Assembly: GCF_900184945.1 (NCBI RefSeq)
Contig: NZ_FXYF01000005.1
Coordinates: 124,001 to 188,000, forward strand
Origin: Antarctobacter aquimaris
GTDB taxonomy: Bacteria > Pseudomonadota > Alphaproteobacteria > Rhodobacterales > Rhodobacteraceae
DNA length: 64,000 bases
Reading direction: 5' to 3'
The stretch's first letter is position 1. Each line of letters starts with the position of its first letter. Shown here one piece after another: positions 1 through 64,000 of this stretch. The position numbers and the translations under genes are program-made. Below the pieces are notes generated by a model. The model was not told where the DNA came from. It made no database searches and was given only the letters and a program-made list of their open reading frames with translations.

Positions 1-510
1 CATGGCATCGGTGTCGCGGTCCATCGCCACTTCGCGGGTCGAGACGCGATAGCTGCGCACCTCGTCGGTGAAGTCCTTGGACACATAGCCGAAATTGATC
101 TGCGCCTCGGCCACGATGGTAAATCCCGCGCGCACAAGTGTCGGATCATAAAAGCAATGAACGTTGGTCAGCAGGCGGTTGTCCGGCAGCAGCGCAGCGG
201 TGCAACTGGTCACATGGGGACTATCCAGCAGCTTGGAGCCCCGCGCGGTCTCAACGGTGGCGGGCTTGCCGTCCGGGGTCATCAGGCAGATGTCCAGCCG
301 GCCGATGAAGCCGGCCATCTGCTGCACGTCGTCGGGTGCCTCGCGGATCGGCCGCCAGAAGCCGCCGCGCGCCTGAGCCCCTTCGACCAACGCCTGGAAG
401 GCGCTGCTCTGCGCGTCGATCTCGAAAGAGAACGGACAGTCGTCCTGGGCAAAGACCGGCGGTGCGAGCAATAGCGCGCAGACAAGGGCACACAGACGCG
501 GCAAGACCAT
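1..510 (-). CDS. Secreted trypsin-like serine protease, N-terminal part (cut by window edge)
   Basis: The frame is open from the start codon to the left window edge, so the C-terminal part is missing. The protein opens with a Sec signal peptide (MVLPRLCALVCALLLAPPVFA, cleavage near AQDD), so it is exported. About residue 105-120 reads SCTAALLPDNRLLTNVHC, which fits the block around the catalytic histidine of chymotrypsin-fold proteases (usual form TAAHC). Ser and Asp of the triad cannot be judged, since the catalytic Ser would lie outside. An in-frame ATG at 528 would add six residues, but the ATG at 510 is preceded by AAGGGA with a 6-nt spacer, which decides the start. The region between residue 22 and about 80 has no recognised domain. 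It is transcribed away from lepB. The fold call is inferred from one motif plus the export signal, so the substrate is unknown. Confidence 0.72.
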   Translation of the reverse strand, partial: MVLPRLCALVCALLLAPPVFAQDDCPFSFEIDAQSSAFQALVEGAQARGGFWRPIREAPDDVQQMAGFIGRLDICLMTPDGKPATVETARGSKLLDSPHVTSCTAALLPDNRLLTNVHCFYDPTLVRAGFTIVAEAQINFGYVSKDFTDEVRSYRVSTREVAMDRDTDAM

Positions 511-587
511 GGCAAATCCCTTGTTCATCGACCTGCGGGCAGGCTAGCAGCCGCCCTGCCCCACGGTCAACGCCGCCCCCTCCTGCC

Positions 588-616
588 TTGACACGCCTTG
601 TCCCCGCGCTCATGAA
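588..616 (+). promoter_or_regulatory. Possible sigma-70 promoter of the lepB operon
   Basis: A perfect -35 hexamer TTGACA (588-593) is followed after 17 nt by CATGAA (611-616), a weak -10 (3 of 6 consensus positions). The predicted transcript start near 623 would leave a leader of about 26 nt before the lepB ATG. Only this spacing and the -35 support it. Confidence 0.4.
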
Positions 617-648
617 GCGCCGGACAGGTGAGGCAAAGGGCAGACCAC

Positions 649-1482
649 ATGGCCAGCGAAGAAAAGAAGGGCGGTCTTGTCGAGACGCTCAAGACCATCG
701 TCTATGCGCTGCTGATCGCGGGCGTGTTCCGGACCTTCCTGTTCCAGCCGTTCTGGATCCCGTCCGGGTCGATGAAGGATACGCTGCTGATCGGCGATTT
801 CCTCTTCGTCAACAAGATGGCCTACGGCTATTCCTACGCCTCCTGCCCGTCGATCATCATCCCGCGGTTCGGCATCAACCTCGACGCGTCCAGGCTGTGC
901 GGCTGGGCCGACGGCGACAACGCGCGCCTGTTCGGCGGCGAACCGCAGCGCGGCGACGTGGTGGTGTTCCGCCACCCGGTCACCGGGCGCGATTTCATCA
1001 AGCGGCTGATCGGCCTGCCGGGCGAGCGTGTCCAGGTCAAGAACGGCATTGTCTACATCGAAGACAAGCCGCTGCCGCAGACGCCGGACGGCACATTCGA
1101 AGAGATCGCCGCACCGCAGGGCCCGCAGCGCCTGCGCCCGCGCTGCGCCAACGGCACCGTCGGCGACGGCGCGGTCTGCATCAAGGAAAAGCTGGTCGAG
1201 ACGCTGCCCGAGGGCAAGAGCCACTCGATCCTGAACATCTCGATGCAGGGGTCGGACAACACGCCGGTCTATACCGTGCCCGAGGGGCATTACTTCTTCA
1301 TGGGCGACAACCGCGACAACTCCTCCGACAGCCGGGTGCCGAATATCGCCAACGGCGTGGGTTTCGTGCCCTACGAGAACCTCGTCGGCCGGGCCGACCG
1401 GATCATGTTCTCTTCCGCCGGGCGGTCGATGCTGTTCTTCTGGACCTGGCGCAGCGACCGCTATTTCCAAGCCATCGAGTGA
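649..1482 (+). CDS. lepB: Signal peptidase I (first of two tandem copies)
   Basis: Membrane-bound leader peptidase that removes signal peptides from Sec and Tat substrates at the periplasmic face. It is 277 residues with one N-terminal membrane segment (about 14-32), followed by the box PSGSMKDTL with catalytic Ser41. The catalytic base is Lys118 in FIKRLIGLPGE, and the third conserved box GDNRDNSSDSR lies near residue 220-230. Both catalytic residues are present, so it should be active. A GTG seven codons upstream (628) keeps the frame, but AAGGG sits at a suitable distance before the ATG at 649. A second lepB-like gene starts 10 nt after the stop and overlaps rnc, which makes a lepB-lepB-rnc operon. 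In relatives one lepB is usual before rnc, so the duplication is the odd point. Confidence 0.95.
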   Translation: MASEEKKGGLVETLKTIVYALLIAGVFRTFLFQPFWIPSGSMKDTLLIGDFLFVNKMAYGYSYASCPSIIIPRFGINLDASRLCGWADGDNARLFGGEPQRGDVVVFRHPVTGRDFIKRLIGLPGERVQVKNGIVYIEDKPLPQTPDGTFEEIAAPQGPQRLRPRCANGTVGDGAVCIKEKLVETLPEGKSHSILNISMQGSDNTPVYTVPEGHYFFMGDNRDNSSDSRVPNIANGVGFVPYENLVGRADRIMFSSAGRSMLFFWTWRSDRYFQAIE

Positions 1483-1492
1483 CCGGGATCCG

Positions 1493-2461
1493 ATGGGATT
1501 CCTGCGCGATGCCCTGGACTGGCGCGGCCTGAGCGGCCGCGCGGTCTTTGCGCTGGCCTGCCTGCCCGTCGCCCTGGTGCTGCTGCTGCAATCCCGCGTC
1601 GGGGCGCTGAGCCCCGCAGGCGCGGCTGTCGCGCTGGCCAGCGCGCTGGCAATCCTGCTGTTCTGGGGCCACGCGCGGCGGCGACTGCGGGCAGCGGGCA
1701 TGTCGGGCTGGTGGATGTGGGGGCTGGCGGTGCCGGTCGTATCGCTGGTGCTGGCGGCCGTGCTGCTGGTCCGCCGTACCCGGCCCGACGCCGCGCCCGG
1801 CGCCTATCGCCGGGGCGGACAACGACTGGTCTGGATCCTGGTCGCGCTGCTGGCCAGCCGCGCGCTCTGGGCGCCCTACATCATCCCCACCGGCAGCATG
1901 TCCCCGACCCTGCAACCGGGCGACTACGTGGTGACCACGCGCAGCCTGGCCGCACCCCGGCGCGGCGACGTGGTGGTCTTTCGTCACCCGGTGCATCGCA
2001 CCGACTACCTCAAGCGGGTGATCGGCCTGCCGGGCGACCGCGTGCAGATGCAGGCCGGCCAGGTGATCCTGAACGGCGCGCCGCTGCCGCAGACGGCGCT
2101 GGCGGACTGGAGCGAACCCTACCGCGCCACGACCATGGGCACCCGCCCGCGCTGCCTGGCCCCGGTCGCCGAAGGCGCGCCCTGCGCCAAGCACGCCGCC
2201 AGCGAAACCCTGCCGGGCGGCCCGGCCTACACCGTGCTGGACATCGGCCCGACCGCCACCGACGACACCGCGCTGGTCGTGGTGCCGCCGGGCCATGTCT
2301 TCGTGCTGGGCGACAACCGCGACAACTCGCTCGACAGCCGCGTCGCGCAGGCGCGGGGCGGGCCGGGGCTGGTGCCGCTCGACCATGTTGAAGGCCGCGT
2401 GCGGCTGGTGCTCTACTCGCAGGAGGGGCGCCCGGGACGCGTCCTGAGGAGGATCGAATGA
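1493..2461 (+). CDS. lepB: Second signal peptidase I with an extra N-terminal membrane domain
   Basis: The C-terminal two thirds (about residue 120 on) is a signal peptidase [14 protein letters not shown] carries the catalytic Ser near 126, [12 protein letters not shown] the catalytic Lys, and [11 protein letters not shown] closes the S26 fold. Unlike the upstream copy it begins with about 110 extra residues holding two or three hydrophobic segments. Between them is [15 protein letters not shown], which resembles the RRLHDxGxSGWW signature of the DUF805 membrane family. That resemblance is my reading and was not tested. The stop overlaps the rnc start (ATGA), so translation is probably coupled. 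The similarity of the catalytic halves suggests an old duplication, and the added membrane domain may alter substrate choice or location. Signal peptidase family membership is secure; the fusion call is tentative. Confidence 0.88.
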
Positions 2462-3135
2462 AACTGTCCGCAGACCTGACCGTGCTGCAAGAGACGCTGG
2501 GCCACAGCTTTCGCGACCCGAGGCTGCTGCGCCGCGCGGTGACCCATGCGTCGATGTCCGGCCCCGGCCGCGAGGACAACCAGCGGCTGGAGTTCCTGGG
2601 CGACCGGGTGCTGGGCCTGGTCATGGCCGAGGCGCTGCTGGCGCATGATCCGGGCGCCAGCGAAGGCCAGCTGGCGCCGCGTTTCAACGCGCTGGTGCGC
2701 AAGGAAACCTGCGCCGACGTGGCGCGCGAGATCGGGCTGGGACAGGCGCTGAAACTGGGCCGGTCCGAGCAGAAATCCGGCGGCCGGCGCAAGCTGGCGC
2801 TGCTGGGCGACGCGATGGAGGCGGTGATCGCCGCGGTTTACCTGGACGCCGGGTTCGAGGCGGCGCGGGCGCTGGTGCTGCGGCTGTGGCACAACCGGAT
2901 CGCCGAGGTGGACGACGACGCCAAGGACGCCAAGACCGCGTTGCAGGAATGGGCGCAGGCGCGCGGGCTGCAACCGCCCGCCTACGTCGAGACCGCCCGC
3001 TCTGGCCCGGACCACGCCCCGGTCTTCACGATCCAGGCGCGGCTGGACAGCGGCGAGACCGCCGAGGCCACCGCCGGGAACAAGCGGCAGGCCGAACAGA
3101 TGGCGGCCAAGGCACTGCTGGAGCGGCTGGAGTGA
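2458..3135 (+). CDS. rnc: Ribonuclease III
   Basis: Cuts double-stranded RNA, chiefly in maturation of 16S and 23S rRNA precursors, as a cytoplasmic dimer. The protein is 225 residues. Residues 41-50 ([10 protein letters not shown]) are the RNase III signature. The first acidic position of the usual NERLEFLGDS is Gln here, while the core Glu45 and Asp49 are kept. The second metal-binding block [14 protein letters not shown] lies near residue 113-125. A double-stranded RNA-binding domain occupies about 155-222, ending [10 protein letters not shown]. The start codon overlaps the stop of the second signal peptidase. Directly downstream, on the opposite strand and only 1 nt away, a nuclease gene ends. 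In many relatives era follows rnc at once; here about 1.7 kb intervenes. Confidence 0.95.
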
Positions 3136-3136
3136 C

Positions 3137-3757
3137 CTATGAATTGTCGCGCCGCTGCTGCGCCGTTGGGTACTTGTCCCACAGCTCGGCGCGACCTTGC
3201 TGGCGCACGGCCGCCCGCCAGAGCTTTTTTCGGACTCCCTCGGTTTCGAGACCACGGTATTTGCCGCCGGAGTACTTGGGCCAATCCAAGGCCAGGCCTT
3301 GTTTCACCAATTCGGCGGACAAATCACGCCCATCGGGTAGCAGGCACCGGGCAACGGTGCGACCATGGGCATCCTCGTCCACGATCTCTGCGGTAATCAG
3401 ATGCCCCTTGCACAGCTTGACCATGGCCCATTTCGCCTGCTTCCCGTAAGGATGGTCCATCTCGGGCGCATCAATACCGAACAGCCGCAAGCGAACCCTC
3501 TCAACGTCAATCGTGTCTCCATCGACGACCCAAGCGCGACCTTTGAGCACCCGCCGCACCGGCGAGGCTTCTCCTGATGGCAGCGGTCGGAGGGAAGGCC
3601 GATCGGGGGAGGACGGCGGCGGTCGGAGAGAAGAAAAATCAAGTGGATCCGCCGTCTGGTCTGGCAACGTCGTGTGTTGAGAATGAGAGCTTTTCGATGA
3701 TTTCCAAACGATCAGAACCAAAACTGCGATACCAAGCAGAAGTACAAATATTTCCAA
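3137..3757 (-). CDS. Membrane-anchored thermonuclease (SNase-like) family protein
   Basis: Predicted calcium-dependent nuclease of the staphylococcal nuclease fold. Residues 1-18 form one hydrophobic segment that would anchor or export the protein. A Pro/Ser-rich linker runs to about 70, and the SNase domain starts with GRAWVVDGDTI (73-83). By alignment of motif spacing, Arg91 and Glu99 (RLFGIDAPE) and Arg133 (HGRTVAR) occupy the positions of the three catalytic residues of staphylococcal nuclease, and Asp81 and Asp96 those of the metal ligands, so it looks active. The gene faces rnc tail to tail and is noticeably poorer in GC at its 5-prime end than its neighbours, which suggests later insertion between rnc and era. 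The role (nutrient DNA use, DNA degradation outside the membrane) cannot be read from the sequence. Confidence 0.88.
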   Translation of the reverse strand: MEIFVLLLGIAVLVLIVWKSSKSSHSQHTTLPDQTADPLDFSSLRPPPSSPDRPSLRPLPSGEASPVRRVLKGRAWVVDGDTIDVERVRLRLFGIDAPEMDHPYGKQAKWAMVKLCKGHLITAEIVDEDAHGRTVARCLLPDGRDLSAELVKQGLALDWPKYSGGKYRGLETEGVRKKLWRAAVRQQGRAELWDKYPTAQQRRDNS

Positions 3758-3938
3758 GTGCTCACTCCCATTCCCGAATGCGTTTCATGCTATCCAATGG
3801 CTTGGCGCCGGCGCAAGGCCATTTGCGCAGCCAATGCATTGAAATTGCTCAGTCTCGCCCATTTCCCCAAGGAGCAAACAGACTAGTGAGAAACAACTTT
3901 TTCCTGAGCGTCCATGACCGGGCCGGAAACCCGACCAC
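3758..3938. other. Intergenic region between the nuclease and EamA genes
   Basis: Divergent gap that is lower in GC than average. It holds the upstream regions of the nuclease gene (minus) and the EamA gene (plus). An imperfect inverted repeat (AATGGCTTGGCGCC with GGCGCAAGGCCATT) lies near 3795-3825. No gene seen. Confidence 0.4.
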
Positions 3939-4817
3939 ATGACCGACAACGTCAAGGGCGCGCTCTGGATGATGCTGGCCATGGTCGGATTCGCCGTCGA
4001 GGACGCCTTTTTCAAGGCCGCCACCGGCGCGGGATGGACCAGCCCCGGCATGGGCACGCTGCAATTCGGTCTGACCGCCATGGCGATCTACGCGGTGATC
4101 GCGCGGCGCAGCGACCGTCCGCTGTGGCACCCGGCCTACCTGCAACCGCGCCTGCTGATCCGCACCGGGTTCGAGATCATGGGCCGGCTGTTCTTTGCCC
4201 TCAGCCTCGCCTACAACACGCTGTCGCTGACCTCCTCGATCCTGCAGGCCGCACCGCTGGTGGTCATGCTGGGCGCGGCGTTGGTGCTGGGCGAACGGAT
4301 CGGCCCGCGGCGCTGGGTCGCCATGGGGCTGGGGCTGGTCGGCGTGATGATGATCCTGCGGCCGACGCCCGAGCACTTCACCCCGACCGCCGTCTTTGCC
4401 GTGCTGGGCATGCTGGGCTTTGCCCTGCGCGACCTGGCCACCCGGACCGCCCCGGCGCAGGTGCATTCGTCGCAGCTGGGCCTGCTGGGCTTTGCCGTCG
4501 TCACCGTGGCGGGGCTGGTGATCCTGGCCTTTGAGCCGGGCCCGCCGCGCCTGCCCACGCCGATGGGCGCCGCCTTCATCAGCGCCACCGCCATCGCCGG
4601 GGTGATCGGCTACAGCGCGCTGACCGCCGCCATGCGCAGCGGCGAGGTCGGCGTTGTCGCGCCCTTCCGCTACTTCCGCCTGCTGGTGGCGCTGGTCTTC
4701 GCCTTTGCGCTGTTCGGCGAACGCCCGGACGCGATGACGCTGAGCGGCGCGGCGCTGGTGGTCGGCTCGGGGCTCTATTCTCTGCTGCGCGAAAGGCGGC
4801 GGCGGCAACGCCGCTGA
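3939..4817 (+). CDS. EamA/DMT-family inner-membrane transporter
   Basis: A 292-residue protein made almost wholly of about ten hydrophobic helices in two repeats, the layout of the drug/metabolite transporter (EamA) superfamily. The first repeat starts GALWMMLAMVGFAVEDAFFK, with the charged pair typical of helix 1 in this family. The second begins near residue 145 after TPTAVFAVLGMLGFALRD. The protein ends in a basic tail (RERRRRQRR) expected in the cytoplasm, in line with the positive-inside rule. Substrates in this family range from amino acids to metabolites, and nothing here identifies one. The gene precedes era by about 80 nt on the same strand, but era has its own function, so co-transcription is the only link. 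Together with the nuclease gene it interrupts the usual rnc-era arrangement. Confidence 0.88.
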   Translation: MTDNVKGALWMMLAMVGFAVEDAFFKAATGAGWTSPGMGTLQFGLTAMAIYAVIARRSDRPLWHPAYLQPRLLIRTGFEIMGRLFFALSLAYNTLSLTSSILQAAPLVVMLGAALVLGERIGPRRWVAMGLGLVGVMMILRPTPEHFTPTAVFAVLGMLGFALRDLATRTAPAQVHSSQLGLLGFAVVTVAGLVILAFEPGPPRLPTPMGAAFISATAIAGVIGYSALTAAMRSGEVGVVAPFRYFRLLVALVFAFALFGERPDAMTLSGAALVVGSGLYSLLRERRRRQRR

Positions 4818-4899
4818 GCCGCCTGCCTTCTCCGCTCTGGCAGAAGCCGGCAAAACCGGCTAAAGCGCGACCTTGTTCGCAGGAAAGCCAAGCCAGACC

Positions 4900-5808
4900 A
4901 TGACCACACGCGCCGGTTTCATCGCCCTCATCGGAGAGCCCAACGCGGGCAAATCCACGCTGACCAACCGCATGGTGGGGGCCAAGGTCAGCATCGTCAC
5001 GCACAAGGTGCAGACCACCCGCGCCCGCATCCGCGGCGTGGCGATGGAGGGCAACAGCCAGCTGGTCTTTGTCGACACGCCCGGCCTGTTCAAGCCGCGC
5101 CGCCGGCTGGACCGCGCCATGGTGGCCGCCGCCTGGGGCGGTGCCGCCGATGCCGACATCATCGTCCTGCTGATCGAGGCGCACCGCGGCATCACCGAGG
5201 GGGTGGAAAACATCCTCAAGGGTCTCGAGGGCCTGCCCAGGGGGCGCAGCGTGGTGCTGGCCATCAACAAGATCGACCGGGTCGAGGCCAAGGTGCTGCT
5301 GGCGCTCAGCCAGGCGATGAACGACCGATTTGCGTTCGAGAAAACCTTCATGATCTCGGCCGAAAAGGGCTACGGCGTCGACGACCTGCGCAAGTGGCTG
5401 GCCGGGAAGGTCCCCGAGGGCCCCTGGCTCTACCCCGAGGACCAGATCGCCGACCTGCCCCTGCGCATGATCGCCGCCGAGATCACCCGCGAGAAACTGA
5501 CCCTGCGGCTGCACCAGGAACTGCCCTACCAGCTGACCGTGGAAACCGAAAGCTGGCAGGAACGCGACGACGGCTCGGCCCGGATCGACCAGATCGTCTA
5601 CGTCGCCCGCGACGGCCACAAGGGCATCCTGCTGGGCCACAAGGGCGAGACGATCAAGGCCGTCTCCAAGGCCGCGCGCGAGGAGCTGGTCGAATTCCTC
5701 GGCCGCCCGGTGCACCTGTTCCTGCAGGTCAAGGTGCGCGAGAACTGGCTGGAGGAGGCGGAACGCTACTCCGAGATGGGGCTGGATTTCCGCGACGGCA
5801 ATACATGA
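4900..5808 (+). CDS. era: GTPase Era
   Basis: Essential GTPase that binds the 3-prime end of 16S rRNA and helps 30S subunit maturation. The 302-residue product has the G1 loop GEPNAGKST (12-20), G3 DTPG (59-62) and G4 NKID near residue 125. The C-terminal KH RNA-binding domain contains GHKGILLGHKGETIK, around residue 245. A TTG nine codons upstream keeps the frame, but the ATG at 4900 gives the normal Era N-terminus (MTTRAGFIALIGEPN). An AGGAAAG lies about 12 nt before it, which is rather far. The stop overlaps the next start (ATGA), coupling it to the DUF1491 gene. Era and RNase III genes usually sit side by side, and here they are separated by two inserted genes. Confidence 0.96.
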   Translation: MTTRAGFIALIGEPNAGKSTLTNRMVGAKVSIVTHKVQTTRARIRGVAMEGNSQLVFVDTPGLFKPRRRLDRAMVAAAWGGAADADIIVLLIEAHRGITEGVENILKGLEGLPRGRSVVLAINKIDRVEAKVLLALSQAMNDRFAFEKTFMISAEKGYGVDDLRKWLAGKVPEGPWLYPEDQIADLPLRMIAAEITREKLTLRLHQELPYQLTVETESWQERDDGSARIDQIVYVARDGHKGILLGHKGETIKAVSKAAREELVEFLGRPVHLFLQVKVRENWLEEAERYSEMGLDFRDGNT

Positions 5809-6137
5809 CGCCACGGCTGACCGCGCGCTTCTGGATCGACGCCTACCTCACCCACCTGCGCCTGCACGACATCCCGGCCTTTGTCACCGCGCATGGCGAC
5901 GACACCGCCGGCGCGGTGCTGGTCAAGCTCAACACGCTGGACGGGCAGGCGCGCGCCTACAGCCGCAGCTTTGACCTGATGACCGGCGACCGCAGGTGGA
6001 CGGAACTCACCTCCGGCCCGGACCGGGAGGTCGACGCCGCCATCACCCGCCAGCGCGGCTTTGACCCCGATCTCTGGGTGATCGAGGTCGAGGACCGGCA
6101 GGGCCGTCACCTGCTGGACTCCCCCGGACTCGGCTGA
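5805..6137 (+). CDS. DUF1491 family protein
   Basis: Small cytoplasmic protein of 110 residues without signal peptide or membrane segment. The sequence pattern (RFWIDAYLTHLRLHDIPAFV near the N-terminus and GFDPDLWVIEVEDRQGRHLLD near the C-terminus) matches what I know of DUF1491, an alphaproteobacterial family of unknown function that often lies between era and recO, as it does here. The start codon overlaps the era stop in ATGA, so it is probably translated by coupling. The last 95 nt overlap the 3-prime end of the convergent membrane-protein gene on the minus strand, so the two share coding DNA. No catalytic motif is visible. The family assignment rests on memory of sequence and context. 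Confidence 0.85.
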   Translation: MTPRLTARFWIDAYLTHLRLHDIPAFVTAHGDDTAGAVLVKLNTLDGQARAYSRSFDLMTGDRRWTELTSGPDREVDAAITRQRGFDPDLWVIEVEDRQGRHLLDSPGLG

Positions 6138-6723
6138 GCCGCTGGCCGAGCATCACCGCCCCCAGCCCGGCCAGCCAGAACACCGCACCCAGCACGCCGA
6201 TCCACATCAGCACCTTCGGCCAGCCGATGAGCGGCGGATCGAGAAAGAAATACGGGTGCCGCCCGTCGATCTCGCCACGGATCAGGGCATAGGCCATGTA
6301 GAGGCCGGGCCACGTCAGCCAGAGCGCCGCGTGCCGCCAGGCCAGCCCGGCCTTCGGCGCGAAGGCCGCCCACCACAGCAGCAGCGCCACGGGCACGGCG
6401 GTGTGCAGGCCCTGGTCGGTCCACCATCTCAGCCCGGAAAACTCCCGCGCCAGCAGCGTGTGATAGACCACGCCGACGATGACCATCCACAGCGTCAGCC
6501 CGGTGATCCAGACCGCGCCCACGCGCCAGCCGAAGGCCACCGCCGTCGCGGTCAGCGCGGTCAGCACGTTGGTCAGGAAGGTGAAATAGCGACCCGTGCG
6601 CCAAAGCTCCTGCCACAGCGTCCAGTGCGGACGGCGCTCCAGCCCCACCTGCACGTAGAGACAGAGCGTGACCCAGGCCAGAACGGCAAGACAGGCGGCA
6701 AACAGGCGGGCTATGCGTGACAT
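6043..6723 (-). CDS. Pr6Pr family integral membrane protein
   Basis: A 226-residue membrane protein with about six hydrophobic segments between residues 5 and 195. The pattern RYFTFLTNVLTALTATAV, then the VYHTLL and DQGLHTAVPVALLLWW segments, then YFFLDPPLIGWP, is what I recall for Pr6Pr membrane proteins, a bacterial family of unknown function. Conserved His residues in the YHTLL and LHTAVP segments may matter. After the last helix comes a Pro/Arg/Gly-rich tail (about 200-226), which is exactly the part encoded by DNA overlapping the DUF1491 gene. The tail may therefore be an extension caused by loss of an earlier stop. Transcribed convergently to era-DUF1491. Confidence 0.82.
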   Translation of the reverse strand: MSRIARLFAACLAVLAWVTLCLYVQVGLERRPHWTLWQELWRTGRYFTFLTNVLTALTATAVAFGWRVGAVWITGLTLWMVIVGVVYHTLLAREFSGLRWWTDQGLHTAVPVALLLWWAAFAPKAGLAWRHAALWLTWPGLYMAYALIRGEIDGRHPYFFLDPPLIGWPKVLMWIGVLGAVFWLAGLGAVMLGQRLSRVRGSPAGDGPAGPRPRSPRDRGQSRAGG

Positions 6724-6858
6724 GCCGCCCGTTTACCTTCCCCGCTGCGGCATGAACAAGGGCGGCTCGCGCGGCTTTGATCGGGACCTGGCGCGGGTTA
6801 CGGCCCTGGACCGCGCCGGCCGCGCCCTGCGCGACGATGCCGCCCGGACCTGACCTGC

Positions 6859-6893
6859 GGCTTCTTCTTGGTCCAAATACTCATCTGCCCCAT
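6859..6893 (-). repeat. Partial copy of the GTATTT...AGAAGAAGC intergenic motif
   Basis: On the minus strand this reads GATGAGTATTTGGACC followed by AAGAAGAAGCC, related to the conserved tail of the four downstream elements described at 23.8, 32.3, 39.0 and 53.1 kb. Here the preceding GC hairpins and the CCCCC block are missing, and it lies upstream of recO in antisense orientation, not after a gene. Confidence 0.5.
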
Positions 6894-6935
6894 CCGCCCC
6901 TTGCAACGCCGGACCATTGTGACCAGCCTCGCACC

Positions 6936-7667
6936 ATGGACTGGCGCGACACCGGCATTCTGTTGAGCACCCGCAGGCACGGCGAAACCGCGCTGATCCT
7001 CGAGGTGTTCACGCCTTTGCACGGGCGGCACGCGGGCGTGCTGCGCGGCGGCACCTCGCGCAAGCTGGCGCCGCACCTGCAACCCGGGGCGCAGCTGGAC
7101 CTGGCCTGGCGGGCGCGGCTGGAGGACCACCTTGGCGCCTTCACCGCCGAACCGCAGCGGTCCCGCGCGGCCGCCGCCATGGGCGACCGGCTGGCGCTGG
7201 CCGGGCTGAACGCGGTCACCGCGCTGCTCTCCTTCTGCCTGCCCGAACGCGAGCCGCACGCCGCGCTCTACACCCGTACCGAACGGCTGCTGGACCTGCT
7301 CGCGCAGACCGACCTCTGGCCGCTGGCCTATCTCAACTGGGAGCTGGCCCTGCTCGAGGAGATGGGCTTTGGCCTTGACCTGACGGCCTGCGCCGTCACC
7401 GGGGCGACCGAGGGGCTGGCCCATGTCTCGCCCAAGACGGGGCGCGCCGTCACCGCCGCCGCTGCCGGGGCCTGGGCCGACCGGCTGCTGCCGCTGCCGC
7501 CGGTGCTGCTGGGCCGGGGAGAGGCGGGTGACGCCGAGATCGCCCAGGCGCTTGCCACCACGGGATATTTCATGGAACACCGCCTGGCGCCCGAACTGCG
7601 CGACAGGCCCCTGCCCGCCGCCCGCGCCGCCTTTGTCGCGCGGCTGCTGACCCGGGCGCAGGGCTGA
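6936..7667 (+). CDS. recO: DNA repair protein RecO
   Basis: Part of the RecFOR pathway: loads RecA on gapped DNA and anneals single strands. The product is 243 residues. The N-terminal OB-fold begins [30 protein letters not shown], the usual RecO opening with a conserved Gly/Glu pair. The helical C-terminal part includes LLDLLAQ and [25 protein letters not shown], a block typical of RecO. Only one Cys lies in that block, so the four-Cys zinc site seen in some RecO proteins is absent. The frame stays open 53 codons upstream, but the ATG at 6936 gives the family N-terminus. No clear ribosome-binding site precedes it. A partial copy of the repeated intergenic motif lies 40-75 nt upstream. Confidence 0.93.
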
Positions 7668-7736
7668 CAGGGACACGACGCCGCGCGCGCGGCGCGGGCC
7701 TTCCCCCGCCCCCAAGAACCCGCTAGGAAGACAGCG

Positions 7737-8402
7737 ATGAAAATGACGTTGCCCAACCTCCTGACGATCCTGCGCCTGGTCGCCGCCCCCGGGGTTGCGA
7801 TCATGTTCCTGTATTTCGCGCGGCCGCTGGCGGACTGGTGCGCGCTGGTGCTGTTCCTGACCGCCGCGATCACCGACTGGTTCGACGGCCACCTGGCGCG
7901 CAGCTGGCAGCAGATCACCAAGCTGGGCACCATGCTGGATCCGATCGCCGACAAGGCGATGGTGCTGATCGCGCTCATGGTCATCGTCGGATTTTCCTCG
8001 TGGTCTCCGTGGCTTGTCCTGCCGGCCACGATGATCGTCTTCCGCGAGGTCTTTGTCTCGGGCCTGCGCGAATTCCTGGGCACCACCGCCGGAACGCTGA
8101 AGGTCACCAAGCTGGCCAAGTGGAAGACCACGGCGCAGATGGTGGCCATCGCCGTGCTGTTTGCGCAGGGCATCTTCGAGCACTATCTTGTCATGTCGAG
8201 CATGGGCATGGACGACCAGATCATCCGCCAGGTACTGGACGGCGAGATCCCGGACCACATGGGCCTGCTGTGGAAATACCACGGCATGATCTGGTCCGGC
8301 CAGGGCGGGCTGGTGCTGCTGTGGATCGCGGCGGCGTTGACCATGGTCACCGGCTGGGATTACTTCCGCAAGGCCATGCCGCATCTGAAGGAGGATCGCT
8401 GA
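7737..8402 (+). CDS. pgsA: CDP-diacylglycerol-glycerol-3-phosphate 3-phosphatidyltransferase
   Basis: Inner-membrane enzyme that makes phosphatidylglycerol phosphate, the committed step to phosphatidylglycerol and cardiolipin. The 221-residue protein has several membrane helices. The CDP-alcohol phosphotransferase motif is intact near residue 45-68: D-x2-DG-x2-AR, then G-x3-D-x3-D, read here in DWFDGHLAR and GTMLDPIAD. The beginning KMTLPNLLTILRLVAAPG is characteristic of PgsA. Its start is preceded by AGGAAGACAGCG. The stop codon overlaps the moaD start (TGATG), so lipid and molybdopterin genes share a transcript here, a gene order I associate with Rhodobacteraceae. Confidence 0.95.
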   Translation: MKMTLPNLLTILRLVAAPGVAIMFLYFARPLADWCALVLFLTAAITDWFDGHLARSWQQITKLGTMLDPIADKAMVLIALMVIVGFSSWSPWLVLPATMIVFREVFVSGLREFLGTTAGTLKVTKLAKWKTTAQMVAIAVLFAQGIFEHYLVMSSMGMDDQIIRQVLDGEIPDHMGLLWKYHGMIWSGQGGLVLLWIAAALTMVTGWDYFRKAMPHLKEDR

Positions 8403-8647
8403 TGGACGTGCTGTATTTCGCCTGGGTGCGCGAGCGCATCGGCCTGCCGCGCGAACGGATCGAGACCCAGGCCGCCACCGTCGCCGACCTGGTGGCCGAG
8501 CTGCGCGCCCGCGAGGACCGTTACGAGGCCGCCTTTGCCGACCTCAGCGCGCTGCGCGTCGCCGTCGACCAGGAGCTGACCGATTTCGACGCCCCGCTGT
8601 CCGGCGCGCGCGAGGTCGCGTTTTTCCCGCCGATGACCGGGGGCTGA
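8402..8647 (+). CDS. moaD: Molybdopterin synthase sulfur carrier subunit MoaD
   Basis: Small ubiquitin-fold protein (81 residues) that carries the thiocarboxylate sulfur used to convert precursor Z (cPMP) to molybdopterin. It begins MDVLYFAWVRERIGLPRE, as MoaD proteins do, and ends in the double glycine (FFPPMTGG) whose last residue is adenylated and thiolated. The start overlaps the pgsA stop, and moaE follows 5 nt after its stop, so the two synthase subunits are made together. Length and C-terminus fit the family exactly. Confidence 0.93.
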   Translation: MDVLYFAWVRERIGLPRERIETQAATVADLVAELRAREDRYEAAFADLSALRVAVDQELTDFDAPLSGAREVAFFPPMTGG

Positions 8648-8652
8648 GGCCG

Positions 8653-9096
8653 ATGCGGGTGATCGTGCAGGAGGCGCCGTTCGACTTCGGGGCCGAGGCG
8701 GCGGGCTTTGCCGCCGGGCGGCACGACATGGGCGCGGTCGTCACCTTTACCGGCATCGTGCGGGACCTGAAGGGCGGCGGTTTGCGCGCGATGGAGATCG
8801 AGCATTACCCCGGCATGACGCAGAAGGCGCTGGAAAAGATCGCCGGTGAGGCGGTCGCGCGCTGGTCGCTGGGCGACGTGCTGGTGATCCACCGCTATGG
8901 CCGGATGGAGCCGGGCGAGCAGATCATGATGGTGGCGACCGCAGCGCCGCACCGCAAGGACGCCTTCGAGGCGGCCGAGTACCTGATGGACTACCTCAAG
9001 TCGCGCGCGCCCTTCTGGAAGAAGGAACAGACCGTCGACAATGCCGCCTGGGTCGCCGCGCGGGACGAGGACGAGGACGCGCTGACACGGTGGTAA
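8653..9096 (+). CDS. moaE: Molybdopterin synthase catalytic subunit MoaE
   Basis: Catalytic large subunit of molybdopterin synthase; pairs with the adjacent MoaD to insert two sulfurs into cPMP. The 147-residue protein has the family pattern: GAVVTFTGIVRD near residue 34-45, LRAMEIEHYPGMT near 50-62, VLVIHRYGRMEPGEQIMMV near 78-96, and RKDAFEAAEYLMDYLKSRAPFWKKE near 103-126. The last holds the Lys residues that line the active site. Spacing to moaD is 5 nt. No moaA, moaB or moaC genes are visible nearby. Confidence 0.95.
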   Translation: MRVIVQEAPFDFGAEAAGFAAGRHDMGAVVTFTGIVRDLKGGGLRAMEIEHYPGMTQKALEKIAGEAVARWSLGDVLVIHRYGRMEPGEQIMMVATAAPHRKDAFEAAEYLMDYLKSRAPFWKKEQTVDNAAWVAARDEDEDALTRW

Positions 9097-9146
9097 GGCG
9101 CGCCGGGGTTTGGTAAGAAGTTCTGACCACACCTACGGATTCCAAA

Positions 9147-9914
9147 ATGCCATTCGTCAAGGTCCAGTCCGAAAAGCTGTCCACCGCCGTTGTCCGCCAG
9201 ATCGAGCTTCTGATCCTGCGCGGCGTGCTGCGTCCGGGCGAACGCCTGCCCTCCGAACGGGACCTGTCCGACCAGTTGGGCGTGTCGCGCCCCTCGCTGC
9301 GCGAGGCGGTGGCAGAATTGCAGGAGCGCGGGCTGCTGACCTCCAGGGCCAACGCCGGGATCTTTGTCACCGAGGTGCTGGGCTCGGCCTTTTCGCAGCC
9401 GCTGATCCAGCTGTTTGCCAGCCATGACGAGGCGGTGTTCGACTACCTGTCGTTCCGCCGCGACATGGAGGGGCTGGCCGCCGAGCGCGCGGCGACCCAT
9501 GGCACCGACAGCGATCTCGCCGTGATCGCCGCCGTCTACGCCAAGATGGAAGCCGCCCACGCCAAGCGCAACCCGGCCGAGGAGGCAGGGCTGGACGCCG
9601 AGTTTCACCTGGCGATCATCGAGGCCAGCCACAACGTCATCATGCTGCACATGATGCGGTCGATGTACCAGCTGCTGCGCGAGGGCGTGTTCTACAACCG
9701 GCAGATCCTGTTCAAACAGCGCACCACCCGCGACACGCTGCTGGCGCAGCACCGCGCGATCAACGACTCGCTTCAGGCGCGGGATGCGGCCAGCGCGCGG
9801 GCGGCGGTGGCGGCGCACCTGGACTTTGTCGAGGCGGCCCTGAGCGCCGACCGCAAGGCCGAGAAGAACGAGGCCATCGCCCGCCAGCGGCTGGACCGGG
9901 AAAGCGGGCGCTGA
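9147..9914 (+). CDS. FadR-subfamily GntR transcriptional regulator
   Basis: DNA-binding regulator of 255 residues. The N-terminal winged helix (about 8-75) carries the GntR pattern RQIELLILRGVLRPGERLPSERDLSDQLGVSRPSLREAVAEL, split over the recognition helix. The C-terminal FCD effector domain (about 95-235) shows the all-helical FadR pattern with DAEFHLAIIEASHN and the His of LLAQHRAINDSLQARD, positions that bind metal in FCD proteins. Such regulators usually respond to a carboxylic acid. It ends 2 nt before the stop of the convergent lactate dehydrogenase gene, so regulation of lactate metabolism (as in LldR) is a reasonable guess from context only. Confidence 0.88.
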   Translation: MPFVKVQSEKLSTAVVRQIELLILRGVLRPGERLPSERDLSDQLGVSRPSLREAVAELQERGLLTSRANAGIFVTEVLGSAFSQPLIQLFASHDEAVFDYLSFRRDMEGLAAERAATHGTDSDLAVIAAVYAKMEAAHAKRNPAEEAGLDAEFHLAIIEASHNVIMLHMMRSMYQLLREGVFYNRQILFKQRTTRDTLLAQHRAINDSLQARDAASARAAVAAHLDFVEAALSADRKAEKNEAIARQRLDRESGR

Positions 9915-9916
9915 GG

Positions 9917-12522
<2,606 letters not shown>

Positions 12523-12552
12523 ATCCGTTTCCCTCATGATGAACTGCACCCT

Positions 12553-12891
12553 TCAGAGCGCGTCTGCGTCGGTTTCGCCGGTGCGCACGCGCACGGCCTG
12601 AAGCACGTCGAGCACGAAGATCTTGCCGTCGCCGATCTTGCCGGTCTGCGCGGTGGTCCTGATGGTCTCGATCACCTGATCGGCCATCGACGCGGCGACG
12701 ACGATTTCCAGTTTGATTTTCGGCACGAAATTCACGGCATATTCCGCGCCGCGGTAGATTTCGGTATGGCCGGACTGAGAGCCGAAGCCCTTGATCTCCG
12801 TCACCATCATGCCGCGCACGCCGATGCCGGTGAGGGCTTCGCGCACCTCTTCCAGCTTGAACGGCTTGATCGTTGCAATGATCAGTTTCAC
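12553..12891 (-). CDS. glnK: Nitrogen regulatory protein P-II (GlnK)
   Basis: Trimeric signal protein of 112 residues. The T-loop with the uridylylated Tyr is present in HTEIYRGAEYAVNFVPK (YRGAEY, Tyr near 51), and the ATP-binding block KIGDGKIFVLDV near residue 85-97 is intact. The start MKLIIATIKPFKLEEVREAL is typical. Being upstream of amt with 30 nt between them, it fits GlnK rather than GlnB. Under ammonium excess the unmodified form binds and closes Amt. A GC-N11-GC dyad at 13010-13024 is a candidate NtrC site about 120 nt upstream. Confidence 0.96.
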   Translation of the reverse strand: MKLIIATIKPFKLEEVREALTGIGVRGMMVTEIKGFGSQSGHTEIYRGAEYAVNFVPKIKLEIVVAASMADQVIETIRTTAQTGKIGDGKIFVLDVLQAVRVRTGETDADAL

Positions 12892-13009
12892 CTTGGTCCC
12901 CTTCGGTCTGGCAGGGCACGCCCCGCAGTTTGCCCCCGCAGAAGGACGGTGGCAGAGGGACGAATTGAAGGGAGAAGCCCGGTTTTCGGGAAAATCCGCC
13001 GGCCGGCCT

Positions 13010-13024
13010 GCTCAATATTTGCGC
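13010..13024 (-). promoter_or_regulatory. Candidate NtrC-binding dyad upstream of glnK
   Basis: Minus-strand sequence GCGCAAATATTGAGC has the GC-N11-GC spacing described for NtrC sites in alphaproteobacteria, and its arms GCGCAA and TTGAGC are an imperfect dyad (5 of 6 pairs). It lies about 120 nt before the glnK start. No convincing -24/-12 sigma-54 element was found between them, so activation of a sigma-70 promoter, as reported for Rhodobacter, would have to be assumed. Confidence 0.3.
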
Positions 13025-13150
13025 TGTTTTTCCCTGGCGGTGAATTATTGTGCGAAAAATAAACGTGAGGGCCGCTTGCCGATGGTCAACATTCCTGTCC
13101 AAAGACGATAGACTCGCGCAGCGAGAGCAGGGACGAAGCAGGCAGTTTCA

Positions 13151-15322
13151 ATGAGCACCTCCAAGGGAAAACCCAGGCGGCTGGTGGCGGACCGCCGTTA
13201 TCCGCGCGGCGCGGCGCCGGACAAACAGGCCGCCAAATCCGCCAAGCCGGCCAAGCCGGCCAGGACCCGCAGCCGCCGCACACCGGCCCGGGCGCGGCGC
13301 CGGGGGCCGATCGGGGTGCTGGCGGCGCTGGCGTCGTGGATCGTGCGGCTGGTCTTGCGGGTGACGATTTCGGCCGTGGTGGTGGCGGGGCTGATCCTGG
13401 GCGGGGCGGTGCTGTACACCTACAGTTCGCTGCCCGACCTGTCGCAGGTGCTGGACGGGCGGGCGCGCGGGTCGGTCACGCTGCTGGACCGCGATGGCGA
13501 AGTCTTTGCCCTGCGCGGCGACCAGTTCGGCGGCATCGTCACCGCCGAAAGCGTGTCGCCGCACCTCAAGAACGCGGTTGTCGCCACCGAGGACCGGCGG
13601 TTCTACTGGCACTTCGGCGTCAGCCCGCGCGGCGTGGCCGGCGCCATCCGCATCAACCTGAGCGAGGGGCGCGGGCCGCTGTCGGGGCACGGCGGTTCGA
13701 CCATCACGCAGCAGACCGCCAAGCTGCTGTGCCTTGGCGTCGAATACGACCCGACCGTGTGGAAGAAGGAAGCCGACTACCTCGCCGACTGCCGCGCCGG
13801 TTCGCTCAAGCGCAAGGCGCAGGAGGCGATCTATGCCATGGCCATGGAGGCCAAGTACACCAAGGACGAGATCCTCTCGATCTACCTCAACCGCGCCTAC
13901 ATGGGCAGCGGCGCCTATGGCGCCGAGGCCGCGGCGCAGCGGTATTTCTCGAAACCGGCCAGCGCGCTGAACCCGGCCGAGGCGGCGATGCTGGCGGGGC
14001 TGCTGACCGCGCCCTCGACGCTGGCGCCGACGGCGAACCTCAAGCGCAGCCAGGACCGCGCGGCGACGGTGCTGCGGCTGATGAACGAACAGGGCTACCT
14101 CAGCAACGAGGAAACCCAGCGCTACCAGGACAACCCGGCGGTTCTGTCCGACAACGCATCGGCCATGCGCGGCGGCTATTTCGCCGACTGGGTGATGCAG
14201 TCGGGGCCGGATTTCTTCACCCGCGACACCACCGAAGACGTGATCATCGAAACCACGTTGGACCAGCGCATGCAGCGCGTCACCGCCGAGGCGGTGAACA
14301 AGGTCATGGGCGAAAAGCTGAAAGCCGGGTCCAAGGCCGAGGTCGCGGTGGTGGTGATGTCGGCGGACGGGGCGGTGCGGGCGATGATCGGCGGGCGCGA
14401 CACCGATGCCTCGGGCCTGTTCAACCGGGCGACGCAGGCGGTGCGGCAGACCGGATCGGCGTTCAAGCCGTTTGTCTACGCCACGGCGCTGGAACTGGGC
14501 TATTCGCCGCTGGATACGGTCGAGGATGCGCCCTACTGCCTGAACATCCCCGGGTCGGGCGAATGGTGCCCGGAAAACTACTCGCGCCAGCATTTCGGCC
14601 GGGTGACCCTGGTCGAGGCGCTGGAGAGGTCGCTGAACGTGCCGGCGGTCAAGGTGTCCGAGAGCGTCGGCCGCGACCTGGTGCTGCGGGTGGCGCGCGA
14701 TTTCGGCATCGTGCGCGAGCTGTCGGACACGCCCGCGCTGGCGCTTGGCGCGTCCGAGGCGACTCTGCTGGAGATGACCGGCGCCTATGCCGGCATCCTG
14801 AACGGCGGCTCTTCGGTGACACCCTACGGGCTGCGGGTGCTGCGGCTGAAAGGCCAGCCCGAGCCGCTGATGGGGTCCGGCGGCGGCATCGGCGAACGCG
14901 TGGTGCGCGAGGAAGCGGCCCGACAGCTGGTCTGGATGATGCACAAGGTGGTGACCAGTGGCACCGGCGGCCGCGCCGCCCTGCCCGACCGCCAGGTCGC
15001 CGGCAAGACCGGCACCAGCCAGGAGGCCCGCGACGCCTGGTTCGTCGGCTTCACCGCCGACTACGTGGCCGGCGTCTGGATGGGCTACGACGACAACACG
15101 CCGCTTCAGGGGGTGACGGGCAGCGGGCTGCCGGCGGAGATCTGGCACGAGGTGATGCTGCGCATCCACGAGGGCCTGCCGCCGCGGCCCCTGCCGATGA
15201 CGGAGCCGGTGGCGCCGGTGGTCGTGCAGCCCGAACCGGCGCCGGTCCCGCAACAGGACCGACAACAGCAACGCCAGACCATCCTGGAGCAGGTTCTGCG
15301 GGATCTGCTGGGCGGAAACTGA
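13151..15322 (+). CDS. Class A penicillin-binding protein 1A (glycosyltransferase/transpeptidase)
   Basis: Bifunctional peptidoglycan synthase of 723 residues. A very basic cytoplasmic tail (about 1-58, Lys/Arg/Pro rich) precedes one membrane helix (about 62-88). The GT51 domain follows, with catalytic Glu in ATEDRRFYWHFG and the motif GSTITQQTAKL. An insertion holding two Cys (LLCLGVEYD and ADCRAG) sits inside this domain. The transpeptidase domain has SxxK in TGSAFKPF (about residue 436), SxN in SLNVP and KTG in AGKTGTSQ (about 617), so both activities look intact. The C-terminus is Pro/Gln rich. It is transcribed divergently from glnK and ends before a row of four palindromes. The exact paralogue (PBP1A or a related type) cannot be fixed from sequence alone. 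Confidence 0.93.
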   Translation: MSTSKGKPRRLVADRRYPRGAAPDKQAAKSAKPAKPARTRSRRTPARARRRGPIGVLAALASWIVRLVLRVTISAVVVAGLILGGAVLYTYSSLPDLSQVLDGRARGSVTLLDRDGEVFALRGDQFGGIVTAESVSPHLKNAVVATEDRRFYWHFGVSPRGVAGAIRINLSEGRGPLSGHGGSTITQQTAKLLCLGVEYDPTVWKKEADYLADCRAGSLKRKAQEAIYAMAMEAKYTKDEILSIYLNRAYMGSGAYGAEAAAQRYFSKPASALNPAEAAMLAGLLTAPSTLAPTANLKRSQDRAATVLRLMNEQGYLSNEETQRYQDNPAVLSDNASAMRGGYFADWVMQSGPDFFTRDTTEDVIIETTLDQRMQRVTAEAVNKVMGEKLKAGSKAEVAVVVMSADGAVRAMIGGRDTDASGLFNRATQAVRQTGSAFKPFVYATALELGYSPLDTVEDAPYCLNIPGSGEWCPENYSRQHFGRVTLVEALERSLNVPAVKVSESVGRDLVLRVARDFGIVRELSDTPALALGASEATLLEMTGAYAGILNGGSSVTPYGLRVLRLKGQPEPLMGSGGGIGERVVREEAARQLVWMMHKVVTSGTGGRAALPDRQVAGKTGTSQEARDAWFVGFTADYVAGVWMGYDDNTPLQGVTGSGLPAEIWHEVMLRIHEGLPPRPLPMTEPVAPVVVQPEPAPVPQQDRQQQRQTILEQVLRDLLGGN

Positions 15323-15351
15323 GAGGGGCGCGCGCGGGTCATGCCGGGGGA

Positions 15352-15446
15352 AAAGGGCCTTCGAAGGCCCTTTCTCAACGCGCTTGCAAGCGCGTTTTCA
15401 AGCGGCTTCGAAGCCGCTTGAAAGAAAGGCGTTTCGAAACGCCTTT
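15352..15446. repeat. Four tandem perfect palindromes between convergent genes
   Basis: Four uninterrupted perfect inverted repeats lie almost end to end: 15352-15373 (22 bp, centre TTCGAA), 15377-15396 (20 bp, centre TTGCAA), 15397-15422 (26 bp, centre TTCGAA) and 15425-15446 (22 bp, centre TTCGAA). None has a spacer at its centre. Arms differ between units, so they are not copies of one another. They separate the convergent pbp and mlaC genes. Some could act as two-way terminators: the first and last are flanked by A/T triplets. Confidence 0.9.
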
Positions 15447-15469
15447 CCCGTGCGGGACGGGCGCCGCGC

Positions 15470-16057
15470 TCAGCCTGCCCTGCGCAGGTCCGCGATCAGC
15501 GTGTCGATGTTGCCGCGACGGGCGTCCAGCATGGCGCCGATCTCGGTCCGCTCGGTCAGCAGCATGTCCACGCCCTCGATGAACATGTTGTAGAAACGCT
15601 TCGAGTCGGAGACGTGAAAGCTGACCTCGAACGGGTCGGTGCCCCGCAGGAACGCCGTGCACTGCACCTCGTAGCCGCGGCGGATCGTCTTGACCCTCTG
15701 CACGTCGAGCCGCCCGCCGATAAACTCGCGGAACCGCTTGCCGTACTTGCGCGAGATGTAGCCGGTGAAGGCCTCGGTAAAGGCCTTCTTCTGCGCGTTG
15801 GTCGCGCGCCGCCCGTCCACCCCCAGCGCGGTCGCGGCGATCACCTTGGTGTCGCCGTACTTGACGAAGATGCGTTCGAACTCGCGGAACATGCCCGACT
15901 CGGACTTGCCCGAGGCGATGACGGCGTTGATCTCTTCGACCATCCTGCCAACCAGCGCCGCCGCCTCCTGGCCGCTCAGGGCCAGCGCCGGCGCGGCGGG
16001 CAAGGCGGCCAGCGCCGCTCCGGTGGTGAGGAAGCTGCGTCGTGTCAGGTGAGTCAT
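15470..16057 (-). CDS. MlaC/Ttg2D family phospholipid-binding protein
   Basis: Periplasmic shuttle of the Mla system, carrying phospholipids between outer and inner membrane to keep outer-membrane lipid asymmetry. The 195-residue protein begins with a twin-arginine-like export signal (TRRSFLTTGAALAALPAAPALA). The mature part shows the MlaC pattern: ALGVDGRRATNAQKKAFTEAF (about 77-97), the YISRKYGKRFREF segment and DMLLTERTEI near the C-terminus. It lies 13 nt after mlaA on the same strand, so the two are co-transcribed. The MlaFED transporter genes are not in the window. The name fits the family, although the sequence signatures were compared from memory only. Confidence 0.88.
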   Translation of the reverse strand: MTHLTRRSFLTTGAALAALPAAPALALSGQEAAALVGRMVEEINAVIASGKSESGMFREFERIFVKYGDTKVIAATALGVDGRRATNAQKKAFTEAFTGYISRKYGKRFREFIGGRLDVQRVKTIRRGYEVQCTAFLRGTDPFEVSFHVSDSKRFYNMFIEGVDMLLTERTEIGAMLDARRGNIDTLIADLRRAG

Positions 16058-16070
16058 GACAGTCTCCTGG

Positions 16071-16817
16071 TCAAAATCCTTCGGTGTCCACCGAAAGGGG
16101 GTCGAAATCTGCCCCGCCCGGGGCCTCTTCGCCCAATTCGTGCCGGCGGTTCTGAAGATACATCAGCCGCAGTTGCGCGTAGCTGTCGGCGCTGGCGTAG
16201 ACCGACTCGATGATGCCGTCAAACTGGCTGCGCTCGCCGATCTTGTCCAACCCCTTGGCAACGGTGCCGATGTAGCGTTCCGGCTTGGGTACAACATACG
16301 CCACCGGGTCCGTCAGCAGGTCGACGAGGATACCGGCGGTATCCCGCTCGGTCGAGGGGCCGAGCAGCGGCAGTTCCTGGTAGGCGCCCTCGGGCACGCC
16401 CCAGACGGACAGCGTCTCGCCAAAGCCGGAGTCGTCCGGCGCCAGCCCCCATTCGTTGGCCACGTCGAACAGACCGCCCACCCCGATGGTCGCGTTCAGC
16501 GTAAAGCGCATGGTGTTGGAGGTGGCGCGCACGAGCCGGCCCTGCAACAGCTGGTTGACCACGGTCTGCGGCAGCGACACCGTGTCGGCAAAGGTGGAGA
16601 TCCGATCCTGCGCGAAACCCGGCACCACCCCGGCGTAGCCCGGCCCGTCGCCGGAGAACAGCCGCGTGTCGAGATCGCGGTTGAAGGCATGCACCTTGCG
16701 GTTCTGCGTCTCGTAGGGATCGTGGATGCCTTCGGGAGCGCCGCCCGGTCCCGGCACGGAACACCCGGCCAGGACTGCGGCCACCCCTGCCAGCATCACC
16801 ACCCTGGATCCACGCAT
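16071..16817 (-). CDS. mlaA: MlaA (VacJ) family outer-membrane lipoprotein
   Basis: Outer-membrane component of the Mla pathway that removes misplaced phospholipids from the outer leaflet. The 248-residue protein has a lipoprotein signal with lipobox LAGC (Cys19). The MlaA core follows: DPYETQNRKVHAFNRDLD (about 35-52), then a segment of the NATIGVGGLFDVA type, FGETLSVWGVPEGAYQELPLLGPST and RDTAGILVDLLTDPV. It is the first gene of a two-gene operon with mlaC. The upstream region is shared with the divergent type I secretion genes and contains inverted repeats. Confidence 0.93.
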   Translation of the reverse strand: MRGSRVVMLAGVAAVLAGCSVPGPGGAPEGIHDPYETQNRKVHAFNRDLDTRLFSGDGPGYAGVVPGFAQDRISTFADTVSLPQTVVNQLLQGRLVRATSNTMRFTLNATIGVGGLFDVANEWGLAPDDSGFGETLSVWGVPEGAYQELPLLGPSTERDTAGILVDLLTDPVAYVVPKPERYIGTVAKGLDKIGERSQFDGIIESVYASADSYAQLRLMYLQNRRHELGEEAPGGADFDPLSVDTEGF

Positions 16818-16910
16818 GCCTGTCCGTCCTTTTCAAACCACTTGGGAAAGCCCTTGGGCTCCCCTAAAAGAGTATGTAATTTCGTATCCGATTGCACCCA
16901 ACGAAGGATG

Positions 16911-16981
16911 CCGGAATCTCTTACCATGTGGCACGTTCGCGACATGAATGGAGACAGGGTCAACACTGTCACAGATTCCGG
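16911..16981. promoter_or_regulatory. Nested inverted repeats in the mlaA / type I secretion divergent region
   Basis: CCGGAATCT (16911-16919) and its exact complement AGATTCCGG (16973-16981) bracket a second dyad, GACAG-N8-CTGTC (16953-16970). They could form an RNA stem in the leader of the secretion operon or be operator half-sites. They span the possible upstream start codon at 16948, which argues for the later start at 17014. Confidence 0.4.
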
Positions 16982-17013
16982 CCCGTGACAAAGCGAAGGG
17001 CACCGAGCGGCGC

Positions 17014-18744
17014 ATGACCACCCAACAGAAAGACACCGGCCGCGAGGAACTGCGCGCGGCCCGACGAAAAAGCCGCGTGTTCTACTGGTTTGTCGGAATC
17101 TTCAGCTTTTTCGTGAACATGCTGATGTTGACCGGGCCGCTGTACATGCTCCAGGTCTATGACCGGGTGCTGGGGTCGCGCTCGGTGGCGACGCTGATCG
17201 CGCTGTCGGTGCTGGTGCTGTTCCTCTACGGCATGATGGGCCTGCTGGACTACGTGCGCAGCCGAATCATGGCGCGGGTCGCGGCGCGGTTCCAGGCCGC
17301 GCTGGACCTGCGGGTGTTCGACGCGGTGCTGCGGCGCGCCGCCGTGCAGAACGACGAACTGGCCCAGACCGGGCTGCGCGATCTTGAATCGGTGCAGCGG
17401 CTGATGTCCTCGCCGGTGCTGATGGCCTTTTTCGACCTGCCCTGGACGCCGGTCTTCATCTTCGCGATCTTCATCTTTCACCCCTGGATGGGCTGGCTGG
17501 CGGTCGGCGGCGGGCTGTTCCTGGTGGCGGTCACGCTGCTGAACCAGGTGCTGAGCAAGACGCCGACGCTGAAATCCAACATGGCCGTGATGCAGGCCGA
17601 ACGCACCGCCGACCAGATCCGCCAGGAGGCCGAGATGGTGCAGGCGCTGGGCATGCGCGAGGATGCGTTCAATCGCTGGATGGTCGCGCGCAGCCAGTCG
17701 CTTTCGGGGCAGATCACCTCGGCCGACCTCAGCGGCACCTTCACCACGATGACCAAGACCTTTCGCATGCTGTTGCAGTCGGCGATGCTGGGTCTGGCGG
17801 CCTACCTGGTGCTTCAGGGCCTGCTGACGCCGGGCGCGATGATCGCCGGGTCGATCCTGATGGGCCGCGCGCTGGCGCCGATCGAGCTGATGATCGGCCA
17901 ATGGGCGCTGGTGCAGCGCGCGCGCAAGGGCTGGGACAACCTGGCCCAATTGCTGACCGAGGTGCCGGAGGCCGGCACGCGCACCGCCCTGCCCAAGCCA
18001 CAGGCCAAGCTGGACGTACAGCAGCTGACCGTGGTCGCCCCCGGCGAACAGCAGGCCGCGCTGCGGCTGGTGTCGTTCAACGTCGGGCCCGGCCAGGCCT
18101 GCGGCGTGATCGGGCCTTCGGGCGCGGGCAAGTCGACGCTGGCGCGGGCGCTGACCGGGGTCTGGCGCCCCGCGGGTGGCAAGATCCGGCTCGACGGTGC
18201 CTCGCTGGACCAGTACGGCGCCGAAACGCTGGGCAAGCACATCGGCTACCTGCCGCAGCGCGTGACCCTGTTCGACGGCACCATCGCCGAGAACATCGCC
18301 CGCCTGTCCGCCCAGCCTGACGCGGAAAAGGTGGTCGCCGCAGCGATGAAGGCCGACGCGCACGACATGATCCTCAAGCTGCCGAACGGCTATGACACCC
18401 GCGTCACCGCCGCCGGCGGGCGGCTGTCGGGTGGCCAGATGCAGCGCATTGGCCTGGCCCGCGCCATGTACGGCGACCCGGTGATCCTGGTGCTGGACGA
18501 ACCCAACTCGAACCTCGACAACGAAGGTTCGGAGGCGGTCAACAAGGCGATCAAGTCGTTCAAGGAAGACGGCAAGGCGGTGCTGATCATGGCGCACCGC
18601 CCCGCCGCGATCAAGGAATGCGACCTGCTCTTGATGCTGGAAAACGGCGGCCGCGCCGCCTTCGGACCCAAGGACGAGGTGCTCCAGGCCATGGTCAAGA
18701 ACCACCAGCAATTGCAGAAGGCCGGACCGGGAGGTGTCAGATGA
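17014..18744 (+). CDS. Type I secretion system permease/ATPase (PrtD/AprD type)
   Basis: Inner-membrane ABC exporter of a type I secretion system, 576 residues from this start, the normal size for PrtD-like proteins. The membrane domain (about 25-310) starts YWFVGIFSFFVNMLMLTGPLYMLQVYDRVLGSRS, split over helix 1 and a signature loop. The ATPase domain has Walker A GPSGAGKST, the ABC signature LSGGQMQR and Walker B VILVLDEPNSNLD with the catalytic Glu. The family lacks a C39 peptidase domain, as here, so the cargo should carry a C-terminal secretion signal. The frame is open from an ATG at 16948, but that leader carries inverted repeats and lacks a ribosome-binding site. It overlaps the HlyD gene (ATGA). 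No RTX cargo or TolC gene is seen nearby. Confidence 0.92.
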   Translation: MTTQQKDTGREELRAARRKSRVFYWFVGIFSFFVNMLMLTGPLYMLQVYDRVLGSRSVATLIALSVLVLFLYGMMGLLDYVRSRIMARVAARFQAALDLRVFDAVLRRAAVQNDELAQTGLRDLESVQRLMSSPVLMAFFDLPWTPVFIFAIFIFHPWMGWLAVGGGLFLVAVTLLNQVLSKTPTLKSNMAVMQAERTADQIRQEAEMVQALGMREDAFNRWMVARSQSLSGQITSADLSGTFTTMTKTFRMLLQSAMLGLAAYLVLQGLLTPGAMIAGSILMGRALAPIELMIGQWALVQRARKGWDNLAQLLTEVPEAGTRTALPKPQAKLDVQQLTVVAPGEQQAALRLVSFNVGPGQACGVIGPSGAGKSTLARALTGVWRPAGGKIRLDGASLDQYGAETLGKHIGYLPQRVTLFDGTIAENIARLSAQPDAEKVVAAAMKADAHDMILKLPNGYDTRVTAAGGRLSGGQMQRIGLARAMYGDPVILVLDEPNSNLDNEGSEAVNKAIKSFKEDGKAVLIMAHRPAAIKECDLLLMLENGGRAAFGPKDEVLQAMVKNHQQLQKAGPGGVR

Positions 18745-20045
18745 CCCCTGAACAGCAATTCTCCGTGCGCAGTCCGATGATCGCGGGGATCATCGGGCTG
18801 GTGATCCTGGTCGGCGGCTTTGGCGGCTGGTCCGCGACCACCATGATCTCGGGGGCGATCGTCGCCAGTGGCCAGATCCAGGTCGACCGGAACCGCCAGG
18901 TGGTGCAGCACCCCGACGGCGGCGTGGTGGCCGAGATCCTCGTCGAGGAGGGCGACACCGTGACCGAGGGTGAGATCCTGATCAAGCTCGACCCGACGCT
19001 GCTGCGTTCGGAACTCAAGATCACCGAGGGCCAGCTCTACGAGATCATGGCCCGCCGCGCCCGGCTCCAGGCCGAGCGCGACAACGGCGACGAGATCGTC
19101 TTTGCCGAGGAACTGCTGGCCCGCGCCGAACTGGACCCGGAGGTCTTTGAACTGGTCGAAGGCCAGCGCAACCTGTTCTTTGCCCGCCGCGAATCGGTGC
19201 AGGCGGAGATCGAGCAGTTGTCCAAGCGGTCCGACCAGATCGCCGACCAGGTGATCGGCATCGAGGCGCAGCAGGAGGCGCTGGGCCGCCAGCTGGAGCT
19301 GATTCGCGAGGAACTGGTGGGCAAGGAGGAGCTGCGCAAGCAGGGCCTTGTCCGCGCGCCCGAGATCCTGGCCCTGCAACGCGAGGAAGCCCGGCTGGCC
19401 GGGTCGGTCGGCGAGCTGACCGCCACAAAGGCGCAGGCCGAAGGCCGCATCACGGAAATCGACATCCAGATCCTGACCCTGCGTACCAAGCGCCGCGAGG
19501 AGGCGATCACCACCCTGCGCGACCTGCAGTTCCGCGAACGCGAGCTGGCCGAACAGCGCCTGGCGATCCGCGAACGCCTGAGCCGGATGGAGATCACCGC
19601 CCCGGTCGACGGCATCGTCTACGGGCTGACGGTCTTTGCGCAGCGCTCGGTCGTGCGGCCGGCCGATCCGGTGATGTTCATCATCCCGCAGGACCGCCCG
19701 CTGGTGATCGCAGCCCAGGTCGAGCCGATCCACATCGACCAGATCTACATCAACCAGGAGGTGTCTCTGCGCTTTTCCTCGCTGGACCAGCGCGAGACGC
19801 CGGAACTGTTCGGCCACCTGACCAAGATCTCGGCCGACGCCTTTCAGGACCAGAACACCGGCATCCAGTACTACCGGGTCGAAATCGTGCTGAGCGAGGG
19901 CGAGGCCGCGCGCCTGCCCGAGGGCACAGTGCTGATCCCCGGCATGCCGGTCGAGGCCTTCATCCGCACCGCCGACCGCACGCCGCTGGCCTACCTCGTG
20001 AAACCCTTCACCGACTACTTTGCCAAGGCGTTCCGCGAAAGCTGA
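18741..20045 (+). CDS. HlyD family type I secretion periplasmic adaptor
   Basis: Membrane fusion protein linking the upstream ABC exporter to a TolC-like outer-membrane channel. The 434-residue product has one N-terminal membrane helix (about 12-35), then the first half of a lipoyl domain (VVQHPDGGVVAEILVEEGDTV). A long coiled-coil region rich in Glu/Gln/Arg (about 90-275) follows, then the second lipoyl half (MEITAPVDGIVYGL) and a beta-barrel to the end. These features match PrtE/AprE. It overlaps the ABC gene by 4 nt. A hairpin terminator lies 19-50 nt downstream. Confidence 0.93.
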   Translation: MTPEQQFSVRSPMIAGIIGLVILVGGFGGWSATTMISGAIVASGQIQVDRNRQVVQHPDGGVVAEILVEEGDTVTEGEILIKLDPTLLRSELKITEGQLYEIMARRARLQAERDNGDEIVFAEELLARAELDPEVFELVEGQRNLFFARRESVQAEIEQLSKRSDQIADQVIGIEAQQEALGRQLELIREELVGKEELRKQGLVRAPEILALQREEARLAGSVGELTATKAQAEGRITEIDIQILTLRTKRREEAITTLRDLQFRERELAEQRLAIRERLSRMEITAPVDGIVYGLTVFAQRSVVRPADPVMFIIPQDRPLVIAAQVEPIHIDQIYINQEVSLRFSSLDQRETPELFGHLTKISADAFQDQNTGIQYYRVEIVLSEGEAARLPEGTVLIPGMPVEAFIRTADRTPLAYLVKPFTDYFAKAFRES

Positions 20046-20063
20046 GCCTTTGCAGGACACATG

Positions 20064-20094
20064 AAAAAGCTCCGGTCGATGACCGGGGCCTTTT
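20064..20094. terminator. Two-way Rho-independent terminator after the secretion operon
   Basis: A five-A run (20064-20068), then a stem CCGGTC-GAT-GACCGG (20072-20086) with extra flanking pairs, then TTTT (20091-20094). It lies between the HlyD gene (plus) and the convergent MBL-fold gene (minus, ending at 20113) and can serve both. Confidence 0.75.
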
Positions 20095-20112
20095 GCGTTC
20101 AGCGCGCAGCAC

Positions 20113-21093
20113 CTACCACTGCCAGAGCGCCGGGACAAAGCGGAAGGCGTCGCCCTCGCGCGCGATATGGCCCACCCCCGGGAAGGGGAAGTGGTAACCC
20201 AGCACCGCCATCCGGTCGGCCGCGGCCATGTCCAGCAGGCGCCGCCGCGTCGCCACGGTCTGCTCGGCATCCATGTCCGAGCTGCCCACCCAGTCCGGCC
20301 GCGTCGTGCTCATCCAGGCGTGGGTCATGCAGTCGCCCAGCGCGATCAGCTGCTTGCCGCCCGATTCGACCACCACCGACATGTGCCCCGGCGTGTGGCC
20401 GGGCGTGTCGATCACCCGCACCCCCGGCACGATCTCTGTGCCATCCGAGGTGAGTTCCCACTCCGCGCCCTCGACGTTCAGCGAATTGACCGCCCCCACC
20501 ACGAATTGCTGCAAGTCCGGCGTGACACGGTCGACCAGACCGTCCTGCAGCCAGAAATCGCGCTCCGTCCCGCCGATGTAATAGGCGGCATCGGGAAAGA
20601 TCGCCTCGTCGAAATCGTCGCGGATGCCCCAGATGTGGTCCGGGTGGGCATGGGTAAAGACGACGTGGGTGATCGAGGCCGGGTCGATGCCGGCGCTCTC
20701 GAGGTTGGCCATCAGCCGGCCCGAGGTCGGCAAGAAGCGGTTGCCCGAACCGACATCGACCAGCACCGTCGCGTCACCCGACTGCACGACCAGGTGGTTG
20801 GTGTGGGAATAGTTCATCTCGGTCGACAGGAAGTAGCTTTCGAGAAAGGCCTTTACCTCCTCCGGGTCGGCATTGACGCCAAGGCCGGCGGCGGGGATCT
20901 CGAGGTGTCCGTCCGACACCACGGTCAGCACCGCCTCGCCCAGAGTAAAGCGGAAATGCGCGGGGTTGGCGGACGCGGGGCCGCCGATCGCCTGCGCGCG
21001 GGCGGGCGTGGCCACCAGTGCGGGCAGGGCCAGCGCCGGGGCGGTGGCGGCAAGGTTCAGCAGGTCGCGGCGCGAGGGGCGAAAGATCGACAT
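20113..21093 (-). CDS. Exported MBL-fold metallo-hydrolase
   Basis: Zinc hydrolase of the metallo-beta-lactamase fold, 326 residues, with a twin-arginine-type signal (SRRDLLNLAATAPALALPALVATPARAQA). Zinc-binding motifs are intact: HAHPDH (about residue 148-153), a downstream His in DTPGHTPGHMS, Asp in IALGDCMTHAW and His in LGYHFPFPG. Quorum-sensing lactonases, sulfatases and other hydrolases share this layout, so the substrate is open. The gene stands alone on the minus strand behind a shared terminator. The call as metallo-hydrolase is firm, and periplasmic location is inferred from the signal. Confidence 0.9.
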   Translation of the reverse strand: MSIFRPSRRDLLNLAATAPALALPALVATPARAQAIGGPASANPAHFRFTLGEAVLTVVSDGHLEIPAAGLGVNADPEEVKAFLESYFLSTEMNYSHTNHLVVQSGDATVLVDVGSGNRFLPTSGRLMANLESAGIDPASITHVVFTHAHPDHIWGIRDDFDEAIFPDAAYYIGGTERDFWLQDGLVDRVTPDLQQFVVGAVNSLNVEGAEWELTSDGTEIVPGVRVIDTPGHTPGHMSVVVESGGKQLIALGDCMTHAWMSTTRPDWVGSSDMDAEQTVATRRRLLDMAAADRMAVLGYHFPFPGVGHIAREGDAFRFVPALWQW

Positions 21094-21174
21094 GAGTCCT
21101 CCCAGTCATTCATGGATTTGAATGAGAAGATATCAGCCTTGTGCGGAATCGCCAGTGCCGGATGAGGTGGCCTG

Positions 21175-21360
21175 TCAGCCTGCGTCCGGCTGCTCCCAGG
21201 TGCGCCAGAGCGTCAGCAAAAGGGTGCCCTGGGCATGCGGACAGATGCTGTCGCCGATCAGCACGGGGCCACGGGGCGCCTTGCGCGGTGCCGGCGGGCT
21301 GCGGGTGTCGTCGTTGGCGGCGCGCGCCAGGTCACGCGGATCAAGGGTCAGGCTGGTCAT
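21175..21360 (-). CDS. Small hypothetical protein
   Basis: Possible 61-residue protein between the MBL-fold gene and rsmD. The N-terminal half is hydrophilic and Pro/Arg rich. The C-terminal half (GPVLIGDSICPHAQGTLLLTLWRTW) reads like a folded, conserved peptide with one Cys-Pro-His. No ribosome-binding site is obvious for the ATG at 21360 or for an alternative ATG at 21372. I do not recognise the family. Codon use resembles its neighbours and the spacing fits a gene, but translation is unproven. Confidence 0.45.
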   Translation of the reverse strand: MTSLTLDPRDLARAANDDTRSPPAPRKAPRGPVLIGDSICPHAQGTLLLTLWRTWEQPDAG

Positions 21361-21442
21361 GAGGCTCAGCATAGCCGGGACCGGGCAGTCTGGCAAATCC
21401 GCGGTGCGCCTGGCCGTAAGGGGGCGGGATGGACCCGGCGTC

Positions 21443-22000
21443 TTAACTGGCGCGCAGCAGGGTGATCCAGCTGTCGCCGTAGCGGCGGCTGTCTTCGACG
21501 GCAAAGCCCGTGGGGGCCTCCTGGGCGGCGCTTTCCTCCCAGACCACCAGCGCGCCGGGCGCGATCCAGCCGCCCGCCTGCGCCGAGGCCATCGCCCGCG
21601 CACCCAGCCCCTTGCCATAGGGCGGGTCGAGAAAGACGAGGTCGCAGGGCGTCTCGGCCGGGGGCAGCCGGGCGGCATCGCGCGCGATCAGCTTTGCCCG
21701 GTCGGCGCAGTCGAGCAGGGCGATGTTTTCGCGGATCAGGCGGCCAGCGACCCGACCATCGTCGACAAATATGGCCTGCGACGCGCCGCGCGACAGCGCC
21801 TCGAGCCCCAGCGCGCCGGTGCCGGCGAAGAGGTCCAGCACCCGGGTGCCCGCGAAAGGATCGCCAAAGCGGCCGCCCGACAGCACGTTGAACAGGCTTT
21901 CGCGCACCCGGTCGGTGGTGGGGCGCAGATGCGCGCCCGCGTCGCCCTTGCCCACAGCCGCGAGGCGGCGGCCGCGCCAGTCGCCCGCGACGATCCTCAC
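21443..22000 (-). CDS. rsmD: 16S rRNA (guanine(966)-N(2))-methyltransferase RsmD
   Basis: SAM-dependent enzyme that methylates G966 of 16S rRNA during 30S assembly. The 185-residue protein opens MRIVAGDWRGRRL, has the family block RPTTDRVRESLFNVL (about 26-40), the SAM-binding segment VLDLFAGTGALGLEALSRGA and the catalytic motif DLVFLDPPYGKG. All are typical of RsmD. Its start overlaps the stop of the upstream flavoprotein gene by 4 nt, so the two are translated together. Ordinary length, nothing missing. Confidence 0.94.
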   Translation of the reverse strand: MRIVAGDWRGRRLAAVGKGDAGAHLRPTTDRVRESLFNVLSGGRFGDPFAGTRVLDLFAGTGALGLEALSRGASQAIFVDDGRVAGRLIRENIALLDCADRAKLIARDAARLPPAETPCDLVFLDPPYGKGLGARAMASAQAGGWIAPGALVVWEESAAQEAPTGFAVEDSRRYGDSWITLLRAS

Positions 22001-23202
22001 GCCTTGAGCAGCGCCTTGAGGTCGGTCGCCGTGTCGGTGACGGCCGCAGGGTCCGGGCTCTTGCCCGCTTCGATCAGCCGTTTGCCCACCATGTAGGCGC
22101 GGCTGTCGTTGATCGCGTCGACCGCCAGCAGCCGGTCCCCGGCGTAGTACCAGTGCGACAGCGCCTCGCCGTCCTTGCGCACGACGATCCGGTCATAACC
22201 CGTGTTCAGCCCGGCGATCTGCAACTTGACGTCGTACTGGTCGGACCAGAACCAGGGCTTGGCCACGTAGGGACGCGCCTGGCCCAGGATGTTGTCGGCC
22301 ACCAGTTCGCCCATGTCGATGGCGTTGCCGACCGATTCCAGCCGCAGCCGGCGGTCGCCCTGCGGGAAGGAGGCGCAATCGCCCGCCGCCCAGATCGCCG
22401 GGTCCGAGGTCTGGCCCAGCTCGTTGACCTTGATGCCGTTGTCGATCTCCAGCCCGCAGCCCTGGGCCAGTTCGGTCGCCGGGGCGATGCCCACGCCGAC
22501 CACGACGAAATCGACTTCCAGTTCGGTGCCGTCGGTCAGTTCGGCGGCGCAGACATGCGCCTCGCCCACCAGCTGCTTCAGGCCGACGCCCTCGCGCACC
22601 GTCACACCGTGCCGCTTGTGCAGGGCGCGGAACCAGGCCGAGGTTTCAGGCGCGGCGACGCGCTGGAGGATGCGGTCGGCAGCCTCGACCAGCGTCACCT
22701 TGAGGCCGCGCTTGGCGCAGACGGCCGCCGCCTCGAGGCCGATGTAGCCGCCGCCGACGATCAGCACGCGGCGCTTGGCGCGGCATTGCGGGGCCATGTC
22801 GTCCACGTCCTGCAAGGTGCGGACGACGTAGACGCCATCCAGCTCGCCGCCGATGGCGGCCGGCAGGCGGCGCGGCACCGACCCGGTGCAAAGCACGCAA
22901 TGGTCATAGGGGATCTTCTGGCCGGCGGTGATGACCTGCCTCTTCTTGCGGTCGATCGCGGTCACGGTTTCCGACAGGTGCAGGTCGATGCCGTTCTCCG
23001 GGTAATAGCTGGCGGGGCGCAGGTAGAGCCGTTCCAGCTCCATCTCGCCCAGCAGGTAGGCCTTGGACAGCGGCGGTCGCTGGTAGGGCGGCGCGGGTTC
23101 CTCGCCGATCAGGGTGATCTTTCCCTCGAGCCCGCCGGACCGCAGACGCGCCACCAGCGAGGCCGCTGCCTGCCCGGCGCCGATCACAACCACGCTGTCC
23201 AT
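21997..23202 (-). CDS. FAD-dependent NAD(P)H:ferredoxin reductase-like oxidoreductase
   Basis: Flavoprotein of 401 residues related to putidaredoxin and rhodocoxin reductases, which pass electrons from NADH to a 2Fe-2S ferredoxin serving a monooxygenase. The FAD-binding Rossmann motif is VVIGAGQAAASLVARLR (3-19), the pyridine-nucleotide motif VLIVGGGYIGLEAAAV lies near 147-162 and the second FAD motif is WAAGDCASFP near 275. The ATG at 23202 gives the usual family start, and the frame remains open upstream into non-conserved DNA. No ferredoxin or P450 gene is adjacent. The AlkB-type hydroxylase 13 kb away would need such a partner, but a link is speculation. Confidence 0.9.
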   Translation of the reverse strand: MDSVVVIGAGQAAASLVARLRSGGLEGKITLIGEEPAPPYQRPPLSKAYLLGEMELERLYLRPASYYPENGIDLHLSETVTAIDRKKRQVITAGQKIPYDHCVLCTGSVPRRLPAAIGGELDGVYVVRTLQDVDDMAPQCRAKRRVLIVGGGYIGLEAAAVCAKRGLKVTLVEAADRILQRVAAPETSAWFRALHKRHGVTVREGVGLKQLVGEAHVCAAELTDGTELEVDFVVVGVGIAPATELAQGCGLEIDNGIKVNELGQTSDPAIWAAGDCASFPQGDRRLRLESVGNAIDMGELVADNILGQARPYVAKPWFWSDQYDVKLQIAGLNTGYDRIVVRKDGEALSHWYYAGDRLLAVDAINDSRAYMVGKRLIEAGKSPDPAAVTDTATDLKALLKA

Positions 23203-23284
23203 GTCCGACTCTCCGCTTTCCCTTGGCCCCGGCAAACCTATAGTCCGCTGTACGGGAAACGCAATTCGAAGGAGTGACGGTGCA

Positions 23285-23773
23285 ATGACGATTTCCGAAG
23301 GTGACAGCCTGCCGGAGGCCACCCTGGCCCGCATGGGCGACAAGGGACCGGAGCAGGTGACGGTGAGCGCGCTGACCAAGGGGCGCAAGGTGGTGATCTT
23401 CGGTCTGCCAGGCGCCTATACCGGCACCTGCACCACGGCGCATGTGCCCAGCTTCATCCGCACCATGGACGGGCTGAAGGCAAAGGGCGTCGAGGACGTG
23501 TACTGCGTGTCGGTGAACGATCCCTTTGTCATGGGCGCCTGGGGCGAATCGACCGGGGCGAACGCGGCCGGCATCGGCATGCTGGGCGACCCGGCGGCGG
23601 AACTGACCAAGGCCATGGGTCTCGACTTCACCGCGCCGCCCGTCGGGCTGTACGACCGGTCCAAGCGCTATGCCATGCTGGTCGAGGACGGCAAGGTGGT
23701 GAAGCTGCAGGTCGAGGAAAGCCCCGGCGTCTGCGAGGTATCGGCTGGCGAAGCCCTGCTCGCCGCGATCTGA
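23285..23773 (+). CDS. Peroxiredoxin (Prx5 type)
   Basis: Thiol peroxidase of 162 residues that reduces hydrogen peroxide and organic peroxides. The Prx signature P-x3-T-x2-C is present in LPGAYTGTC with the peroxidatic Cys near residue 48, and the catalytic Arg can be placed in the C-terminal half. SVNDPFVMGAWGE is typical of the Prx5 branch. A second Cys (SPGVCEVS, near 151) could serve as resolving residue, as in atypical 2-Cys enzymes. Transcribed away from the flavoprotein gene. The composite downstream element begins about 20 nt past the stop. Confidence 0.93.
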   Translation: MTISEGDSLPEATLARMGDKGPEQVTVSALTKGRKVVIFGLPGAYTGTCTTAHVPSFIRTMDGLKAKGVEDVYCVSVNDPFVMGAWGESTGANAAGIGMLGDPAAELTKAMGLDFTAPPVGLYDRSKRYAMLVEDGKVVKLQVEESPGVCEVSAGEALLAAI

Positions 23774-23793
23774 GCGCAGAATCGACGGAGGAT

Positions 23794-23859
23794 GGGGGCG
23801 CTGCCCCCGTCGTCACCTGCGTGACGACTCCCCCGGGCGTATTTTCACAGAGAAGAAGC
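23794..23859 (+). repeat. Composite downstream element, copy 1 (after the peroxiredoxin gene)
   Basis: Three parts in order: GC hairpin GGGGGC-GCT-GCCCCC-like (23794-23808), second hairpin CGTCAC-CTGC-GTGACG (23811-23826), then the conserved tail beginning CTCCCCCGGGCGTATTTT and ending AGAAGAAGC (23828-23859). Same orientation as the gene it follows. The first hairpin may terminate transcription, although no T run follows it. Confidence 0.75.
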
Positions 23860-24016
23860 AGGGGGCGCGGCGCGGGTCGCGCCCCTTTCCATCTTTTTCG
23901 CCGGCAAGCCAACCACGCACCGCAACCGTTGTCTCGCAAGACGCAGGCCCCGTTGGATTCCCGCGACGGCACGGTCACTGCAAGTGCCCGATTTTGCGGA
24001 CAAAGCGGACGATCGT

Positions 24017-25216
24017 CTAAGACTTCAGGCTATCGAGAAACTCTCGGCAGAACCGGTCCCGCGACGTGACATCGTCCGAATTTGTGGCCCAGGTACGGTC
24101 CAACTCCAGCGTTCCGACCGGGACGATCTCTGCGGCGATCTCGCTGGGCGTGGTCTCGTCGATGCGACCTCCCGCCCAATCATGAAAGGCCGATGAGTAT
24201 CGGACGATCGCACCGCTGGCCGACAGGTCGAGTGTTCCCCCTTCCGCAAAGAACGTAAGGCCGTCTCCCATCTCTTCGCCGCCAAGTTCGAGCCGCGCTC
24301 CGAGACGGTGCTTGAGGATGGCGACGAAGACGATCGCGGCGGAGAAGGTGAATTTGTCGACAAGCACGCCAACCCGGCGATCTTCGGCCCCCTCCGAGAT
24401 CGCGTCGATCAATGGCATGGTCCGGAGAAAGTTCCCGCCCGTGTTGCCTCGAACATCAATGAGGAGGGGCGTGTCGGGGTGCGATCTCATGCGGCCTGCC
24501 GCCTCGGAAACCGCATTCGAAAGGTCCGTTTCACCGGGGTCGAAGAAGCTCGGAAGTCCCATCAGCAGTCCGGGTTTGCCGAAATCGCTTATCTCCAGAA
24601 AGGACTTGGGAGACCAGAACGGATTTGCTTTCCCATGCTCGTTTCGCGGGTAGAGCGCAGATCCGGGAACCGTGGTTGCCGTATCCAGGACAAGCGCGCT
24701 GACCCGACCCGTGTCATCGCGCATCCCGAATTCGATTGCGCCGCTGCCGGAATACACGCCGAGGCGGACCAAGGCGCCGGGCCAAACGAAAAGGATTGGC
24801 CCGATGACGCGTTTTCGTTGTCGTGTTCCCGCCAGGAATTTCTCTGCGGTGACTTCGATCTCGCCCACGGGAATGCCATTGATGGATATCAATTCGCTGC
24901 CAAACGACCCGGCGCAACCGGACGTTGCACCGAGCAGTCGGACAGCGGTGCCGATGGTTGCGAATCTGAGAGGCAGGACCGAGATCGCATTGTTTGGGAT
25001 CAGGCGTGTATGTCCGTTCCCCGGAAGTGCCAGAAGTTGCATCAGGGAAAGGAGGAATTCGTCCTTCGCATTCGCGGATGCATTCTGCCGGGCCTCGACG
25101 ATGTGACGATCCATTTCCTCGCGTTCGATGGCTCGGAAGCTGGGGTCGGTCGGCAGGACCGTTCTCTCGATTTTCTCGATGTCATGGATCATCGACATGG
25201 GTCGATGTGTAGACAT
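24017..25216 (-). CDS. S41-like (C-terminal processing peptidase-like) protein, atypical composition
   Basis: A 399-residue protein related to the S41 peptidase fold. LPGNGHTRL (64-72) resembles the GHT block of S41-like proteins. LLIDVRGNTGG (251-261) is the conserved strand and oxyanion turn. DKFTFSAA (287-294) corresponds to the nucleophile region with Ser292. The usual catalytic Lys about 25 residues later is not obvious: the block LGGEEMGDGLTFF has Asp and Gly there, so activity is uncertain. No signal peptide or PDZ domain is clear. Base composition is clearly lower in GC than nearby genes (32 of 60 in 24541-24600), which suggests transfer. Starts at 25216 or a few codons later (MSMIHD) are both possible; neither has a good ribosome-binding site. 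Confidence 0.72.
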   Translation of the reverse strand: MSTHRPMSMIHDIEKIERTVLPTDPSFRAIEREEMDRHIVEARQNASANAKDEFLLSLMQLLALPGNGHTRLIPNNAISVLPLRFATIGTAVRLLGATSGCAGSFGSELISINGIPVGEIEVTAEKFLAGTRQRKRVIGPILFVWPGALVRLGVYSGSGAIEFGMRDDTGRVSALVLDTATTVPGSALYPRNEHGKANPFWSPKSFLEISDFGKPGLLMGLPSFFDPGETDLSNAVSEAAGRMRSHPDTPLLIDVRGNTGGNFLRTMPLIDAISEGAEDRRVGVLVDKFTFSAAIVFVAILKHRLGARLELGGEEMGDGLTFFAEGGTLDLSASGAIVRYSSAFHDWAGGRIDETTPSEIAAEIVPVGTLELDRTWATNSDDVTSRDRFCREFLDSLKS

Positions 25217-25347
25217 GCGTGATCCAATGTCCAGACAGGGCTTTCGGCGGTCATTGCCCGAATCCCGGCCACGGATGCGACGGCACGCGACCGGCAACGC
25301 CTCTTGAACGGCGCTTGTGCGGCACAGGCCGCGCCCCACCTCCTGCG

Positions 25348-25638
25348 TCAGAGGCTGTCGAGTTTGCGCGCGAGTTTCGCGTCCAGCGCCGAGAGCCCGC
25401 CCACGTCATGGGTCGATAGGGTGACCTGCACGGTCTTGTAGACGTTGAACCATTCGGGGTGGTGGTTCCATTTCTCGGCCCACAGGGCGGCGCGCGTCAT
25501 CCACGAGAACGCTTCGACGAAGTCCTTGAATTCAAATGTCTTGCAGATCGCGTCGCGGTCCTGGGCCAGTTGCCAGCCGGTCTTGTACAGCGGTTCGAGC
25601 ACGGTCTTGCGCGCGGTGTCCGATAGAAGCTCGGTCAT
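25348..25638 (-). CDS. phhB: 4a-hydroxytetrahydrobiopterin dehydratase (pterin carbinolamine dehydratase)
   Basis: Small cytoplasmic enzyme of 96 residues that regenerates the pterin cofactor of phenylalanine hydroxylase by dehydrating its 4a-carbinolamine. The active-site block [24 protein letters not shown], given here in two parts as KWNHHPEW and [12 protein letters not shown], carries the His-His-Pro-Glu-Trp motif and the third conserved His. [13 protein letters not shown] precedes it. Length is normal. The start overlaps the stop of the GNAT gene (ATGA). No phenylalanine hydroxylase gene is in the window, so its partner lies elsewhere or the enzyme has another role. Confidence 0.93.
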
Positions 25639-26834
25639 TCTGTTTCCTCCCTGCGGTCCTTGCGGAACGGGCCATAGGCGGTGAGGATCTCGATGTCCTC
25701 ATCGACCGCGCGGCGTTCGGCCTCGAGATAGCGGGCCACCGCCTTGGTGAACCCGGCATCCGCCAGCCAGTGCAACGAATGGGTCTGCCGGGGCAGGTAG
25801 CCGCGGGCAAGCTTGTGTTCGCCCTGGGCGCCTGCCTCGACCGATCTCAGCCGCTGCCCGATCGCAAAGTCTATGGCCTGATAGTAGCATGCTTCGAAGT
25901 GCAGGCAGGGATGATCCTCGGTACAGCCCCAGTAGCGGCCATAAAGTGCCTCGCGGCCGATGAAATTCAGGGCACCCGCCACGTAATGCCCATTCCGGCG
26001 GCACATCACCATGGCGATGTCGTCGCGCAGCGTCGCATGCGCGCGTTCGAAGAATCGCCGTGTCAGGTAGGGGGTGCCCCATTTGCGCGCGCCGGTGTCC
26101 TGGTAGAAGACCCAGAAGGCCTCCCAGTGCTCGGGGTGGATCGCGTCGCCGGTCAGCATCTCGATCTCGCCACCGAAGGATTGCGCGCGTTCGCGTTCCT
26201 TGCGGATGGTCTTGCGCTTGCGCGAGCTGAGCGAGGCGAGGAAGGCGTCGAAGTCGGCGTAGCCGTCGTTGCGCCAGTGGAACTGCTGGGTGGTGCGGCG
26301 CAGGAGGCCCATCTGTTCGCCGGCGATGGCCTCGCCCTCGGTGCAGAAGGTGACATGCAGCGACGACAGGTCGTTGTCGGAGGCCAGTTGCACCGCCGCC
26401 TGCACCAGCGCCGACATGCCCAACGCCTCGTATCCCGGTTTCGTCAGGAAGCGCCGCCCGGTGGCCGGGGTGAAGGGCACGGCGATCTGGAGTTTCGGGT
26501 AGTAGTGACCGCCCGCCCGTTCGAAGGCATGCGCCCAGTTGTGGTCGAAGATGTATTCGCCCTGGCTGTGCGACTTGGCATACAGCGGCGCGACGGCGAC
26601 GGTCTGGCCATCGGCCTCGACCGCGAGGTAGCGCGGATCCCAGCCCGTACCGGTGCCGACCGACCCGCTGTCCTCCAGCGCACTGAGGAAGCGGTGGGTG
26701 GTGAAAGGGTCGATGGGGCGTCCGCCGTCCGCCGTCTCGGGGCAGGCGCAGGCGTCCCAGGCCTCGGGCGCGATCTGGCGCAGCGAGGTCAGGACGTTGA
26801 CGGAAACCGTCGGGGGGGTGCTCTGGTCGGTCAT
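25635..26834 (-). CDS. GNAT-fold acyltransferase, DUF482/FemAB-like
   Basis: A 399-residue cytoplasmic protein. The central part [18 protein letters not shown] is a basic segment shared by the DUF482 family (peptidogalycan biosynthesis-like or FemAB-like). The C-terminal half, with [20 protein letters not shown] and the [15 protein letters not shown] helix, has the second GNAT-like fold. [19 protein letters not shown] is a hallmark segment near the end (written here in parts as GEHKLARGY and HSLHW). The substrate is unknown, and an aminoacyl or acyl transfer is only inferred from the fold. A TTG four codons upstream is possible, but the ATG at 26834 is preferred. Lies between GDPD and phhB in a tight five-gene run. 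Confidence 0.85.
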
Positions 26835-26868
26835 GGCACCTGTCAATCTGGCCCCCGCCGCGCGGGGT

Positions 26869-27618
26869 TCAAGCGGCGTAGCCTTCGAAGGTCACGTTGT
26901 CGGCGATGCGCCGCGCCTTTGCCTCGTCTGCGGGCGACCGGATCGTCCAGCACAACACATGCAGGCCCCGCGCCTTCTGCGCGGCGACCTCGGGCATGTC
27001 CAGGTCCTTGTGGTCATGGCTGATGAAGCTGGCGCCCGCCTCGGCGAGTCCCGGCATCGCCCGCAGATGGCTGCGGACCGTCGCGGGCAGGGTGGGATAC
27101 TCCAGCGCCTTGAAGGCGCAGGTGGTCAGGCCGCGCGGGATGCCGGGCAGAAGCCGCGCCAGTTCCGCCATGGTATGGGGGTTGAAGGACATCACCGCCA
27201 CCGGTCCGCCGTAGCCGTCCAGCGCCGCGGCCACGGCCCGCTCCAGCGTCCCCACCTTGGGGCCCATGCGGCCGTCCTGGTCCTTGATCTCGATCAGCAG
27301 GGGCACCGCGCCGTTCACGTCGCGCAGCACTTCGGTCAGGGTCGGCACGCCTTCGTGCCCGCCAAGCAGCGGCATGTCGGCCAACTCCGGGACGGTGCGC
27401 TGCTGGATCGGGCCGCGGTGGCCGGTCAGGCGCTTCATGTCATAGTCGTGAAAGACCATCGCGTGATGGTCCTTCGACATCTGGATGTCGATCTCGACGC
27501 CGTAACCGGCCGCGACGGCGGCGCGGACCGCGGCGCGCGAGTTCTCGGGGCGGCCCGGACCGTGCAGGGCGCGGTGGGCGATGGGGCGGTCCAGAAAGAC
27601 CGGCGCAAGCGGAACCAT
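26869..27618 (-). CDS. Glycerophosphodiester phosphodiesterase
   Basis: TIM-barrel hydrolase of 249 residues that releases sn-glycerol 3-phosphate from deacylated phospholipids. The first motif is AHRALHGPGRPENS (14-27), with catalytic His-Arg and Glu-Asn. It carries an insertion compared with the usual HRG...PENT. EIDIQMSKD supplies the metal-binding Glu and Asp, and VFHDYDMKRLTG the second catalytic His. No signal peptide, so it acts in the cytoplasm like UgpQ. Its start overlaps the last base of the RidA gene stop, and the GNAT gene follows 34 nt later. Substrate range is inferred from family. Confidence 0.9.
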   Translation of the reverse strand: MVPLAPVFLDRPIAHRALHGPGRPENSRAAVRAAVAAGYGVEIDIQMSKDHHAMVFHDYDMKRLTGHRGPIQQRTVPELADMPLLGGHEGVPTLTEVLRDVNGAVPLLIEIKDQDGRMGPKVGTLERAVAAALDGYGGPVAVMSFNPHTMAELARLLPGIPRGLTTCAFKALEYPTLPATVRSHLRAMPGLAEAGASFISHDHKDLDMPEVAAQKARGLHVLCWTIRSPADEAKARRIADNVTFEGYAA

Positions 27619-28079
27619 CAGGCGATCTCGAAGATGCCCTCGATTTCGACCGCGACGCCCAGCGGCAGGATCGCGCCCACGGCCGAACGCGCGTGCCGGC
27701 CGGCGTCGCCGAGGATCTCGACCAGCGTGTCGGAGGCGCCGTTGATGACCTTGGGGTGATCGGTGAAATCGGGTGTCGAATTGACGAAGCCGGTCAGCTT
27801 GACCACCCGCTTGAGACGGCTGAGATCGCCGCCGCAGGCCGCCTTGACCTGCGCCAGCAGGCTCAGCGCGCAGCGCTGGGCGGCGGCGGCGCCGTCCTCG
27901 ACGCTCATGTTGTCGCCCAGCCGGCCCTTGATCAGCCCCTCGGCGTTCATGCTGATCTGGCCCGAGACGTAGACCGTGCTGCCCGAGATCACGAAAGGCA
28001 CGTAGTTGGCGGCGGGGGCCGGGGCGTCGGGCAGGGTCAGGCCCAGCGCGGCCAGGCGCGAGTCGATGGCGTTGGTCAT
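27618..28079 (-). CDS. RidA family protein (YjgF/YER057c/UK114)
   Basis: A 153-residue protein of the chorismate-mutase-like RidA fold; the best known member hydrolyses reactive enamine/imine intermediates of amino acid metabolism. YVPFVISGSTVYVSGQISMNAEG and HARSAVGAILPLGVAVEIEG (written in the family as xRSAVG...LP...EIE) include the conserved Arg in HARSAVG. This branch is longer than the 128-residue archetype and matches the alphaproteobacterial subgroup with an N-terminal SRLAALGLTLP segment. The start at 28079 is preceded by GAGGGAGCATACC. First gene of the run RidA-GDPD-GNAT-phhB. Confidence 0.92.
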   Translation of the reverse strand: MTNAIDSRLAALGLTLPDAPAPAANYVPFVISGSTVYVSGQISMNAEGLIKGRLGDNMSVEDGAAAAQRCALSLLAQVKAACGGDLSRLKRVVKLTGFVNSTPDFTDHPKVINGASDTLVEILGDAGRHARSAVGAILPLGVAVEIEGIFEIA

Positions 28080-28140
28080 GGTATGCTCCCTCGGGTTTGC
28101 GCGCAGGCTAGCGGCGGCGCGACAGGGGCGCAAGCACCGG

Positions 28141-29331
28141 CTAGAGGTCGCCCGCCCGCCGCCGCGCCGCGCGGTCGGACCAGATCAGCACGCCCAGTGC
28201 CGCCAGCACCACCACCGCCGCCACCGGGCCCAGCGCCAGCGGTCCGCCCGTGGCCATCACCAGGCCGCCGACGGCGGAGCCTGCCGCGATGCCGATGTAG
28301 ATCGAGGCGGCGTGCAGCGCCATCAGCACCGAGCCCAGTTCCGGCGCCAGCGACACCAGGCGCAGCTGCTGCGACGGCGAGAAACACCAGCCGACAAGGG
28401 ACCAGAAGAACACGAAGCCCAACAGCAGCGCGCCCGGCACCGGCAGCAGGGCGAACAGCGGCAGGCAGGCGGCTTCGACGACGCAAATCAGAACCAGGCT
28501 GCGCGCCGGGCCCAGCCGGTCGGCCATGCGCCCGCCGACGATGTTGCCGATCGGCGCGCCGATGCCGAACAGCAGCAGCGCCAGGCTGATGCCGTCGCGG
28601 CCATAGCCCATGGTCTGCGACAGCAGCGGCGGCAGGTAGGTGTAGACCACGTAGAGCGCGCCGATGAAGACCGCGGTGAACCCCACCGTCGCCAGCGCCA
28701 CCGGGTCGCGCAGCACGCGCCCGAGGTCGGCCAGCGAGACCGGAGAGAACCGCAGCCCCGCGGGCACCCGCGTCCAGACCAGCCAGATGCAGGGCAGCGC
28801 CATGGTGGTGACCAGGCCAAAGACGCTGCGCCAGCCAAAGGTGTAGGCGATCCAGCTGCCCACCGGCACGCCCGCCACCTGGCTCAGCGTGATGCCCAGA
28901 AAGACCGAGGCCAGCGCCTGCCCGCGCTTGTCCGGCGGGGCCAGAGCGGCGGCGATGGCCAGCGCCACGGGCGACACCATGCCCGCCCCCGCCGCCGCCG
29001 CGATCCGCGCCGGGTAGAGCAGCCCCAGCCCCGGCGACAGCGCCGCGACCAGCGTCGCCAGCGCAAAGACCGTCAGCCCCAGCGCCAGCACCCGGCGCCG
29101 CCCGACGCTGCCGGTCAGCGCCACCAGCACCGGCGAGGTGACGGCGTAGGCCACCGAGTAGACCGTCAGCAGCGCGCCGACCGAGGTCACCGGCACGGCC
29201 AGGCCCTCGGCCATCGGCTCCAGCATCCCGACAAGCGCAAAGGCCCCCATGCCGATGACGAAGTTGCAGGTGGCAAGGATCAGGTAGAGGCCGCGCGGGT
29301 CGCTGGACGTGTCCGCGCGCACGGGGCGCAT
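28141..29331 (-). CDS. MFS transporter (DHA1-like)
   Basis: Inner-membrane carrier of 396 residues with twelve predicted helices in two halves. The loop after helix 2 reads GSVGRRRVLALGL, a variant of the MFS signature, and helix 5 carries GVPVGSWIAYTFGWRSVF, the antiporter motif C region common in drug/proton antiporters (DHA1). The loop between helices 6 and 7 is basic. Substrate unknown; arabinose or drug efflux carriers of the AraJ type are close in layout. Ends in a basic cytoplasmic tail (SDRAARRRAGDL). It starts 13 nt downstream of map, so the two are co-transcribed. Confidence 0.9.
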   Translation of the reverse strand: MRPVRADTSSDPRGLYLILATCNFVIGMGAFALVGMLEPMAEGLAVPVTSVGALLTVYSVAYAVTSPVLVALTGSVGRRRVLALGLTVFALATLVAALSPGLGLLYPARIAAAAGAGMVSPVALAIAAALAPPDKRGQALASVFLGITLSQVAGVPVGSWIAYTFGWRSVFGLVTTMALPCIWLVWTRVPAGLRFSPVSLADLGRVLRDPVALATVGFTAVFIGALYVVYTYLPPLLSQTMGYGRDGISLALLLFGIGAPIGNIVGGRMADRLGPARSLVLICVVEAACLPLFALLPVPGALLLGFVFFWSLVGWCFSPSQQLRLVSLAPELGSVLMALHAASIYIGIAAGSAVGGLVMATGGPLALGPVAAVVVLAALGVLIWSDRAARRRAGDL

Positions 29332-29344
29332 ATGCGGACCGCTG

Positions 29345-30154
29345 TCAGTAGGTCGGGTGGAACTTGCCCGCCGGGGAGGGTGTGAAGATCTCGACCCCGT
29401 CCGCCGTCACGCCCACCGAATGTTCGAACTGCGCCGACAGCGACTTGTCCCGCGTCACGGCGGTCCAGTCATCGGCCAGCACCTTGGTTTCCGGGCGGCC
29501 CAGGTTCACCATCGGCTCGATGGTGAAGAACATGCCCGGTTCCAGCACCGGGCCGGTGCCCTGGCGGCCATAGTGCAGCACGTTGGGCGGCGCGTGGAAC
29601 ACCTGGCCCAGCCCGTGGCCGCAGAAATCGCGCACCACCGACATGCGGTTGGCCTCGACAAAGCTCTGGATGGCATAGCCGATGTCGCCGAAGGTGTTGC
29701 CGGGGCGGACCGCCTCGATACCCTTCATCAGGGCGTCATGCGTGACCTCGATCAGCCGCTCGGCCTTGCGCGCCAGCTTGCCCGCGACATACATCCGCGA
29801 GGTGTCGCCAAACCAGCCGTCGACGATCACCGTCACGTCGATGTTCAGGATGTCGCCGTCCTTCAGCTTCTTGTCGCCGGGGATGCCGTGACAGACGACG
29901 TGGTTGACGCTGATGCAGCTTGCGTGCTGGTAGCCCTTGTAACCGATGGTGGCCGAGGTGGCCCCCTCTTCGGCGACGCGGCGCTCGATGTAGCGGTCGA
30001 TCTCGGCCGTGGTCTGACCGGGCACCACAAGCTCGGCCACCTCGTCGAGAAGTTGCGCGGCCAGCCGCCCCGCGACCCGCATGCCTTCGAAATCGGCGGG
30101 ATCGTGGATGCGGATTCCGTCGCGGGTTACCCTATGGCCTGCCTTGTCTTTCAC
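29345..30154 (-). CDS. map: Methionine aminopeptidase, type I
   Basis: Cytoplasmic metalloenzyme of 269 residues that removes the initiator Met from new proteins. The five metal ligands can be placed: Asp in NIDVTVIVDGWFGDTS (two Asp), His in FCGHGLGQVFH, Glu in FFTIEPMVNLG and Glu in QFEHSVGVT. The conserved HVVCHGIPGD block precedes them. Length and motif order are normal for type I enzymes. A divergent 200-nt gap upstream separates it from a secreted-protein gene on the plus strand. The MFS gene follows in the same direction. Confidence 0.95.
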   Translation of the reverse strand: MKDKAGHRVTRDGIRIHDPADFEGMRVAGRLAAQLLDEVAELVVPGQTTAEIDRYIERRVAEEGATSATIGYKGYQHASCISVNHVVCHGIPGDKKLKDGDILNIDVTVIVDGWFGDTSRMYVAGKLARKAERLIEVTHDALMKGIEAVRPGNTFGDIGYAIQSFVEANRMSVVRDFCGHGLGQVFHAPPNVLHYGRQGTGPVLEPGMFFTIEPMVNLGRPETKVLADDWTAVTRDKSLSAQFEHSVGVTADGVEIFTPSPAGKFHPTY

Positions 30155-30357
30155 GTGTCGTCCTTCGGTGGTTTTTGGTTATTTAGCCGCCTTGCGCGGG
30201 TTTTGCCAGTAGCTGCGGCATGACGCGGGCGCCGTGCCGCCCTGCCCACGCGGCAAGACCGGACCCTGCGCCGCAGCACTGCCGGCCCTCAAACGTTTCC
30301 AGGGCGGGGCAAAGCCGCTAGGCTGACCGGAGAGATTTACAAGAGGAAGATTGTCCC

Positions 30358-31014
30358 ATGACCCTGTTGCCGTTCCTGCGTTTTGCCGCGCTTGGCGCCA
30401 GCCTTGCCCTCGCCGCCCCCGCGCTGGCCGAGGACGCCGCCTGCCGCGCGCGCATCAAGGCGATGTTCGACGGCGGCCCGCTGGACCCCTTCGTCCGCCC
30501 GCCGCACCGCGTCACCAATACCGTGCTCAGCCCCGAAGGCGACATGCGCTACCAGTACCTGGCGATCTGGGACAGCCCGGCGCGCAGCATCGGCGGCGTG
30601 CTGGGATCGGGAACATTCGCGCTGATCGTCGAGGGCGACAGCTGGACCGGACCCGACCCCGAGGGCCCCTGGACCGCCGCCCCCAACATGCTGCCCGACG
30701 ACTACGACGGCTTGCAGCGCCGCCAGCACGCCGAGTCGCGCGAGAACCTGACAGACCCCGCCTGCCTCGGCACGGTCACGGTGGACGACACCGCCTACGA
30801 GGCGGTCAGCTACGTCACCCGCACGGACCCCGACCCGGACAGCGGCGCCTGGTTCGGCGCGCGCAACACCGTCTACCTCGATCCCGAAACGCAGCGCGTC
30901 CAGCGCTGGGAGATGACCGATTTCACCAGTTCCTTTGCCCCGGAGCTGTCCAGGGACATCCACGTTCAGGTCTTTTCCTACGACGACCCGATGACCATCA
31001 CGCGGCCCGAGTAG
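30358..31014 (+). CDS. Hypothetical periplasmic protein
   Basis: A 218-residue protein with a clear signal peptide (MTLLPFLRFAALGASLALAAPALAEDA, cleavage after ALA). The mature part is acidic, with single Cys residues near the start (DAACRARI) and the middle (DPACLGTV) that could pair. YLDPETQRVQRWEMTDF suggests a beta-rich fold of the kind that reads out as a lipid- or metabolite-binding periplasmic protein, but I recognise no family. AAGAGGA lies about 10 nt before the start. Its neighbour downstream is a histidine phosphatase gene on the same strand, 66 nt away. Confidence 0.8.
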   Translation: MTLLPFLRFAALGASLALAAPALAEDAACRARIKAMFDGGPLDPFVRPPHRVTNTVLSPEGDMRYQYLAIWDSPARSIGGVLGSGTFALIVEGDSWTGPDPEGPWTAAPNMLPDDYDGLQRRQHAESRENLTDPACLGTVTVDDTAYEAVSYVTRTDPDPDSGAWFGARNTVYLDPETQRVQRWEMTDFTSSFAPELSRDIHVQVFSYDDPMTITRPE

Positions 31015-31080
31015 CGCCGACCGGGGGTTTCCCTCGGCGCGGCGGCGGCGTATCAGCGCCGCGCGCAGAGGAGAAACGGC

Positions 31081-31740
31081 ATGTCGTTCATCACGCTGGT
31101 CCGCCACGGACAGGCCAATTCCAGCGCCCGCGACGAGACGGGCTATGACCGGCTGAGCGATCTCGGCTGGCAGCAATCGCGCTGGCTGGGCGGATACTTC
31201 AGCCAGACTGGCGAGAAATTCGCCCGCGTCTACCACGGCACCCTGCGCCGCCACCGCGAAACGCTGGAGGGGATCGCGCCCGCCAGCCTGACTGAGCCGG
31301 TCGAGGACGCGCGTCTCAATGAACTGGCCTATTTCCACATGGCGCAACTGCTGCACCAGCAGCACGGCATCGCCGTGCCCAACGACCGCGAAGGCTTTGT
31401 CCGCCACCTGCCGCTGCTCTACACCCACTGGCGCGAAGGGCGGCTGGAGGGCGCGCCGGAAAGCTGGGACAGCTTCGAGACCCGCGTGCGCGAGGTGCTG
31501 CACGAGATCGCCAAAGGGGACGGCCGCGCGCTGGTGGTGACCTCGGGCGGGCTGATCGGCATGGCGATGCGGCTGGTGATGCGGCTCGACCTCCAGGCCA
31601 TGGCGCACGCCTGCCTGGCGGTCGAGAACAGCTCGCTCCACCGCATCCAGCCGCTGTCGACCGGCCTCGCGCTGACCCAGTTCAACGCCCTCCCCCACCT
31701 CGACACGCCCGACCGTCAACACGCCCGCAGCCACCTGTGA
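31081..31740 (+). CDS. Histidine phosphatase (phosphoglycerate mutase-like) family protein
   Basis: Cytoplasmic phosphatase of 219 residues. The catalytic RHG motif is in ITLVRHGQANSS (about 4-15), whose His forms the phosphohistidine. The second Arg is in YHGTLRRHRETLEGI, the proton-donor Glu region in RLNELAYFHM and the second His-containing motif in LVVTSGGLIGMAMRL; here the usual GH pair is GG, so one of the four pocket residues differs. LEGAPESWDSFETRV matches the family middle. Substrate unknown; sugar phosphates are common in the family. An AT-rich double hairpin starts 5 nt past the stop. Confidence 0.87.
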   Translation: MSFITLVRHGQANSSARDETGYDRLSDLGWQQSRWLGGYFSQTGEKFARVYHGTLRRHRETLEGIAPASLTEPVEDARLNELAYFHMAQLLHQQHGIAVPNDREGFVRHLPLLYTHWREGRLEGAPESWDSFETRVREVLHEIAKGDGRALVVTSGGLIGMAMRLVMRLDLQAMAHACLAVENSSLHRIQPLSTGLALTQFNALPHLDTPDRQHARSHL

Positions 31741-31745
31741 GGGCA

Positions 31746-31792
31746 AAATTTCCGACCCGGAAATTTGCAAGAATTTTGATAAAAATTCTTGC
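31746..31792. terminator. Two adjacent AT-rich hairpins after the phosphatase gene
   Basis: AAATTTCCG-ACC-CGGAAATTT (31746-31766) is followed without a gap by GCAAGAATTTT-GATA-AAAATTCTTGC (31767-31792, 11-bp stem). Their A/T content is far above the surrounding DNA. They lie between a phosphatase gene and a secreted-protein gene on the same strand. Terminator or RNA-stabilising function is inferred; there is no long T run. Confidence 0.65.
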
Positions 31793-31840
31793 GCCCGGCC
31801 CCGGCCGGCGGTTCTGTGCAGCCAAACCGCAGGAGGACCG

Positions 31841-32311
31841 ATGACTCGTCTCCCGACCCGCGCCAAGGCCTTCGGCCTGTGCCTAGTCCTGATCGCGCCA
31901 CCCGCCTTTGCCGCCGATGTCTGCCACCAGATCGACGCCCGTGCCGGCTGGCAGGTGGCGGAGTTCCCGCCCGGCCTCGTCCAGGACATCCGCAGCACCG
32001 GTTTCTGGTCGGTCCAGCCGGGGCTGGACCCGGCGGGCACCCAGGGCCATGGCGGGTTGGACGGCAAGGGACTGGAGGACCGCCGCGAATCCCGCCCCCA
32101 CCTGGAGGCTTTCTATGGCGCCCTGCTGGTGCGCTTCGAGGTGGCGGGGGCCGCGCGCACCATGGACTGGGCGCGCTTTCACGGCGCGATCCGGCAGGCC
32201 GGGACCTTCAACATGAATCTTGGCCGGATCGAATTCCGCATCAACGAGGGAGACGCCGTGCTCGACGACAACACCGGCGTCCTGACCGTCTGCTTCCGCT
32301 ACGCGGACTGA
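31841..32311 (+). CDS. Hypothetical secreted protein
   Basis: A 156-residue protein with a signal peptide (MTRLPTRAKAFGLCLVLIAPPAFAADV, cleavage after AFA). The mature part has Cys near its start (DVCHQIDARAGWQV) and near its end (VCFRYAD), which suggests one disulfide closing the domain. The pattern GWQVAEFPPGLVQDIRSTGFW and IEFRINEGDAVLDDNTG suggests a beta-sandwich. I do not recognise a family. The 3-prime end faces the CoA-transferase gene and a minus-strand copy of the composite element. Confidence 0.75.
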   Translation: MTRLPTRAKAFGLCLVLIAPPAFAADVCHQIDARAGWQVAEFPPGLVQDIRSTGFWSVQPGLDPAGTQGHGGLDGKGLEDRRESRPHLEAFYGALLVRFEVAGAARTMDWARFHGAIRQAGTFNMNLGRIEFRINEGDAVLDDNTGVLTVCFRYAD

Positions 32312-32343
32312 CCGCGCGACGAGAACGCGCTGCGCTCCGTCCA

Positions 32344-32424
32344 GGCTTCTTTGGTTTCAAAAATACCTCGGGGGTGAATTGGTTCCGGACAAGGTCCGGG
32401 ACCAAGAGGGGGCAGCGCCCCCTC
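32344..32424 (-). repeat. Composite downstream element, copy 2 (after the CaiB-type gene)
   Basis: Read on the minus strand: GC hairpin GAGGGGGC-GCT-GCCCCCTC-like (32424-32406), a 12-bp stem TTGGTCCCGGAC with GTCCGGAACCAA (32405-32379, one G-T pair), then the tail CCCCCGAGGTATTTTTG...CAAAGAAGCC (32374-32344). Same order as the other copies and in the direction of the gene it follows, whose stop is 12 nt away. Confidence 0.75.
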
Positions 32425-32435
32425 CCAACCCGCCC

Positions 32436-33563
32436 TCAGCCCTGCGCCGCGCCCAGCCTGGGGGCCGCCCGCTCCAGCACCAGCTCCGCGTCCGAGAATC
32501 GGAACGGCGACCGCACACCGGAAATCCCCTCGGGCGCGATCCGCAACCCGCGTGCGACGACCTGCGGATCGGCAAAGACCTCGGCCATGTCGTTGATCGG
32601 CCCGGCGGGCACGCCCTCGGCCTCGCAGGCGGCCAGCAGATCCGCCTTGGTGCGCTGCCGCGTCGCGGCCGTCAGCCGGGCGATCATCGCCTCGCGGTTG
32701 GCGATCCGGTCGGCGTTGGAGGCATAGTCCGGCGCCTCGGCCATGTCGGCCAGCCCCAGCAGGCGGCACAGGCGGCGGTACTGGCCGTCGTTGCCGGTGG
32801 CGATGATGATGTGGCCGTCGGCGCAGTCGAACACCTGGTAGGGCGTCAGGTTGGGGTGATAGTTGCCGGTCCGCCCCGGCGGCGTGCCGGTACTGAGGTA
32901 GTTCAGCGCCTGGTTCGCCATGGCCGCGACGGCGCAGTCCAGCAGCGCCATGTCGACGTGCTGGCCCTTGCCGGTCCGCTCGCGCTGGTGCAGCGCGGCG
33001 AGGATGCCGGCGACCGAGTAGAGCCCGGTGAACAGGTCGGTGATCGCCACGCCGGCGCGCTGCGGCTGGCCGTCCGGGTCGCCGGTGATCGACATGAAAC
33101 CGGACATGCCCTGGATGATGTAGTCATAGCCCGCGCGGTGGGCATAGGGCCCGTCCTGGCCGAAGCCGGTGATCGAGCAGTAGATCAGCCGCGGGTTCAC
33201 CTGCGACAGCGACGCGTAGTCCAGCCCGTATTTCGCCAGCCCGCCGACCTTGAAGTTCTCGATCAGGATGTCGGCCCCGGCGACCAGGTCGCGCATCCGC
33301 GCCTGGCCTTCGGCGGACGACAGGTCCACCACCTCGGAGCGTTTGCCCCGGTTGCAGGAATGGAAATAGGAGGCCGACCGGTCGCCCTCCCGTTCGATGA
33401 ACGGCGGCCCCCATTGCCGGGTGTCGTCGCCCTGCGGCGCCTCGACCTTTATGACCTCGGCGCCCAGATCGGCCAGCGTCTGACCGGCCCAGGGGCCGGC
33501 CAGGATGCGTGCCAGTTCGATCACCCTGACCCCTTCGAGAGGGCCGCGCGGAGCCGAGGTCAT
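32436..33563 (-). CDS. CaiB/BaiF family (family III) CoA transferase
   Basis: CoA transferase of 375 residues, interlocked dimers in the family. The start PLEGVRVIELARILAGPWAGQTLADLGAEVIKVE is diagnostic (given here as RVIELARILAGPW and LADLGAEVIKVE). The Asp that forms the acyl anhydride is in AGYDYIIQGMSGFMSITG (about residue 165-170). IENFKVGGLAKYGLDY and SITGFGQDGPYAHRAG also match. Substrates in the family include carnitine, formate/oxalate and dicarboxylic acids; nothing local defines one. Its start overlaps the DsbA-like gene stop (ATGA), which may be coincidental. Downstream lies the composite element. Confidence 0.92.
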   Translation of the reverse strand: MTSAPRGPLEGVRVIELARILAGPWAGQTLADLGAEVIKVEAPQGDDTRQWGPPFIEREGDRSASYFHSCNRGKRSEVVDLSSAEGQARMRDLVAGADILIENFKVGGLAKYGLDYASLSQVNPRLIYCSITGFGQDGPYAHRAGYDYIIQGMSGFMSITGDPDGQPQRAGVAITDLFTGLYSVAGILAALHQRERTGKGQHVDMALLDCAVAAMANQALNYLSTGTPPGRTGNYHPNLTPYQVFDCADGHIIIATGNDGQYRRLCRLLGLADMAEAPDYASNADRIANREAMIARLTAATRQRTKADLLAACEAEGVPAGPINDMAEVFADPQVVARGLRIAPEGISGVRSPFRFSDAELVLERAAPRLGAAQG

Positions 33564-34231
33564 TCCGCCAGCTTGGCGTCCAGGATGGCCGCGAATTCCT
33601 CGTAGCTCATGTTCTTGTAGGTGGTGCCGTCGATCACGAAGCTGGGGGTCGATTCGATGCCGTGCTCGGCGGCGTTGGCCTGGAACCAGGCCACCAGCGC
33701 GCCGATCTTGGCGCTGTCGCCCAGGCAGGCCTCGATCTGGTCGCCCTCCATGCCGGCCAGCCGGCCGATCTTGCGCAGTTCGTCCACGATGGCCCCGTCA
33801 GACCCGGCGCGCGCCCAGTCCTTCTGGCCCTTGTAGATCAGGTCGGTGATGCCAAAGAACTTTTCCGGACCGCCGCAGCGCGCGATGAGCGAGGCCCAGA
33901 GCCCGAACTTGTCGAAATAGACCTCGCGGTAGACAAAGCGGACCTTGCCGGTGTCGATGTAGTTTTCCGTCAGCCTGGGGATCAGGTTGGCATGGGCGGT
34001 CGCGCAATGCGGGCAGGTGTAGGAGGCGTATTCGATCACCTCGACCTTGGCGTCTTCGCTGCCCTTGACCATCTCGACGATCGACGCGGTATCGGGTTCG
34101 GCCGTCTGCGCCAGAGCCACGCCCGGCACCGCGAACTGCGACACACCCGGCGCGGACGCCTGCGTCATGTACCATGCGCCGCCGCCAATCAGGGTCAGGG
34201 CCGCCGCAGCAGCGGGAAGGATCCATTTCAT
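33560..34231 (-). CDS. DsbA/DsbG-like thioredoxin-fold protein, exported
   Basis: Periplasmic thiol oxidoreductase of 223 residues with an N-terminal membrane/signal segment (MKWILPAAAAALTLIGGGAWYM). The active site is TCPHC (near residue 78-82), as in DsbA, with the cis-Pro loop in ESTPSFVIDG. Two further Cys (ARCGGPEKF and EACLGDS) lie in the helical insertion and could form a structural disulfide. The family name DsbA (thioredoxin_4) fits. Frame is open 14 codons upstream, but the ATG at 34231 gives the normal start. The CoA-transferase gene starts at its stop, and DciA precedes it by 38 nt. Confidence 0.9.
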   Translation of the reverse strand: MKWILPAAAAALTLIGGGAWYMTQASAPGVSQFAVPGVALAQTAEPDTASIVEMVKGSEDAKVEVIEYASYTCPHCATAHANLIPRLTENYIDTGKVRFVYREVYFDKFGLWASLIARCGGPEKFFGITDLIYKGQKDWARAGSDGAIVDELRKIGRLAGMEGDQIEACLGDSAKIGALVAWFQANAAEHGIESTPSFVIDGTTYKNMSYEEFAAILDAKLAE

Positions 34232-34269
34232 GTCGTTCGCCTTTGTTACTGAATGTCGTGAACGCGGGA

Positions 34270-34782
34270 TCACTCCCGGCGCGTCTTCGATATGACGTTT
34301 GTCGCCAGACGTTCAAGCGCCGCGCGCAGATCGGCGTCGCCGACACCCTCTGCCACGGTGCGCGCCTTGGCGACAACCTCGGGGCGCGGCGCCGTTTCGG
34401 CCCGCGCCTTGGGGCGGTGCTGAAAGTCGACCTGCCCCTCGGAAAATCCTGTCGCCGCGGTCTGCGTCACCCGCACCCGCGAAATCGCGTTATAGCCGTA
34501 GACGGCATTGATCCGCGCGCGGATCTCCTCGCGCCGCATCTCGACCACCGGGGCCATCGCGCCCGTGGTCAGCAGCGTCAGGGTGCCGCCGAAACCGCCC
34601 TTGGAATAGCTCACCTCGACCGGGCGGGCGATCCGGGCGATGTCGGCGCCGGCGATCTCGTCCCAGTGGGTCAGCACGCGGGTCTGGGCGAATCCCCGTC
34701 CCTCCGCCGCCTGGCGGATGCGTCCCTGCACCAGCTTGGACGCCTGGGAAAACCCGTATGTCGAGGTCGTGCGCCGTGCCAC
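34270..34782 (-). CDS. DciA-like DUF721 domain protein
   Basis: A 170-residue cytoplasmic protein of the DUF721 family. The family includes DciA, the ancestral helicase loader that brings DnaB to the chromosome. LTHWDEIAGADIARIARPVEVSY (about 38-60, shown in two parts as HWDEIAGADIARI and ARPVEVSY) is the typical core, followed by TLTLLTTGAMAPVVEMRREEIRARIN. The C-terminal third is low-complexity and charged. Lies divergently from mutY, with about 80 nt between the starts. The role as helicase loader is known for other members and inferred here. Confidence 0.88.
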   Translation of the reverse strand: MARRTTSTYGFSQASKLVQGRIRQAAEGRGFAQTRVLTHWDEIAGADIARIARPVEVSYSKGGFGGTLTLLTTGAMAPVVEMRREEIRARINAVYGYNAISRVRVTQTAATGFSEGQVDFQHRPKARAETAPRPEVVAKARTVAEGVGDADLRAALERLATNVISKTRRE

Positions 34783-34784
34783 GT

Positions 34785-34811
34785 TTGACTCCCTTGCCGC
34801 GACGCTATTCT
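34785..34811 (+). promoter_or_regulatory. Weak candidate promoter for mutY
   Basis: TTGACT (34785-34790) and TATTCT (34806-34811) with a 15-nt spacer, which is two short of the optimum. The transcript start would fall near 34818, about 44 nt before the mutY start. No other candidate is better in this short divergent gap. Confidence 0.3.
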
Positions 34812-34861
34812 AGTGGCACCGCGGGGCGGCGCCAGCCCCCTTCCGACACGGAGTTTCACCC

Positions 34862-35956
34862 TTGCGTGATGAGCCGAACGACCTGCCGCGCGCCGAGGCG
34901 CTGCTTGACTGGTACGACCGCCACGCCCGCGCCCTGCCCTGGCGGGTGAGCCCGCGCGACCGCGCGCAGGGCATCCTGCCGGACCCCTACCGCGTCTGGC
35001 TGTCCGAAATCATGCTGCAACAGACCACCGTCGCCGCGGTGCGCGACTATTTCCACGCCTTCACGACGCGCTGGCCCACGATTGCGGCGCTGGCCGCCGC
35101 GCCCGATGAGGAGGTCATGGCGGCCTGGGCGGGCCTCGGCTACTACGCCCGCGCCCGCAACCTGCAGAAATGCGCCCGCGCGGTGGTCGCCGATCATGGC
35201 GGCGTCTTTCCCGACGATCACGCCACGTTGCTGACCCTGCCGGGGGTGGGGCCGTATACCGCCGCCGCGCTCTCGGCCATCGCCTTCGACGCGCCGGAAA
35301 CCGTGGTCGACGGCAACGTCGAGCGGGTCATGGCGCGGATCTTCGACGACCACACGCCCCTGCCCGCCGCCAAGCCGGTGCTGACTGCCTATGCCGCGCG
35401 CCTGACACCGCAGGAGCGGCCCGGCTGCTACGCCCAGGCGGTGATGGACCTGGGCGCCACGATCTGCACGCCCAGGCGGCCCGCCTGCGGCCTCTGCCCC
35501 TGGCGTGGTGCTTGTGCTGCCTGGACCAACGGCACCGCCGCCGAGTTGCCAAAGAAGGCGCCGAAAAAGCGCAAGCCCACGCGCCTGGGCATCGCCTACC
35601 TCGCGCGCCGTGTCGATGGCGCCTGGCTGCTGGAGCGCCGCCCGGACAAGGGGCTGCTGGGCGGGATGCTGGGCTGGCCCGGCTCGGTGTGGTCCGAGGA
35701 GCCGCCCGCCGAAGACCCGCCGATCCGCGCCGAATGGAAGACGCTGAACGAGGAAGCGCGCCACACCTTCACCCATTTCCACCTGCGGCTTACGGTCAGG
35801 ACCGCACTGGTGCCGATGGAGCGCACCCCCGGCCGCGGAGAATTCATCGAATCGCCCGAGTTTCGCCCCGCCGATCTGCCAACCGTGATGCGCAAGGCCT
35901 TTGACCTGGCGCATGGCGGGCGGTCCGCGCCGGTGGCAGGCTCTGGCAAACCCTGA
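34862..35956 (+). CDS. mutY: A/G-specific adenine glycosylase MutY
   Basis: DNA repair enzyme of 364 residues that removes adenine mispaired with 8-oxoguanine. The helix-hairpin-helix GPD domain contains EIMLQQTTV, then LPGVGPYTAAALSAIAF with the catalytic Asp in VVDGNVERV. The iron-sulfur loop is C-x6-C-x2-C-x5-C in CTPRRPACGLCPWRGAC. The C-terminal NUDIX-like recognition domain has LERRPDKGLLGGMLGWPG. The start is TTG at 34862, with GGAG 8 nt before it; no ATG or GTG gives the conserved N-terminus, so the rare start is accepted. Gene order dciA-mutY (divergent) is common in relatives. An AlkB-type gene follows 34 nt downstream. Confidence 0.93.
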   Translation: MRDEPNDLPRAEALLDWYDRHARALPWRVSPRDRAQGILPDPYRVWLSEIMLQQTTVAAVRDYFHAFTTRWPTIAALAAAPDEEVMAAWAGLGYYARARNLQKCARAVVADHGGVFPDDHATLLTLPGVGPYTAAALSAIAFDAPETVVDGNVERVMARIFDDHTPLPAAKPVLTAYAARLTPQERPGCYAQAVMDLGATICTPRRPACGLCPWRGACAAWTNGTAAELPKKAPKKRKPTRLGIAYLARRVDGAWLLERRPDKGLLGGMLGWPGSVWSEEPPAEDPPIRAEWKTLNEEARHTFTHFHLRLTVRTALVPMERTPGRGEFIESPEFRPADLPTVMRKAFDLAHGGRSAPVAGSGKP

Positions 35957-35990
35957 CCCCAGGCCCCCGGTCACAGTTCGGAGTCCCGCG

Positions 35991-37121
35991 ATGATCACCG
36001 CAGCCCAGCTTTCCCGCCCCTCTGCCGCCCTGCCCTTTTACCTGTCCTACGGGCTGATTCCGCTGGTCTGGGTCGCGGCGCTGGCCGGGGGCTGGTGGGT
36101 GCTGCTGCCGATCGCCGCCACCTGGTACCTGTTCTCGGCGCTGGACGCGGTGCTGGGGCTGAACCTGGAGAACGCCGATCCCGCCACGCCCGAGGGCGAC
36201 CTGCGCTGGTACAAGATCATCACCGCCGCCTGGGTGCCGCTGCAATTCGTCAACCTCTACACGCTGATCTGGTACGTCAGCGGCGCGGACCTGTCGGCGC
36301 TGGAGAAATTCGGCGTCTTTTTCGGCGTGGGCGTGATGACCGGGACGGTGGGCATCAACTACAGCCATGAGCTGATGCATCAGAAAAGCCGGGCCGAGCG
36401 ATGGCTGGGCGACCTGCTGCTGGCCATGGTGCTCTATTCCCACTTCCGGTCCGAGCACCTGCTGGTACATCACCGCTACGTCGGCACCCCGCGCGACCCG
36501 GTGACGGCGCGCTACAACGAGGGCTTCCACCGCTTCTACCCGCGCGTGCTGCGCCAAAGCCTCGCATCCAGCTTTGCCGCCGAAAAGGCCATGCTGGCGC
36601 GCAGGGGGCTGCCCTGGCATCACCTGTCGAACCCGTTCTGGCGCTATTGGACGATGCAGGCGCTGATGCTGGCGCTGGCGCTGGCGGTCGGTGGCTGGGC
36701 CGGGCTGGCGCTGTTCCTGGTGCAGGCCGGGGTGGCGATCTGGCAGTTGGAGCTGGTGAACTATGTCGAACACTACGGGCTGACGCGCAAGCACCTGGGC
36801 AACGGCCAGTACGAACACGTCCTGCCGCGCCACAGCTGGAACGCGGCGCACAAGGCGTCGAACTGGCTGCTGATCAACCTGCAACGCCATTCGGACCACC
36901 ACTACAAGCCCGACCGCCGCTTTCCGCTGTTGCAGAACCATTCCGAAGAGGACGCGCCGCAGCTGCCCTATGGCTACCCGGTGATGACCGTGGCGGCGAT
37001 GATCCCGCCGCTGTGGAAGAAGGTGATGAACCGGCGCGTCCGGGCCTGGCGCAAGCGGTATTACCCGGAAATTACCGACTGGACACCCTACAACAAGGGC
37101 GCGACCCCTTTGCCACGGTGA
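35991..37121 (+). CDS. alkB: Alkane 1-monooxygenase (AlkB-type membrane di-iron hydroxylase)
   Basis: Integral membrane di-iron enzyme of 376 residues that hydroxylates terminal carbons of alkanes or fatty acyl chains, using electrons from rubredoxin. The histidine boxes can be read: HELMHQ (from about 126), EHLLVHHRYVG (about 148) and LQRHSDHH (about 298), plus the AlkB-specific NYVEHYGLTRKH. Six helices are predicted. The second residue pair in the first box (HELMH rather than HELGH) is a small departure. Start at 35991 has GGAG with a 7-nt spacer. Closest known function is AlkB; related fatty-acid desaturases lack NYVEHYGL. No rubredoxin gene is adjacent, so partners are elsewhere. Confidence 0.9.
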   Translation: MITAAQLSRPSAALPFYLSYGLIPLVWVAALAGGWWVLLPIAATWYLFSALDAVLGLNLENADPATPEGDLRWYKIITAAWVPLQFVNLYTLIWYVSGADLSALEKFGVFFGVGVMTGTVGINYSHELMHQKSRAERWLGDLLLAMVLYSHFRSEHLLVHHRYVGTPRDPVTARYNEGFHRFYPRVLRQSLASSFAAEKAMLARRGLPWHHLSNPFWRYWTMQALMLALALAVGGWAGLALFLVQAGVAIWQLELVNYVEHYGLTRKHLGNGQYEHVLPRHSWNAAHKASNWLLINLQRHSDHHYKPDRRFPLLQNHSEEDAPQLPYGYPVMTVAAMIPPLWKKVMNRRVRAWRKRYYPEITDWTPYNKGATPLPR

Positions 37122-37134
37122 CGCGTGGCGCCGT

Positions 37135-37848
37135 TCATTCGACTGCGAGGACGGCCCGGCCGACCGGCGTCCGCAGCACCATCCGGTCGACCCTCAGCCG
37201 GCCATCCGGCAGGGCCTGGTACGTCATGTCGAACTCGGCGAACATGGTGTCGAACATCCCCTTGGGCGCCACCCCTTTCAGCCGGTTGAACGTCCCCTTG
37301 CAGGTCGGGCGGCCCGCGCGATCCGGCGCCGCCTTGACCAGCGTGAGGCGCATCAGCCGCTTGCCGTCATAGGTCGTCACGTCCAGCTTGCAGGCCTGCT
37401 CGGGCGGGATCGCGCGCAGGAGCATGTGCATTCCGGTCATCAGGTCGACGCTGCCGACCGCCTGCCGGGGATCGAGCCGATCCGGCTGGGGTGGCGTCTC
37501 GACGGTGATGTCGGGCGCTTTCCCGCGCCAGGCGATCTCGGTCACTTCGCGTTCGCCGTCGCGCAGGCTTTCCTCGCGGTATTTCGTCGGCGACACCGTC
37601 CCGCCCGAGGTCCTGCGCCCCTGGGCCCGGGCATCGAAGGACACGCTGGAGAGCAACCCGGCAAAGCCGCCCGTGGTAAAACGCATCCGTGCCGCGTAGC
37701 GCGACGGTCCGACATCGTCGGCATAGGCCAGCGTCCCCAGCTTGAGGCCGGTCAGGCGCAGGACAAGGGTGGTCTGGTCCGCAACCGCGGGGGAACAGAG
37801 CGCGCCGAGCAGCAGGATGCCGGCGATCCGGGAGAGCATGGTTTTCAT
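37135..37848 (-). CDS. DUF3108 domain-containing exported protein
   Basis: A 237-residue periplasmic protein with a signal peptide (MKTMLSRIAGILLLGALCSPAVADQ). The mature part fits the DUF3108 beta-rich fold: VLRLTGLKLGTLAYADDV, then YAARMRFTTGGFAGLLSSVSF, and later the acid-rich REVTEIAWRGKAPDITVETPPQPDRLDPRQAVGSVDLMTG (several conserved short motifs). Function unknown. The frame continues upstream for 28 codons, but the ATG at 37848 gives the signal sequence. It is convergent with the AlkB gene, 13 nt away at the 3-prime ends, and divergent from ppaC. Confidence 0.85.
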   Translation of the reverse strand: MKTMLSRIAGILLLGALCSPAVADQTTLVLRLTGLKLGTLAYADDVGPSRYAARMRFTTGGFAGLLSSVSFDARAQGRRTSGGTVSPTKYREESLRDGEREVTEIAWRGKAPDITVETPPQPDRLDPRQAVGSVDLMTGMHMLLRAIPPEQACKLDVTTYDGKRLMRLTLVKAAPDRAGRPTCKGTFNRLKGVAPKGMFDTMFAEFDMTYQALPDGRLRVDRMVLRTPVGRAVLAVE

Positions 37849-37939
37849 CGCGGGTGACTGTCGGGGATGGCGTGACGGGATACAATCCCGGAAAGATGCC
37901 GGTGGCGGGGCCTCGGGCGGCAGACCGCTCATGGCGGGA

Positions 37940-37970
37940 TCGCCAAGGTTTCGGGACAGGTCGCCAAGGT
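37940..37970. repeat. Paired 10-bp direct repeats upstream of ppaC
   Basis: TCGCCAAGGT occurs at 37940-37949 and again at 37961-37970, exactly 21 nt apart (two helical turns), 21 nt upstream of the candidate -35. Such spacing suits a dimeric activator on one face of the helix. No known regulator consensus is recognised. Confidence 0.45.
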
Positions 37971-37990
37971 CGCACCCCCTGGCCTACGGG

Positions 37991-38019
37991 GTGACAACCC
38001 CTGCGGCGGGGGCTATGAG
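37991..38019 (+). promoter_or_regulatory. Candidate sigma-70 promoter of ppaC
   Basis: GTGACA (5 of 6 matches to -35) at 37991-37996, a 17-nt spacer, and TATGAG (4 of 6) at 38014-38019. Transcription would start near 38026, about 32 nt before the gene. Confidence 0.5.
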
Positions 38020-38057
38020 CGCGCGAAATCGCACTTCATCGACCCGAGAGGATTCCC

Positions 38058-38978
38058 ATGACCACGCAGGTTTTCGGCCACAAGTCCCCCGACACCGACA
38101 GCACCGGCAGCCCGATCATCTGGGCCTGGTATCTTACCGAAGTGAAAGGCGAGGCCGCCGAGCCCGTCCTGCTGGGCGAGCCCAACACCGAGGCCGCCTT
38201 CATGCTGGACCACTGGAAGCTGGACAAGCCGGCGATCATCCAGGACGTGGCCGAGGGCGCGCCGGTGGTCATCGTCGACACCAACAACCCGGCCGAGCTG
38301 CCCGCCTCGATCAACAAGGCCGACATCCGCGGCATCATCGACCACCACAAGCTGGTCGGCGGGCTGGAAACCAAGGGGCCGATCGACATCACCGTGCGCC
38401 CGCTGGCCTGCACCGCCACCATCATGGTCGACCTGATGGGCGACGACGCCGCCGGGATGCCCGAGGCGATCAAGGGCGCGGCGCTGACCTGCATCCTGTC
38501 CGACACGCTGGAGTTCCGCTCGCCCACCACCACGGCGCATGACAAGGCCGTGGCGCAGAAGCTGGCCGCCGACCTGGGCATCGACATCCCGGCCTATGCC
38601 GCGCAGATGTTCGCCGCCAAGTCCGACGTCTCGAGTTTCTCCGATGCCGAGCTGCTGCGCATGGACTCCAAGGAATACACCGTCGACGGCAAGGAATTCC
38701 GCGTCTCCGTGCTGGAAACCACCGCGCCGCAGATGATCCTGGACCGCAAGGACAGCCTGATGGCGTCGATGGTGGACGTGGCCAAGGAAGACGGCGCCGA
38801 CCAGGTGCTGCTGTTCGTGGTCGACATCCTGAACGAGCAGGCCACCCTGCTGGTGCCGAACGACCTGGTGAAGACCGTGGCCGAGAAGAGCTTTGGCGCG
38901 ACTGTCTCGGGCGACACCGTGGTGCTGCCCGGCATCATGAGCCGCAAGAAGCAGATCATCCCGAACCTCAAGGTCTGA
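38058..38978 (+). CDS. ppaC: Manganese-dependent inorganic pyrophosphatase (family II)
   Basis: Cytoplasmic pyrophosphatase of 306 residues in the DHH family, unlike the usual proteobacterial family I enzyme. Motifs: FGHKSPDTDST (4-14) with His and two Asp, VIVDTNNPAELP, DHH in GIIDHHKL (about 95), RPLACTATI and SDTLEFRSPTT. The C-terminal DHHA2 domain ends with SRKKQIIPNL. No CBS inserts. A strong ribosome-binding site (GAGAGGA) precedes the ATG. Upstream lie paired direct repeats and a promoter; downstream a textbook terminator. Family I enzyme genes may exist elsewhere in the genome. Confidence 0.95.
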   Translation: MTTQVFGHKSPDTDSTGSPIIWAWYLTEVKGEAAEPVLLGEPNTEAAFMLDHWKLDKPAIIQDVAEGAPVVIVDTNNPAELPASINKADIRGIIDHHKLVGGLETKGPIDITVRPLACTATIMVDLMGDDAAGMPEAIKGAALTCILSDTLEFRSPTTTAHDKAVAQKLAADLGIDIPAYAAQMFAAKSDVSSFSDAELLRMDSKEYTVDGKEFRVSVLETTAPQMILDRKDSLMASMVDVAKEDGADQVLLFVVDILNEQATLLVPNDLVKTVAEKSFGATVSGDTVVLPGIMSRKKQIIPNLKV

Positions 38979-39003
38979 GCCGGCCTCCAGGTAGATCGAA
39001 TGG

Positions 39004-39031
39004 ACGGGGGCTTTGCCCCCGTTCTTTTTTT
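39004..39031 (+). terminator. Rho-independent terminator of ppaC
   Basis: Perfect stem ACGGGGGC-TTT-GCCCCCGT (39004-39022) followed by TC and seven T (39025-39031). It lies 26 nt past the stop codon and is also the first part of a composite downstream element. Confidence 0.9.
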
Positions 39032-39033
39032 GC

Positions 39034-39100
39034 GGGGGGCGCTGCCCCCGCCCCGGATCTAGTCCGGGGCTCCCCCGAGGTATTTTCAGCCAGAAGAAGC
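39034..39100 (+). repeat. Composite downstream element, copy 3 (after ppaC)
   Basis: A second GC hairpin (GGGGGC-GCT-GCCCCC, near 39034-39049), a variable hairpin CCCCGGA-TCTAG-TCCGGGG (39051-39069), and the tail CTCCCCCGAGGTATTTT...CAGAAGAAGC (39070-39100). It directly follows the ppaC terminator and is in the same orientation. Confidence 0.75.
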
Positions 39101-39808
39101 TGAAGGCGGTTGCAGGGGAAGCGGGGCGCCGAGCGTGATCCCCTCGGGCGAGATGTGGCAGGCGAGGGCCAGGGCCTCGACGCCGCTGTCGCGCGCGGCG
39201 GCATAGCCTTGGGCGTAAGCAGGGTCGATGTCCGCCGCCAGGGTCACCGACTGGCAGTCCGTCCGCTGCACCAGGTACAGCATCACGGCGCGGTGGCCTT
39301 GCCCTGCCATCGCGGCGAGTTCGGCCAGGTGCTTGGTGCCGCGCGCGGTCACGCTGTCGGGGAATTCGGCCAGACCCGGGGTGCGCGACAACGTCACCGA
39401 TTTCACCTCGACGTAGCAATCCGGCCTGCCGCCGCCCGAGAGCAGGAAATCGATGCGGCTGTTTTCGCCGTATTTCACTTCCGGGCGCACGTGGTCATAG
39501 CCGTCCAGCCCGGCGACCTGCCCCGCCGTCAGCGCCGCTTTCAGCACCCGGTTGGGCACGCCGGTGTCGACGCCGGTGAAATGCCCGCCGGGATGTTCCA
39601 CCAGCCGCCAGGCCCATTTCAGCTTTTTCCTCGGATCTTCGTTCGGCTCCAGCCAGATGCGCTGGTCCTCGTCCGCCAGCCCCAGCATCGAGCCCGGGTT
39701 GGCCACGTGGGCCACCACCTCGCGCCCGTCCTCCAGCAGGCAGTCGGCGAGAAAGCGTTTGTAGCGGCGGACCAGGCGGGCCGGGACGAGAGGGGTTTGA
39801 AACTGCAT
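39086..39808 (-). CDS. sfsA: DNA/RNA nuclease SfsA
   Basis: A 240-residue protein of the SfsA family, once called sugar fermentation stimulation protein and now assigned DNA-binding/nuclease-like function. Signature blocks are AHVANPGSMLGL, VDTGVPNRVLKAAL, RIDFLLSGGGRPDCYVEVKSVTL (PD-(D/E)xK-type core, with Asp, Glu and Lys), and FPDSVTARGTKHLAEL. Length is usual. The 3-prime end reaches into the conserved tail of the composite element, so the last residues (PPSASSG) overlap it. It diverges from the CinA-like gene, with 49 nt between starts. Confidence 0.93.
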   Translation of the reverse strand: MQFQTPLVPARLVRRYKRFLADCLLEDGREVVAHVANPGSMLGLADEDQRIWLEPNEDPRKKLKWAWRLVEHPGGHFTGVDTGVPNRVLKAALTAGQVAGLDGYDHVRPEVKYGENSRIDFLLSGGGRPDCYVEVKSVTLSRTPGLAEFPDSVTARGTKHLAELAAMAGQGHRAVMLYLVQRTDCQSVTLAADIDPAYAQGYAAARDSGVEALALACHISPEGITLGAPLPLQPPSASSG

Positions 39809-39857
39809 GGGCCGGGCCTATACCGTAGCGCGACGCAGGCGCCAAGGAGCCAGACCC

Positions 39858-40598
39858 ATGCCCAATCCCACCGCCGCCATGCTGGTCATCGGGGACGAGA
39901 TCCTGTCAGGCCGCACGCGCGATTCCAACATGCACTACCTCGCGCAGGAGTTCACCCGGCACGGCATCGACCTGCAGGAGGTGCGCATCGTCTCGGACAA
40001 GCGGGAGGCCATCGTCACAGCCCTCAACGCGCTGCGCCACGCCTATGACCACGTGGTAACCTCGGGCGGGATCGGGCCGACGCATGACGACATCACCGCG
40101 CCCTGCGTGGCCGAGGCCTTTGGCGTGGCGATCTCGGTGCGCGACGACGCCCGCGCCATCCTCCAGGCGCGCTATGACCGCATGGGCACCGAGCTGAACG
40201 AGGCCCGCCTGCGCATGGCGCGCATTCCCGACGGCGCCACGCTAATCGAGAACCCGGTCTCCGGCGCGCCGGGTTTCACCCTGGGCAACGTGCATGTCAT
40301 GGCGGGCGTGCCCTCGGTGTTCCAGGCCATGGTGTCCAGCGTGCTGCCGACGATGACCGGCGGCCGGCCGCTGCTGTCGCAGAGCCTGCGCATCGACCGG
40401 GGCGAAGGCGACATCGCCGGCCCGCTGGGCGCGCTGGCCGACCGCTATCCGGACCTGTCCATCGGGTCCTACCCGTTCCAGCGCAACGGCGTCTTTGGCG
40501 CAAACGTGGTAGTGCGCGGCACCGATGGCGCGCAGGTGGATGCCGCCATCTCGGAACTGGCCACGCTGTTCCCCGAGGCGTTGCAGCAGCAGGCCTGA
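39858..40598 (+). CDS. CinA-like molybdopterin-binding domain protein
   Basis: A 246-residue protein carrying only the MoaB/MogA-like molybdopterin-binding domain found at the N-terminus of CinA (competence/damage-inducible protein A). The motifs are VIGDEILSGRTRDSN (about 8-22) and TSGGIGPTHDDIT (about 72-84), both typical. The C-terminal amidohydrolase part of full CinA is absent, as in many alphaproteobacteria, so a pyrophosphatase or nucleotide-recycling role is possible and a competence role is not shown. AAGGAG with an 8-nt spacer fixes the ATG at 39858. The GNAT gene follows 89 nt downstream. Confidence 0.9.
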   Translation: MPNPTAAMLVIGDEILSGRTRDSNMHYLAQEFTRHGIDLQEVRIVSDKREAIVTALNALRHAYDHVVTSGGIGPTHDDITAPCVAEAFGVAISVRDDARAILQARYDRMGTELNEARLRMARIPDGATLIENPVSGAPGFTLGNVHVMAGVPSVFQAMVSSVLPTMTGGRPLLSQSLRIDRGEGDIAGPLGALADRYPDLSIGSYPFQRNGVFGANVVVRGTDGAQVDAAISELATLFPEALQQQA

Positions 40599-40687
40599 CC
40601 GCCCGCGCCGCAGGGTGCGCGGAACGCATGGACAGGCCGGGGGCGAGAGGCCATAACGGGCCTCATGAGCGCAACCTTGGCCCGCAG

Positions 40688-41437
40688 ATGTCCAGCCGAC
40701 TGACCGCATATTTCGAGGCGCTCGACGCCACCTGGCCCTCAGCCGCCCGGGTCAAGGCCGGTCCGTGGACCCTGCGCGAGGGCCGTGGAGGGGGCAAGCG
40801 TGTGTCGGCGGCCACCGCCGAGGGCGCCTGGGACGACGACGATCTTTCCGCCGCCGAGGAGGCCATGCGCCTGATGGGGCAGTCGCCGCTGTTCATGATC
40901 CGTCCGGACGAAGAAACGCTCGACTCCGCCCTGGAGGCGCGCGGCTATGACAAGGTCGACCCGGTCCAGCTTTGGGCGGCGCCGATCGGCCGGCTGACCG
41001 ACCTCAGGCTGCCGCGCGTGACCGCCTTTGCCATCTGGGAGCCGCTGGCCATCATGCGCGAACTCTGGGCCGAGGGCGGCATCGGCCCGGCGCGGCAGCG
41101 GGTGATGGAGCGGGCCGCCAAGCCGAAGACCGGCCTTCTAGGCCGCGTGTCGGACAAGCCCGCCGGGGCGGGCTTTTGCGCCATCCACGACGGGACCGCC
41201 ATGGTGCATGCCATGACCATCCTGCCCGAGCACCGGCAAAAGGGCCTGGGCGGCTGGATGATGCGCTGCGCCGCGATTTGGGCCGCGCGGCAGGGGGCAA
41301 CGCGCATCGCGGTCGCCGCCACCACCGACAACAGCGCGGCGGGCGCGCTCTACGCCGCATTGAACATGGAGGTCATCGGGCACTACCATTACCGGATGCT
41401 CGACACCGACGCGACCGACACCAGCGAGGACACGTGA
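40688..41437 (+). CDS. GNAT family N-acetyltransferase
   Basis: Cytoplasmic acetyltransferase of 249 residues. The acetyl-CoA site is in LPEHRQKGLGGWMMR (R-x2-G-x-G form) near residue 180-194, followed by AATTDNSAAGALYAALNM, the usual last helix-strand of the fold. The N-terminal half (about 1-100) is less typical. Substrate unknown. The frame is open 20 codons upstream; the ATG at 40688 is chosen because the residues before it look like leader, although no strong ribosome-binding site is present. Its stop overlaps the GTG start of the next gene (GTGA), so both are translated in tandem. Confidence 0.85.
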   Translation: MSSRLTAYFEALDATWPSAARVKAGPWTLREGRGGGKRVSAATAEGAWDDDDLSAAEEAMRLMGQSPLFMIRPDEETLDSALEARGYDKVDPVQLWAAPIGRLTDLRLPRVTAFAIWEPLAIMRELWAEGGIGPARQRVMERAAKPKTGLLGRVSDKPAGAGFCAIHDGTAMVHAMTILPEHRQKGLGGWMMRCAAIWAARQGATRIAVAATTDNSAAGALYAALNMEVIGHYHYRMLDTDATDTSEDT

Positions 41438-42003
41438 CCAAGGACCTGCCCACAGCGCTCAACCTGCCGATGGTCGACCCTCTGCCCGAGGCCACGCAGA
41501 AATACTTCGACATCTGCCAGGACAAGCTGGGCATGGTGCCCAACGTGCTGAAGGCCTACGCCTTCGACATCGCCAAGCTGGATGCCTTCACCGCCATGTA
41601 CAACGAGCTGATGCTGGCCGACAGCCGCCTCAGCAAGCTGGAGCGCGAGATGATCGCGGTGGTCGTCTCGTCGATCAACCGCTGCTATTACTGCCTGACG
41701 GCGCATGGCGCGGCGGTGCGCCAGCTGTCCGGCGACCCGGAGCTGGGCGAGATGCTGGTGATGAACTGGCGCGTGGCCGACCTGAGCCACCGGCACCGGT
41801 CGATGCTTTCCTTCGCCGAGAAGATGACCAAATCCTCGTCCGAGATCGCCGAATATGACCGCGAGGCGCTGCGCGACGCCGGTTTCTCGGATCGTGACAT
41901 CTGGGACATCGCCAACGTGGTGGGCTTTTTCAACATGACGAACCGTGTCGCCAGCGCCACCGACATGCGGCCCAATGACGCCTATCACGCGCAGGCGCGA
42001 TAA
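41434..42003 (+). CDS. Peroxidase-related protein (AhpD/carboxymuconolactone decarboxylase family)
   Basis: A 189-residue cytoplasmic protein. The AhpD-like active-site block is present: KLEREMIAVVVSSINRCYYCLTAHGAAVR, with C-x2-C in CYYC and the following His in TAHG. This fits the alkylhydroperoxidase/uncharacterised peroxidase-related (YciW-type) group. LTALNLP-type N-terminus and FSDRDIWDIANVVGFFNMTNRVA near the C-terminus are also typical. The start is GTG at 41434 overlapping the GNAT stop. The last 29 nt overlap the start of the OmpA-like gene in another frame. Confidence 0.9.
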   Translation: MTKDLPTALNLPMVDPLPEATQKYFDICQDKLGMVPNVLKAYAFDIAKLDAFTAMYNELMLADSRLSKLEREMIAVVVSSINRCYYCLTAHGAAVRQLSGDPELGEMLVMNWRVADLSHRHRSMLSFAEKMTKSSSEIAEYDREALRDAGFSDRDIWDIANVVGFFNMTNRVASATDMRPNDAYHAQAR

Positions 42004-42925
42004 CCGGCTCTGCCTTGTGCTGGCGCTCTGCGCCGGCCCGGCAGTGGCGGCCGAACTGAGCCTGCCGGCCGGAGCGGTCCAGAGCTTTGCCACCGTGCAG
42101 GACCCCGGTGCCTACGCATTGCCCACTGGCCCCTGGGCGAACGGCCGAGTGCCGGTGGACCGGGTCGAAGGCCGGGTCGAGGTGGCCGCCTGGCACATCC
42201 CCGGCAACACCGCGACACCGTTCCAGCTAGTCCAGCCGCTGCGCGACGCCTTTGTCGCCGATGGCTACGAGGTGCTGCTGGATTGCCGCGCGCGGACCTG
42301 CGGCAGCTTCGATTTCCGCTTTGCCACGCTGGTGCTGCCGGCGCCGGAAATGTTCGTGAACCTCACCGACTTTCACTTTGTGTCGGCCCGCGCGCCGGAT
42401 GGCGGCGCGGTCTCGATCCTGGCCAGCCGCGATTCCCGGCAGGGCTATCTCCAGGTCATCCGCGCCGGCAGCGCCGCCGGCGCCGCGATGCCCGCCCCCG
42501 CGGCGAGGCAGACGGCGCAAGAGCCGCCGCCCACGCCGGCCGACGGCGGCGACATCGCCGCCCGGCTGGAAACCCAGGGCCACGTGGTCCTGCGCGACCT
42601 GGTGTTCACCTCGGGCTCCACCTCGCTGGGCGAGGGTCCGGTCGCCTCGCTGGACGCCATCGCCGCCTACCTCGCCGCGAACCCGGCGCGGCAGGTGCTG
42701 TTCGTCGGCCATACCGACGCCACCGGATCGCTGGAGGCCAACCGCACCGTGTCGCAGCGCCGGGCCGAGGCTGCCGTCACCTACCTGCGTACGCGGCACG
42801 GCATCCCTGCGGCGCAGCTTGGCGCCGAAGGGGCGGGCTACCTGTCGCCGGTGGCCAGCAACCTCACCCCAGAAGGCCGCGAGGCCAACCGGAGGGTCGA
42901 GGCGGTGCTGATCTCGACGGAATGA
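41975..42925 (+). CDS. OmpA-domain envelope protein
   Basis: A 316-residue exported protein. After a signal peptide (MTPITRRRDNRLCLVLALCAGPAVAAEL) there is an N-terminal domain of about 140 residues that I do not recognise. It holds a Cys pair in LLDCRARTCGSFDF, likely a disulfide. A Pro/Ala-rich linker (near 165-190) leads to the OmpA C-terminal peptidoglycan-binding domain: VLRDLVFTSGSTSL, then FVGHTDATGSLEANRTVSQRRAEAVxxYL-like text with Asp and Arg for diaminopimelate binding. The start at 41975 lies inside the preceding gene, an overlap of 29 nt. It follows the AhpD gene in one operon, which may be accidental. Confidence 0.85.
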   Translation: MTPITRRRDNRLCLVLALCAGPAVAAELSLPAGAVQSFATVQDPGAYALPTGPWANGRVPVDRVEGRVEVAAWHIPGNTATPFQLVQPLRDAFVADGYEVLLDCRARTCGSFDFRFATLVLPAPEMFVNLTDFHFVSARAPDGGAVSILASRDSRQGYLQVIRAGSAAGAAMPAPAARQTAQEPPPTPADGGDIAARLETQGHVVLRDLVFTSGSTSLGEGPVASLDAIAAYLAANPARQVLFVGHTDATGSLEANRTVSQRRAEAAVTYLRTRHGIPAAQLGAEGAGYLSPVASNLTPEGREANRRVEAVLISTE

Positions 42926-42949
42926 CGGTGCCGCCGCCGCGCCAGGGCA

Positions 42950-44245
42950 TCACCGGGCAACACGGTCCGCGTCGATCTCGTCCCGGATTGCCTGTGGCAG
43001 GTCCAGCCACACCGCATCGTAGAGCGCGCGCCCTTCGGGCACGTCCTGTCCGCGATAGCTGTACGGGCGGACGGCGCCCAGACCGAGGGTCGCGCCGTCC
43101 GGAGCGACGGGATGCTGGTCGAACACCACCCAGTCGCGACGTTCGGCGGCCAGATCCGCGCCGGCGAGGCTTTTGACGCGCAGATCGAATGTCCTCGGCC
43201 CGCGGTTTAACAGCGACGCCATCATGCCCGAGGCGACCATCGTGGCGACGGCTTTGCCGCCCCGCGTGAACCGCCAGAACGAGTCGCCCGCCGGGCCGAT
43301 GCGCAGGGCGGTGCCGGTCGCCGGGTTGGCGACGAACTGGTGATCCCCGACCAGGACCAGCAGCTCCTGTCCCGCCGGAGAGGCGAGCAGGTCGAGCGCA
43401 GGGCCGGAAACCTCGAACCGGACCGCGCCCTCGGGGCCGCTCTCGGCGTATCGGTCGAGCGAGACGGCGACGATCTCGTAGTTCGCGAATTCCGGGCGGG
43501 CGACGACCAGGCTGCCGTCCGCGGCCCATGCCGCAGAAGACCCGAGCGGGAGACTGCCGGGCCAGGGGCTCGCCAGCCGTTCGCGGGTGGCCAGGTCCCA
43601 GACCAGCAGCGCATCCCCCGCGGCGGCGGCCAGCCGCGAGCCGTCCGGGGAAAACCCGATGAGGCCGCCCGGCTGCCCGCCGCCCGGCAGTGACGGATGC
43701 GGCCGCCCGTCCGCCGTGTCGAACAGCAGGGCTGCCCCCTCATCCATATCCCAGAGGGCAACCAGGTCCCCCTTCGGCGAAAAGGCCGGCGGCAGACCGG
43801 GGCCGTAGACCAGGCTCATCGGCACGTCCCAGGTGACAAGCTCCGCGATCTCGGTGCCGTCGCGCGGATCGAGCAGCACGTAGGGCGGCGCCTGCCCCGA
43901 GCCGTCCTCGGGACCGTTCGCAGGCCCGATCACGGCCCGGTCGCCGGTCGCATTGACCGCATAGTGCTGGAACCCGGACCGATCGACCCTGACGATGCGC
44001 GACGCGACCGCGCGAAACAGCGCGTCATGCGCCGCGCCGAAGGTCTCGAAATCCTCGTCCCTCGGATCCGAAGGCAGGCCGCGCAGGGCCGCGACGATGG
44101 CGGCCTGGCGGTCACCGGTCAGGGTCGCCGCCACCGAGATCCGCGCGAATTCCGCGCTGCGGTCCTGCTGCGCCAGGCCCGCGTCGGCGAGAGCGAGAAA
44201 CCCCAGGGCAAGGCCGACCAGACCGGCTGACAAATGGCGTGTCAT
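42950..44245 (-). CDS. Exported beta-propeller (WD40-like) protein
   Basis: A 431-residue protein with a signal peptide (MTRHLSAGLVGLALGFLALADAGLAQQ). The rest shows a repeated pattern of short strands with blade-end motifs such as LIGFSPDGSRLAAAAGDALLVWDL and PAFSPKGDLVALWDMDEGAALLFDT, typical of WD40/TolB-like propellers, perhaps six or seven blades. No enzymatic residues are seen. Such exported propellers serve as scaffolds in the periplasm. Convergent with the OmpA-like gene (25 nt apart). No family closer than beta-propeller is recognised. Confidence 0.78.
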   Translation of the reverse strand: MTRHLSAGLVGLALGFLALADAGLAQQDRSAEFARISVAATLTGDRQAAIVAALRGLPSDPRDEDFETFGAAHDALFRAVASRIVRVDRSGFQHYAVNATGDRAVIGPANGPEDGSGQAPPYVLLDPRDGTEIAELVTWDVPMSLVYGPGLPPAFSPKGDLVALWDMDEGAALLFDTADGRPHPSLPGGGQPGGLIGFSPDGSRLAAAAGDALLVWDLATRERLASPWPGSLPLGSSAAWAADGSLVVARPEFANYEIVAVSLDRYAESGPEGAVRFEVSGPALDLLASPAGQELLVLVGDHQFVANPATGTALRIGPAGDSFWRFTRGGKAVATMVASGMMASLLNRGPRTFDLRVKSLAGADLAAERRDWVVFDQHPVAPDGATLGLGAVRPYSYRGQDVPEGRALYDAVWLDLPQAIRDEIDADRVAR

Positions 44246-44362
44246 AGATGTCTCCGTGCGAAATGGCAGCGGCCAACGCTACCACAGGAGCGCCGGAGCG
44301 GGAAAGCGTGCGCCCGGAACAGGCATGCCCCTGGCAGCGCAACCGCCCACAGGACACGCAAA

Positions 44363-44385
44363 CGCCCCGGGACTTGCCCGGGGCG
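44363..44385 (-). terminator. Possible terminator of the LysR gene
   Basis: Stem CGCCCCGGG-CAAGT-CCCGGGGCG on the minus strand, with TTT following. It lies about 45-70 nt downstream of the LysR stop. The T run is short. Confidence 0.5.
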
Positions 44386-44430
44386 CAGATGTGTTGTGCC
44401 CCTGCTGCGGGGAGGCCGGACGTGCAAGCC

Positions 44431-45336
44431 TTACCAGACCTGCGGCCCCTTGTCGGCAAAGGCATGGACCAGGAAGTCGATGAAGGCGCGCACCTTGGGC
44501 TGGGTGAACCGGCCCGGCGGATAGACCGCGTAGATGCCCTGCGTCTCGACCGGCAGGTCCGGAATCGCATCCTCGACCAGCCCCTGCGTCATCGCCTCGT
44601 GGTAGAGGTAGGACGGCAGGTAGGCGATCCCCAGCCCCGCGATGCAGGCGTTCAGCAGCGACTGTCCGTCGTTCACCGTCAGCCAGCCCGCCGTGCGCAC
44701 CTGCCGCTTTTCGCCCGAAGGCGCGGTCAGCTTCCACACGTTGCCCGAGGCCTGGTTGGAATAATGCAACAGCTTGTGTTCGTTCAGATCGTCGATCCGC
44801 CCCGGGCGCCCGAACTTCTGGAAATACGACGGCGAGGCGATCATCCGCTTGGTGGTGTCGGTCAGCTTGCGCGCGCGCAGGGTGGAATCCTCCAGCTCGC
44901 CGATCCGCACCGCCATGTCGAAGCCTTCCGAGATCAGCTCGACGTAGCGATTGTTCAGCACCATGTTCACGGTGATGTCCGGGAACTCGGCGAGGAAGTC
45001 GCCCAAAACGGGACTCAGGTGATTGACGCCGAAGTCCGTGGCGACCGAGATGCGCAGCAGCCCCGAGGGCGCGGATTGCATCGAGGTCACAAGCGCGTCG
45101 GCCTCGCCCGCATCGTTCAGCACGCGGCGCGCGCGGTCATAGTAGGCCAGCCCGATCTCGGTGGGCGAGACGCGTCGCGTGGTGCGGTTCAGCAGGCGCG
45201 CGCCCAGCCGCGCCTCGAGCGAGGACACATGTTTGGAGACCGCCGACTTGGAGATTCCCATCTTTTTCGCGGCATCCGTGAACCCTCCCTGGTCAACGAC
45301 GGTGGCGAAAGCCTCCATTTCGGTCAGACGGTCCAT
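44431..45336 (-). CDS. LysR family transcriptional regulator
   Basis: Regulator of 301 residues. The N-terminal helix-turn-helix (about 1-60) reads MEAFATVVDQGGFTDAAKKMGISKSAVSKHVSSLEARLG, with SKSAVSKHVSSLE as recognition helix. The effector-binding domain has DFGVNHLSPVLGDFLAEFPDI and PFTQPKVRAFIDFLVHAF-like text near the end; this C-terminal pattern belongs to the large DsdC/AaeR-like group. It diverges from a DUF4399 gene with 208 nt between starts, so that gene is a reasonable but unproven target, along with its own promoter. Confidence 0.92.
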   Translation of the reverse strand: MDRLTEMEAFATVVDQGGFTDAAKKMGISKSAVSKHVSSLEARLGARLLNRTTRRVSPTEIGLAYYDRARRVLNDAGEADALVTSMQSAPSGLLRISVATDFGVNHLSPVLGDFLAEFPDITVNMVLNNRYVELISEGFDMAVRIGELEDSTLRARKLTDTTKRMIASPSYFQKFGRPGRIDDLNEHKLLHYSNQASGNVWKLTAPSGEKRQVRTAGWLTVNDGQSLLNACIAGLGIAYLPSYLYHEAMTQGLVEDAIPDLPVETQGIYAVYPPGRFTQPKVRAFIDFLVHAFADKGPQVW

Positions 45337-45544
45337 CTACGGTCTCCATGCAACTCTTACTGTCGCCCTTGGTATGTCCACCAACTGGGGCGCAACTTGG
45401 GCGGGGAGGCGACAATTGATGGGTATTCGCCAAGGCTGTCGGCGTTGCGGAAACGGATTGCGTTTGGTGACGGCCAGTCCCGGGTGTAGGCTCGCAGGAT
45501 TGATGACACGCGACTTGAGACCACATCAAACCGGGAGGAAACAC

Positions 45545-45991
45545 ATGATTGTCCGCAGCCTGACCCTCGCCACCGCGCTGGCGCTTGCGCCGATTGCGGC
45601 GCTGGCCGGCGATACCCCCGCGCCCGAAGGCGCCGCGGTCTACTTCATCAGCCCGGCCGATGGCGCCACGCTGACCAGCCCGGTCACCGTGCAGTTCGGC
45701 CTGAGCGGCATGGGCGTCGCCCCCGCCGGCATCGACAAGGAACACACCGGCCACCATCACCTGCTGGTGGACCGCGCGCCCTTCGGGGACGGCCCCGAGG
45801 ATGCCGACATCCTCGAAACCGGCATTCCCGGCGACGACAACCACCGCCATTTCGGCGGCGGCCAGACCGAGATCACGCTGGGGCTGGAGCCGGGCACCCA
45901 CACGCTGCAACTGCTGATGGGGGACCAGAACCACGTCCCGCACAACCCGCCGGTCGTGTCCGAGGTGATCACCATCACCGTGACGGAATAA
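45545..45991 (+). CDS. DUF4399 domain-containing exported protein
   Basis: A 148-residue periplasmic protein with a signal peptide (MIVRSLTLATALALAPIAALAGD). The mature domain is His-rich: EHTGHHHLLVD (about 73-83), then ETGIPGDDNHRHFGGGQTE and LMGDQNHVPHNPP. These are the conserved blocks I recall for DUF4399, a small beta-fold protein of unknown function, sometimes suggested to bind metals. A GGGAGGA precedes the ATG by 6 nt. Its neighbour is the divergent LysR gene. Confidence 0.88.
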   Translation: MIVRSLTLATALALAPIAALAGDTPAPEGAAVYFISPADGATLTSPVTVQFGLSGMGVAPAGIDKEHTGHHHLLVDRAPFGDGPEDADILETGIPGDDNHRHFGGGQTEITLGLEPGTHTLQLLMGDQNHVPHNPPVVSEVITITVTE

Positions 45992-46070
45992 ACCGGAGCC
46001 TGAAGGGACGGTGGGTGGGGCGATGTTCCGGCCAAGGGCCGGGACGAGCGTCACCCGCCGTCGCCGCCGT

Positions 46071-48152
<2,082 letters not shown>

Positions 48153-48293
48153 CTACGTCACGTCAGAGGGGCAGGCGGCTCAGGTCCGGGGCAAGTGTCG
48201 CCGACCCGCACGGCGCTGGGTTTCCTCTGCGTTCCGCTTGAAAACCCCGGCGCGCGGGGGCAGGTTGCAGGGCAGGCATATGGGGAGGATCCG

Positions 48294-49286
48294 GTGAGCA
48301 CCATCGCAGAGCGAACAGCGACCGCACATCTGCCGCAGCTGCACGAGGCGCGCAATCCGGGGAAGGCGCTGGACATGGACTGGGTCCGTGCCGCCCGCGC
48401 CAACCGCTCGGCGATCGAACGGCGCTGCGCCACGCTGCCGGGGCGACGCTCGGTCAAGAAGGAGTATCAGGCCGCCTGGCTGGCGCGCGCCATTTCCTGC
48501 ATCGACCTGACCACGCTGGCGGGCGATGACACGCCCGGCCGCGTCGCGCGGCTGTGCGCCAAGGCGCGCCAGCCTGTGCGCCCCGACCTGCTGGAGGCGC
48601 TGGGGCTGGAAGGGCTGACCGTGGGCGCGGTCTGCGTCTACCACGACATGATCGCGCCGGCCGTCGCCGCGCTGCGCGGGTCGGGCATTCCGGTGGCCGC
48701 CGTCTCGACCGGCTTTCCGGCGGGGCTGTCGCCGTTCCCTCTGCGCGTGGCCGAGATCGAGGAAAGCGTCCGCGCCGGGGCGCAGGAGATCGACATCGTG
48801 ATCTCGCGCCGGCTGGTGCTGACCGGGGACTGGCAGGGCCTCTACGACGAGATGCGCAGCTTTCGCGCCGCCTGCGGCGAGGCGCATATCAAGGCGATCC
48901 TGGCCACCGGGGAACTGGGCACCTTGCAGAACGTCGCGCGCGCCTCTCTGGTCTGCATGATGGCGGGGGCGGATTTCATCAAGACCTCGACAGGCAAGGA
49001 AAGCGTCAACGCCACCCTGCCCGTCAGCCTGGTGATGGTCCGTGCGATCCGCGAATACCACCAGCGCAGCGGCTACCGCGTGGGCTACAAACCCGCGGGC
49101 GGCATCTCCAAGGCCAAGGATGCGCTGGTCTACCTGTCGCTCATCAAGGAGGAACTGGGCGACCGCTGGCTGCGGCCCGATCTGTTCCGCTTTGGCGCGT
49201 CGTCGCTGCTGGGTGATATCGAGCGGCAGCTGGAACACCACGTGACCGGGGCCTATTCGGCGTCGTGGCGCCATGCCATGGCCTGA
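48294..49286 (+). CDS. deoC: Deoxyribose-phosphate aldolase
   Basis: Cytoplasmic class I aldolase of 330 residues that splits 2-deoxyribose 5-phosphate into glyceraldehyde 3-phosphate and acetaldehyde. The Schiff-base Lys is in ADFIKTSTGKES (about 225), with a second Lys near GYKPAGGISKAKDA, as in DeoC. STGFPAGLSPFPLRVAE also matches. The N-terminal extension of about 80 residues relative to E. coli DeoC is normal for the eukaryote-like/alphaproteobacterial branch. The start is GTG at 48294, with GGGGAGGA before it. Downstream, a small membrane protein and a bidomain ALDH complete a route for deoxyribose. Confidence 0.93.
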   Translation: MSTIAERTATAHLPQLHEARNPGKALDMDWVRAARANRSAIERRCATLPGRRSVKKEYQAAWLARAISCIDLTTLAGDDTPGRVARLCAKARQPVRPDLLEALGLEGLTVGAVCVYHDMIAPAVAALRGSGIPVAAVSTGFPAGLSPFPLRVAEIEESVRAGAQEIDIVISRRLVLTGDWQGLYDEMRSFRAACGEAHIKAILATGELGTLQNVARASLVCMMAGADFIKTSTGKESVNATLPVSLVMVRAIREYHQRSGYRVGYKPAGGISKAKDALVYLSLIKEELGDRWLRPDLFRFGASSLLGDIERQLEHHVTGAYSASWRHAMA

Positions 49287-49349
49287 GTTGGGCCTTGCCG
49301 CAGGCGGCAAAGTCCCGGGACCGACACTGGCGCGAGAAAAGCAAGACCG

Positions 49350-49634
49350 ATGAAACCCGAGTATACCCTGCTGATGGTGTCCGCCTTCCTCGTGATGGGG
49401 GCAAAAAGCTGGCGCCAGCGCCGCATCCGGCGTGCGGTGCGCGACCTGCCCACCAGGCTGCAACGCCAGCTGGGCGAAGGCCCGACCTACCTGCCGCCCG
49501 ACGAGGTGACGCCCGACCTCGAACCCTATGTCGCCGTTCACCGCCGCACCGGGCGGATCGAGAAACTGTTCTGGGGCCTTGCCATCCTGTGGCTGGCCTA
49601 TGTCGCCTACTTGGAAATCGGAGCGCTGGGATGA
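49350..49634 (+). CDS. Small membrane protein of the deoC-ALDH operon
   Basis: A 94-residue protein with one hydrophobic segment at the N-terminus (EYTLLMVSAFLVMGAK) and one at the C-terminus (EKLFWGLAILWLAYVAYLEIGALG). Both flank a basic, soluble middle part (RRIRRAVRDLPTRLQRQLG). I do not recognise the family. The stop overlaps the ALDH start (ATGA), so it is co-translated with that enzyme. A role in attaching the pathway to the membrane, or in export of acetaldehyde-related products, is only a guess from position. Confidence 0.7.
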   Translation: MKPEYTLLMVSAFLVMGAKSWRQRRIRRAVRDLPTRLQRQLGEGPTYLPPDEVTPDLEPYVAVHRRTGRIEKLFWGLAILWLAYVAYLEIGALG

Positions 49635-51967
49635 CCATCAAGGAGATCTTCGAGACCATGGACTACGGTCCCGCCCCCGAAAGCGCCGGCGATGCGCTGG
49701 CCTGGATCGTCGACCAGGGCTCGCGCTTTGGCCATTTCATCGACGGCGCCTTTACCGAGCCGGGCGAAGGTTTCGACAGCCGCAACCCGGCCTCCGGCGA
49801 AGTGCTGGCAACCCTGACGCAGGCGACGCAAGGCGACGTGGATGCAGCCGTTGCCGCCGCCCGCGCGGCGCAGCCGGGATGGGAGGCGCTGGGCGGTCCG
49901 GGCCGCGCGCGCCACCTCTACGCGCTGGCGCGGCTGTTGCAGAAACACGCGCGGCTGTTCGCGGTGCTGGAGACGCTCGACAACGGCAAGCCGATCCGCG
50001 AAAGCCGCGACATCGACGTGCCGCTGGCGCAGCGGCATTTCTATTACCACGCCGGGATGGCGCAGCTGATGGACACCGAACTGCCCGGCCAGCAGGCGCA
50101 CGGGGTCTGCGGCCAGATCATCCCGTGGAACTTTCCCCTGCTGATGCTGGCGTGGAAGGTCGCCCCGGCGCTGGCCACCGGCAACTGCGTGGTGCTGAAA
50201 CCGGCCGAATGGACCTCGCTGACGGCACTCCTGTTTGCAGATATCTGCCGCCAGGCGGGACTGCCCAAGGGGGTGGTCAACATCGTCACCGGCGACGGCG
50301 CCGTGGGCGAGAGGATCGTCAAGGCCGACGTGGACAAGATCGCCTTTACCGGCTCGACCGAGGTGGGCCGCCGGATCCGCCAGGCGACGGCGGGGCGCGG
50401 CATCGCGCTGACGCTGGAGCTGGGCGGCAAGTCGCCCTACGTCGTCTTCGAGGACGCCGACATCGACAGCGCGGTCGAGGGGCTGGTGGATGCGATCTGG
50501 TTCAACCAGGGGCAGGTCTGTTGCGCCGGCTCCCGCCTGCTGGTGCAGGAGGGCATCGCGGAGGAGTTCCACACCCGGCTGAAAGCACGGATGGACAAGC
50601 TGCGCATCGGCGACCCGCTGGACAAGTGCATCGACGTGGGCGCCATCGTCGACCCCGAGCAGCTGCGGCGGATCGAGTCGCTGGTGGCCGGGGCCGAGGG
50701 CACCGTCTACCGCGCCAACTGCGACCTGCCCGAGGGCTGTTTCTACCCGCCGACGCTGATCACCGGCCTCTCGGCAGCCTCGCCGCTGATGCAGGAAGAG
50801 ATCTTTGGCCCGGTGCTGGTCTCGACCACCTTCCGCACGCCCGCCGAGGCGGTGGATCTGGCCAACAACACGCGTTACGGGCTGGCGGCCAGCGTCTGGT
50901 CGGAGAACATCAACACCGCGCTGGACGTGGCGCCACAGCTGGCGGCGGGGGTGATCTGGGTGAACGGCACCAACATGTTCGACGCTGCCGCAGGCTTTGG
51001 CGGGCTGCGGGAAAGCGGCTTTGGCCGCGAGGGCGGCTGGGAGGGGCTGCGCGCCTACACCCGCGCCACCGGCGAGGCCCGGCCGCTGACCCCGGTCGAG
51101 CCGTTTTCCGGCGACGCGGCCGAGCCGCAGCCGGTGGACCGCACCGCCAAGCTGTATATCGGCGGCAAGCAGGCGCGCCCCGACGGCGGCTATGCCCGCA
51201 ACGTGTATGACACGGCGGGCGCGCTGATCGGACAGGCGCCGATCGCCAACCGCAAGGACATCCGCAACGCGGTGGAGGCGGCGCGCGGCGCGGGCGGCTG
51301 GGCCAGGGCCACGGCGCACAACCGCGCGCAGGTCCTGTACTACATCGGCGAAAACCTGTCGGCGCGCGCGGCGGAGTTCGCCGCCGGGATCGATCGGCAG
51401 ACCGGCGGGTCGGGCGGCGCGGCCGAGGTCGCGGCCTGCGTCGACCGGCTGTTCACCTGGGCCGCCTGGGCGGACAAGTTCGACGGCGCGGTCCGCGCGG
51501 TCCCGCTGCGCGGCGTGGCGCTGGCGATGAACGAACCCTGCGGCGTGATCGGCGCGCTCTGCGCCGACGAGGCGCCGCTGCTGGGGCTGGTGTCACTCAT
51601 GGGCCCGGCCATCGCCATGGGCAACCGGGTGGTGCTGGTCGCCTCCGAACCCTTTCCGCTGGCGGCGCTGGAGTTCACCCAGGTGCTGGAAACCTCGGAC
51701 GTGCCGGGCGGGGTGGTCAACATCCTGACCGGCTCTCATGCCGAGCTGGCGCCCACGCTGGCGGCGCACCTGGACGTGGACGCGGTCTGGTCCTTCTCCT
51801 CGACCGACCTGGCGCAGGTGATCGAGCGGGGTGCTGCGGGCAACCTCAAGCGGACCTGGGTCAACGACGGGCTGGCGCGCGACTGGACCGGGCCGGAGGG
51901 CGCGGGACGCGCGTTCCTGGAGCAGGCGACCGAGGTCAAGACGGTCTGGGTGCCCTACGGCGCCTGA
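49631..51967 (+). CDS. Bidomain aldehyde dehydrogenase (ALDH16 type)
   Basis: A 778-residue protein with two aldehyde dehydrogenase folds. The first (about 30-500) is complete: ALATGNCVVLKPAEWTS, FTGSTEVGR, LELGGKSPYVVFEDADID with the general-base Glu, and GQVCCAGSR with the catalytic Cys near 297. The second (about 510-778) is shorter and lacks a recognisable catalytic Cys: WSFSSTDLAQV stands where GxxCxx would be expected, as in the ALDH16 superfamily. It likely oxidises the acetaldehyde produced by DeoC to acetate with NAD. Start overlaps the small membrane protein gene. Alternative view: a fused pair with a structural second half, but the same function follows. Confidence 0.9.
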   Translation: MTIKEIFETMDYGPAPESAGDALAWIVDQGSRFGHFIDGAFTEPGEGFDSRNPASGEVLATLTQATQGDVDAAVAAARAAQPGWEALGGPGRARHLYALARLLQKHARLFAVLETLDNGKPIRESRDIDVPLAQRHFYYHAGMAQLMDTELPGQQAHGVCGQIIPWNFPLLMLAWKVAPALATGNCVVLKPAEWTSLTALLFADICRQAGLPKGVVNIVTGDGAVGERIVKADVDKIAFTGSTEVGRRIRQATAGRGIALTLELGGKSPYVVFEDADIDSAVEGLVDAIWFNQGQVCCAGSRLLVQEGIAEEFHTRLKARMDKLRIGDPLDKCIDVGAIVDPEQLRRIESLVAGAEGTVYRANCDLPEGCFYPPTLITGLSAASPLMQEEIFGPVLVSTTFRTPAEAVDLANNTRYGLAASVWSENINTALDVAPQLAAGVIWVNGTNMFDAAAGFGGLRESGFGREGGWEGLRAYTRATGEARPLTPVEPFSGDAAEPQPVDRTAKLYIGGKQARPDGGYARNVYDTAGALIGQAPIANRKDIRNAVEAARGAGGWARATAHNRAQVLYYIGENLSARAAEFAAGIDRQTGGSGGAAEVAACVDRLFTWAAWADKFDGAVRAVPLRGVALAMNEPCGVIGALCADEAPLLGLVSLMGPAIAMGNRVVLVASEPFPLAALEFTQVLETSDVPGGVVNILTGSHAELAPTLAAHLDVDAVWSFSSTDLAQVIERGAAGNLKRTWVNDGLARDWTGPEGAGRAFLEQATEVKTVWVPYGA

Positions 51968-52087
51968 GTCGCTGTCCGGGGCGACGTGGAGGTCCCGGGG
52001 CAGGCCCGGGACGGGGCGACGCAGGGCCATTTTGGTCTGTTCACAGGCAATCTGCCGCGTGGGGGGCTGTGGCACCGGGCCGCGCCA

Positions 52088-52116
52088 TTGAGAATTTACA
52101 TTTCCGGTGCTATCTT
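52088..52116 (+). promoter_or_regulatory. Candidate sigma-70 promoter of rsfS-rlmH
   Basis: TTGAGA (52088-52093), exactly 17 nt, then TATCTT (52111-52116). Predicted transcript start near 52123, only about 13 nt before the first ATG but about 55 nt before the CTG with a strong ribosome-binding site. Confidence 0.6.
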
Positions 52117-52135
52117 GGAGACAGGCCCGCGCGCC

Positions 52136-52588
52136 ATGGGCTGGCTTTGGCGCATCACACAGAAGGAGGAGACGACCCTGTCTTCTACGACACTTGCGGC
52201 ACATGCCGCGGAACAGGGCCGGGGCTACCCGGCCGTGACACAGAGCGGACCGAACGCTGAGAGCACTCTCGCGGCGGTGCTCGAAATCCTCTCCGACAAC
52301 AAGGCCGAAGATATCGTGCAGATCGACCTGCGCGGCAAGTCCTCTGTCTGCGACTACATGGTCATCGCCTCGGGCCGCTCTTCGCGGCAGGTGGCGGCGT
52401 TGTCGGAAAAGGTGGCTGACGGACTCAAGCATGACCACGGCCTTCTCTCGACCCTCGAGGGCAAGGACACCGGGGACTGGGTGCTGATCGACGCGGGCGA
52501 CGTGGTGGTCCATGTCTTCCGCCCGGAAGTGCGCGAGTTCTACCAGCTGGAAAAGATGTGGGCACCTCTGGGGACCCTCAAGGTCTGA
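52136..52588 (+). CDS. rsfS: Ribosomal silencing factor RsfS
   Basis: Binds ribosomal protein L14 and blocks subunit joining when nutrients fall. The conserved domain is complete: KAEDIVQIDLRGKSSVCDYMVIASG, with Cys-Asp-Tyr in the centre, then RSSRQVAALSEKVADGLK, WVLIDAGDVVVHVF and FRPEVREFYQLEKMW. The coordinates use the first ATG (52136; 150 codons), but that ATG has no ribosome-binding site and lies very near the predicted transcript start. A full AAGGAGGA at 52163-52170 precedes a CTG at 52178 by 7 nt, which would give a 136-residue protein of normal length. The CTG start is my preferred reading. rlmH follows with no gap. Confidence 0.9.
   Translation: MGWLWRITQKEETTLSSTTLAAHAAEQGRGYPAVTQSGPNAESTLAAVLEILSDNKAEDIVQIDLRGKSSVCDYMVIASGRSSRQVAALSEKVADGLKHDHGLLSTLEGKDTGDWVLIDAGDVVVHVFRPEVREFYQLEKMWAPLGTLKV
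52163..52170 (+). promoter_or_regulatory. Strong ribosome-binding site before a CTG codon of rsfS
   Basis: AAGGAGGA, an almost full anti-16S complement, stands 7 nt before CTG (52178-52180). No ATG, GTG or TTG lies within range, so if this site is used the start codon is CTG. Confidence 0.6.
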
Positions 52589-52589
52589 C

Positions 52590-53060
52590 ATGCGCCTGCA
52601 TCTCTGCGTCGTCGGCCGGCTCCGCAAGGGGCCGGAAAAGGCGCTGCTGGACGACTACCTGACACGGTTCGACCGAACCGGCCGGGCTATGGGGCTTGGC
52701 CCGGCGCAGGTGATCGAGGTCGAGGACCGCAAGGGCGGCGGCATGGCGGCAGAGGCGGCGCTGCTGCGCCGCGCCATCCCGCAGGGTGCGCGGGTCTGCG
52801 CGCTGGACGAGCGGGGACAGCTGTGGTCCTCGCCCGAGTTCTCGGAGAAACTGGCCGGCTGGCGCGATGGCGGGGCGCAGGACCTGGCGCTGCTGATCGG
52901 CGGGGCGGACGGGATCGACCCCGGTTTGAGCGCCGAGGCGCAGGACCTGATGTCGTTCGGCCCGATGGTCTGGCCGCACATGCTGGTGCGGGCGATGCTG
53001 GCCGAACAGCTGTACCGCGCCGCGTCGATCCTGGCGGGGGCGCCGTATCATCGGGTGTAG
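52590..53060 (+). CDS. rlmH: 23S rRNA (pseudouridine(1915)-N(3))-methyltransferase RlmH
   Basis: SPOUT-class methyltransferase of 156 residues that acts on helix 69 of 23S rRNA in assembled ribosomes. It begins MRLHLCVVGRLRKGPEKAL and has the SPOUT knot motifs: ALDERGQLWSS, LLIGGADGIDP and the C-terminal LVRAMLAEQLYRAASILAGAPYHRV (shown as LVRAMLAEQLYRA and ILAGAPYHR). Length is exact. Start lies 1 nt after the rsfS stop, a common pair in bacteria. Downstream stands a copy of the composite element. Confidence 0.96.
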   Translation: MRLHLCVVGRLRKGPEKALLDDYLTRFDRTGRAMGLGPAQVIEVEDRKGGGMAAEAALLRRAIPQGARVCALDERGQLWSSPEFSEKLAGWRDGGAQDLALLIGGADGIDPGLSAEAQDLMSFGPMVWPHMLVRAMLAEQLYRAASILAGAPYHRV

Positions 53061-53121
53061 GGGGCGCCGCCCCCGTCGCGCGATGCGCGCCTCCCCCGGG
53101 GGTATTTATCCAGAGAAGAAA
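53060..53121 (+). repeat. Composite downstream element, copy 4 (after rlmH)
   Basis: GC hairpin GGGGGC-GCC-GCCCCC (53060-53074), a second short GC dyad around GTCGCGCGATGCGCGC (53075-53090), and the tail CTCCCCCGGGGGTATTT...AGAGAAGAAAC (53091-53121). Orientation is that of rlmH, whose stop codon it touches. Confidence 0.7.
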
Positions 53122-53139
53122 CCCGGGCGCGGCGCGGGG

Positions 53140-53943
53140 TCAGGCGTAGGCGATCCAGAGCAGGATGGTGCCGAGGACCACCCTGTAGATCACGTAGGGC
53201 GTGAAGCTGACCGAGCGCAGCAAGCGCATCATCAGCCAGAGCGCGCCGAGCGCCGAGAGGAAGGCCAGCGCGGCGGCGATGGCGCCGTCGCGCGCGGCCT
53301 GCGCATCGGCGGTGGCGGCGACCTCGATCCCCAGCAGCGTGCCCGAGGCGATGATCGTCGGGATCGACATCAGCATCGACAGTTTGGCCGCGTCGTGGCG
53401 GGCATAGCCCAGGTGGCGCGCGGCGGTGATGGTGATGCCCGACCGCGAGGTGCCGGGAATCAGCGCGACCGCCTGCCACAGGCCCATGACCAGCGCGTCG
53501 CGGATGCGCCAGTCGCTGTCCGTCTTGACCTGCGCGCCGCGCGTGTCGGCCCAGTAGAGCACAAGACCGAAGATGATCATCGTCCAGCCGATCACCGCGA
53601 CCGAGCGCAGCGCATCGTCCAGCCCCGTCAGCTTGAGCGCGAGGCCGGCCACAATGACCGGAAGCGTCGCGATCAGCAGCAGGACGGCCAGCTTTGCCCC
53701 CGGCGTGTCGGCCCGCCCGGTGGCGAGGCGCAGCGTGCCGGTGGCGGCGCCGCGCACGTCGGTCCAGAAGTAGAGGATGACGGCGAAGAGCGTGCCGATG
53801 TGGACCGCCACGTCGATCACCTGCCCCTGGTCCTGCATCCCGGTCAGATTCGGCAAGAGAATCAGGTGCCCGGAGGAAGAAATGGGAAGGAACTCGGTAA
53901 CCCCTTGGATCAGGGCGAGAATCAGGAGCTGGGTCAGGGGCAT
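53140..53943 (-). CDS. uppP: Undecaprenyl-diphosphatase (UppP/BacA)
   Basis: Inner-membrane phosphatase of 267 residues that recycles undecaprenyl pyrophosphate for peptidoglycan synthesis. It has seven to eight membrane helices. The catalytic motifs are EFLPISSSGHLIL (near 17-29), with Glu and the SSSGH active serines, and the second motif PGTSRSGITITAARHLGY (near 165-182) with Arg. It is transcribed convergently with rlmH, with the composite element between them. It is expected to act on undecaprenyl pyrophosphate at the outer face of the membrane. Resistance to bacitracin on overexpression is known for the family. Confidence 0.95.
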   Translation of the reverse strand: MPLTQLLILALIQGVTEFLPISSSGHLILLPNLTGMQDQGQVIDVAVHIGTLFAVILYFWTDVRGAATGTLRLATGRADTPGAKLAVLLLIATLPVIVAGLALKLTGLDDALRSVAVIGWTMIIFGLVLYWADTRGAQVKTDSDWRIRDALVMGLWQAVALIPGTSRSGITITAARHLGYARHDAAKLSMLMSIPTIIASGTLLGIEVAATADAQAARDGAIAAALAFLSALGALWLMMRLLRSVSFTPYVIYRVVLGTILLWIAYA

Positions 53944-54169
53944 GGAAGGGGTCCGGGGTTGCGTGTGCGGGTAGGTATAACCCCCTGTTTCCTCAGCGAA
54001 AGGATGTAATTAGGTCCGGTTTGCGCCCTAATATTTCACGCCAAAGGTGATTTTAACAGGAGGTCCACGCAAGAAATCGACTTATATGTCAGTATGTATG
54101 ACTTTTATTCCCTTTTGACCTTATGTATGCAAATCGGGACCTGAGAATGTACCTGCAAAGGGTTGAGGA
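53944..54169. promoter_or_regulatory. AT-rich divergent region before gltD
   Basis: About 226 nt, clearly richer in A/T than the genes on both sides. It holds the dyad GTCA-N7-TGAC (54088-54102) and a TTGACC (54115-54120), but no matching -10 at 16-18 nt. Probably the promoter region of gltD and of uppP; no gene seen. Confidence 0.4.
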
Positions 54170-55606
54170 ATGGCAAAGCAGCCGATGCTGAAGTTCGTGA
54201 CGGTGGGCCGGGAGATGCCGGAGAAGCGCGGGGCCGACCTGCGCCGGACCGATTTCCACGAGATCTACGCCGAGTATGCGAAGGCGAAGGCCGAGGAGCA
54301 AGCCGCGCGGTGCAGCCAGTGCGGCGTGCCCTATTGCCAGAGCCATTGCCCGCTGCACAACAACATCCCCGACTGGCTGCGTCTGACCGCCATGGGGCGG
54401 CTGGAAGAGGCCTACGAGGTCAGCCAGGCCACCAACACCTTCCCCGAGATCTGCGGCCGCATCTGCCCGCAGGACCGGCTGTGCGAGGGCAACTGCGTGA
54501 TCGAGAAGTCGGGCCACGGCACCGTGACCATCGGCTCGGTCGAGAAGTACATCACTGATACCGCTTGGGAAAAGGGCTGGGTCAAACCGATCGTCCCGGC
54601 GCGCGAGCGCACCGAGAGCGTCGGCATCATCGGTGCCGGCCCCGGCGGTCTGGCCGCCGCCGACATGCTGCGCCGCGCCGGCGTGCAGGTCACCGTCTAT
54701 GACCGCTACGACCGCGCGGGCGGGCTGCTGACCTACGGCATCCCCGGCTTCAAGCTGGAAAAGGACGTGGTGCTGCGCCGCAACGAGCAGCTGGAGCAGA
54801 GCGGCGTGCGCTTTGTGCTGAACTGCACCGTGGGGCAGGATTTGTCGTTCGACGAGATCCGGGCACAACATGATGCGGTCATCATCGCAACCGGCGTCTA
54901 CAAGTCGCGTGACCTGGGCGGACCGGGCGCCGGGGCCAAGGGCATCGTGCGGGCCATCGACTACCTCACCGCCTCCAACCGCGCCGCCAACTTTGGCGAC
55001 AGCGTGCCCGAGTTCGAAAGCGGCGAGCTGAACGCCGAGGGCAAGAAGGTGGTGGTGATCGGCGGCGGCGACACCGCCATGGACTGCGTGCGCACCGCCA
55101 TCCGGCAGGGCGCGACCAGCGTCAAATGCCTCTATCGCCGCGACCGCGCCAACATGCCGGGCAGCCAGCGCGAAGTGCAGAACGCCGAGGAAGAAGGCGT
55201 GCAATTCGAATGGCTTACCGCGCCCAAGGGATTCACCGGAAATCCGGTGAGCGGCGTCATCGTCGAGAAGATGCGGCTGGGTGCGCCGGACGCGACGGGC
55301 CGTCAGCGGCCCGAGGTGATCGAAGGATCGGACTACGAGGAAGCCGCCGACCTGGTGATCAAGGCGCTGGGCTTTGAGCCCGAGCCGCTGCCGACGCTGT
55401 GGGGCTGCGAGGGGCTGGAAGTGACCCGCTGGGGCACCATCAAGGCCGAATTCACCAGCGGGCGCACGGCCTTGCCGGGGGTCTACGCGGTGGGCGACAT
55501 CGTGCGCGGCGCGAGCCTGGTGGTCTGGGCGATCCGCGACGGGCGCGACTGCGTCGAGGCGGTGCTTCAGGACTTTGCTACCAAGGCGGCGGTGGCGGCG
55601 GAGTAA
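54170..55606 (+). CDS. gltD: Glutamate synthase (NADPH) small subunit
   Basis: Beta subunit of NADPH-dependent glutamate synthase, 478 residues. It passes electrons from NADPH via FAD and two 4Fe-4S clusters to the large subunit. Cys motifs are CSQCGVPYCQSHCP (about 44-57) and CGRICPQDRLCEGNC (about 94-108). FAD site: GIIGAGPGGLAAADMLRRAG, near 148. NADPH site: VVIGGGDTAMDCVRTAIRQG, near 295. Start ATG has AAAGGG with a 7-nt spacer. Usually gltB and gltD are neighbours; here a secreted-protein gene and about 1.2 kb lie between gltD and gltB. Co-regulation is likely but not proven. Confidence 0.96.
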   Translation: MAKQPMLKFVTVGREMPEKRGADLRRTDFHEIYAEYAKAKAEEQAARCSQCGVPYCQSHCPLHNNIPDWLRLTAMGRLEEAYEVSQATNTFPEICGRICPQDRLCEGNCVIEKSGHGTVTIGSVEKYITDTAWEKGWVKPIVPARERTESVGIIGAGPGGLAAADMLRRAGVQVTVYDRYDRAGGLLTYGIPGFKLEKDVVLRRNEQLEQSGVRFVLNCTVGQDLSFDEIRAQHDAVIIATGVYKSRDLGGPGAGAKGIVRAIDYLTASNRAANFGDSVPEFESGELNAEGKKVVVIGGGDTAMDCVRTAIRQGATSVKCLYRRDRANMPGSQREVQNAEEEGVQFEWLTAPKGFTGNPVSGVIVEKMRLGAPDATGRQRPEVIEGSDYEEAADLVIKALGFEPEPLPTLWGCEGLEVTRWGTIKAEFTSGRTALPGVYAVGDIVRGASLVVWAIRDGRDCVEAVLQDFATKAAVAAE

Positions 55607-55753
55607 GCCGCAGGTTTGTACAAAAGGTACGTCTTGTACGCGAAAAAAGTCTTTTTGTACAAATTCGGGCCGCCTGCCCTGTCGGGCAAAAGGCGGCCCA
55701 GCCAGGACGACCAACAAGGTCAGCACGGCTGACCCGGGAGAGGCGAAAGGTTG

Positions 55754-56680
55754 ATGAAGGGTAAAGCAGGCATCCCGGCGCGCGCGGCTCTGGCCGCCCT
55801 GCTGCCGTTTGCCTGCGCGTTGCCGGCGGCGGGACAGGGCAGCTTTGCCCCGCCCGAGGGCTGCGAAAGTTACCTGACGGTGCAGGCGCAGAACTGCGTC
55901 GTCACCAATCATTATGTCTGCCCCGCCATCGACCCCGAGCACCAATTCCGCACCGATTTCGGCGAGGCCGGTCCCTATTTCACCAGCCGGATCGACAACA
56001 AGGCACACTGGGTGTCCAGCGGGCCGCCGGACGATCCGGAAGAAACGCGCACCGTGCCGCCGCCGGGCGATCCGGGCGACGTGGACGAGCTGATCGCCAA
56101 CGGCGTCGACACCTTCGATTTCTACCAGGAGTCGCCGCAGGAGGGCCGCACGCGGATCACCGGCTATGACCGGATCGTCGGCGAAATCGAGATCGACGGC
56201 GAACCGCTGTTCCGCACCGAGTTCGAAATGACCCGCACGGATGAAAGCGGCCGGGTGATCGAACACGTGACGGGCAAGGAATACGTGTCGGAAAGGCACC
56301 GCCGGTTCTTTGCCGGGTTTGCGGCGGACGTGATCGACGGCCGCGAGGCTGCCGGGATCGACCGCAGCCCGGTGGAATTCATCTATCCCGGCGAGCCGGG
56401 CTTTGGCGCGACCTACCCGCGCTATGGCTGCGAGCTGATCAGCCAGGGGCCGGGTGCGGAGCCGCGGCTTTGGCGGGCCGCGGCGCGGCGATCCGACGGT
56501 GGAATCCCGCGATTTATCGGGCTACATCCGAAGATGTCCAAAGCGGTGCACCTGCGTCAAACAATCGCCGGGCCGTCCGGGCGGCCCGCCGATGACGCGG
56601 CGGCCTACGGCCTTGTTCCGCGTCCGGGCGCGCTGTTCGACGGGCAGCGGGTCACGGTGCCGACCGGAGGCCAGTCATGA
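55754..56680 (+). CDS. Hypothetical secreted protein between gltD and gltB
   Basis: A 308-residue protein with a signal peptide (MKGKAGIPARAALAALLPFACALPAAGQG). The mature domain has a compact Cys pattern near the start (EGCESYL, QNCVVTN, YVCPAI) and one Cys near YGCELIS. GKEYVSERHRRFFAGF and YDRIVGEIEIDGEPLFRTEFEMTRTD suggest a beta-rich fold. After about residue 235 the sequence turns to low-complexity Arg/Ala/Gly text, so the true protein may end earlier or carry a disordered tail; a frameshift there is possible. I do not recognise a family. A TTG one codon upstream is disregarded. Located between the two glutamate synthase subunits on the same strand. Confidence 0.72.
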   Translation: MKGKAGIPARAALAALLPFACALPAAGQGSFAPPEGCESYLTVQAQNCVVTNHYVCPAIDPEHQFRTDFGEAGPYFTSRIDNKAHWVSSGPPDDPEETRTVPPPGDPGDVDELIANGVDTFDFYQESPQEGRTRITGYDRIVGEIEIDGEPLFRTEFEMTRTDESGRVIEHVTGKEYVSERHRRFFAGFAADVIDGREAAGIDRSPVEFIYPGEPGFGATYPRYGCELISQGPGAEPRLWRAAARRSDGGIPRFIGLHPKMSKAVHLRQTIAGPSGRPADDAAAYGLVPRPGALFDGQRVTVPTGGQS

Positions 56681-56748
56681 GCGCGCGGTGGGGGTATCGG
56701 CGGTGGACCTGCCTGGGCGCGCCGGGATGCAAACGCGCTGCCCGCTGA
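56677..56748 (+). CDS. Possible 23-codon small ORF ahead of gltB
   Basis: ATG overlaps the stop of the secreted-protein gene (ATGA) and has GGAGG 6 nt upstream. It encodes MSARWGYRRWTCLGAPGCKRAAR, split here as MSARWGYRRWTC and LGAPGCKRAAR, with two Trp and two Cys. The translational signals are good but the product is too short to judge by similarity. It could be a translated leader or a coupling device. Confidence 0.25.
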   Translation: MSARWGYRRWTCLGAPGCKRAAR

Positions 56749-56849
56749 CGCGGGCGGACAGCGTGGAACAATTCGGCGCGCTGGACGACGGCGGGCCGGC
56801 ACAGAGACAGACGACCCGTGGTGCGGGTCATGAACGGAGGGCTAAAGCC

Positions 56850-59800
56850 ATGACCAAATACGACGCAGACTGGGTGGCCCGCGAGGAAGCCAAGCGCAAG
56901 TGGATGGCCGAGAACGGCCTGTACCACGAGGGCGAGGAACATTCCTCCTGCGGTGTCGGCCTTGTGGTCAGCCTCGACGGCAAGCCGTCGCGCCAGGTGG
57001 TGGAGGCCGGGATCACCGCGCTCAAGGCGGTCTGGCACCGCGGCGCGGTGGATGCCGACGGCAAGACCGGCGACGGCGCGGGCATCCATGTACAGATCCC
57101 TGCCCCGTTCTTCTATGACCAGATCGGCCGCACCGGCCACACGCCGCGCCGCGACGAGCTGATGGCGGTGGGCCAGGTGTTCCTGCCGCGCACCGACTTT
57201 GGCGCGCAGGAGACCTGCCGGACCATCGTCGAGACCGAAGTGCTGCGCATGGGCTACTACATCTACGGCTGGCGCCACGTTCCGGTGAACGTCGAGGTGC
57301 TGGGCGAAAAGGCCAACGCGACGCGCCCGGAGATCGAGCAGATCATCCTCTCGAACGCCAAGGGCGTGGACGAGGAAACCTTTGAACGCGAGCTTTACGT
57401 CATCCGGCGGCGGATCGAAAAGGCGGCGGTGGCGGCCGGGATCAACGAGCTGTACATGGCGTCGCTGTCGTGCCGGTCGATCATCTACAAGGGCATGATG
57501 CTGGCCGAGCAGGTGGCCGAGTTCTACCCCGACCTGCTGGACGAGCGCTTTACCAGCGCATTCGCGATCTATCACCAGCGCTATTCCACCAACACCTTTC
57601 CGCAGTGGTGGCTGGCGCAGCCGTTCCGCATGCTGGCCCACAACGGCGAGATCAACACGCTGAAGGGCAACATCAACTGGATGAAAAGCCACGAGATCCG
57701 GATGGCCAGCGGCGCCTTTGGCGACATGGCCGAGGACATCAAGCCGATCGTGCCGAACGGGTCGTCGGACTCGGCCGCGCTGGACGCGGTGTTCGAGGTG
57801 CTGGTGCGGGCCGGGCGCAACGCGCCGATGGCCAAGACGATGCTGGTGCCCGAGTCGTGGTCCAAGCAGGCGGTCGAACTGCCCGAAGCCTGGCGCGACA
57901 TGTATTCCTACTGCAACTCGGTGATGGAGCCCTGGGATGGCCCTGCCGCCCTGGCCATGACCGACGGCCGCTGGGTCTGCGGCGGGCTGGACCGCAACGG
58001 GCTGCGGCCGATGCGCTATGTCGTGACCGGCGACGGGCTGCTGATCGCCGGGTCCGAGATCGGCATGGTGCCGACGGACGAGGCGACGGCGCGCGAAAAG
58101 GGCGCGCTGGGGCCGGGCCAGATGATCGCCGTCGACATGAAGGAGGGCAAGCTCTACCACGACGTGGCGATCAAGAACCGCCTCGCCGCGGCGCAGCCCT
58201 TTGGCGACTGGGTCGGCAAGATCACCGAACTGGACGCGCCGCTGTCGGCCATCGGTGAAAAGCCGCTGTTCGAGGGCGCGGAGCTGCGCCAGCGCCAGAT
58301 CGCGGCCGGCTACACCATGGAAGAGCTGGAGCAGGTGCTGGCGCCGATGGCCGAGGACGCCAAGGAGGCGCTGGCCTCGATGGGGGATGACACCCCCAGC
58401 GCGGTGCTGTCCAAGAAGTACCGGCCGCTGTCGCACTACTTCCGCCAGAACTTCAGCCAGGTGACGAACCCGCCGATCGACAGCCTGCGCGAATTCCGGG
58501 TGATGAGCCTGAAGACCCGGTTCGGCAACCTCAAGAACGTGCTGGACGAGGACAGCAGCCAGACCGAGATCCTGGTGGTCGACAGCCCGTTCCTGGGCAA
58601 CGCGCAGTTCGCCGCGCTGAAGGACCATTTCAACGCCCCCTGCACCGAGATCGACTGCACCTTCTCCGGCGGGCCGGGCGCGCTGCGTGACGGGCTGGCC
58701 CGCATCCGCGCCGAGGCCGAGGATGCGGTGCGGTCCGGCGCCGGGCACCTGATCCTGACGGACCAGCAGTGCGGGCCGGACAGGGTGGCGATGCCGATGA
58801 TCCTGGCCACCAGCGCGGTGCATTCGCACCTGACGCGCAAGGGGCTGCGGACCTTCTGTTCGCTCAACGTGCGGTCGGCGGAATGCATCGACCCGCATTA
58901 CTTTGCCGTGCTGATCGGCGCGGGTGCCACGGTGGTCAACGCCTACCTCGCGGTCGATTCGCTGGCCGACCGGATCAAGCGCGGCCTGCTGGACATGACG
59001 CTGACCGAGGCGGTGAACCGCTACCGCGAGGCGATCGACCAGGGCCTGCTCAAGATCATGTCCAAGATGGGCATCTCGGTCATCTCGTCCTATCGCGGCG
59101 GGCTGAACTTCGAGGCCGTGGGCCTGAGCCGCGCGATGTGCGCGGAATACTTCCCCGGCATGATCTCGCGCATCTCGGGCATCGGCGTCAGCGGCATCCA
59201 GAAGAAGGCCGAGGAAGTCCATGCGCTGGGCTTCAAGATGGGGCGCGACGTGCTGCCCATCGGCGGATTCTACAAGGCGCGCAAGTCGGGTGAGACGCAC
59301 GCCTGGGGCGCGCAGACCATGCACCTGATGCAGTCCGCCTGCGACCGCGCCTCTTACGAGATGTGGAAGCAGTACAGCCGCGCGATGCAGGCCAACCCGC
59401 CGATCCACCTGCGCGACCTGCTGGCGGTCAAGCCGATGGGCAAGCCGGTGCCGATCGAGGAGGTCGAATCGATCACCTCGATCCGCAAGCGCTTTGTCAC
59501 GCCGGGGATGTCGCTGGGGGCGCTGTCGCCCGAGGCGCACAAGACGCTGAACGTCGCCATGAACCGCATCGGCGCGAAGTCCGACAGCGGCGAGGGGGGC
59601 GAGGATCCGGCGCATTTCGTGCCCGAACCGAACGGCGACAACCCGTCTGCCAAGATCAAGCAGGTGGCCTCGGGGCGCTTTGGCGTGACTGCCGAGTACC
59701 TGAACCACTGCGAGGAGCTGGAAATCAAGGTCGCGCAGGGTGCCAAGCCCGGCGAGGGTGGCCAGCTGCCCGGCATGAAGGTCACGAAACTGATCGCCCG

Positions 59801-61385
59801 GCTGCGGCATTCCACCGAGGGCGTGACGCTGATCAGCCCGCCGCCGCACCACGATATCTATTCCATCGAGGACCTGGCGCAGCTGATCTACGACCTCAAG
59901 CAGATCAACCCGCGCGCCAAGGTGACGGTGAAACTGGTCGCCTCCAGCGGCGTCGGCACCATCGCGGCGGGCGTGGCCAAGGCCAAGGCCGACGTGATCC
60001 TGATCTCGGGGCACAACGGCGGCACGGGCGCGTCGCCTGCGACCTCGATCAAGTATGCCGGCCTGCCCTGGGAAATGGGCCTGACCGAGGCGCACCAGGT
60101 GCTGGCGATGAACAACCTCCGCGACCGGGTCACGCTGCGCACCGACGGCGGGCTGCGCACCGGGCGTGACATCGTCATGGCCGCGATGCTGGGCGCCGAG
60201 GAATTCGGCATCGGCACCGCCGCTTTGATCGCCATGGGCTGCATAATGGTCCGCCAGTGCCAGTCCAACACCTGCCCGGTGGGCGTCTGCACCCAGGACG
60301 AAAGCCTGCGCAAGAAGTTCACCGGCAACGCCGACAAGGTGGTGAACCTGATCACCTTCTACGCGCAGGAGGTCCGCGAGATCCTGGCCGAGATCGGCGC
60401 GCGGTCGCTGGGCGAGGTGATCGGCCGCGCCGACCTGTTGCACCAGGTCAGCCGCGGCGCCGAGCACCTGGACGACCTGGACCTGAACCCGCTGCTGATC
60501 CGTGTCGATGGCTCGGACGAGATCACCTATGACCGCGACAAGCCGCGCAACGAGGTGCCCGACACGCTGGACGCGGAAATCGTGCGCGACGCCGCCCGCT
60601 TCCTCAAGGACGGCGAAAAGATGCAGCTGTCCTACGCGGTGATGAACACGCACCGCACCGTGGGCACGCGGGTGTCCAGCCACATCGTGCAGAAGTTCGG
60701 CATGCGCAACGCGCTGCAACCGAACCACCTGCACGTCAAGCTGACCGGCAGCGCCGGCCAGTCGCTGGGTGCCTTCGCCGCGCCGGGGCTGAAGCTGGAG
60801 GTGTCGGGCGATGCCAACGACTATGTCGGCAAGGGCCTGTCGGGGGGTCTGATCGTGGTACGGCCGCCGCTGGTGTCACCGCTGAAGGCGTCGGACAACA
60901 CCATCATCGGCAACACCGTGCTGTACGGTGCCACCGACGGCCACCTGTTTGCCGCCGGCCGTGCGGGCGAACGGTTTGCCGTGCGCAACTCGGGCGCAAA
61001 GGTGGTGGTCGAGGGCTGCGGATCGAACGGTTGTGAATACATGACCGGCGGCGTGGCGGTGATCCTGGGCAGCATCGGCGCGAACTTTGGCGCCGGGATG
61101 ACCGGGGGCATGGCCTACATCCACGACCCGGAGGGCAAGGCGCGCGACATGATGAACATGGAGAGCATCGTCACCTGCCCGGTCGCCGTGACCGCCTGGG
61201 AAGACCAGTTGAAAGGCCTGATCGAGCGTCACGCCGAGGAGACCGGCAGCCGCAAGGCGCAGGACATCCTGCTGAACTGGGACATCGAGAAGGACAATTT
61301 TGTCCAGATCTGCCCGAAGGAGATGCTGAACAAGATTCCGCATCCGCTGGGCATCGAGGGCGACATGGCCGTTCCGGCCGAATAG
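56850..61385 (+). CDS. gltB: Glutamate synthase (NADPH) large subunit
   Basis: Alpha subunit, 1511 residues, that makes two glutamates from glutamine and 2-oxoglutarate. The first 33 residues are a propeptide; Cys34 in SSCGVGLV becomes the N-terminal nucleophile of the glutaminase domain (about 34-430), which releases ammonia. The FMN synthase domain (about 820-1190) includes ASSGVGTIAAGVAKAKADVI and ISGHNGGTGASPATSIKYAG. A 3Fe-4S cluster is held by Cys in MVRQCQSNTCPVGVCTQ (near 1131-1149). The C-terminal GXGXG beta-helix domain ends the protein. GGAGGG with a 9-nt spacer precedes the ATG at 56850; an in-frame upstream extension is not conserved in style. A strong terminator follows. Confidence 0.97.
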   Translation: MTKYDADWVAREEAKRKWMAENGLYHEGEEHSSCGVGLVVSLDGKPSRQVVEAGITALKAVWHRGAVDADGKTGDGAGIHVQIPAPFFYDQIGRTGHTPRRDELMAVGQVFLPRTDFGAQETCRTIVETEVLRMGYYIYGWRHVPVNVEVLGEKANATRPEIEQIILSNAKGVDEETFERELYVIRRRIEKAAVAAGINELYMASLSCRSIIYKGMMLAEQVAEFYPDLLDERFTSAFAIYHQRYSTNTFPQWWLAQPFRMLAHNGEINTLKGNINWMKSHEIRMASGAFGDMAEDIKPIVPNGSSDSAALDAVFEVLVRAGRNAPMAKTMLVPESWSKQAVELPEAWRDMYSYCNSVMEPWDGPAALAMTDGRWVCGGLDRNGLRPMRYVVTGDGLLIAGSEIGMVPTDEATAREKGALGPGQMIAVDMKEGKLYHDVAIKNRLAAAQPFGDWVGKITELDAPLSAIGEKPLFEGAELRQRQIAAGYTMEELEQVLAPMAEDAKEALASMGDDTPSAVLSKKYRPLSHYFRQNFSQVTNPPIDSLREFRVMSLKTRFGNLKNVLDEDSSQTEILVVDSPFLGNAQFAALKDHFNAPCTEIDCTFSGGPGALRDGLARIRAEAEDAVRSGAGHLILTDQQCGPDRVAMPMILATSAVHSHLTRKGLRTFCSLNVRSAECIDPHYFAVLIGAGATVVNAYLAVDSLADRIKRGLLDMTLTEAVNRYREAIDQGLLKIMSKMGISVISSYRGGLNFEAVGLSRAMCAEYFPGMISRISGIGVSGIQKKAEEVHALGFKMGRDVLPIGGFYKARKSGETHAWGAQTMHLMQSACDRASYEMWKQYSRAMQANPPIHLRDLLAVKPMGKPVPIEEVESITSIRKRFVTPGMSLGALSPEAHKTLNVAMNRIGAKSDSGEGGEDPAHFVPEPNGDNPSAKIKQVASGRFGVTAEYLNHCEELEIKVAQGAKPGEGGQLPGMKVTKLIARLRHSTEGVTLISPPPHHDIYSIEDLAQLIYDLKQINPRAKVTVKLVASSGVGTIAAGVAKAKADVILISGHNGGTGASPATSIKYAGLPWEMGLTEAHQVLAMNNLRDRVTLRTDGGLRTGRDIVMAAMLGAEEFGIGTAALIAMGCIMVRQCQSNTCPVGVCTQDESLRKKFTGNADKVVNLITFYAQEVREILAEIGARSLGEVIGRADLLHQVSRGAEHLDDLDLNPLLIRVDGSDEITYDRDKPRNEVPDTLDAEIVRDAARFLKDGEKMQLSYAVMNTHRTVGTRVSSHIVQKFGMRNALQPNHLHVKLTGSAGQSLGAFAAPGLKLEVSGDANDYVGKGLSGGLIVVRPPLVSPLKASDNTIIGNTVLYGATDGHLFAAGRAGERFAVRNSGAKVVVEGCGSNGCEYMTGGVAVILGSIGANFGAGMTGGMAYIHDPEGKARDMMNMESIVTCPVAVTAWEDQLKGLIERHAEETGSRKAQDILLNWDIEKDNFVQICPKEMLNKIPHPLGIEGDMAVPAE

Positions 61386-61405
61386 CCTGCCACATCGTCG
61401 AAGGG

Positions 61406-61432
61406 GGCCCGGTCTTGCGACCGGGCCTTTTT
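61406..61432 (+). terminator. Rho-independent terminator of gltB
   Basis: Perfect stem GGCCCGGTC-TTGC-GACCGGGCC (61406-61427) followed by five T (61428-61432), 20 nt past the stop codon. Confidence 0.92.
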
Positions 61433-61448
61433 CATGGGTGCGGGGCGA

Positions 61449-61958
61449 TCAGGTCATCTCGGCCACGCCGACGACGTGGTTCTTGCCGTAGGCCTTGGCG
61501 CATTTCGGACAGGTGGTGTAGAAGAACCAGACATCGCCCGGCTGGCGGCCCTTGGCACGGACGGCCTCCTGCATCGCCGCGTGCCATTTGCGCACGTCGC
61601 GGTAGGGGCCTTCGAAGACCTTGGTCACGAAGTCGCCGGACAGCGTTGTCATCGCCTCGTCGGGGACCGGGCTGGCGGCGGCAAAGAGGTGTTGCGCGTG
61701 CCAGGGCGAGGTGTCGCGGCTGAGCACGATGTAGTTGTCGGTGTCGAAGGTGCCGGCCGCCTGCATGTGGGTCAGCACGCGGGAAAACACCCGGCCCATG
61801 TTCACCGGCAGATGCATCAGCGCCATGGTGTCGGCGCGCACAAAGGGTTTGTCCCTGAACCGCAGCTGCTGGCCATCCCACCCCTGGGGGTTGAACCGGG
61901 GGCAGCAGCCGGTGGTGTTCACGCTCATGTCGTAATGGGGAAGGCGGTTGACCTCCAT
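61449..61958 (-). CDS. Small conserved protein of unknown function with CPKC motif
   Basis: A 169-residue cytoplasmic protein. Conserved-looking features are NTTGCCPRFNPQGWDGQ near the N-terminus (two adjacent Cys) and WFFYTTCPKCAKAYGKNHVVGVAE at the C-terminus (C-x2-C). Together these could bind a metal ion. The middle LSRDTSPWHAQHLFAAAS and VTKVFEGPYRDVRKWHAAM reads like a globular protein, with His residues that may be catalytic. I have seen similar proteins labelled hydrolase but cannot support that. AAAGGAG with a 7-nt spacer fixes the ATG at 61958. Convergent with gltB. Confidence 0.78.
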   Translation of the reverse strand: MEVNRLPHYDMSVNTTGCCPRFNPQGWDGQQLRFRDKPFVRADTMALMHLPVNMGRVFSRVLTHMQAAGTFDTDNYIVLSRDTSPWHAQHLFAAASPVPDEAMTTLSGDFVTKVFEGPYRDVRKWHAAMQEAVRAKGRQPGDVWFFYTTCPKCAKAYGKNHVVGVAEMT

Positions 61959-62099
61959 CGACTCGCTCCTTTCGGTTGGCCTGGCCAATCTGGGCCGGTT
62001 GCGGGTGCCGCGCCATGATCGGCGTCAAGCGGCCCGGCGCGGGGGCGGGCGATGCGATTTGGCGTGGGTTTCCCGACGGGGCCGGTGTAAAAACCCGCC

Positions 62100-62843
62100 A
62101 TGGCGAGCAGAGCGAAAAAAGCGGCAGGCAAGGGCGGGAGCAAACCCGGGGGCAAGGCGGGGGTCCGGCTGCGCCCGCTGGCCGTGCTGCGGCGCTGGCT
62201 GTTGCGGCTGGCGCTGGGGGCGGTGGTGCTGATGGTGGCGGTGGTGGCGCTGTTCCGCGTGATCAACCCGCCGATCACCCACACCATCTGGTCCGAGCAG
62301 CGCCGGCTGGGCGCGGTCGAGCGGCGCTGGGTCGCGGTCGACGCGATCGCGCCGGTGATGCTGCGGTCGGCGGTGGCGGCGGAGGATGCGAATTTCTGCA
62401 CCCACTGGGGATTCGACATGGACGCGATCCGCGCCGCCATCGAGGACGGGGCGCAGCGCGGCGGCAGCACGATCAGCCAGCAGGTGGTCAAGAACGTCTA
62501 TTTCTGGCAGGCGCGCAGCTATGTCCGAAAGGCGCTGGAGGCGGTGATGACACCGCTGGTCGAGGCGCTGTGGTCCAAGCGGCGCATCCTGGAGGTCTAT
62601 CTCAACTTGGCCGAGTTCGACGAGGGCGTGTTCGGCGTGGATGCGGCCGCGCGGCACTATTTCGGCGTCGCCCCGGACAAGCTGTCGGCGCGGCAGGCGG
62701 CGCTGCTGGCCGCCGTGCTGCCCGACCCCAAGGACCGCAACGCGAGCCGCCCCTCAGCGGCGGTGGACCGGCGGGCGCGGATGATCCAGGACGGCGCGGC
62801 GCTGATCGCGCAGGACGGCCGGGCGACCTGTTTCGAGAACTGA
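62100..62843 (+). CDS. mtgA: Monofunctional peptidoglycan glycosyltransferase MtgA
   Basis: Membrane-anchored GT51 enzyme of 247 residues that polymerises lipid II glycan chains without a transpeptidase domain. A basic, Gly/Lys-rich cytoplasmic tail (about 1-30) is followed by one membrane helix (about 33-53). GT51 motifs: AVAAEDANFCTHWGFD with catalytic Glu, GGSTISQQVVKN, and the third motif KRRILEVYLNLAEF with the second Glu. Ordinary length. Adjacent to a shared hairpin terminator and, 14 kb further on the other side of the cluster, PBP1A. The start codon is at 62100; no strong ribosome-binding site is seen. Confidence 0.93.
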   Translation: MASRAKKAAGKGGSKPGGKAGVRLRPLAVLRRWLLRLALGAVVLMVAVVALFRVINPPITHTIWSEQRRLGAVERRWVAVDAIAPVMLRSAVAAEDANFCTHWGFDMDAIRAAIEDGAQRGGSTISQQVVKNVYFWQARSYVRKALEAVMTPLVEALWSKRRILEVYLNLAEFDEGVFGVDAAARHYFGVAPDKLSARQAALLAAVLPDPKDRNASRPSAAVDRRARMIQDGAALIAQDGRATCFEN

Positions 62844-62873
62844 GCGGCGGCGCTGGTGATGCGCCCTTGACGC

Positions 62874-62902
62874 AAAAGGCCCGGTCGCATGACCGGGCCT
62901 TT
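62874..62902. terminator. Two-way terminator between mtgA and the beta-barrel gene
   Basis: AAAA, stem GGCCCGGTC-GCAT-GACCGGGCC (62878-62899), then TTT. The stem arms are the same nine bases as those of the gltB terminator at 61406, with a different loop. It serves convergent genes. Confidence 0.75.
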
Positions 62903-62929
62903 GTGGTTTTCAGTCGCGGGGAAGCGCGG

Positions 62930-64000
62930 TCAGAAGTCGACCTGCACCCCGTGTTCCACCTGCCAGGTCTGCGCCTGCGGCATCGACAGCCGGGTCACCA
63001 CCGCGCCGGCGCCGTTCAGGATCGGGCGTTCGCGCTTGATGTTGAAGGTCAGGCTGCTGTCGTCCTCGATCCGCTCGGCGTCGATCTCGAAGCCGAAAGT
63101 AAGGCCGCTGGCGCTGTTGGTCTTTTCCCAGGCCAGCGTCAGGCCGACGCCGCATTCCGCGTCGCTGTCGTAGGAATTCAGCGTGCAGGTCAGGCGCGGG
63201 GTGATGGCGGTGCGCATCCGCGTCGCCAGCGCCTCGGACCCGCCGGGGGCCGCGAGGCTTTCAAAGGTGATCTCGGCCGTGGCGCGCATGCCGCTGAAAT
63301 CGTCCAGCTTGATCACCCCGGTGTGGGTCAGGCCCAGCTGGCGCGCGGTCACGTCGGCGTCGCCCGCCAGCGCATAGGCCAGGTCCAGCGCCACCCGCGG
63401 CTTCATCACGAAGCTGTCGAAGGCGTGCTGGCCCGAGATCCCCACCCCGGCAAAACCGGCGAGGTAGCCATAGCTGCCGCGCGCGTTGATCGGGGCGGCC
63501 GCGGCGGCAAAGTCGATGTCGAAGCGGTGCCTGCCCGCCGCACCGGCGAGGTAGTAGTCGAGGAACAGACCGTCGGAGATGCCGCGCGCGCCATAGAACC
63601 CGCCGTTGACGCCAAAGCCGGTGATATCGCCGTCGCCCAGCCCGCTGACGTCGGTGCGGCTGAAGTAGCCGCCGACGAAGTAACCGGCAATCTCGCTGTC
63701 CGAGATGAACTTTTCCCGCTGGAAGGCGAATTGCAGCAGGGCCTGGAGGCCGGTATCCTCGGTCTTGTTCAGCGTGAAGCTGCCGTCGACGATTTCCCGG
63801 GTGTCGGTCGCGCAGTTGTAGGTGTCGCGGCCAAAGGTGCCCGCGGCGGTGCCGGTGGCGTCCTTGATTTCCAGGCTGCCGTCCACGTCGAAGGCCGACA
63901 GCGTGCCGCAGGGCAGGTCCTGCCCCTCTTGCAGCCGCGCCAGCGCGCCCTTGGCCATGCGCGAGAAGTTGCGCTGCTGGGTGTCGATCGTGTCCTTGAG
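62930..64000 (-). CDS. Autotransporter-like outer-membrane beta-barrel protein, C-terminal part (cut by window edge)
   Basis: The frame is open to the right window edge, so the N-terminus is missing (357 residues seen). The visible part is rich in alternating polar/apolar strands: FISDSEIAGYFVGGYFSRTDV, GVNGGFYGARGISDGLFLDYYLAGAAG, SYGYLAGFAGVGISGQHAF and CGVGLTLAWEKT, as in beta-barrel transport domains. It ends VEHGVQVDF; a C-terminal Phe after alternating hydrophobics is the signal recognised by the BAM complex, and this strongly supports outer-membrane insertion. A Cys pair near LTCTLNSYDSDAECG may form a loop disulfide. The passenger is not visible. Family call autotransporter is likely but other 12-stranded barrels remain possible. 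Confidence 0.78.
   Translation of the reverse strand, partial: LKDTIDTQQRNFSRMAKGALARLQEGQDLPCGTLSAFDVDGSLEIKDATGTAAGTFGRDTYNCATDTREIVDGSFTLNKTEDTGLQALLQFAFQREKFISDSEIAGYFVGGYFSRTDVSGLGDGDITGFGVNGGFYGARGISDGLFLDYYLAGAAGRHRFDIDFAAAAAPINARGSYGYLAGFAGVGISGQHAFDSFVMKPRVALDLAYALAGDADVTARQLGLTHTGVIKLDDFSGMRATAEITFESLAAPGGSEALATRMRTAITPRLTCTLNSYDSDAECGVGLTLAWEKTNSASGLTFGFEIDAERIEDDSSLTFNIKRERPILNGAGAVVTRLSMPQAQTWQVEHGVQVDF

Follow-up and report, generated by a model that had tools for sequence, protein, structure and literature searches.

Palindrome arrays at gene ends in Antarctobacter aquimaris and other Rhodobacteraceae: a putative multi-hairpin element with a candidate protein partner

The RIME and ABC elements of rhizobia, which are alphaproteobacteria, consist of palindromic modules arranged as mosaics between genes. 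Bidirectional intrinsic terminators were reportedly described by Ju et al. in 2019, and how GC-rich alphaproteobacteria end transcription where genes converge is, to our knowledge, poorly understood. REPs lie behind genes and avoid divergent gaps, according to an excerpt of PMC3733652. In the partial text of PMC12207403, A-tracts are given as marks of bidirectional terminators, and that of PMC8269248 describes GC stem-loops without a U-tract at the transcript ends of Streptomyces (HS-U-lack TEPs).

Here, we analysed a stretch of 64,000 nucleotides from A. aquimaris (the window), in which a preliminary description had pointed to a row of four palindromes. Judged from sequence comparison, this row is best read as a copy of a multi-hairpin element that Rhodobacteraceae carry at gene ends.

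The array between the PBP1A and mlaC genes

The intergenic space that separates PBP1A from mlaC is occupied by four perfect spacerless palindromes of 22, 20, 28 and 24 bp. The gene of the class A penicillin-binding protein (Transgly and Transpeptidase; 13151..15322, plus strand) has its stop codon 30 bp before the array core, and the stop codon of the MlaC gene (15470..16057, minus strand) is 24 bp from the core on the opposite side. The preliminary description correctly had the row dividing these two convergent genes. It had also recorded four perfect palindromes with centres TTCGAA or TTGCAA; both points hold (TTCGAA three times, TTGCAA once), and the lengths given for the third and fourth palindromes, 26 and 22 bp, are corrected here to 28 and 24 bp.

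The whole four-unit array (15353..15445) reads in the order A-B-C-D on the minus strand, with start-to-start spacings of 26, 23 and 24 bp. Unit A (15424..15447, 24 bp, core AAGGCGTTTCGAAACGCCTT) is the outer unit that adjoins the mlaC stop codon. It is followed by unit B (15396..15423, 28 bp, core AAGCGGCTTCGAAGCCGCTT) and by unit C (15377..15396, the 20 bp AACGCGCTTGCAAGCGCGTT, centre TTGCAA), an inner unit of the C type. Unit D (15352..15373, the 22 bp AAAGGGCCTTCGAAGGCCCTTT, centre TTCGAA) is the other outer unit and adjoins the PBP1A stop codon. No other palindromes with arms of at least 9 were found in the 64 kb window; for arms of at least 10, about 0.3 per 64 kb are expected by chance (20 dinucleotide shuffles).

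When folded as RNA, each strand of the array gave four hairpins (z = −5.88 and −5.69), and the plus strand folded as DNA also gave four (z = −6.95). A stable hairpin on both strands, which is looked for in bidirectional terminators, is therefore a property of the array. Whether as RNA or as single-stranded DNA, every palindrome forms a hairpin whose loop has 4 nt, so that the absence of a spacer does not mean an impossible loop. A scan for the intrinsic-terminator consensus flagged the array on neither strand. Its T-tracts are short, with 2–4 T within or behind the stem, and fall short of the U-rich tract of an intrinsic terminator, a comparison that is crude because the T-run is hidden in stems that an outer G-C pair closes.

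Rfam 15 gave no match above the gathering score in positions 14800–16200 of the window (best 22.6 bits, 48 needed). We also looked for a long-range outer stem that would close the array, and found that the complementarity of the flanks was close to expectation (pair 1, 17/32 against 14.1; pair 3, 11 against 13.9).

Dispersal, common architecture and conservation of the arrays

The first palindrome of the window, with up to three mismatches, was found at 17 forward places in the 5.31 Mb of its own genome, and the general unit AASSSSYTTNNAARSSSSTT at 114 places; the reversed control gave 0 in both searches. Although the general pattern does not demand it, the arms were perfectly complementary in nearly all of the matches listed (about half of the 114), the exceptions being two frames that straddle neighbouring units. 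Further arrays lie at convergent gene ends of this genome, and the search for other such rows that the preliminary description had proposed was thus positive. Conservation in relatives, which it had proposed to check as well, is seen at the level of the family: out of 394 family genomes, 29 carry the TTCGAA form AAGSSSYTTCGAARSSSCTT, each at between 1 and 102 places. As a palindrome it was absent from the 288 others in a 289-genome class sample, where one non-palindromic match occurred.

Among the 80 stretches listed (L093–L172) of at least 106 selected by a pattern of two adjacent units, the named records are Rhodobacteraceae by title, except two filed as Enemella. The genera among the records listed include Nioella, Tropicibacter, Pseudoponticoccus, Marivita, Roseovarius, Ruegeria, Rhodosalinus, Shimia and others. 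The two exceptions (L127, L114), titled with the actinobacterial name Enemella evansiae TN21-6, do carry arrays and probably come from a mislabelled or contaminated assembly. A layout unlike that of the usual compact arrays was observed in L070 (G324), where three direct repeats of near 200 bp each start with two adjacent palindromes, of the AAGCGCC and the GAGGCTT or AAGGCTC types.

The mlaC gap itself does not share in this conservation. Behind mlaC in 26 other array-bearing genomes, for 8 of which the gene caller placed no convergent neighbour, an array was found only in G047, with inverted unit order. The remaining genomes have single hairpins (a single A/T-flanked one in L034 and L043), other repeats or nothing alike. 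In G084 (L204), the gap is taken up by a different palindrome, GTCGGCTGATCCTCAGCCGAC or a near variant, in four copies. Inverted repeats that end in GTAGG or CCTAC and resemble GTAG-type REPs were observed behind mlaC in G341 (L199), and also at positions 19811–19867 of locus L015 in the own genome.

The element has the form of 2–5 short palindromes AASSSSY-TTNNAA-RSSSSTT, mostly 22–25 bp apart, and on either strand each can fold into a stem that carries a 4-nt loop. We compared 32 four-unit arrays, some of them from the own genome and the others from further records; their spacings are about 25/24/25. A C-type unit, defined after inspection of the arrays as one that starts with ACGC, CCGC, ACAC or AACG, occupies one inner place in all 32, so that each array can be read as A-B-C-D. 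The outer units A and D have the centre CG in 32/32, and the inner centres are CG, GC, GG, CC or TG. This rule of TTCGAA at both ends derives partly from loci that were found by a TTCGAA pattern; the four-unit arrays of the own genome (the window, L028, L082, L085) obey it, and three of these were reached without the TTCGAA condition.

The stem letters differ among copies, and sequence comparison shows both arms changing together. Pair 4 of unit A, for example, is G-C in 16 arrays and C-G in 16. Only 4 of 1152 pair cells in the 32 arrays, whose units were accepted with up to one mismatch, are not Watson–Crick pairs. The arms of units A and B are mutually reverse complementary in 9 of 32 arrays against 5.5 expected (p = 0.046), which is a weak signal.

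To examine selection on the arms, we compared 18 arrays that are orthologous between N. ostreopsis and N. sediminis; 5 of 23 aligned cases had been left out as single units or because the array was missing or collapsed in the second species. Between the two species, 3 of 846 arm sites, 1 of 94 centre sites and 44 of 181 linker sites have changed, as have 169 of 1076 sites within 30 bp of the arrays and 930 of 7575 further out. The contrast of the arms with the linkers and near flanks indicates that the arms are under strong selection. All three arm changes are single and unpaired; with no paired change between the species, templated repair is not enough by itself to account for the conservation. 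At one place (L289 in N. ostreopsis, L319 in N. sediminis), a multi-palindrome array has collapsed in one of the species by a deletion between palindromes, which is a sign of recombination or slippage at arrays.

The position of the arrays relative to genes was determined with a purpose-made gene caller trained on GC3-selected ORFs. The 69 arrays with gene context (15 arrays near locus ends were left out) comprise 33 in convergent gaps, 35 in tandem gaps and 1 in a divergent gap. The array-free gaps of at least 60 bp in the same loci number 26 convergent, 111 tandem and 72 divergent (59/149/74 if the gaps with arrays are included), and the arrays differ from them for divergent (p = 1 × 10−9) and convergent (p = 4 × 10−9) gaps. 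As is characteristic of REP-type elements, the arrays stand behind genes and are rare between divergent ones. The clusters around the 49 matches listed for N. ostreopsis are 19 convergent, 18 tandem and 0 divergent; its arrays lie a median of 16.5 bp behind the stop codon, and one further unit is inside a called gene. In a 458 kb sample of the own genome, which took in stretches of C21 and C16 picked for known matches, 6 of 8 clusters are convergent and 2 (L024, L028) were called divergent by the gene caller alone. The 16 own-genome loci divide into 8 convergent, 6 tandem and 2 divergent, most of them being only 3 kb long and their context unreliable.

A small-protein gene linked to the palindromes

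At least two TTCGAA-type units were found upstream of trpB in 17 of the 25 loci examined, and these 17 represent at least 10 genera; the 25 were taken from 30 loci after three same-genome repeats, one partial match and one distant paralogue had been omitted. Of these 17 arrays, 13 begin with AAGGGCY and 12 end with AAGGCGY, and in L230 and L241 the layout is alike with a centre that is mainly GTCGAC. In six loci examined in detail, the array starts 0–2 nt behind the stop codon of a gene for a protein of 76 aa. In Tropicibacter (L112, L234), this gene and the array are placed elsewhere relative to trpB.

Of 61 family genomes, 28 have homologues of the small protein, frequently as paralogues (four in G002); a class sample gave homologues in 1 of 141 other genomes. 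Of 64 homologues, 8 were left out because of frame run-on, truncation or a locus end. Among the 56 clean ones, 55 have a palindrome with arms of at least 8 within 90 nt behind the stop codon and 44 have at least two; upstream of the gene the numbers are 4 and 0. Some of the 56 come from loci selected for arrays, and the loci fetched by the protein alone were therefore counted separately (44 loci, 38 of them clean). All 38 clean homologues have a palindrome behind the stop codon and 28 have at least two, with one upstream in 3 and two in 0. Of the six unclean loci in this set, four have palindromes inside the run-on frame and two have none. In the controls, a palindrome was found behind 67 of 410 other genes of the own genome (at least two behind 10) and behind 38 of 171 neighbour genes (at least two behind 14). 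The first palindrome lies a median of 3 nt behind the stop codon of the small-protein gene. No palindrome was found behind the gene of L373, a distant homologue outside the family.

The palindromes behind small-protein homologues often differ in sequence; those behind the paralogues of G002 have the centres TTCGAA, TCCATCCATGGA, TCTTTGAAAGA and TTTTCGCCGAAAA. Protein identity was correlated with similarity of the centres (r = 0.605, 0/2000 permutations). This correlation is due solely to the TTCGAA group, after the removal of which r was 0.07 (309/2000). By eye, and as a post hoc impression, I/V-C in place of F-C in the small protein tends to go with TTCGN(N)CGAA centres. Among the 61 genomes, a homologue of at least 68% identity occurs in exactly those with at least 32 TTCGAA units, namely G000, G002, G037 and G047 (together in 4/61, apart in 0; Fisher's test, p = 1.9 × 10−6 with kinship ignored).

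Two adjacent AT-rich palindromes, AAATTTCCG-ACC-CGGAAATTT and GCAAGAATTTT-GATA-AAAATTCTTGC, were observed at 31741–31792 of the window, only a few bases past the stop codon with which a predicted gene ends (31081–31740, histidine-phosphatase-like by eye). They resemble the palindromes behind the second small-protein paralogue of the genome (L358, G000:C13), and by this likeness a second palindrome type may be dispersed in the own genome.

The 76-aa protein matched no Pfam or NCBIfam family at E values up to 1, and a search of 27 homologues against the same databases gave just matches of one or two members (best E = 0.011). Weak matches were also obtained with the sequences of solved structures (best E = 0.025). 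A fold model built from seven sequences (pLDDT 74, pTM 0.55) has a small alpha/beta fold of the order H-H-E-H-H-E-E. In VIA-align, R3H domains came first (Z 5.9, rmsd 3.5, 59 aligned; Z 5.7, rmsd 3.0, 58 aligned), followed by CtsR (Z 5.0, rmsd 3.1, 61 aligned), RepE (5.0 and 4.8) and KhpB (4.8). All these matches are below Z 8 and below the trust level; the list is mixed with proteins that lack nucleic-acid binding (SepF, TusA, EPSP synthase), and none stands clear. Foldseek returned nothing for the model at E = 0.001 or better. From the weak fold matches, the small protein may be a nucleic-acid-binding domain of the winged-helix or R3H type. A phage origin was rejected, as viral contigs contained no relative and PHROGs gave three weak single-member matches.

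We also compared the quality of pairing with that of ordinary hairpins at tandem 3' ends. The latter have one mismatch in 59 of 100 cases, a class inflated in this control by chance hairpins, and with 27 G·T against 7 A·C they have an RNA-like look. In arrays and small-protein 3' ends together, one mismatch occurs in 14 of 219 (G·T 4, A·C 4), and in hairpins behind small-protein genes fetched by protein alone it occurs in 4 of 73. The contrast in G·T and A·C between these and the ordinary ends was not significant (p = 0.17), so the argument for the DNA level draws mainly on the perfection of pairing, which is partly ascertained for arrays that were found by pattern. Near-strict Watson–Crick pairing, tandem sites included, separates the arrays from the ordinary hairpins of the same genomes and raises the possibility that DNA hairpins are the working sites.

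Possible functions and comparison with known systems

Beyond the dispersal, the unit order, the co-varying arms, the near-strict Watson–Crick pairing, the place behind stop codons, the selection on arms and the linkage with a protein, all of which the sequences establish, we infer a two-part system, with a confidence that stays somewhat below even. It would consist of a small predicted nucleic-acid-binding protein and its cognate gene-end hairpins on both strands. The protein would bind these hairpins, and the bound array would act on both DNA strands, either as hairpin or cruciform DNA or as hairpin RNAs of both strands. The array could then serve as a boundary at gene ends: it would stop or insulate the transcription of convergent and tandem genes, protect the 3' ends of transcripts, or both. 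In the window, the array at 15352–15447 would keep the transcription of PBP1A and mlaC apart.

More tentatively, a new class of bipartite genome system may be involved. Its proteins of about 76 aa, with up to four paralogues per sampled genome, would each have perfect palindromes of their own (TTCGAA, TCC..GGA, TTTGAAA and TTCGNCGAA types), and one such pair would be deployed dozens of times as a both-strand gene-end hairpin boundary in many Rhodobacteraceae. As the element is abundant, strongly selected and provided with a candidate protein partner, its role is directly testable, and the paralogue-specific palindromes would be a natural recognition code to solve.

An element of single-stranded DNA like the REPs is, on balance, an unlikely explanation that nevertheless accounts for several features. 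In this view, a hairpin element that moves slowly would have the palindromes as its ends or would have left them as remnants, and the small protein would be the recombination or binding factor dedicated to it, much as RAYT serves REP. Gene-end location with avoidance of divergent gaps is as in the REPs of the PMC3733652 excerpt, and the protein gene is tied to its own palindromes. Unit order and spacing kept among dispersed copies, the nearly strict Watson–Crick pairing and the inverted array behind mlaC in G047 would also fit. However, the nearly unchanged arms of the 18 orthologous Nioella arrays imply little movement, arms that differ between copies are unlike a recognised transposon end, and the small protein has no transposase-family match in Pfam or NCBIfam. 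The unusual mobile repeat family that was suggested at first is thus borne out in its dispersal, conserved centres and variable arms, but not in recent mobility, given the Nioella arms and the trpB site common to at least 10 genera.

We consider it distinctly improbable that the rows are plain stacked bidirectional intrinsic terminators, in which several weak terminators add up and the link with the small protein is incidental. Such terminators would leave the 38/38 association with one gene family unexplained, and a common unit order across genes and genera is unexpected if they arose independently. There are only 2–4 T after the GC core, the scan flagged neither strand, and even tandem sites have no excess of G·U, although these numbers are small. 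On the other hand, the arrays are placed after stop codons and in convergent gaps, the GC stem of each unit is preceded by AA(A) and followed by TT(T), four hairpins form on both strands, and some relatives have the single A/T-flanked hairpin behind mlaC; U-poor hairpin 3' ends also occur in a GC-rich bacterium, as far as the partial text of PMC8269248 goes. From the early proposal of stacked terminators under selection, we retain the strong selection on arms and the convergent place, and not a match to the canonical intrinsic-terminator consensus.

Duplex operator sites, at which a dimer of the small protein would regulate or organise DNA without hairpin formation, are very unlikely in our view. 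The conserved centre, the rotational symmetry, the spacing of about 22–25 bp (near two helical turns) and the small predicted fold with weak nucleic-acid-binding matches are what such sites would show. But the SSS letters of the arms vary and nearly always match the partner arm, which points to pairing and not to a fixed half-site, and the sites are behind genes and not at promoters. Neutral upkeep, in which template-switch repair would maintain identical arms without any need for a function, agrees with the near-perfect arms and the paired changes between genera but is scarcely credible, since under templated repair about every second new mutation should by our reasoning become fixed in both arms and so lead to flank-like divergence, instead of the 3/846 changes, all unpaired, in Nioella.

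Compared with described systems, the two-part system that we favour has several partial counterparts. A literature search, which covered titles and the beginnings of abstracts and left most subscription journals outside, yielded no description of the arrays or the small protein among the entries listed, and is no proof of novelty. The likeness to RIME and ABC of rhizobia is one of description only. The HS-U-lack TEPs of Streptomyces share GC stem-loops without a U-tract with the arrays; the array differs in being a dispersed homologous element.

REP/BIME with RAYT (TnpA_REP, a Y1 transposase) shares with the arrays short extragenic palindromes in many copies, mainly behind convergent or tandem genes, and a protein gene associated with its own palindromes. 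The GTAG or CGTC tag of REPs is absent from the arrays (each 0/138 within 8 nt outside the array ends, read inward), and the own genome has no Y1_Tnp, nor have 26 of the 29 array genomes. PF01797 occurs in 3/29 array genomes and 3/28 array-free genomes, and a RAYT or Y1 transposase was rejected as the mobiliser because this family is missing from the own genome and most array genomes. Variable and co-varying arms, a fixed four-unit order and a partner of about 76 aa further set the arrays apart. Bidirectional intrinsic terminators of convergent genes share the symmetric hairpins of A, GC stem and T, whereas the arrays stand in rows of 2–5 with a shared order, short T-tracts and family-wide conservation. 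REP/RAYT, although neither its tag nor its transposase is present here, is the nearest system in anatomy; the terminators, whose intrinsic consensus the arrays do not match, are the nearest in place.
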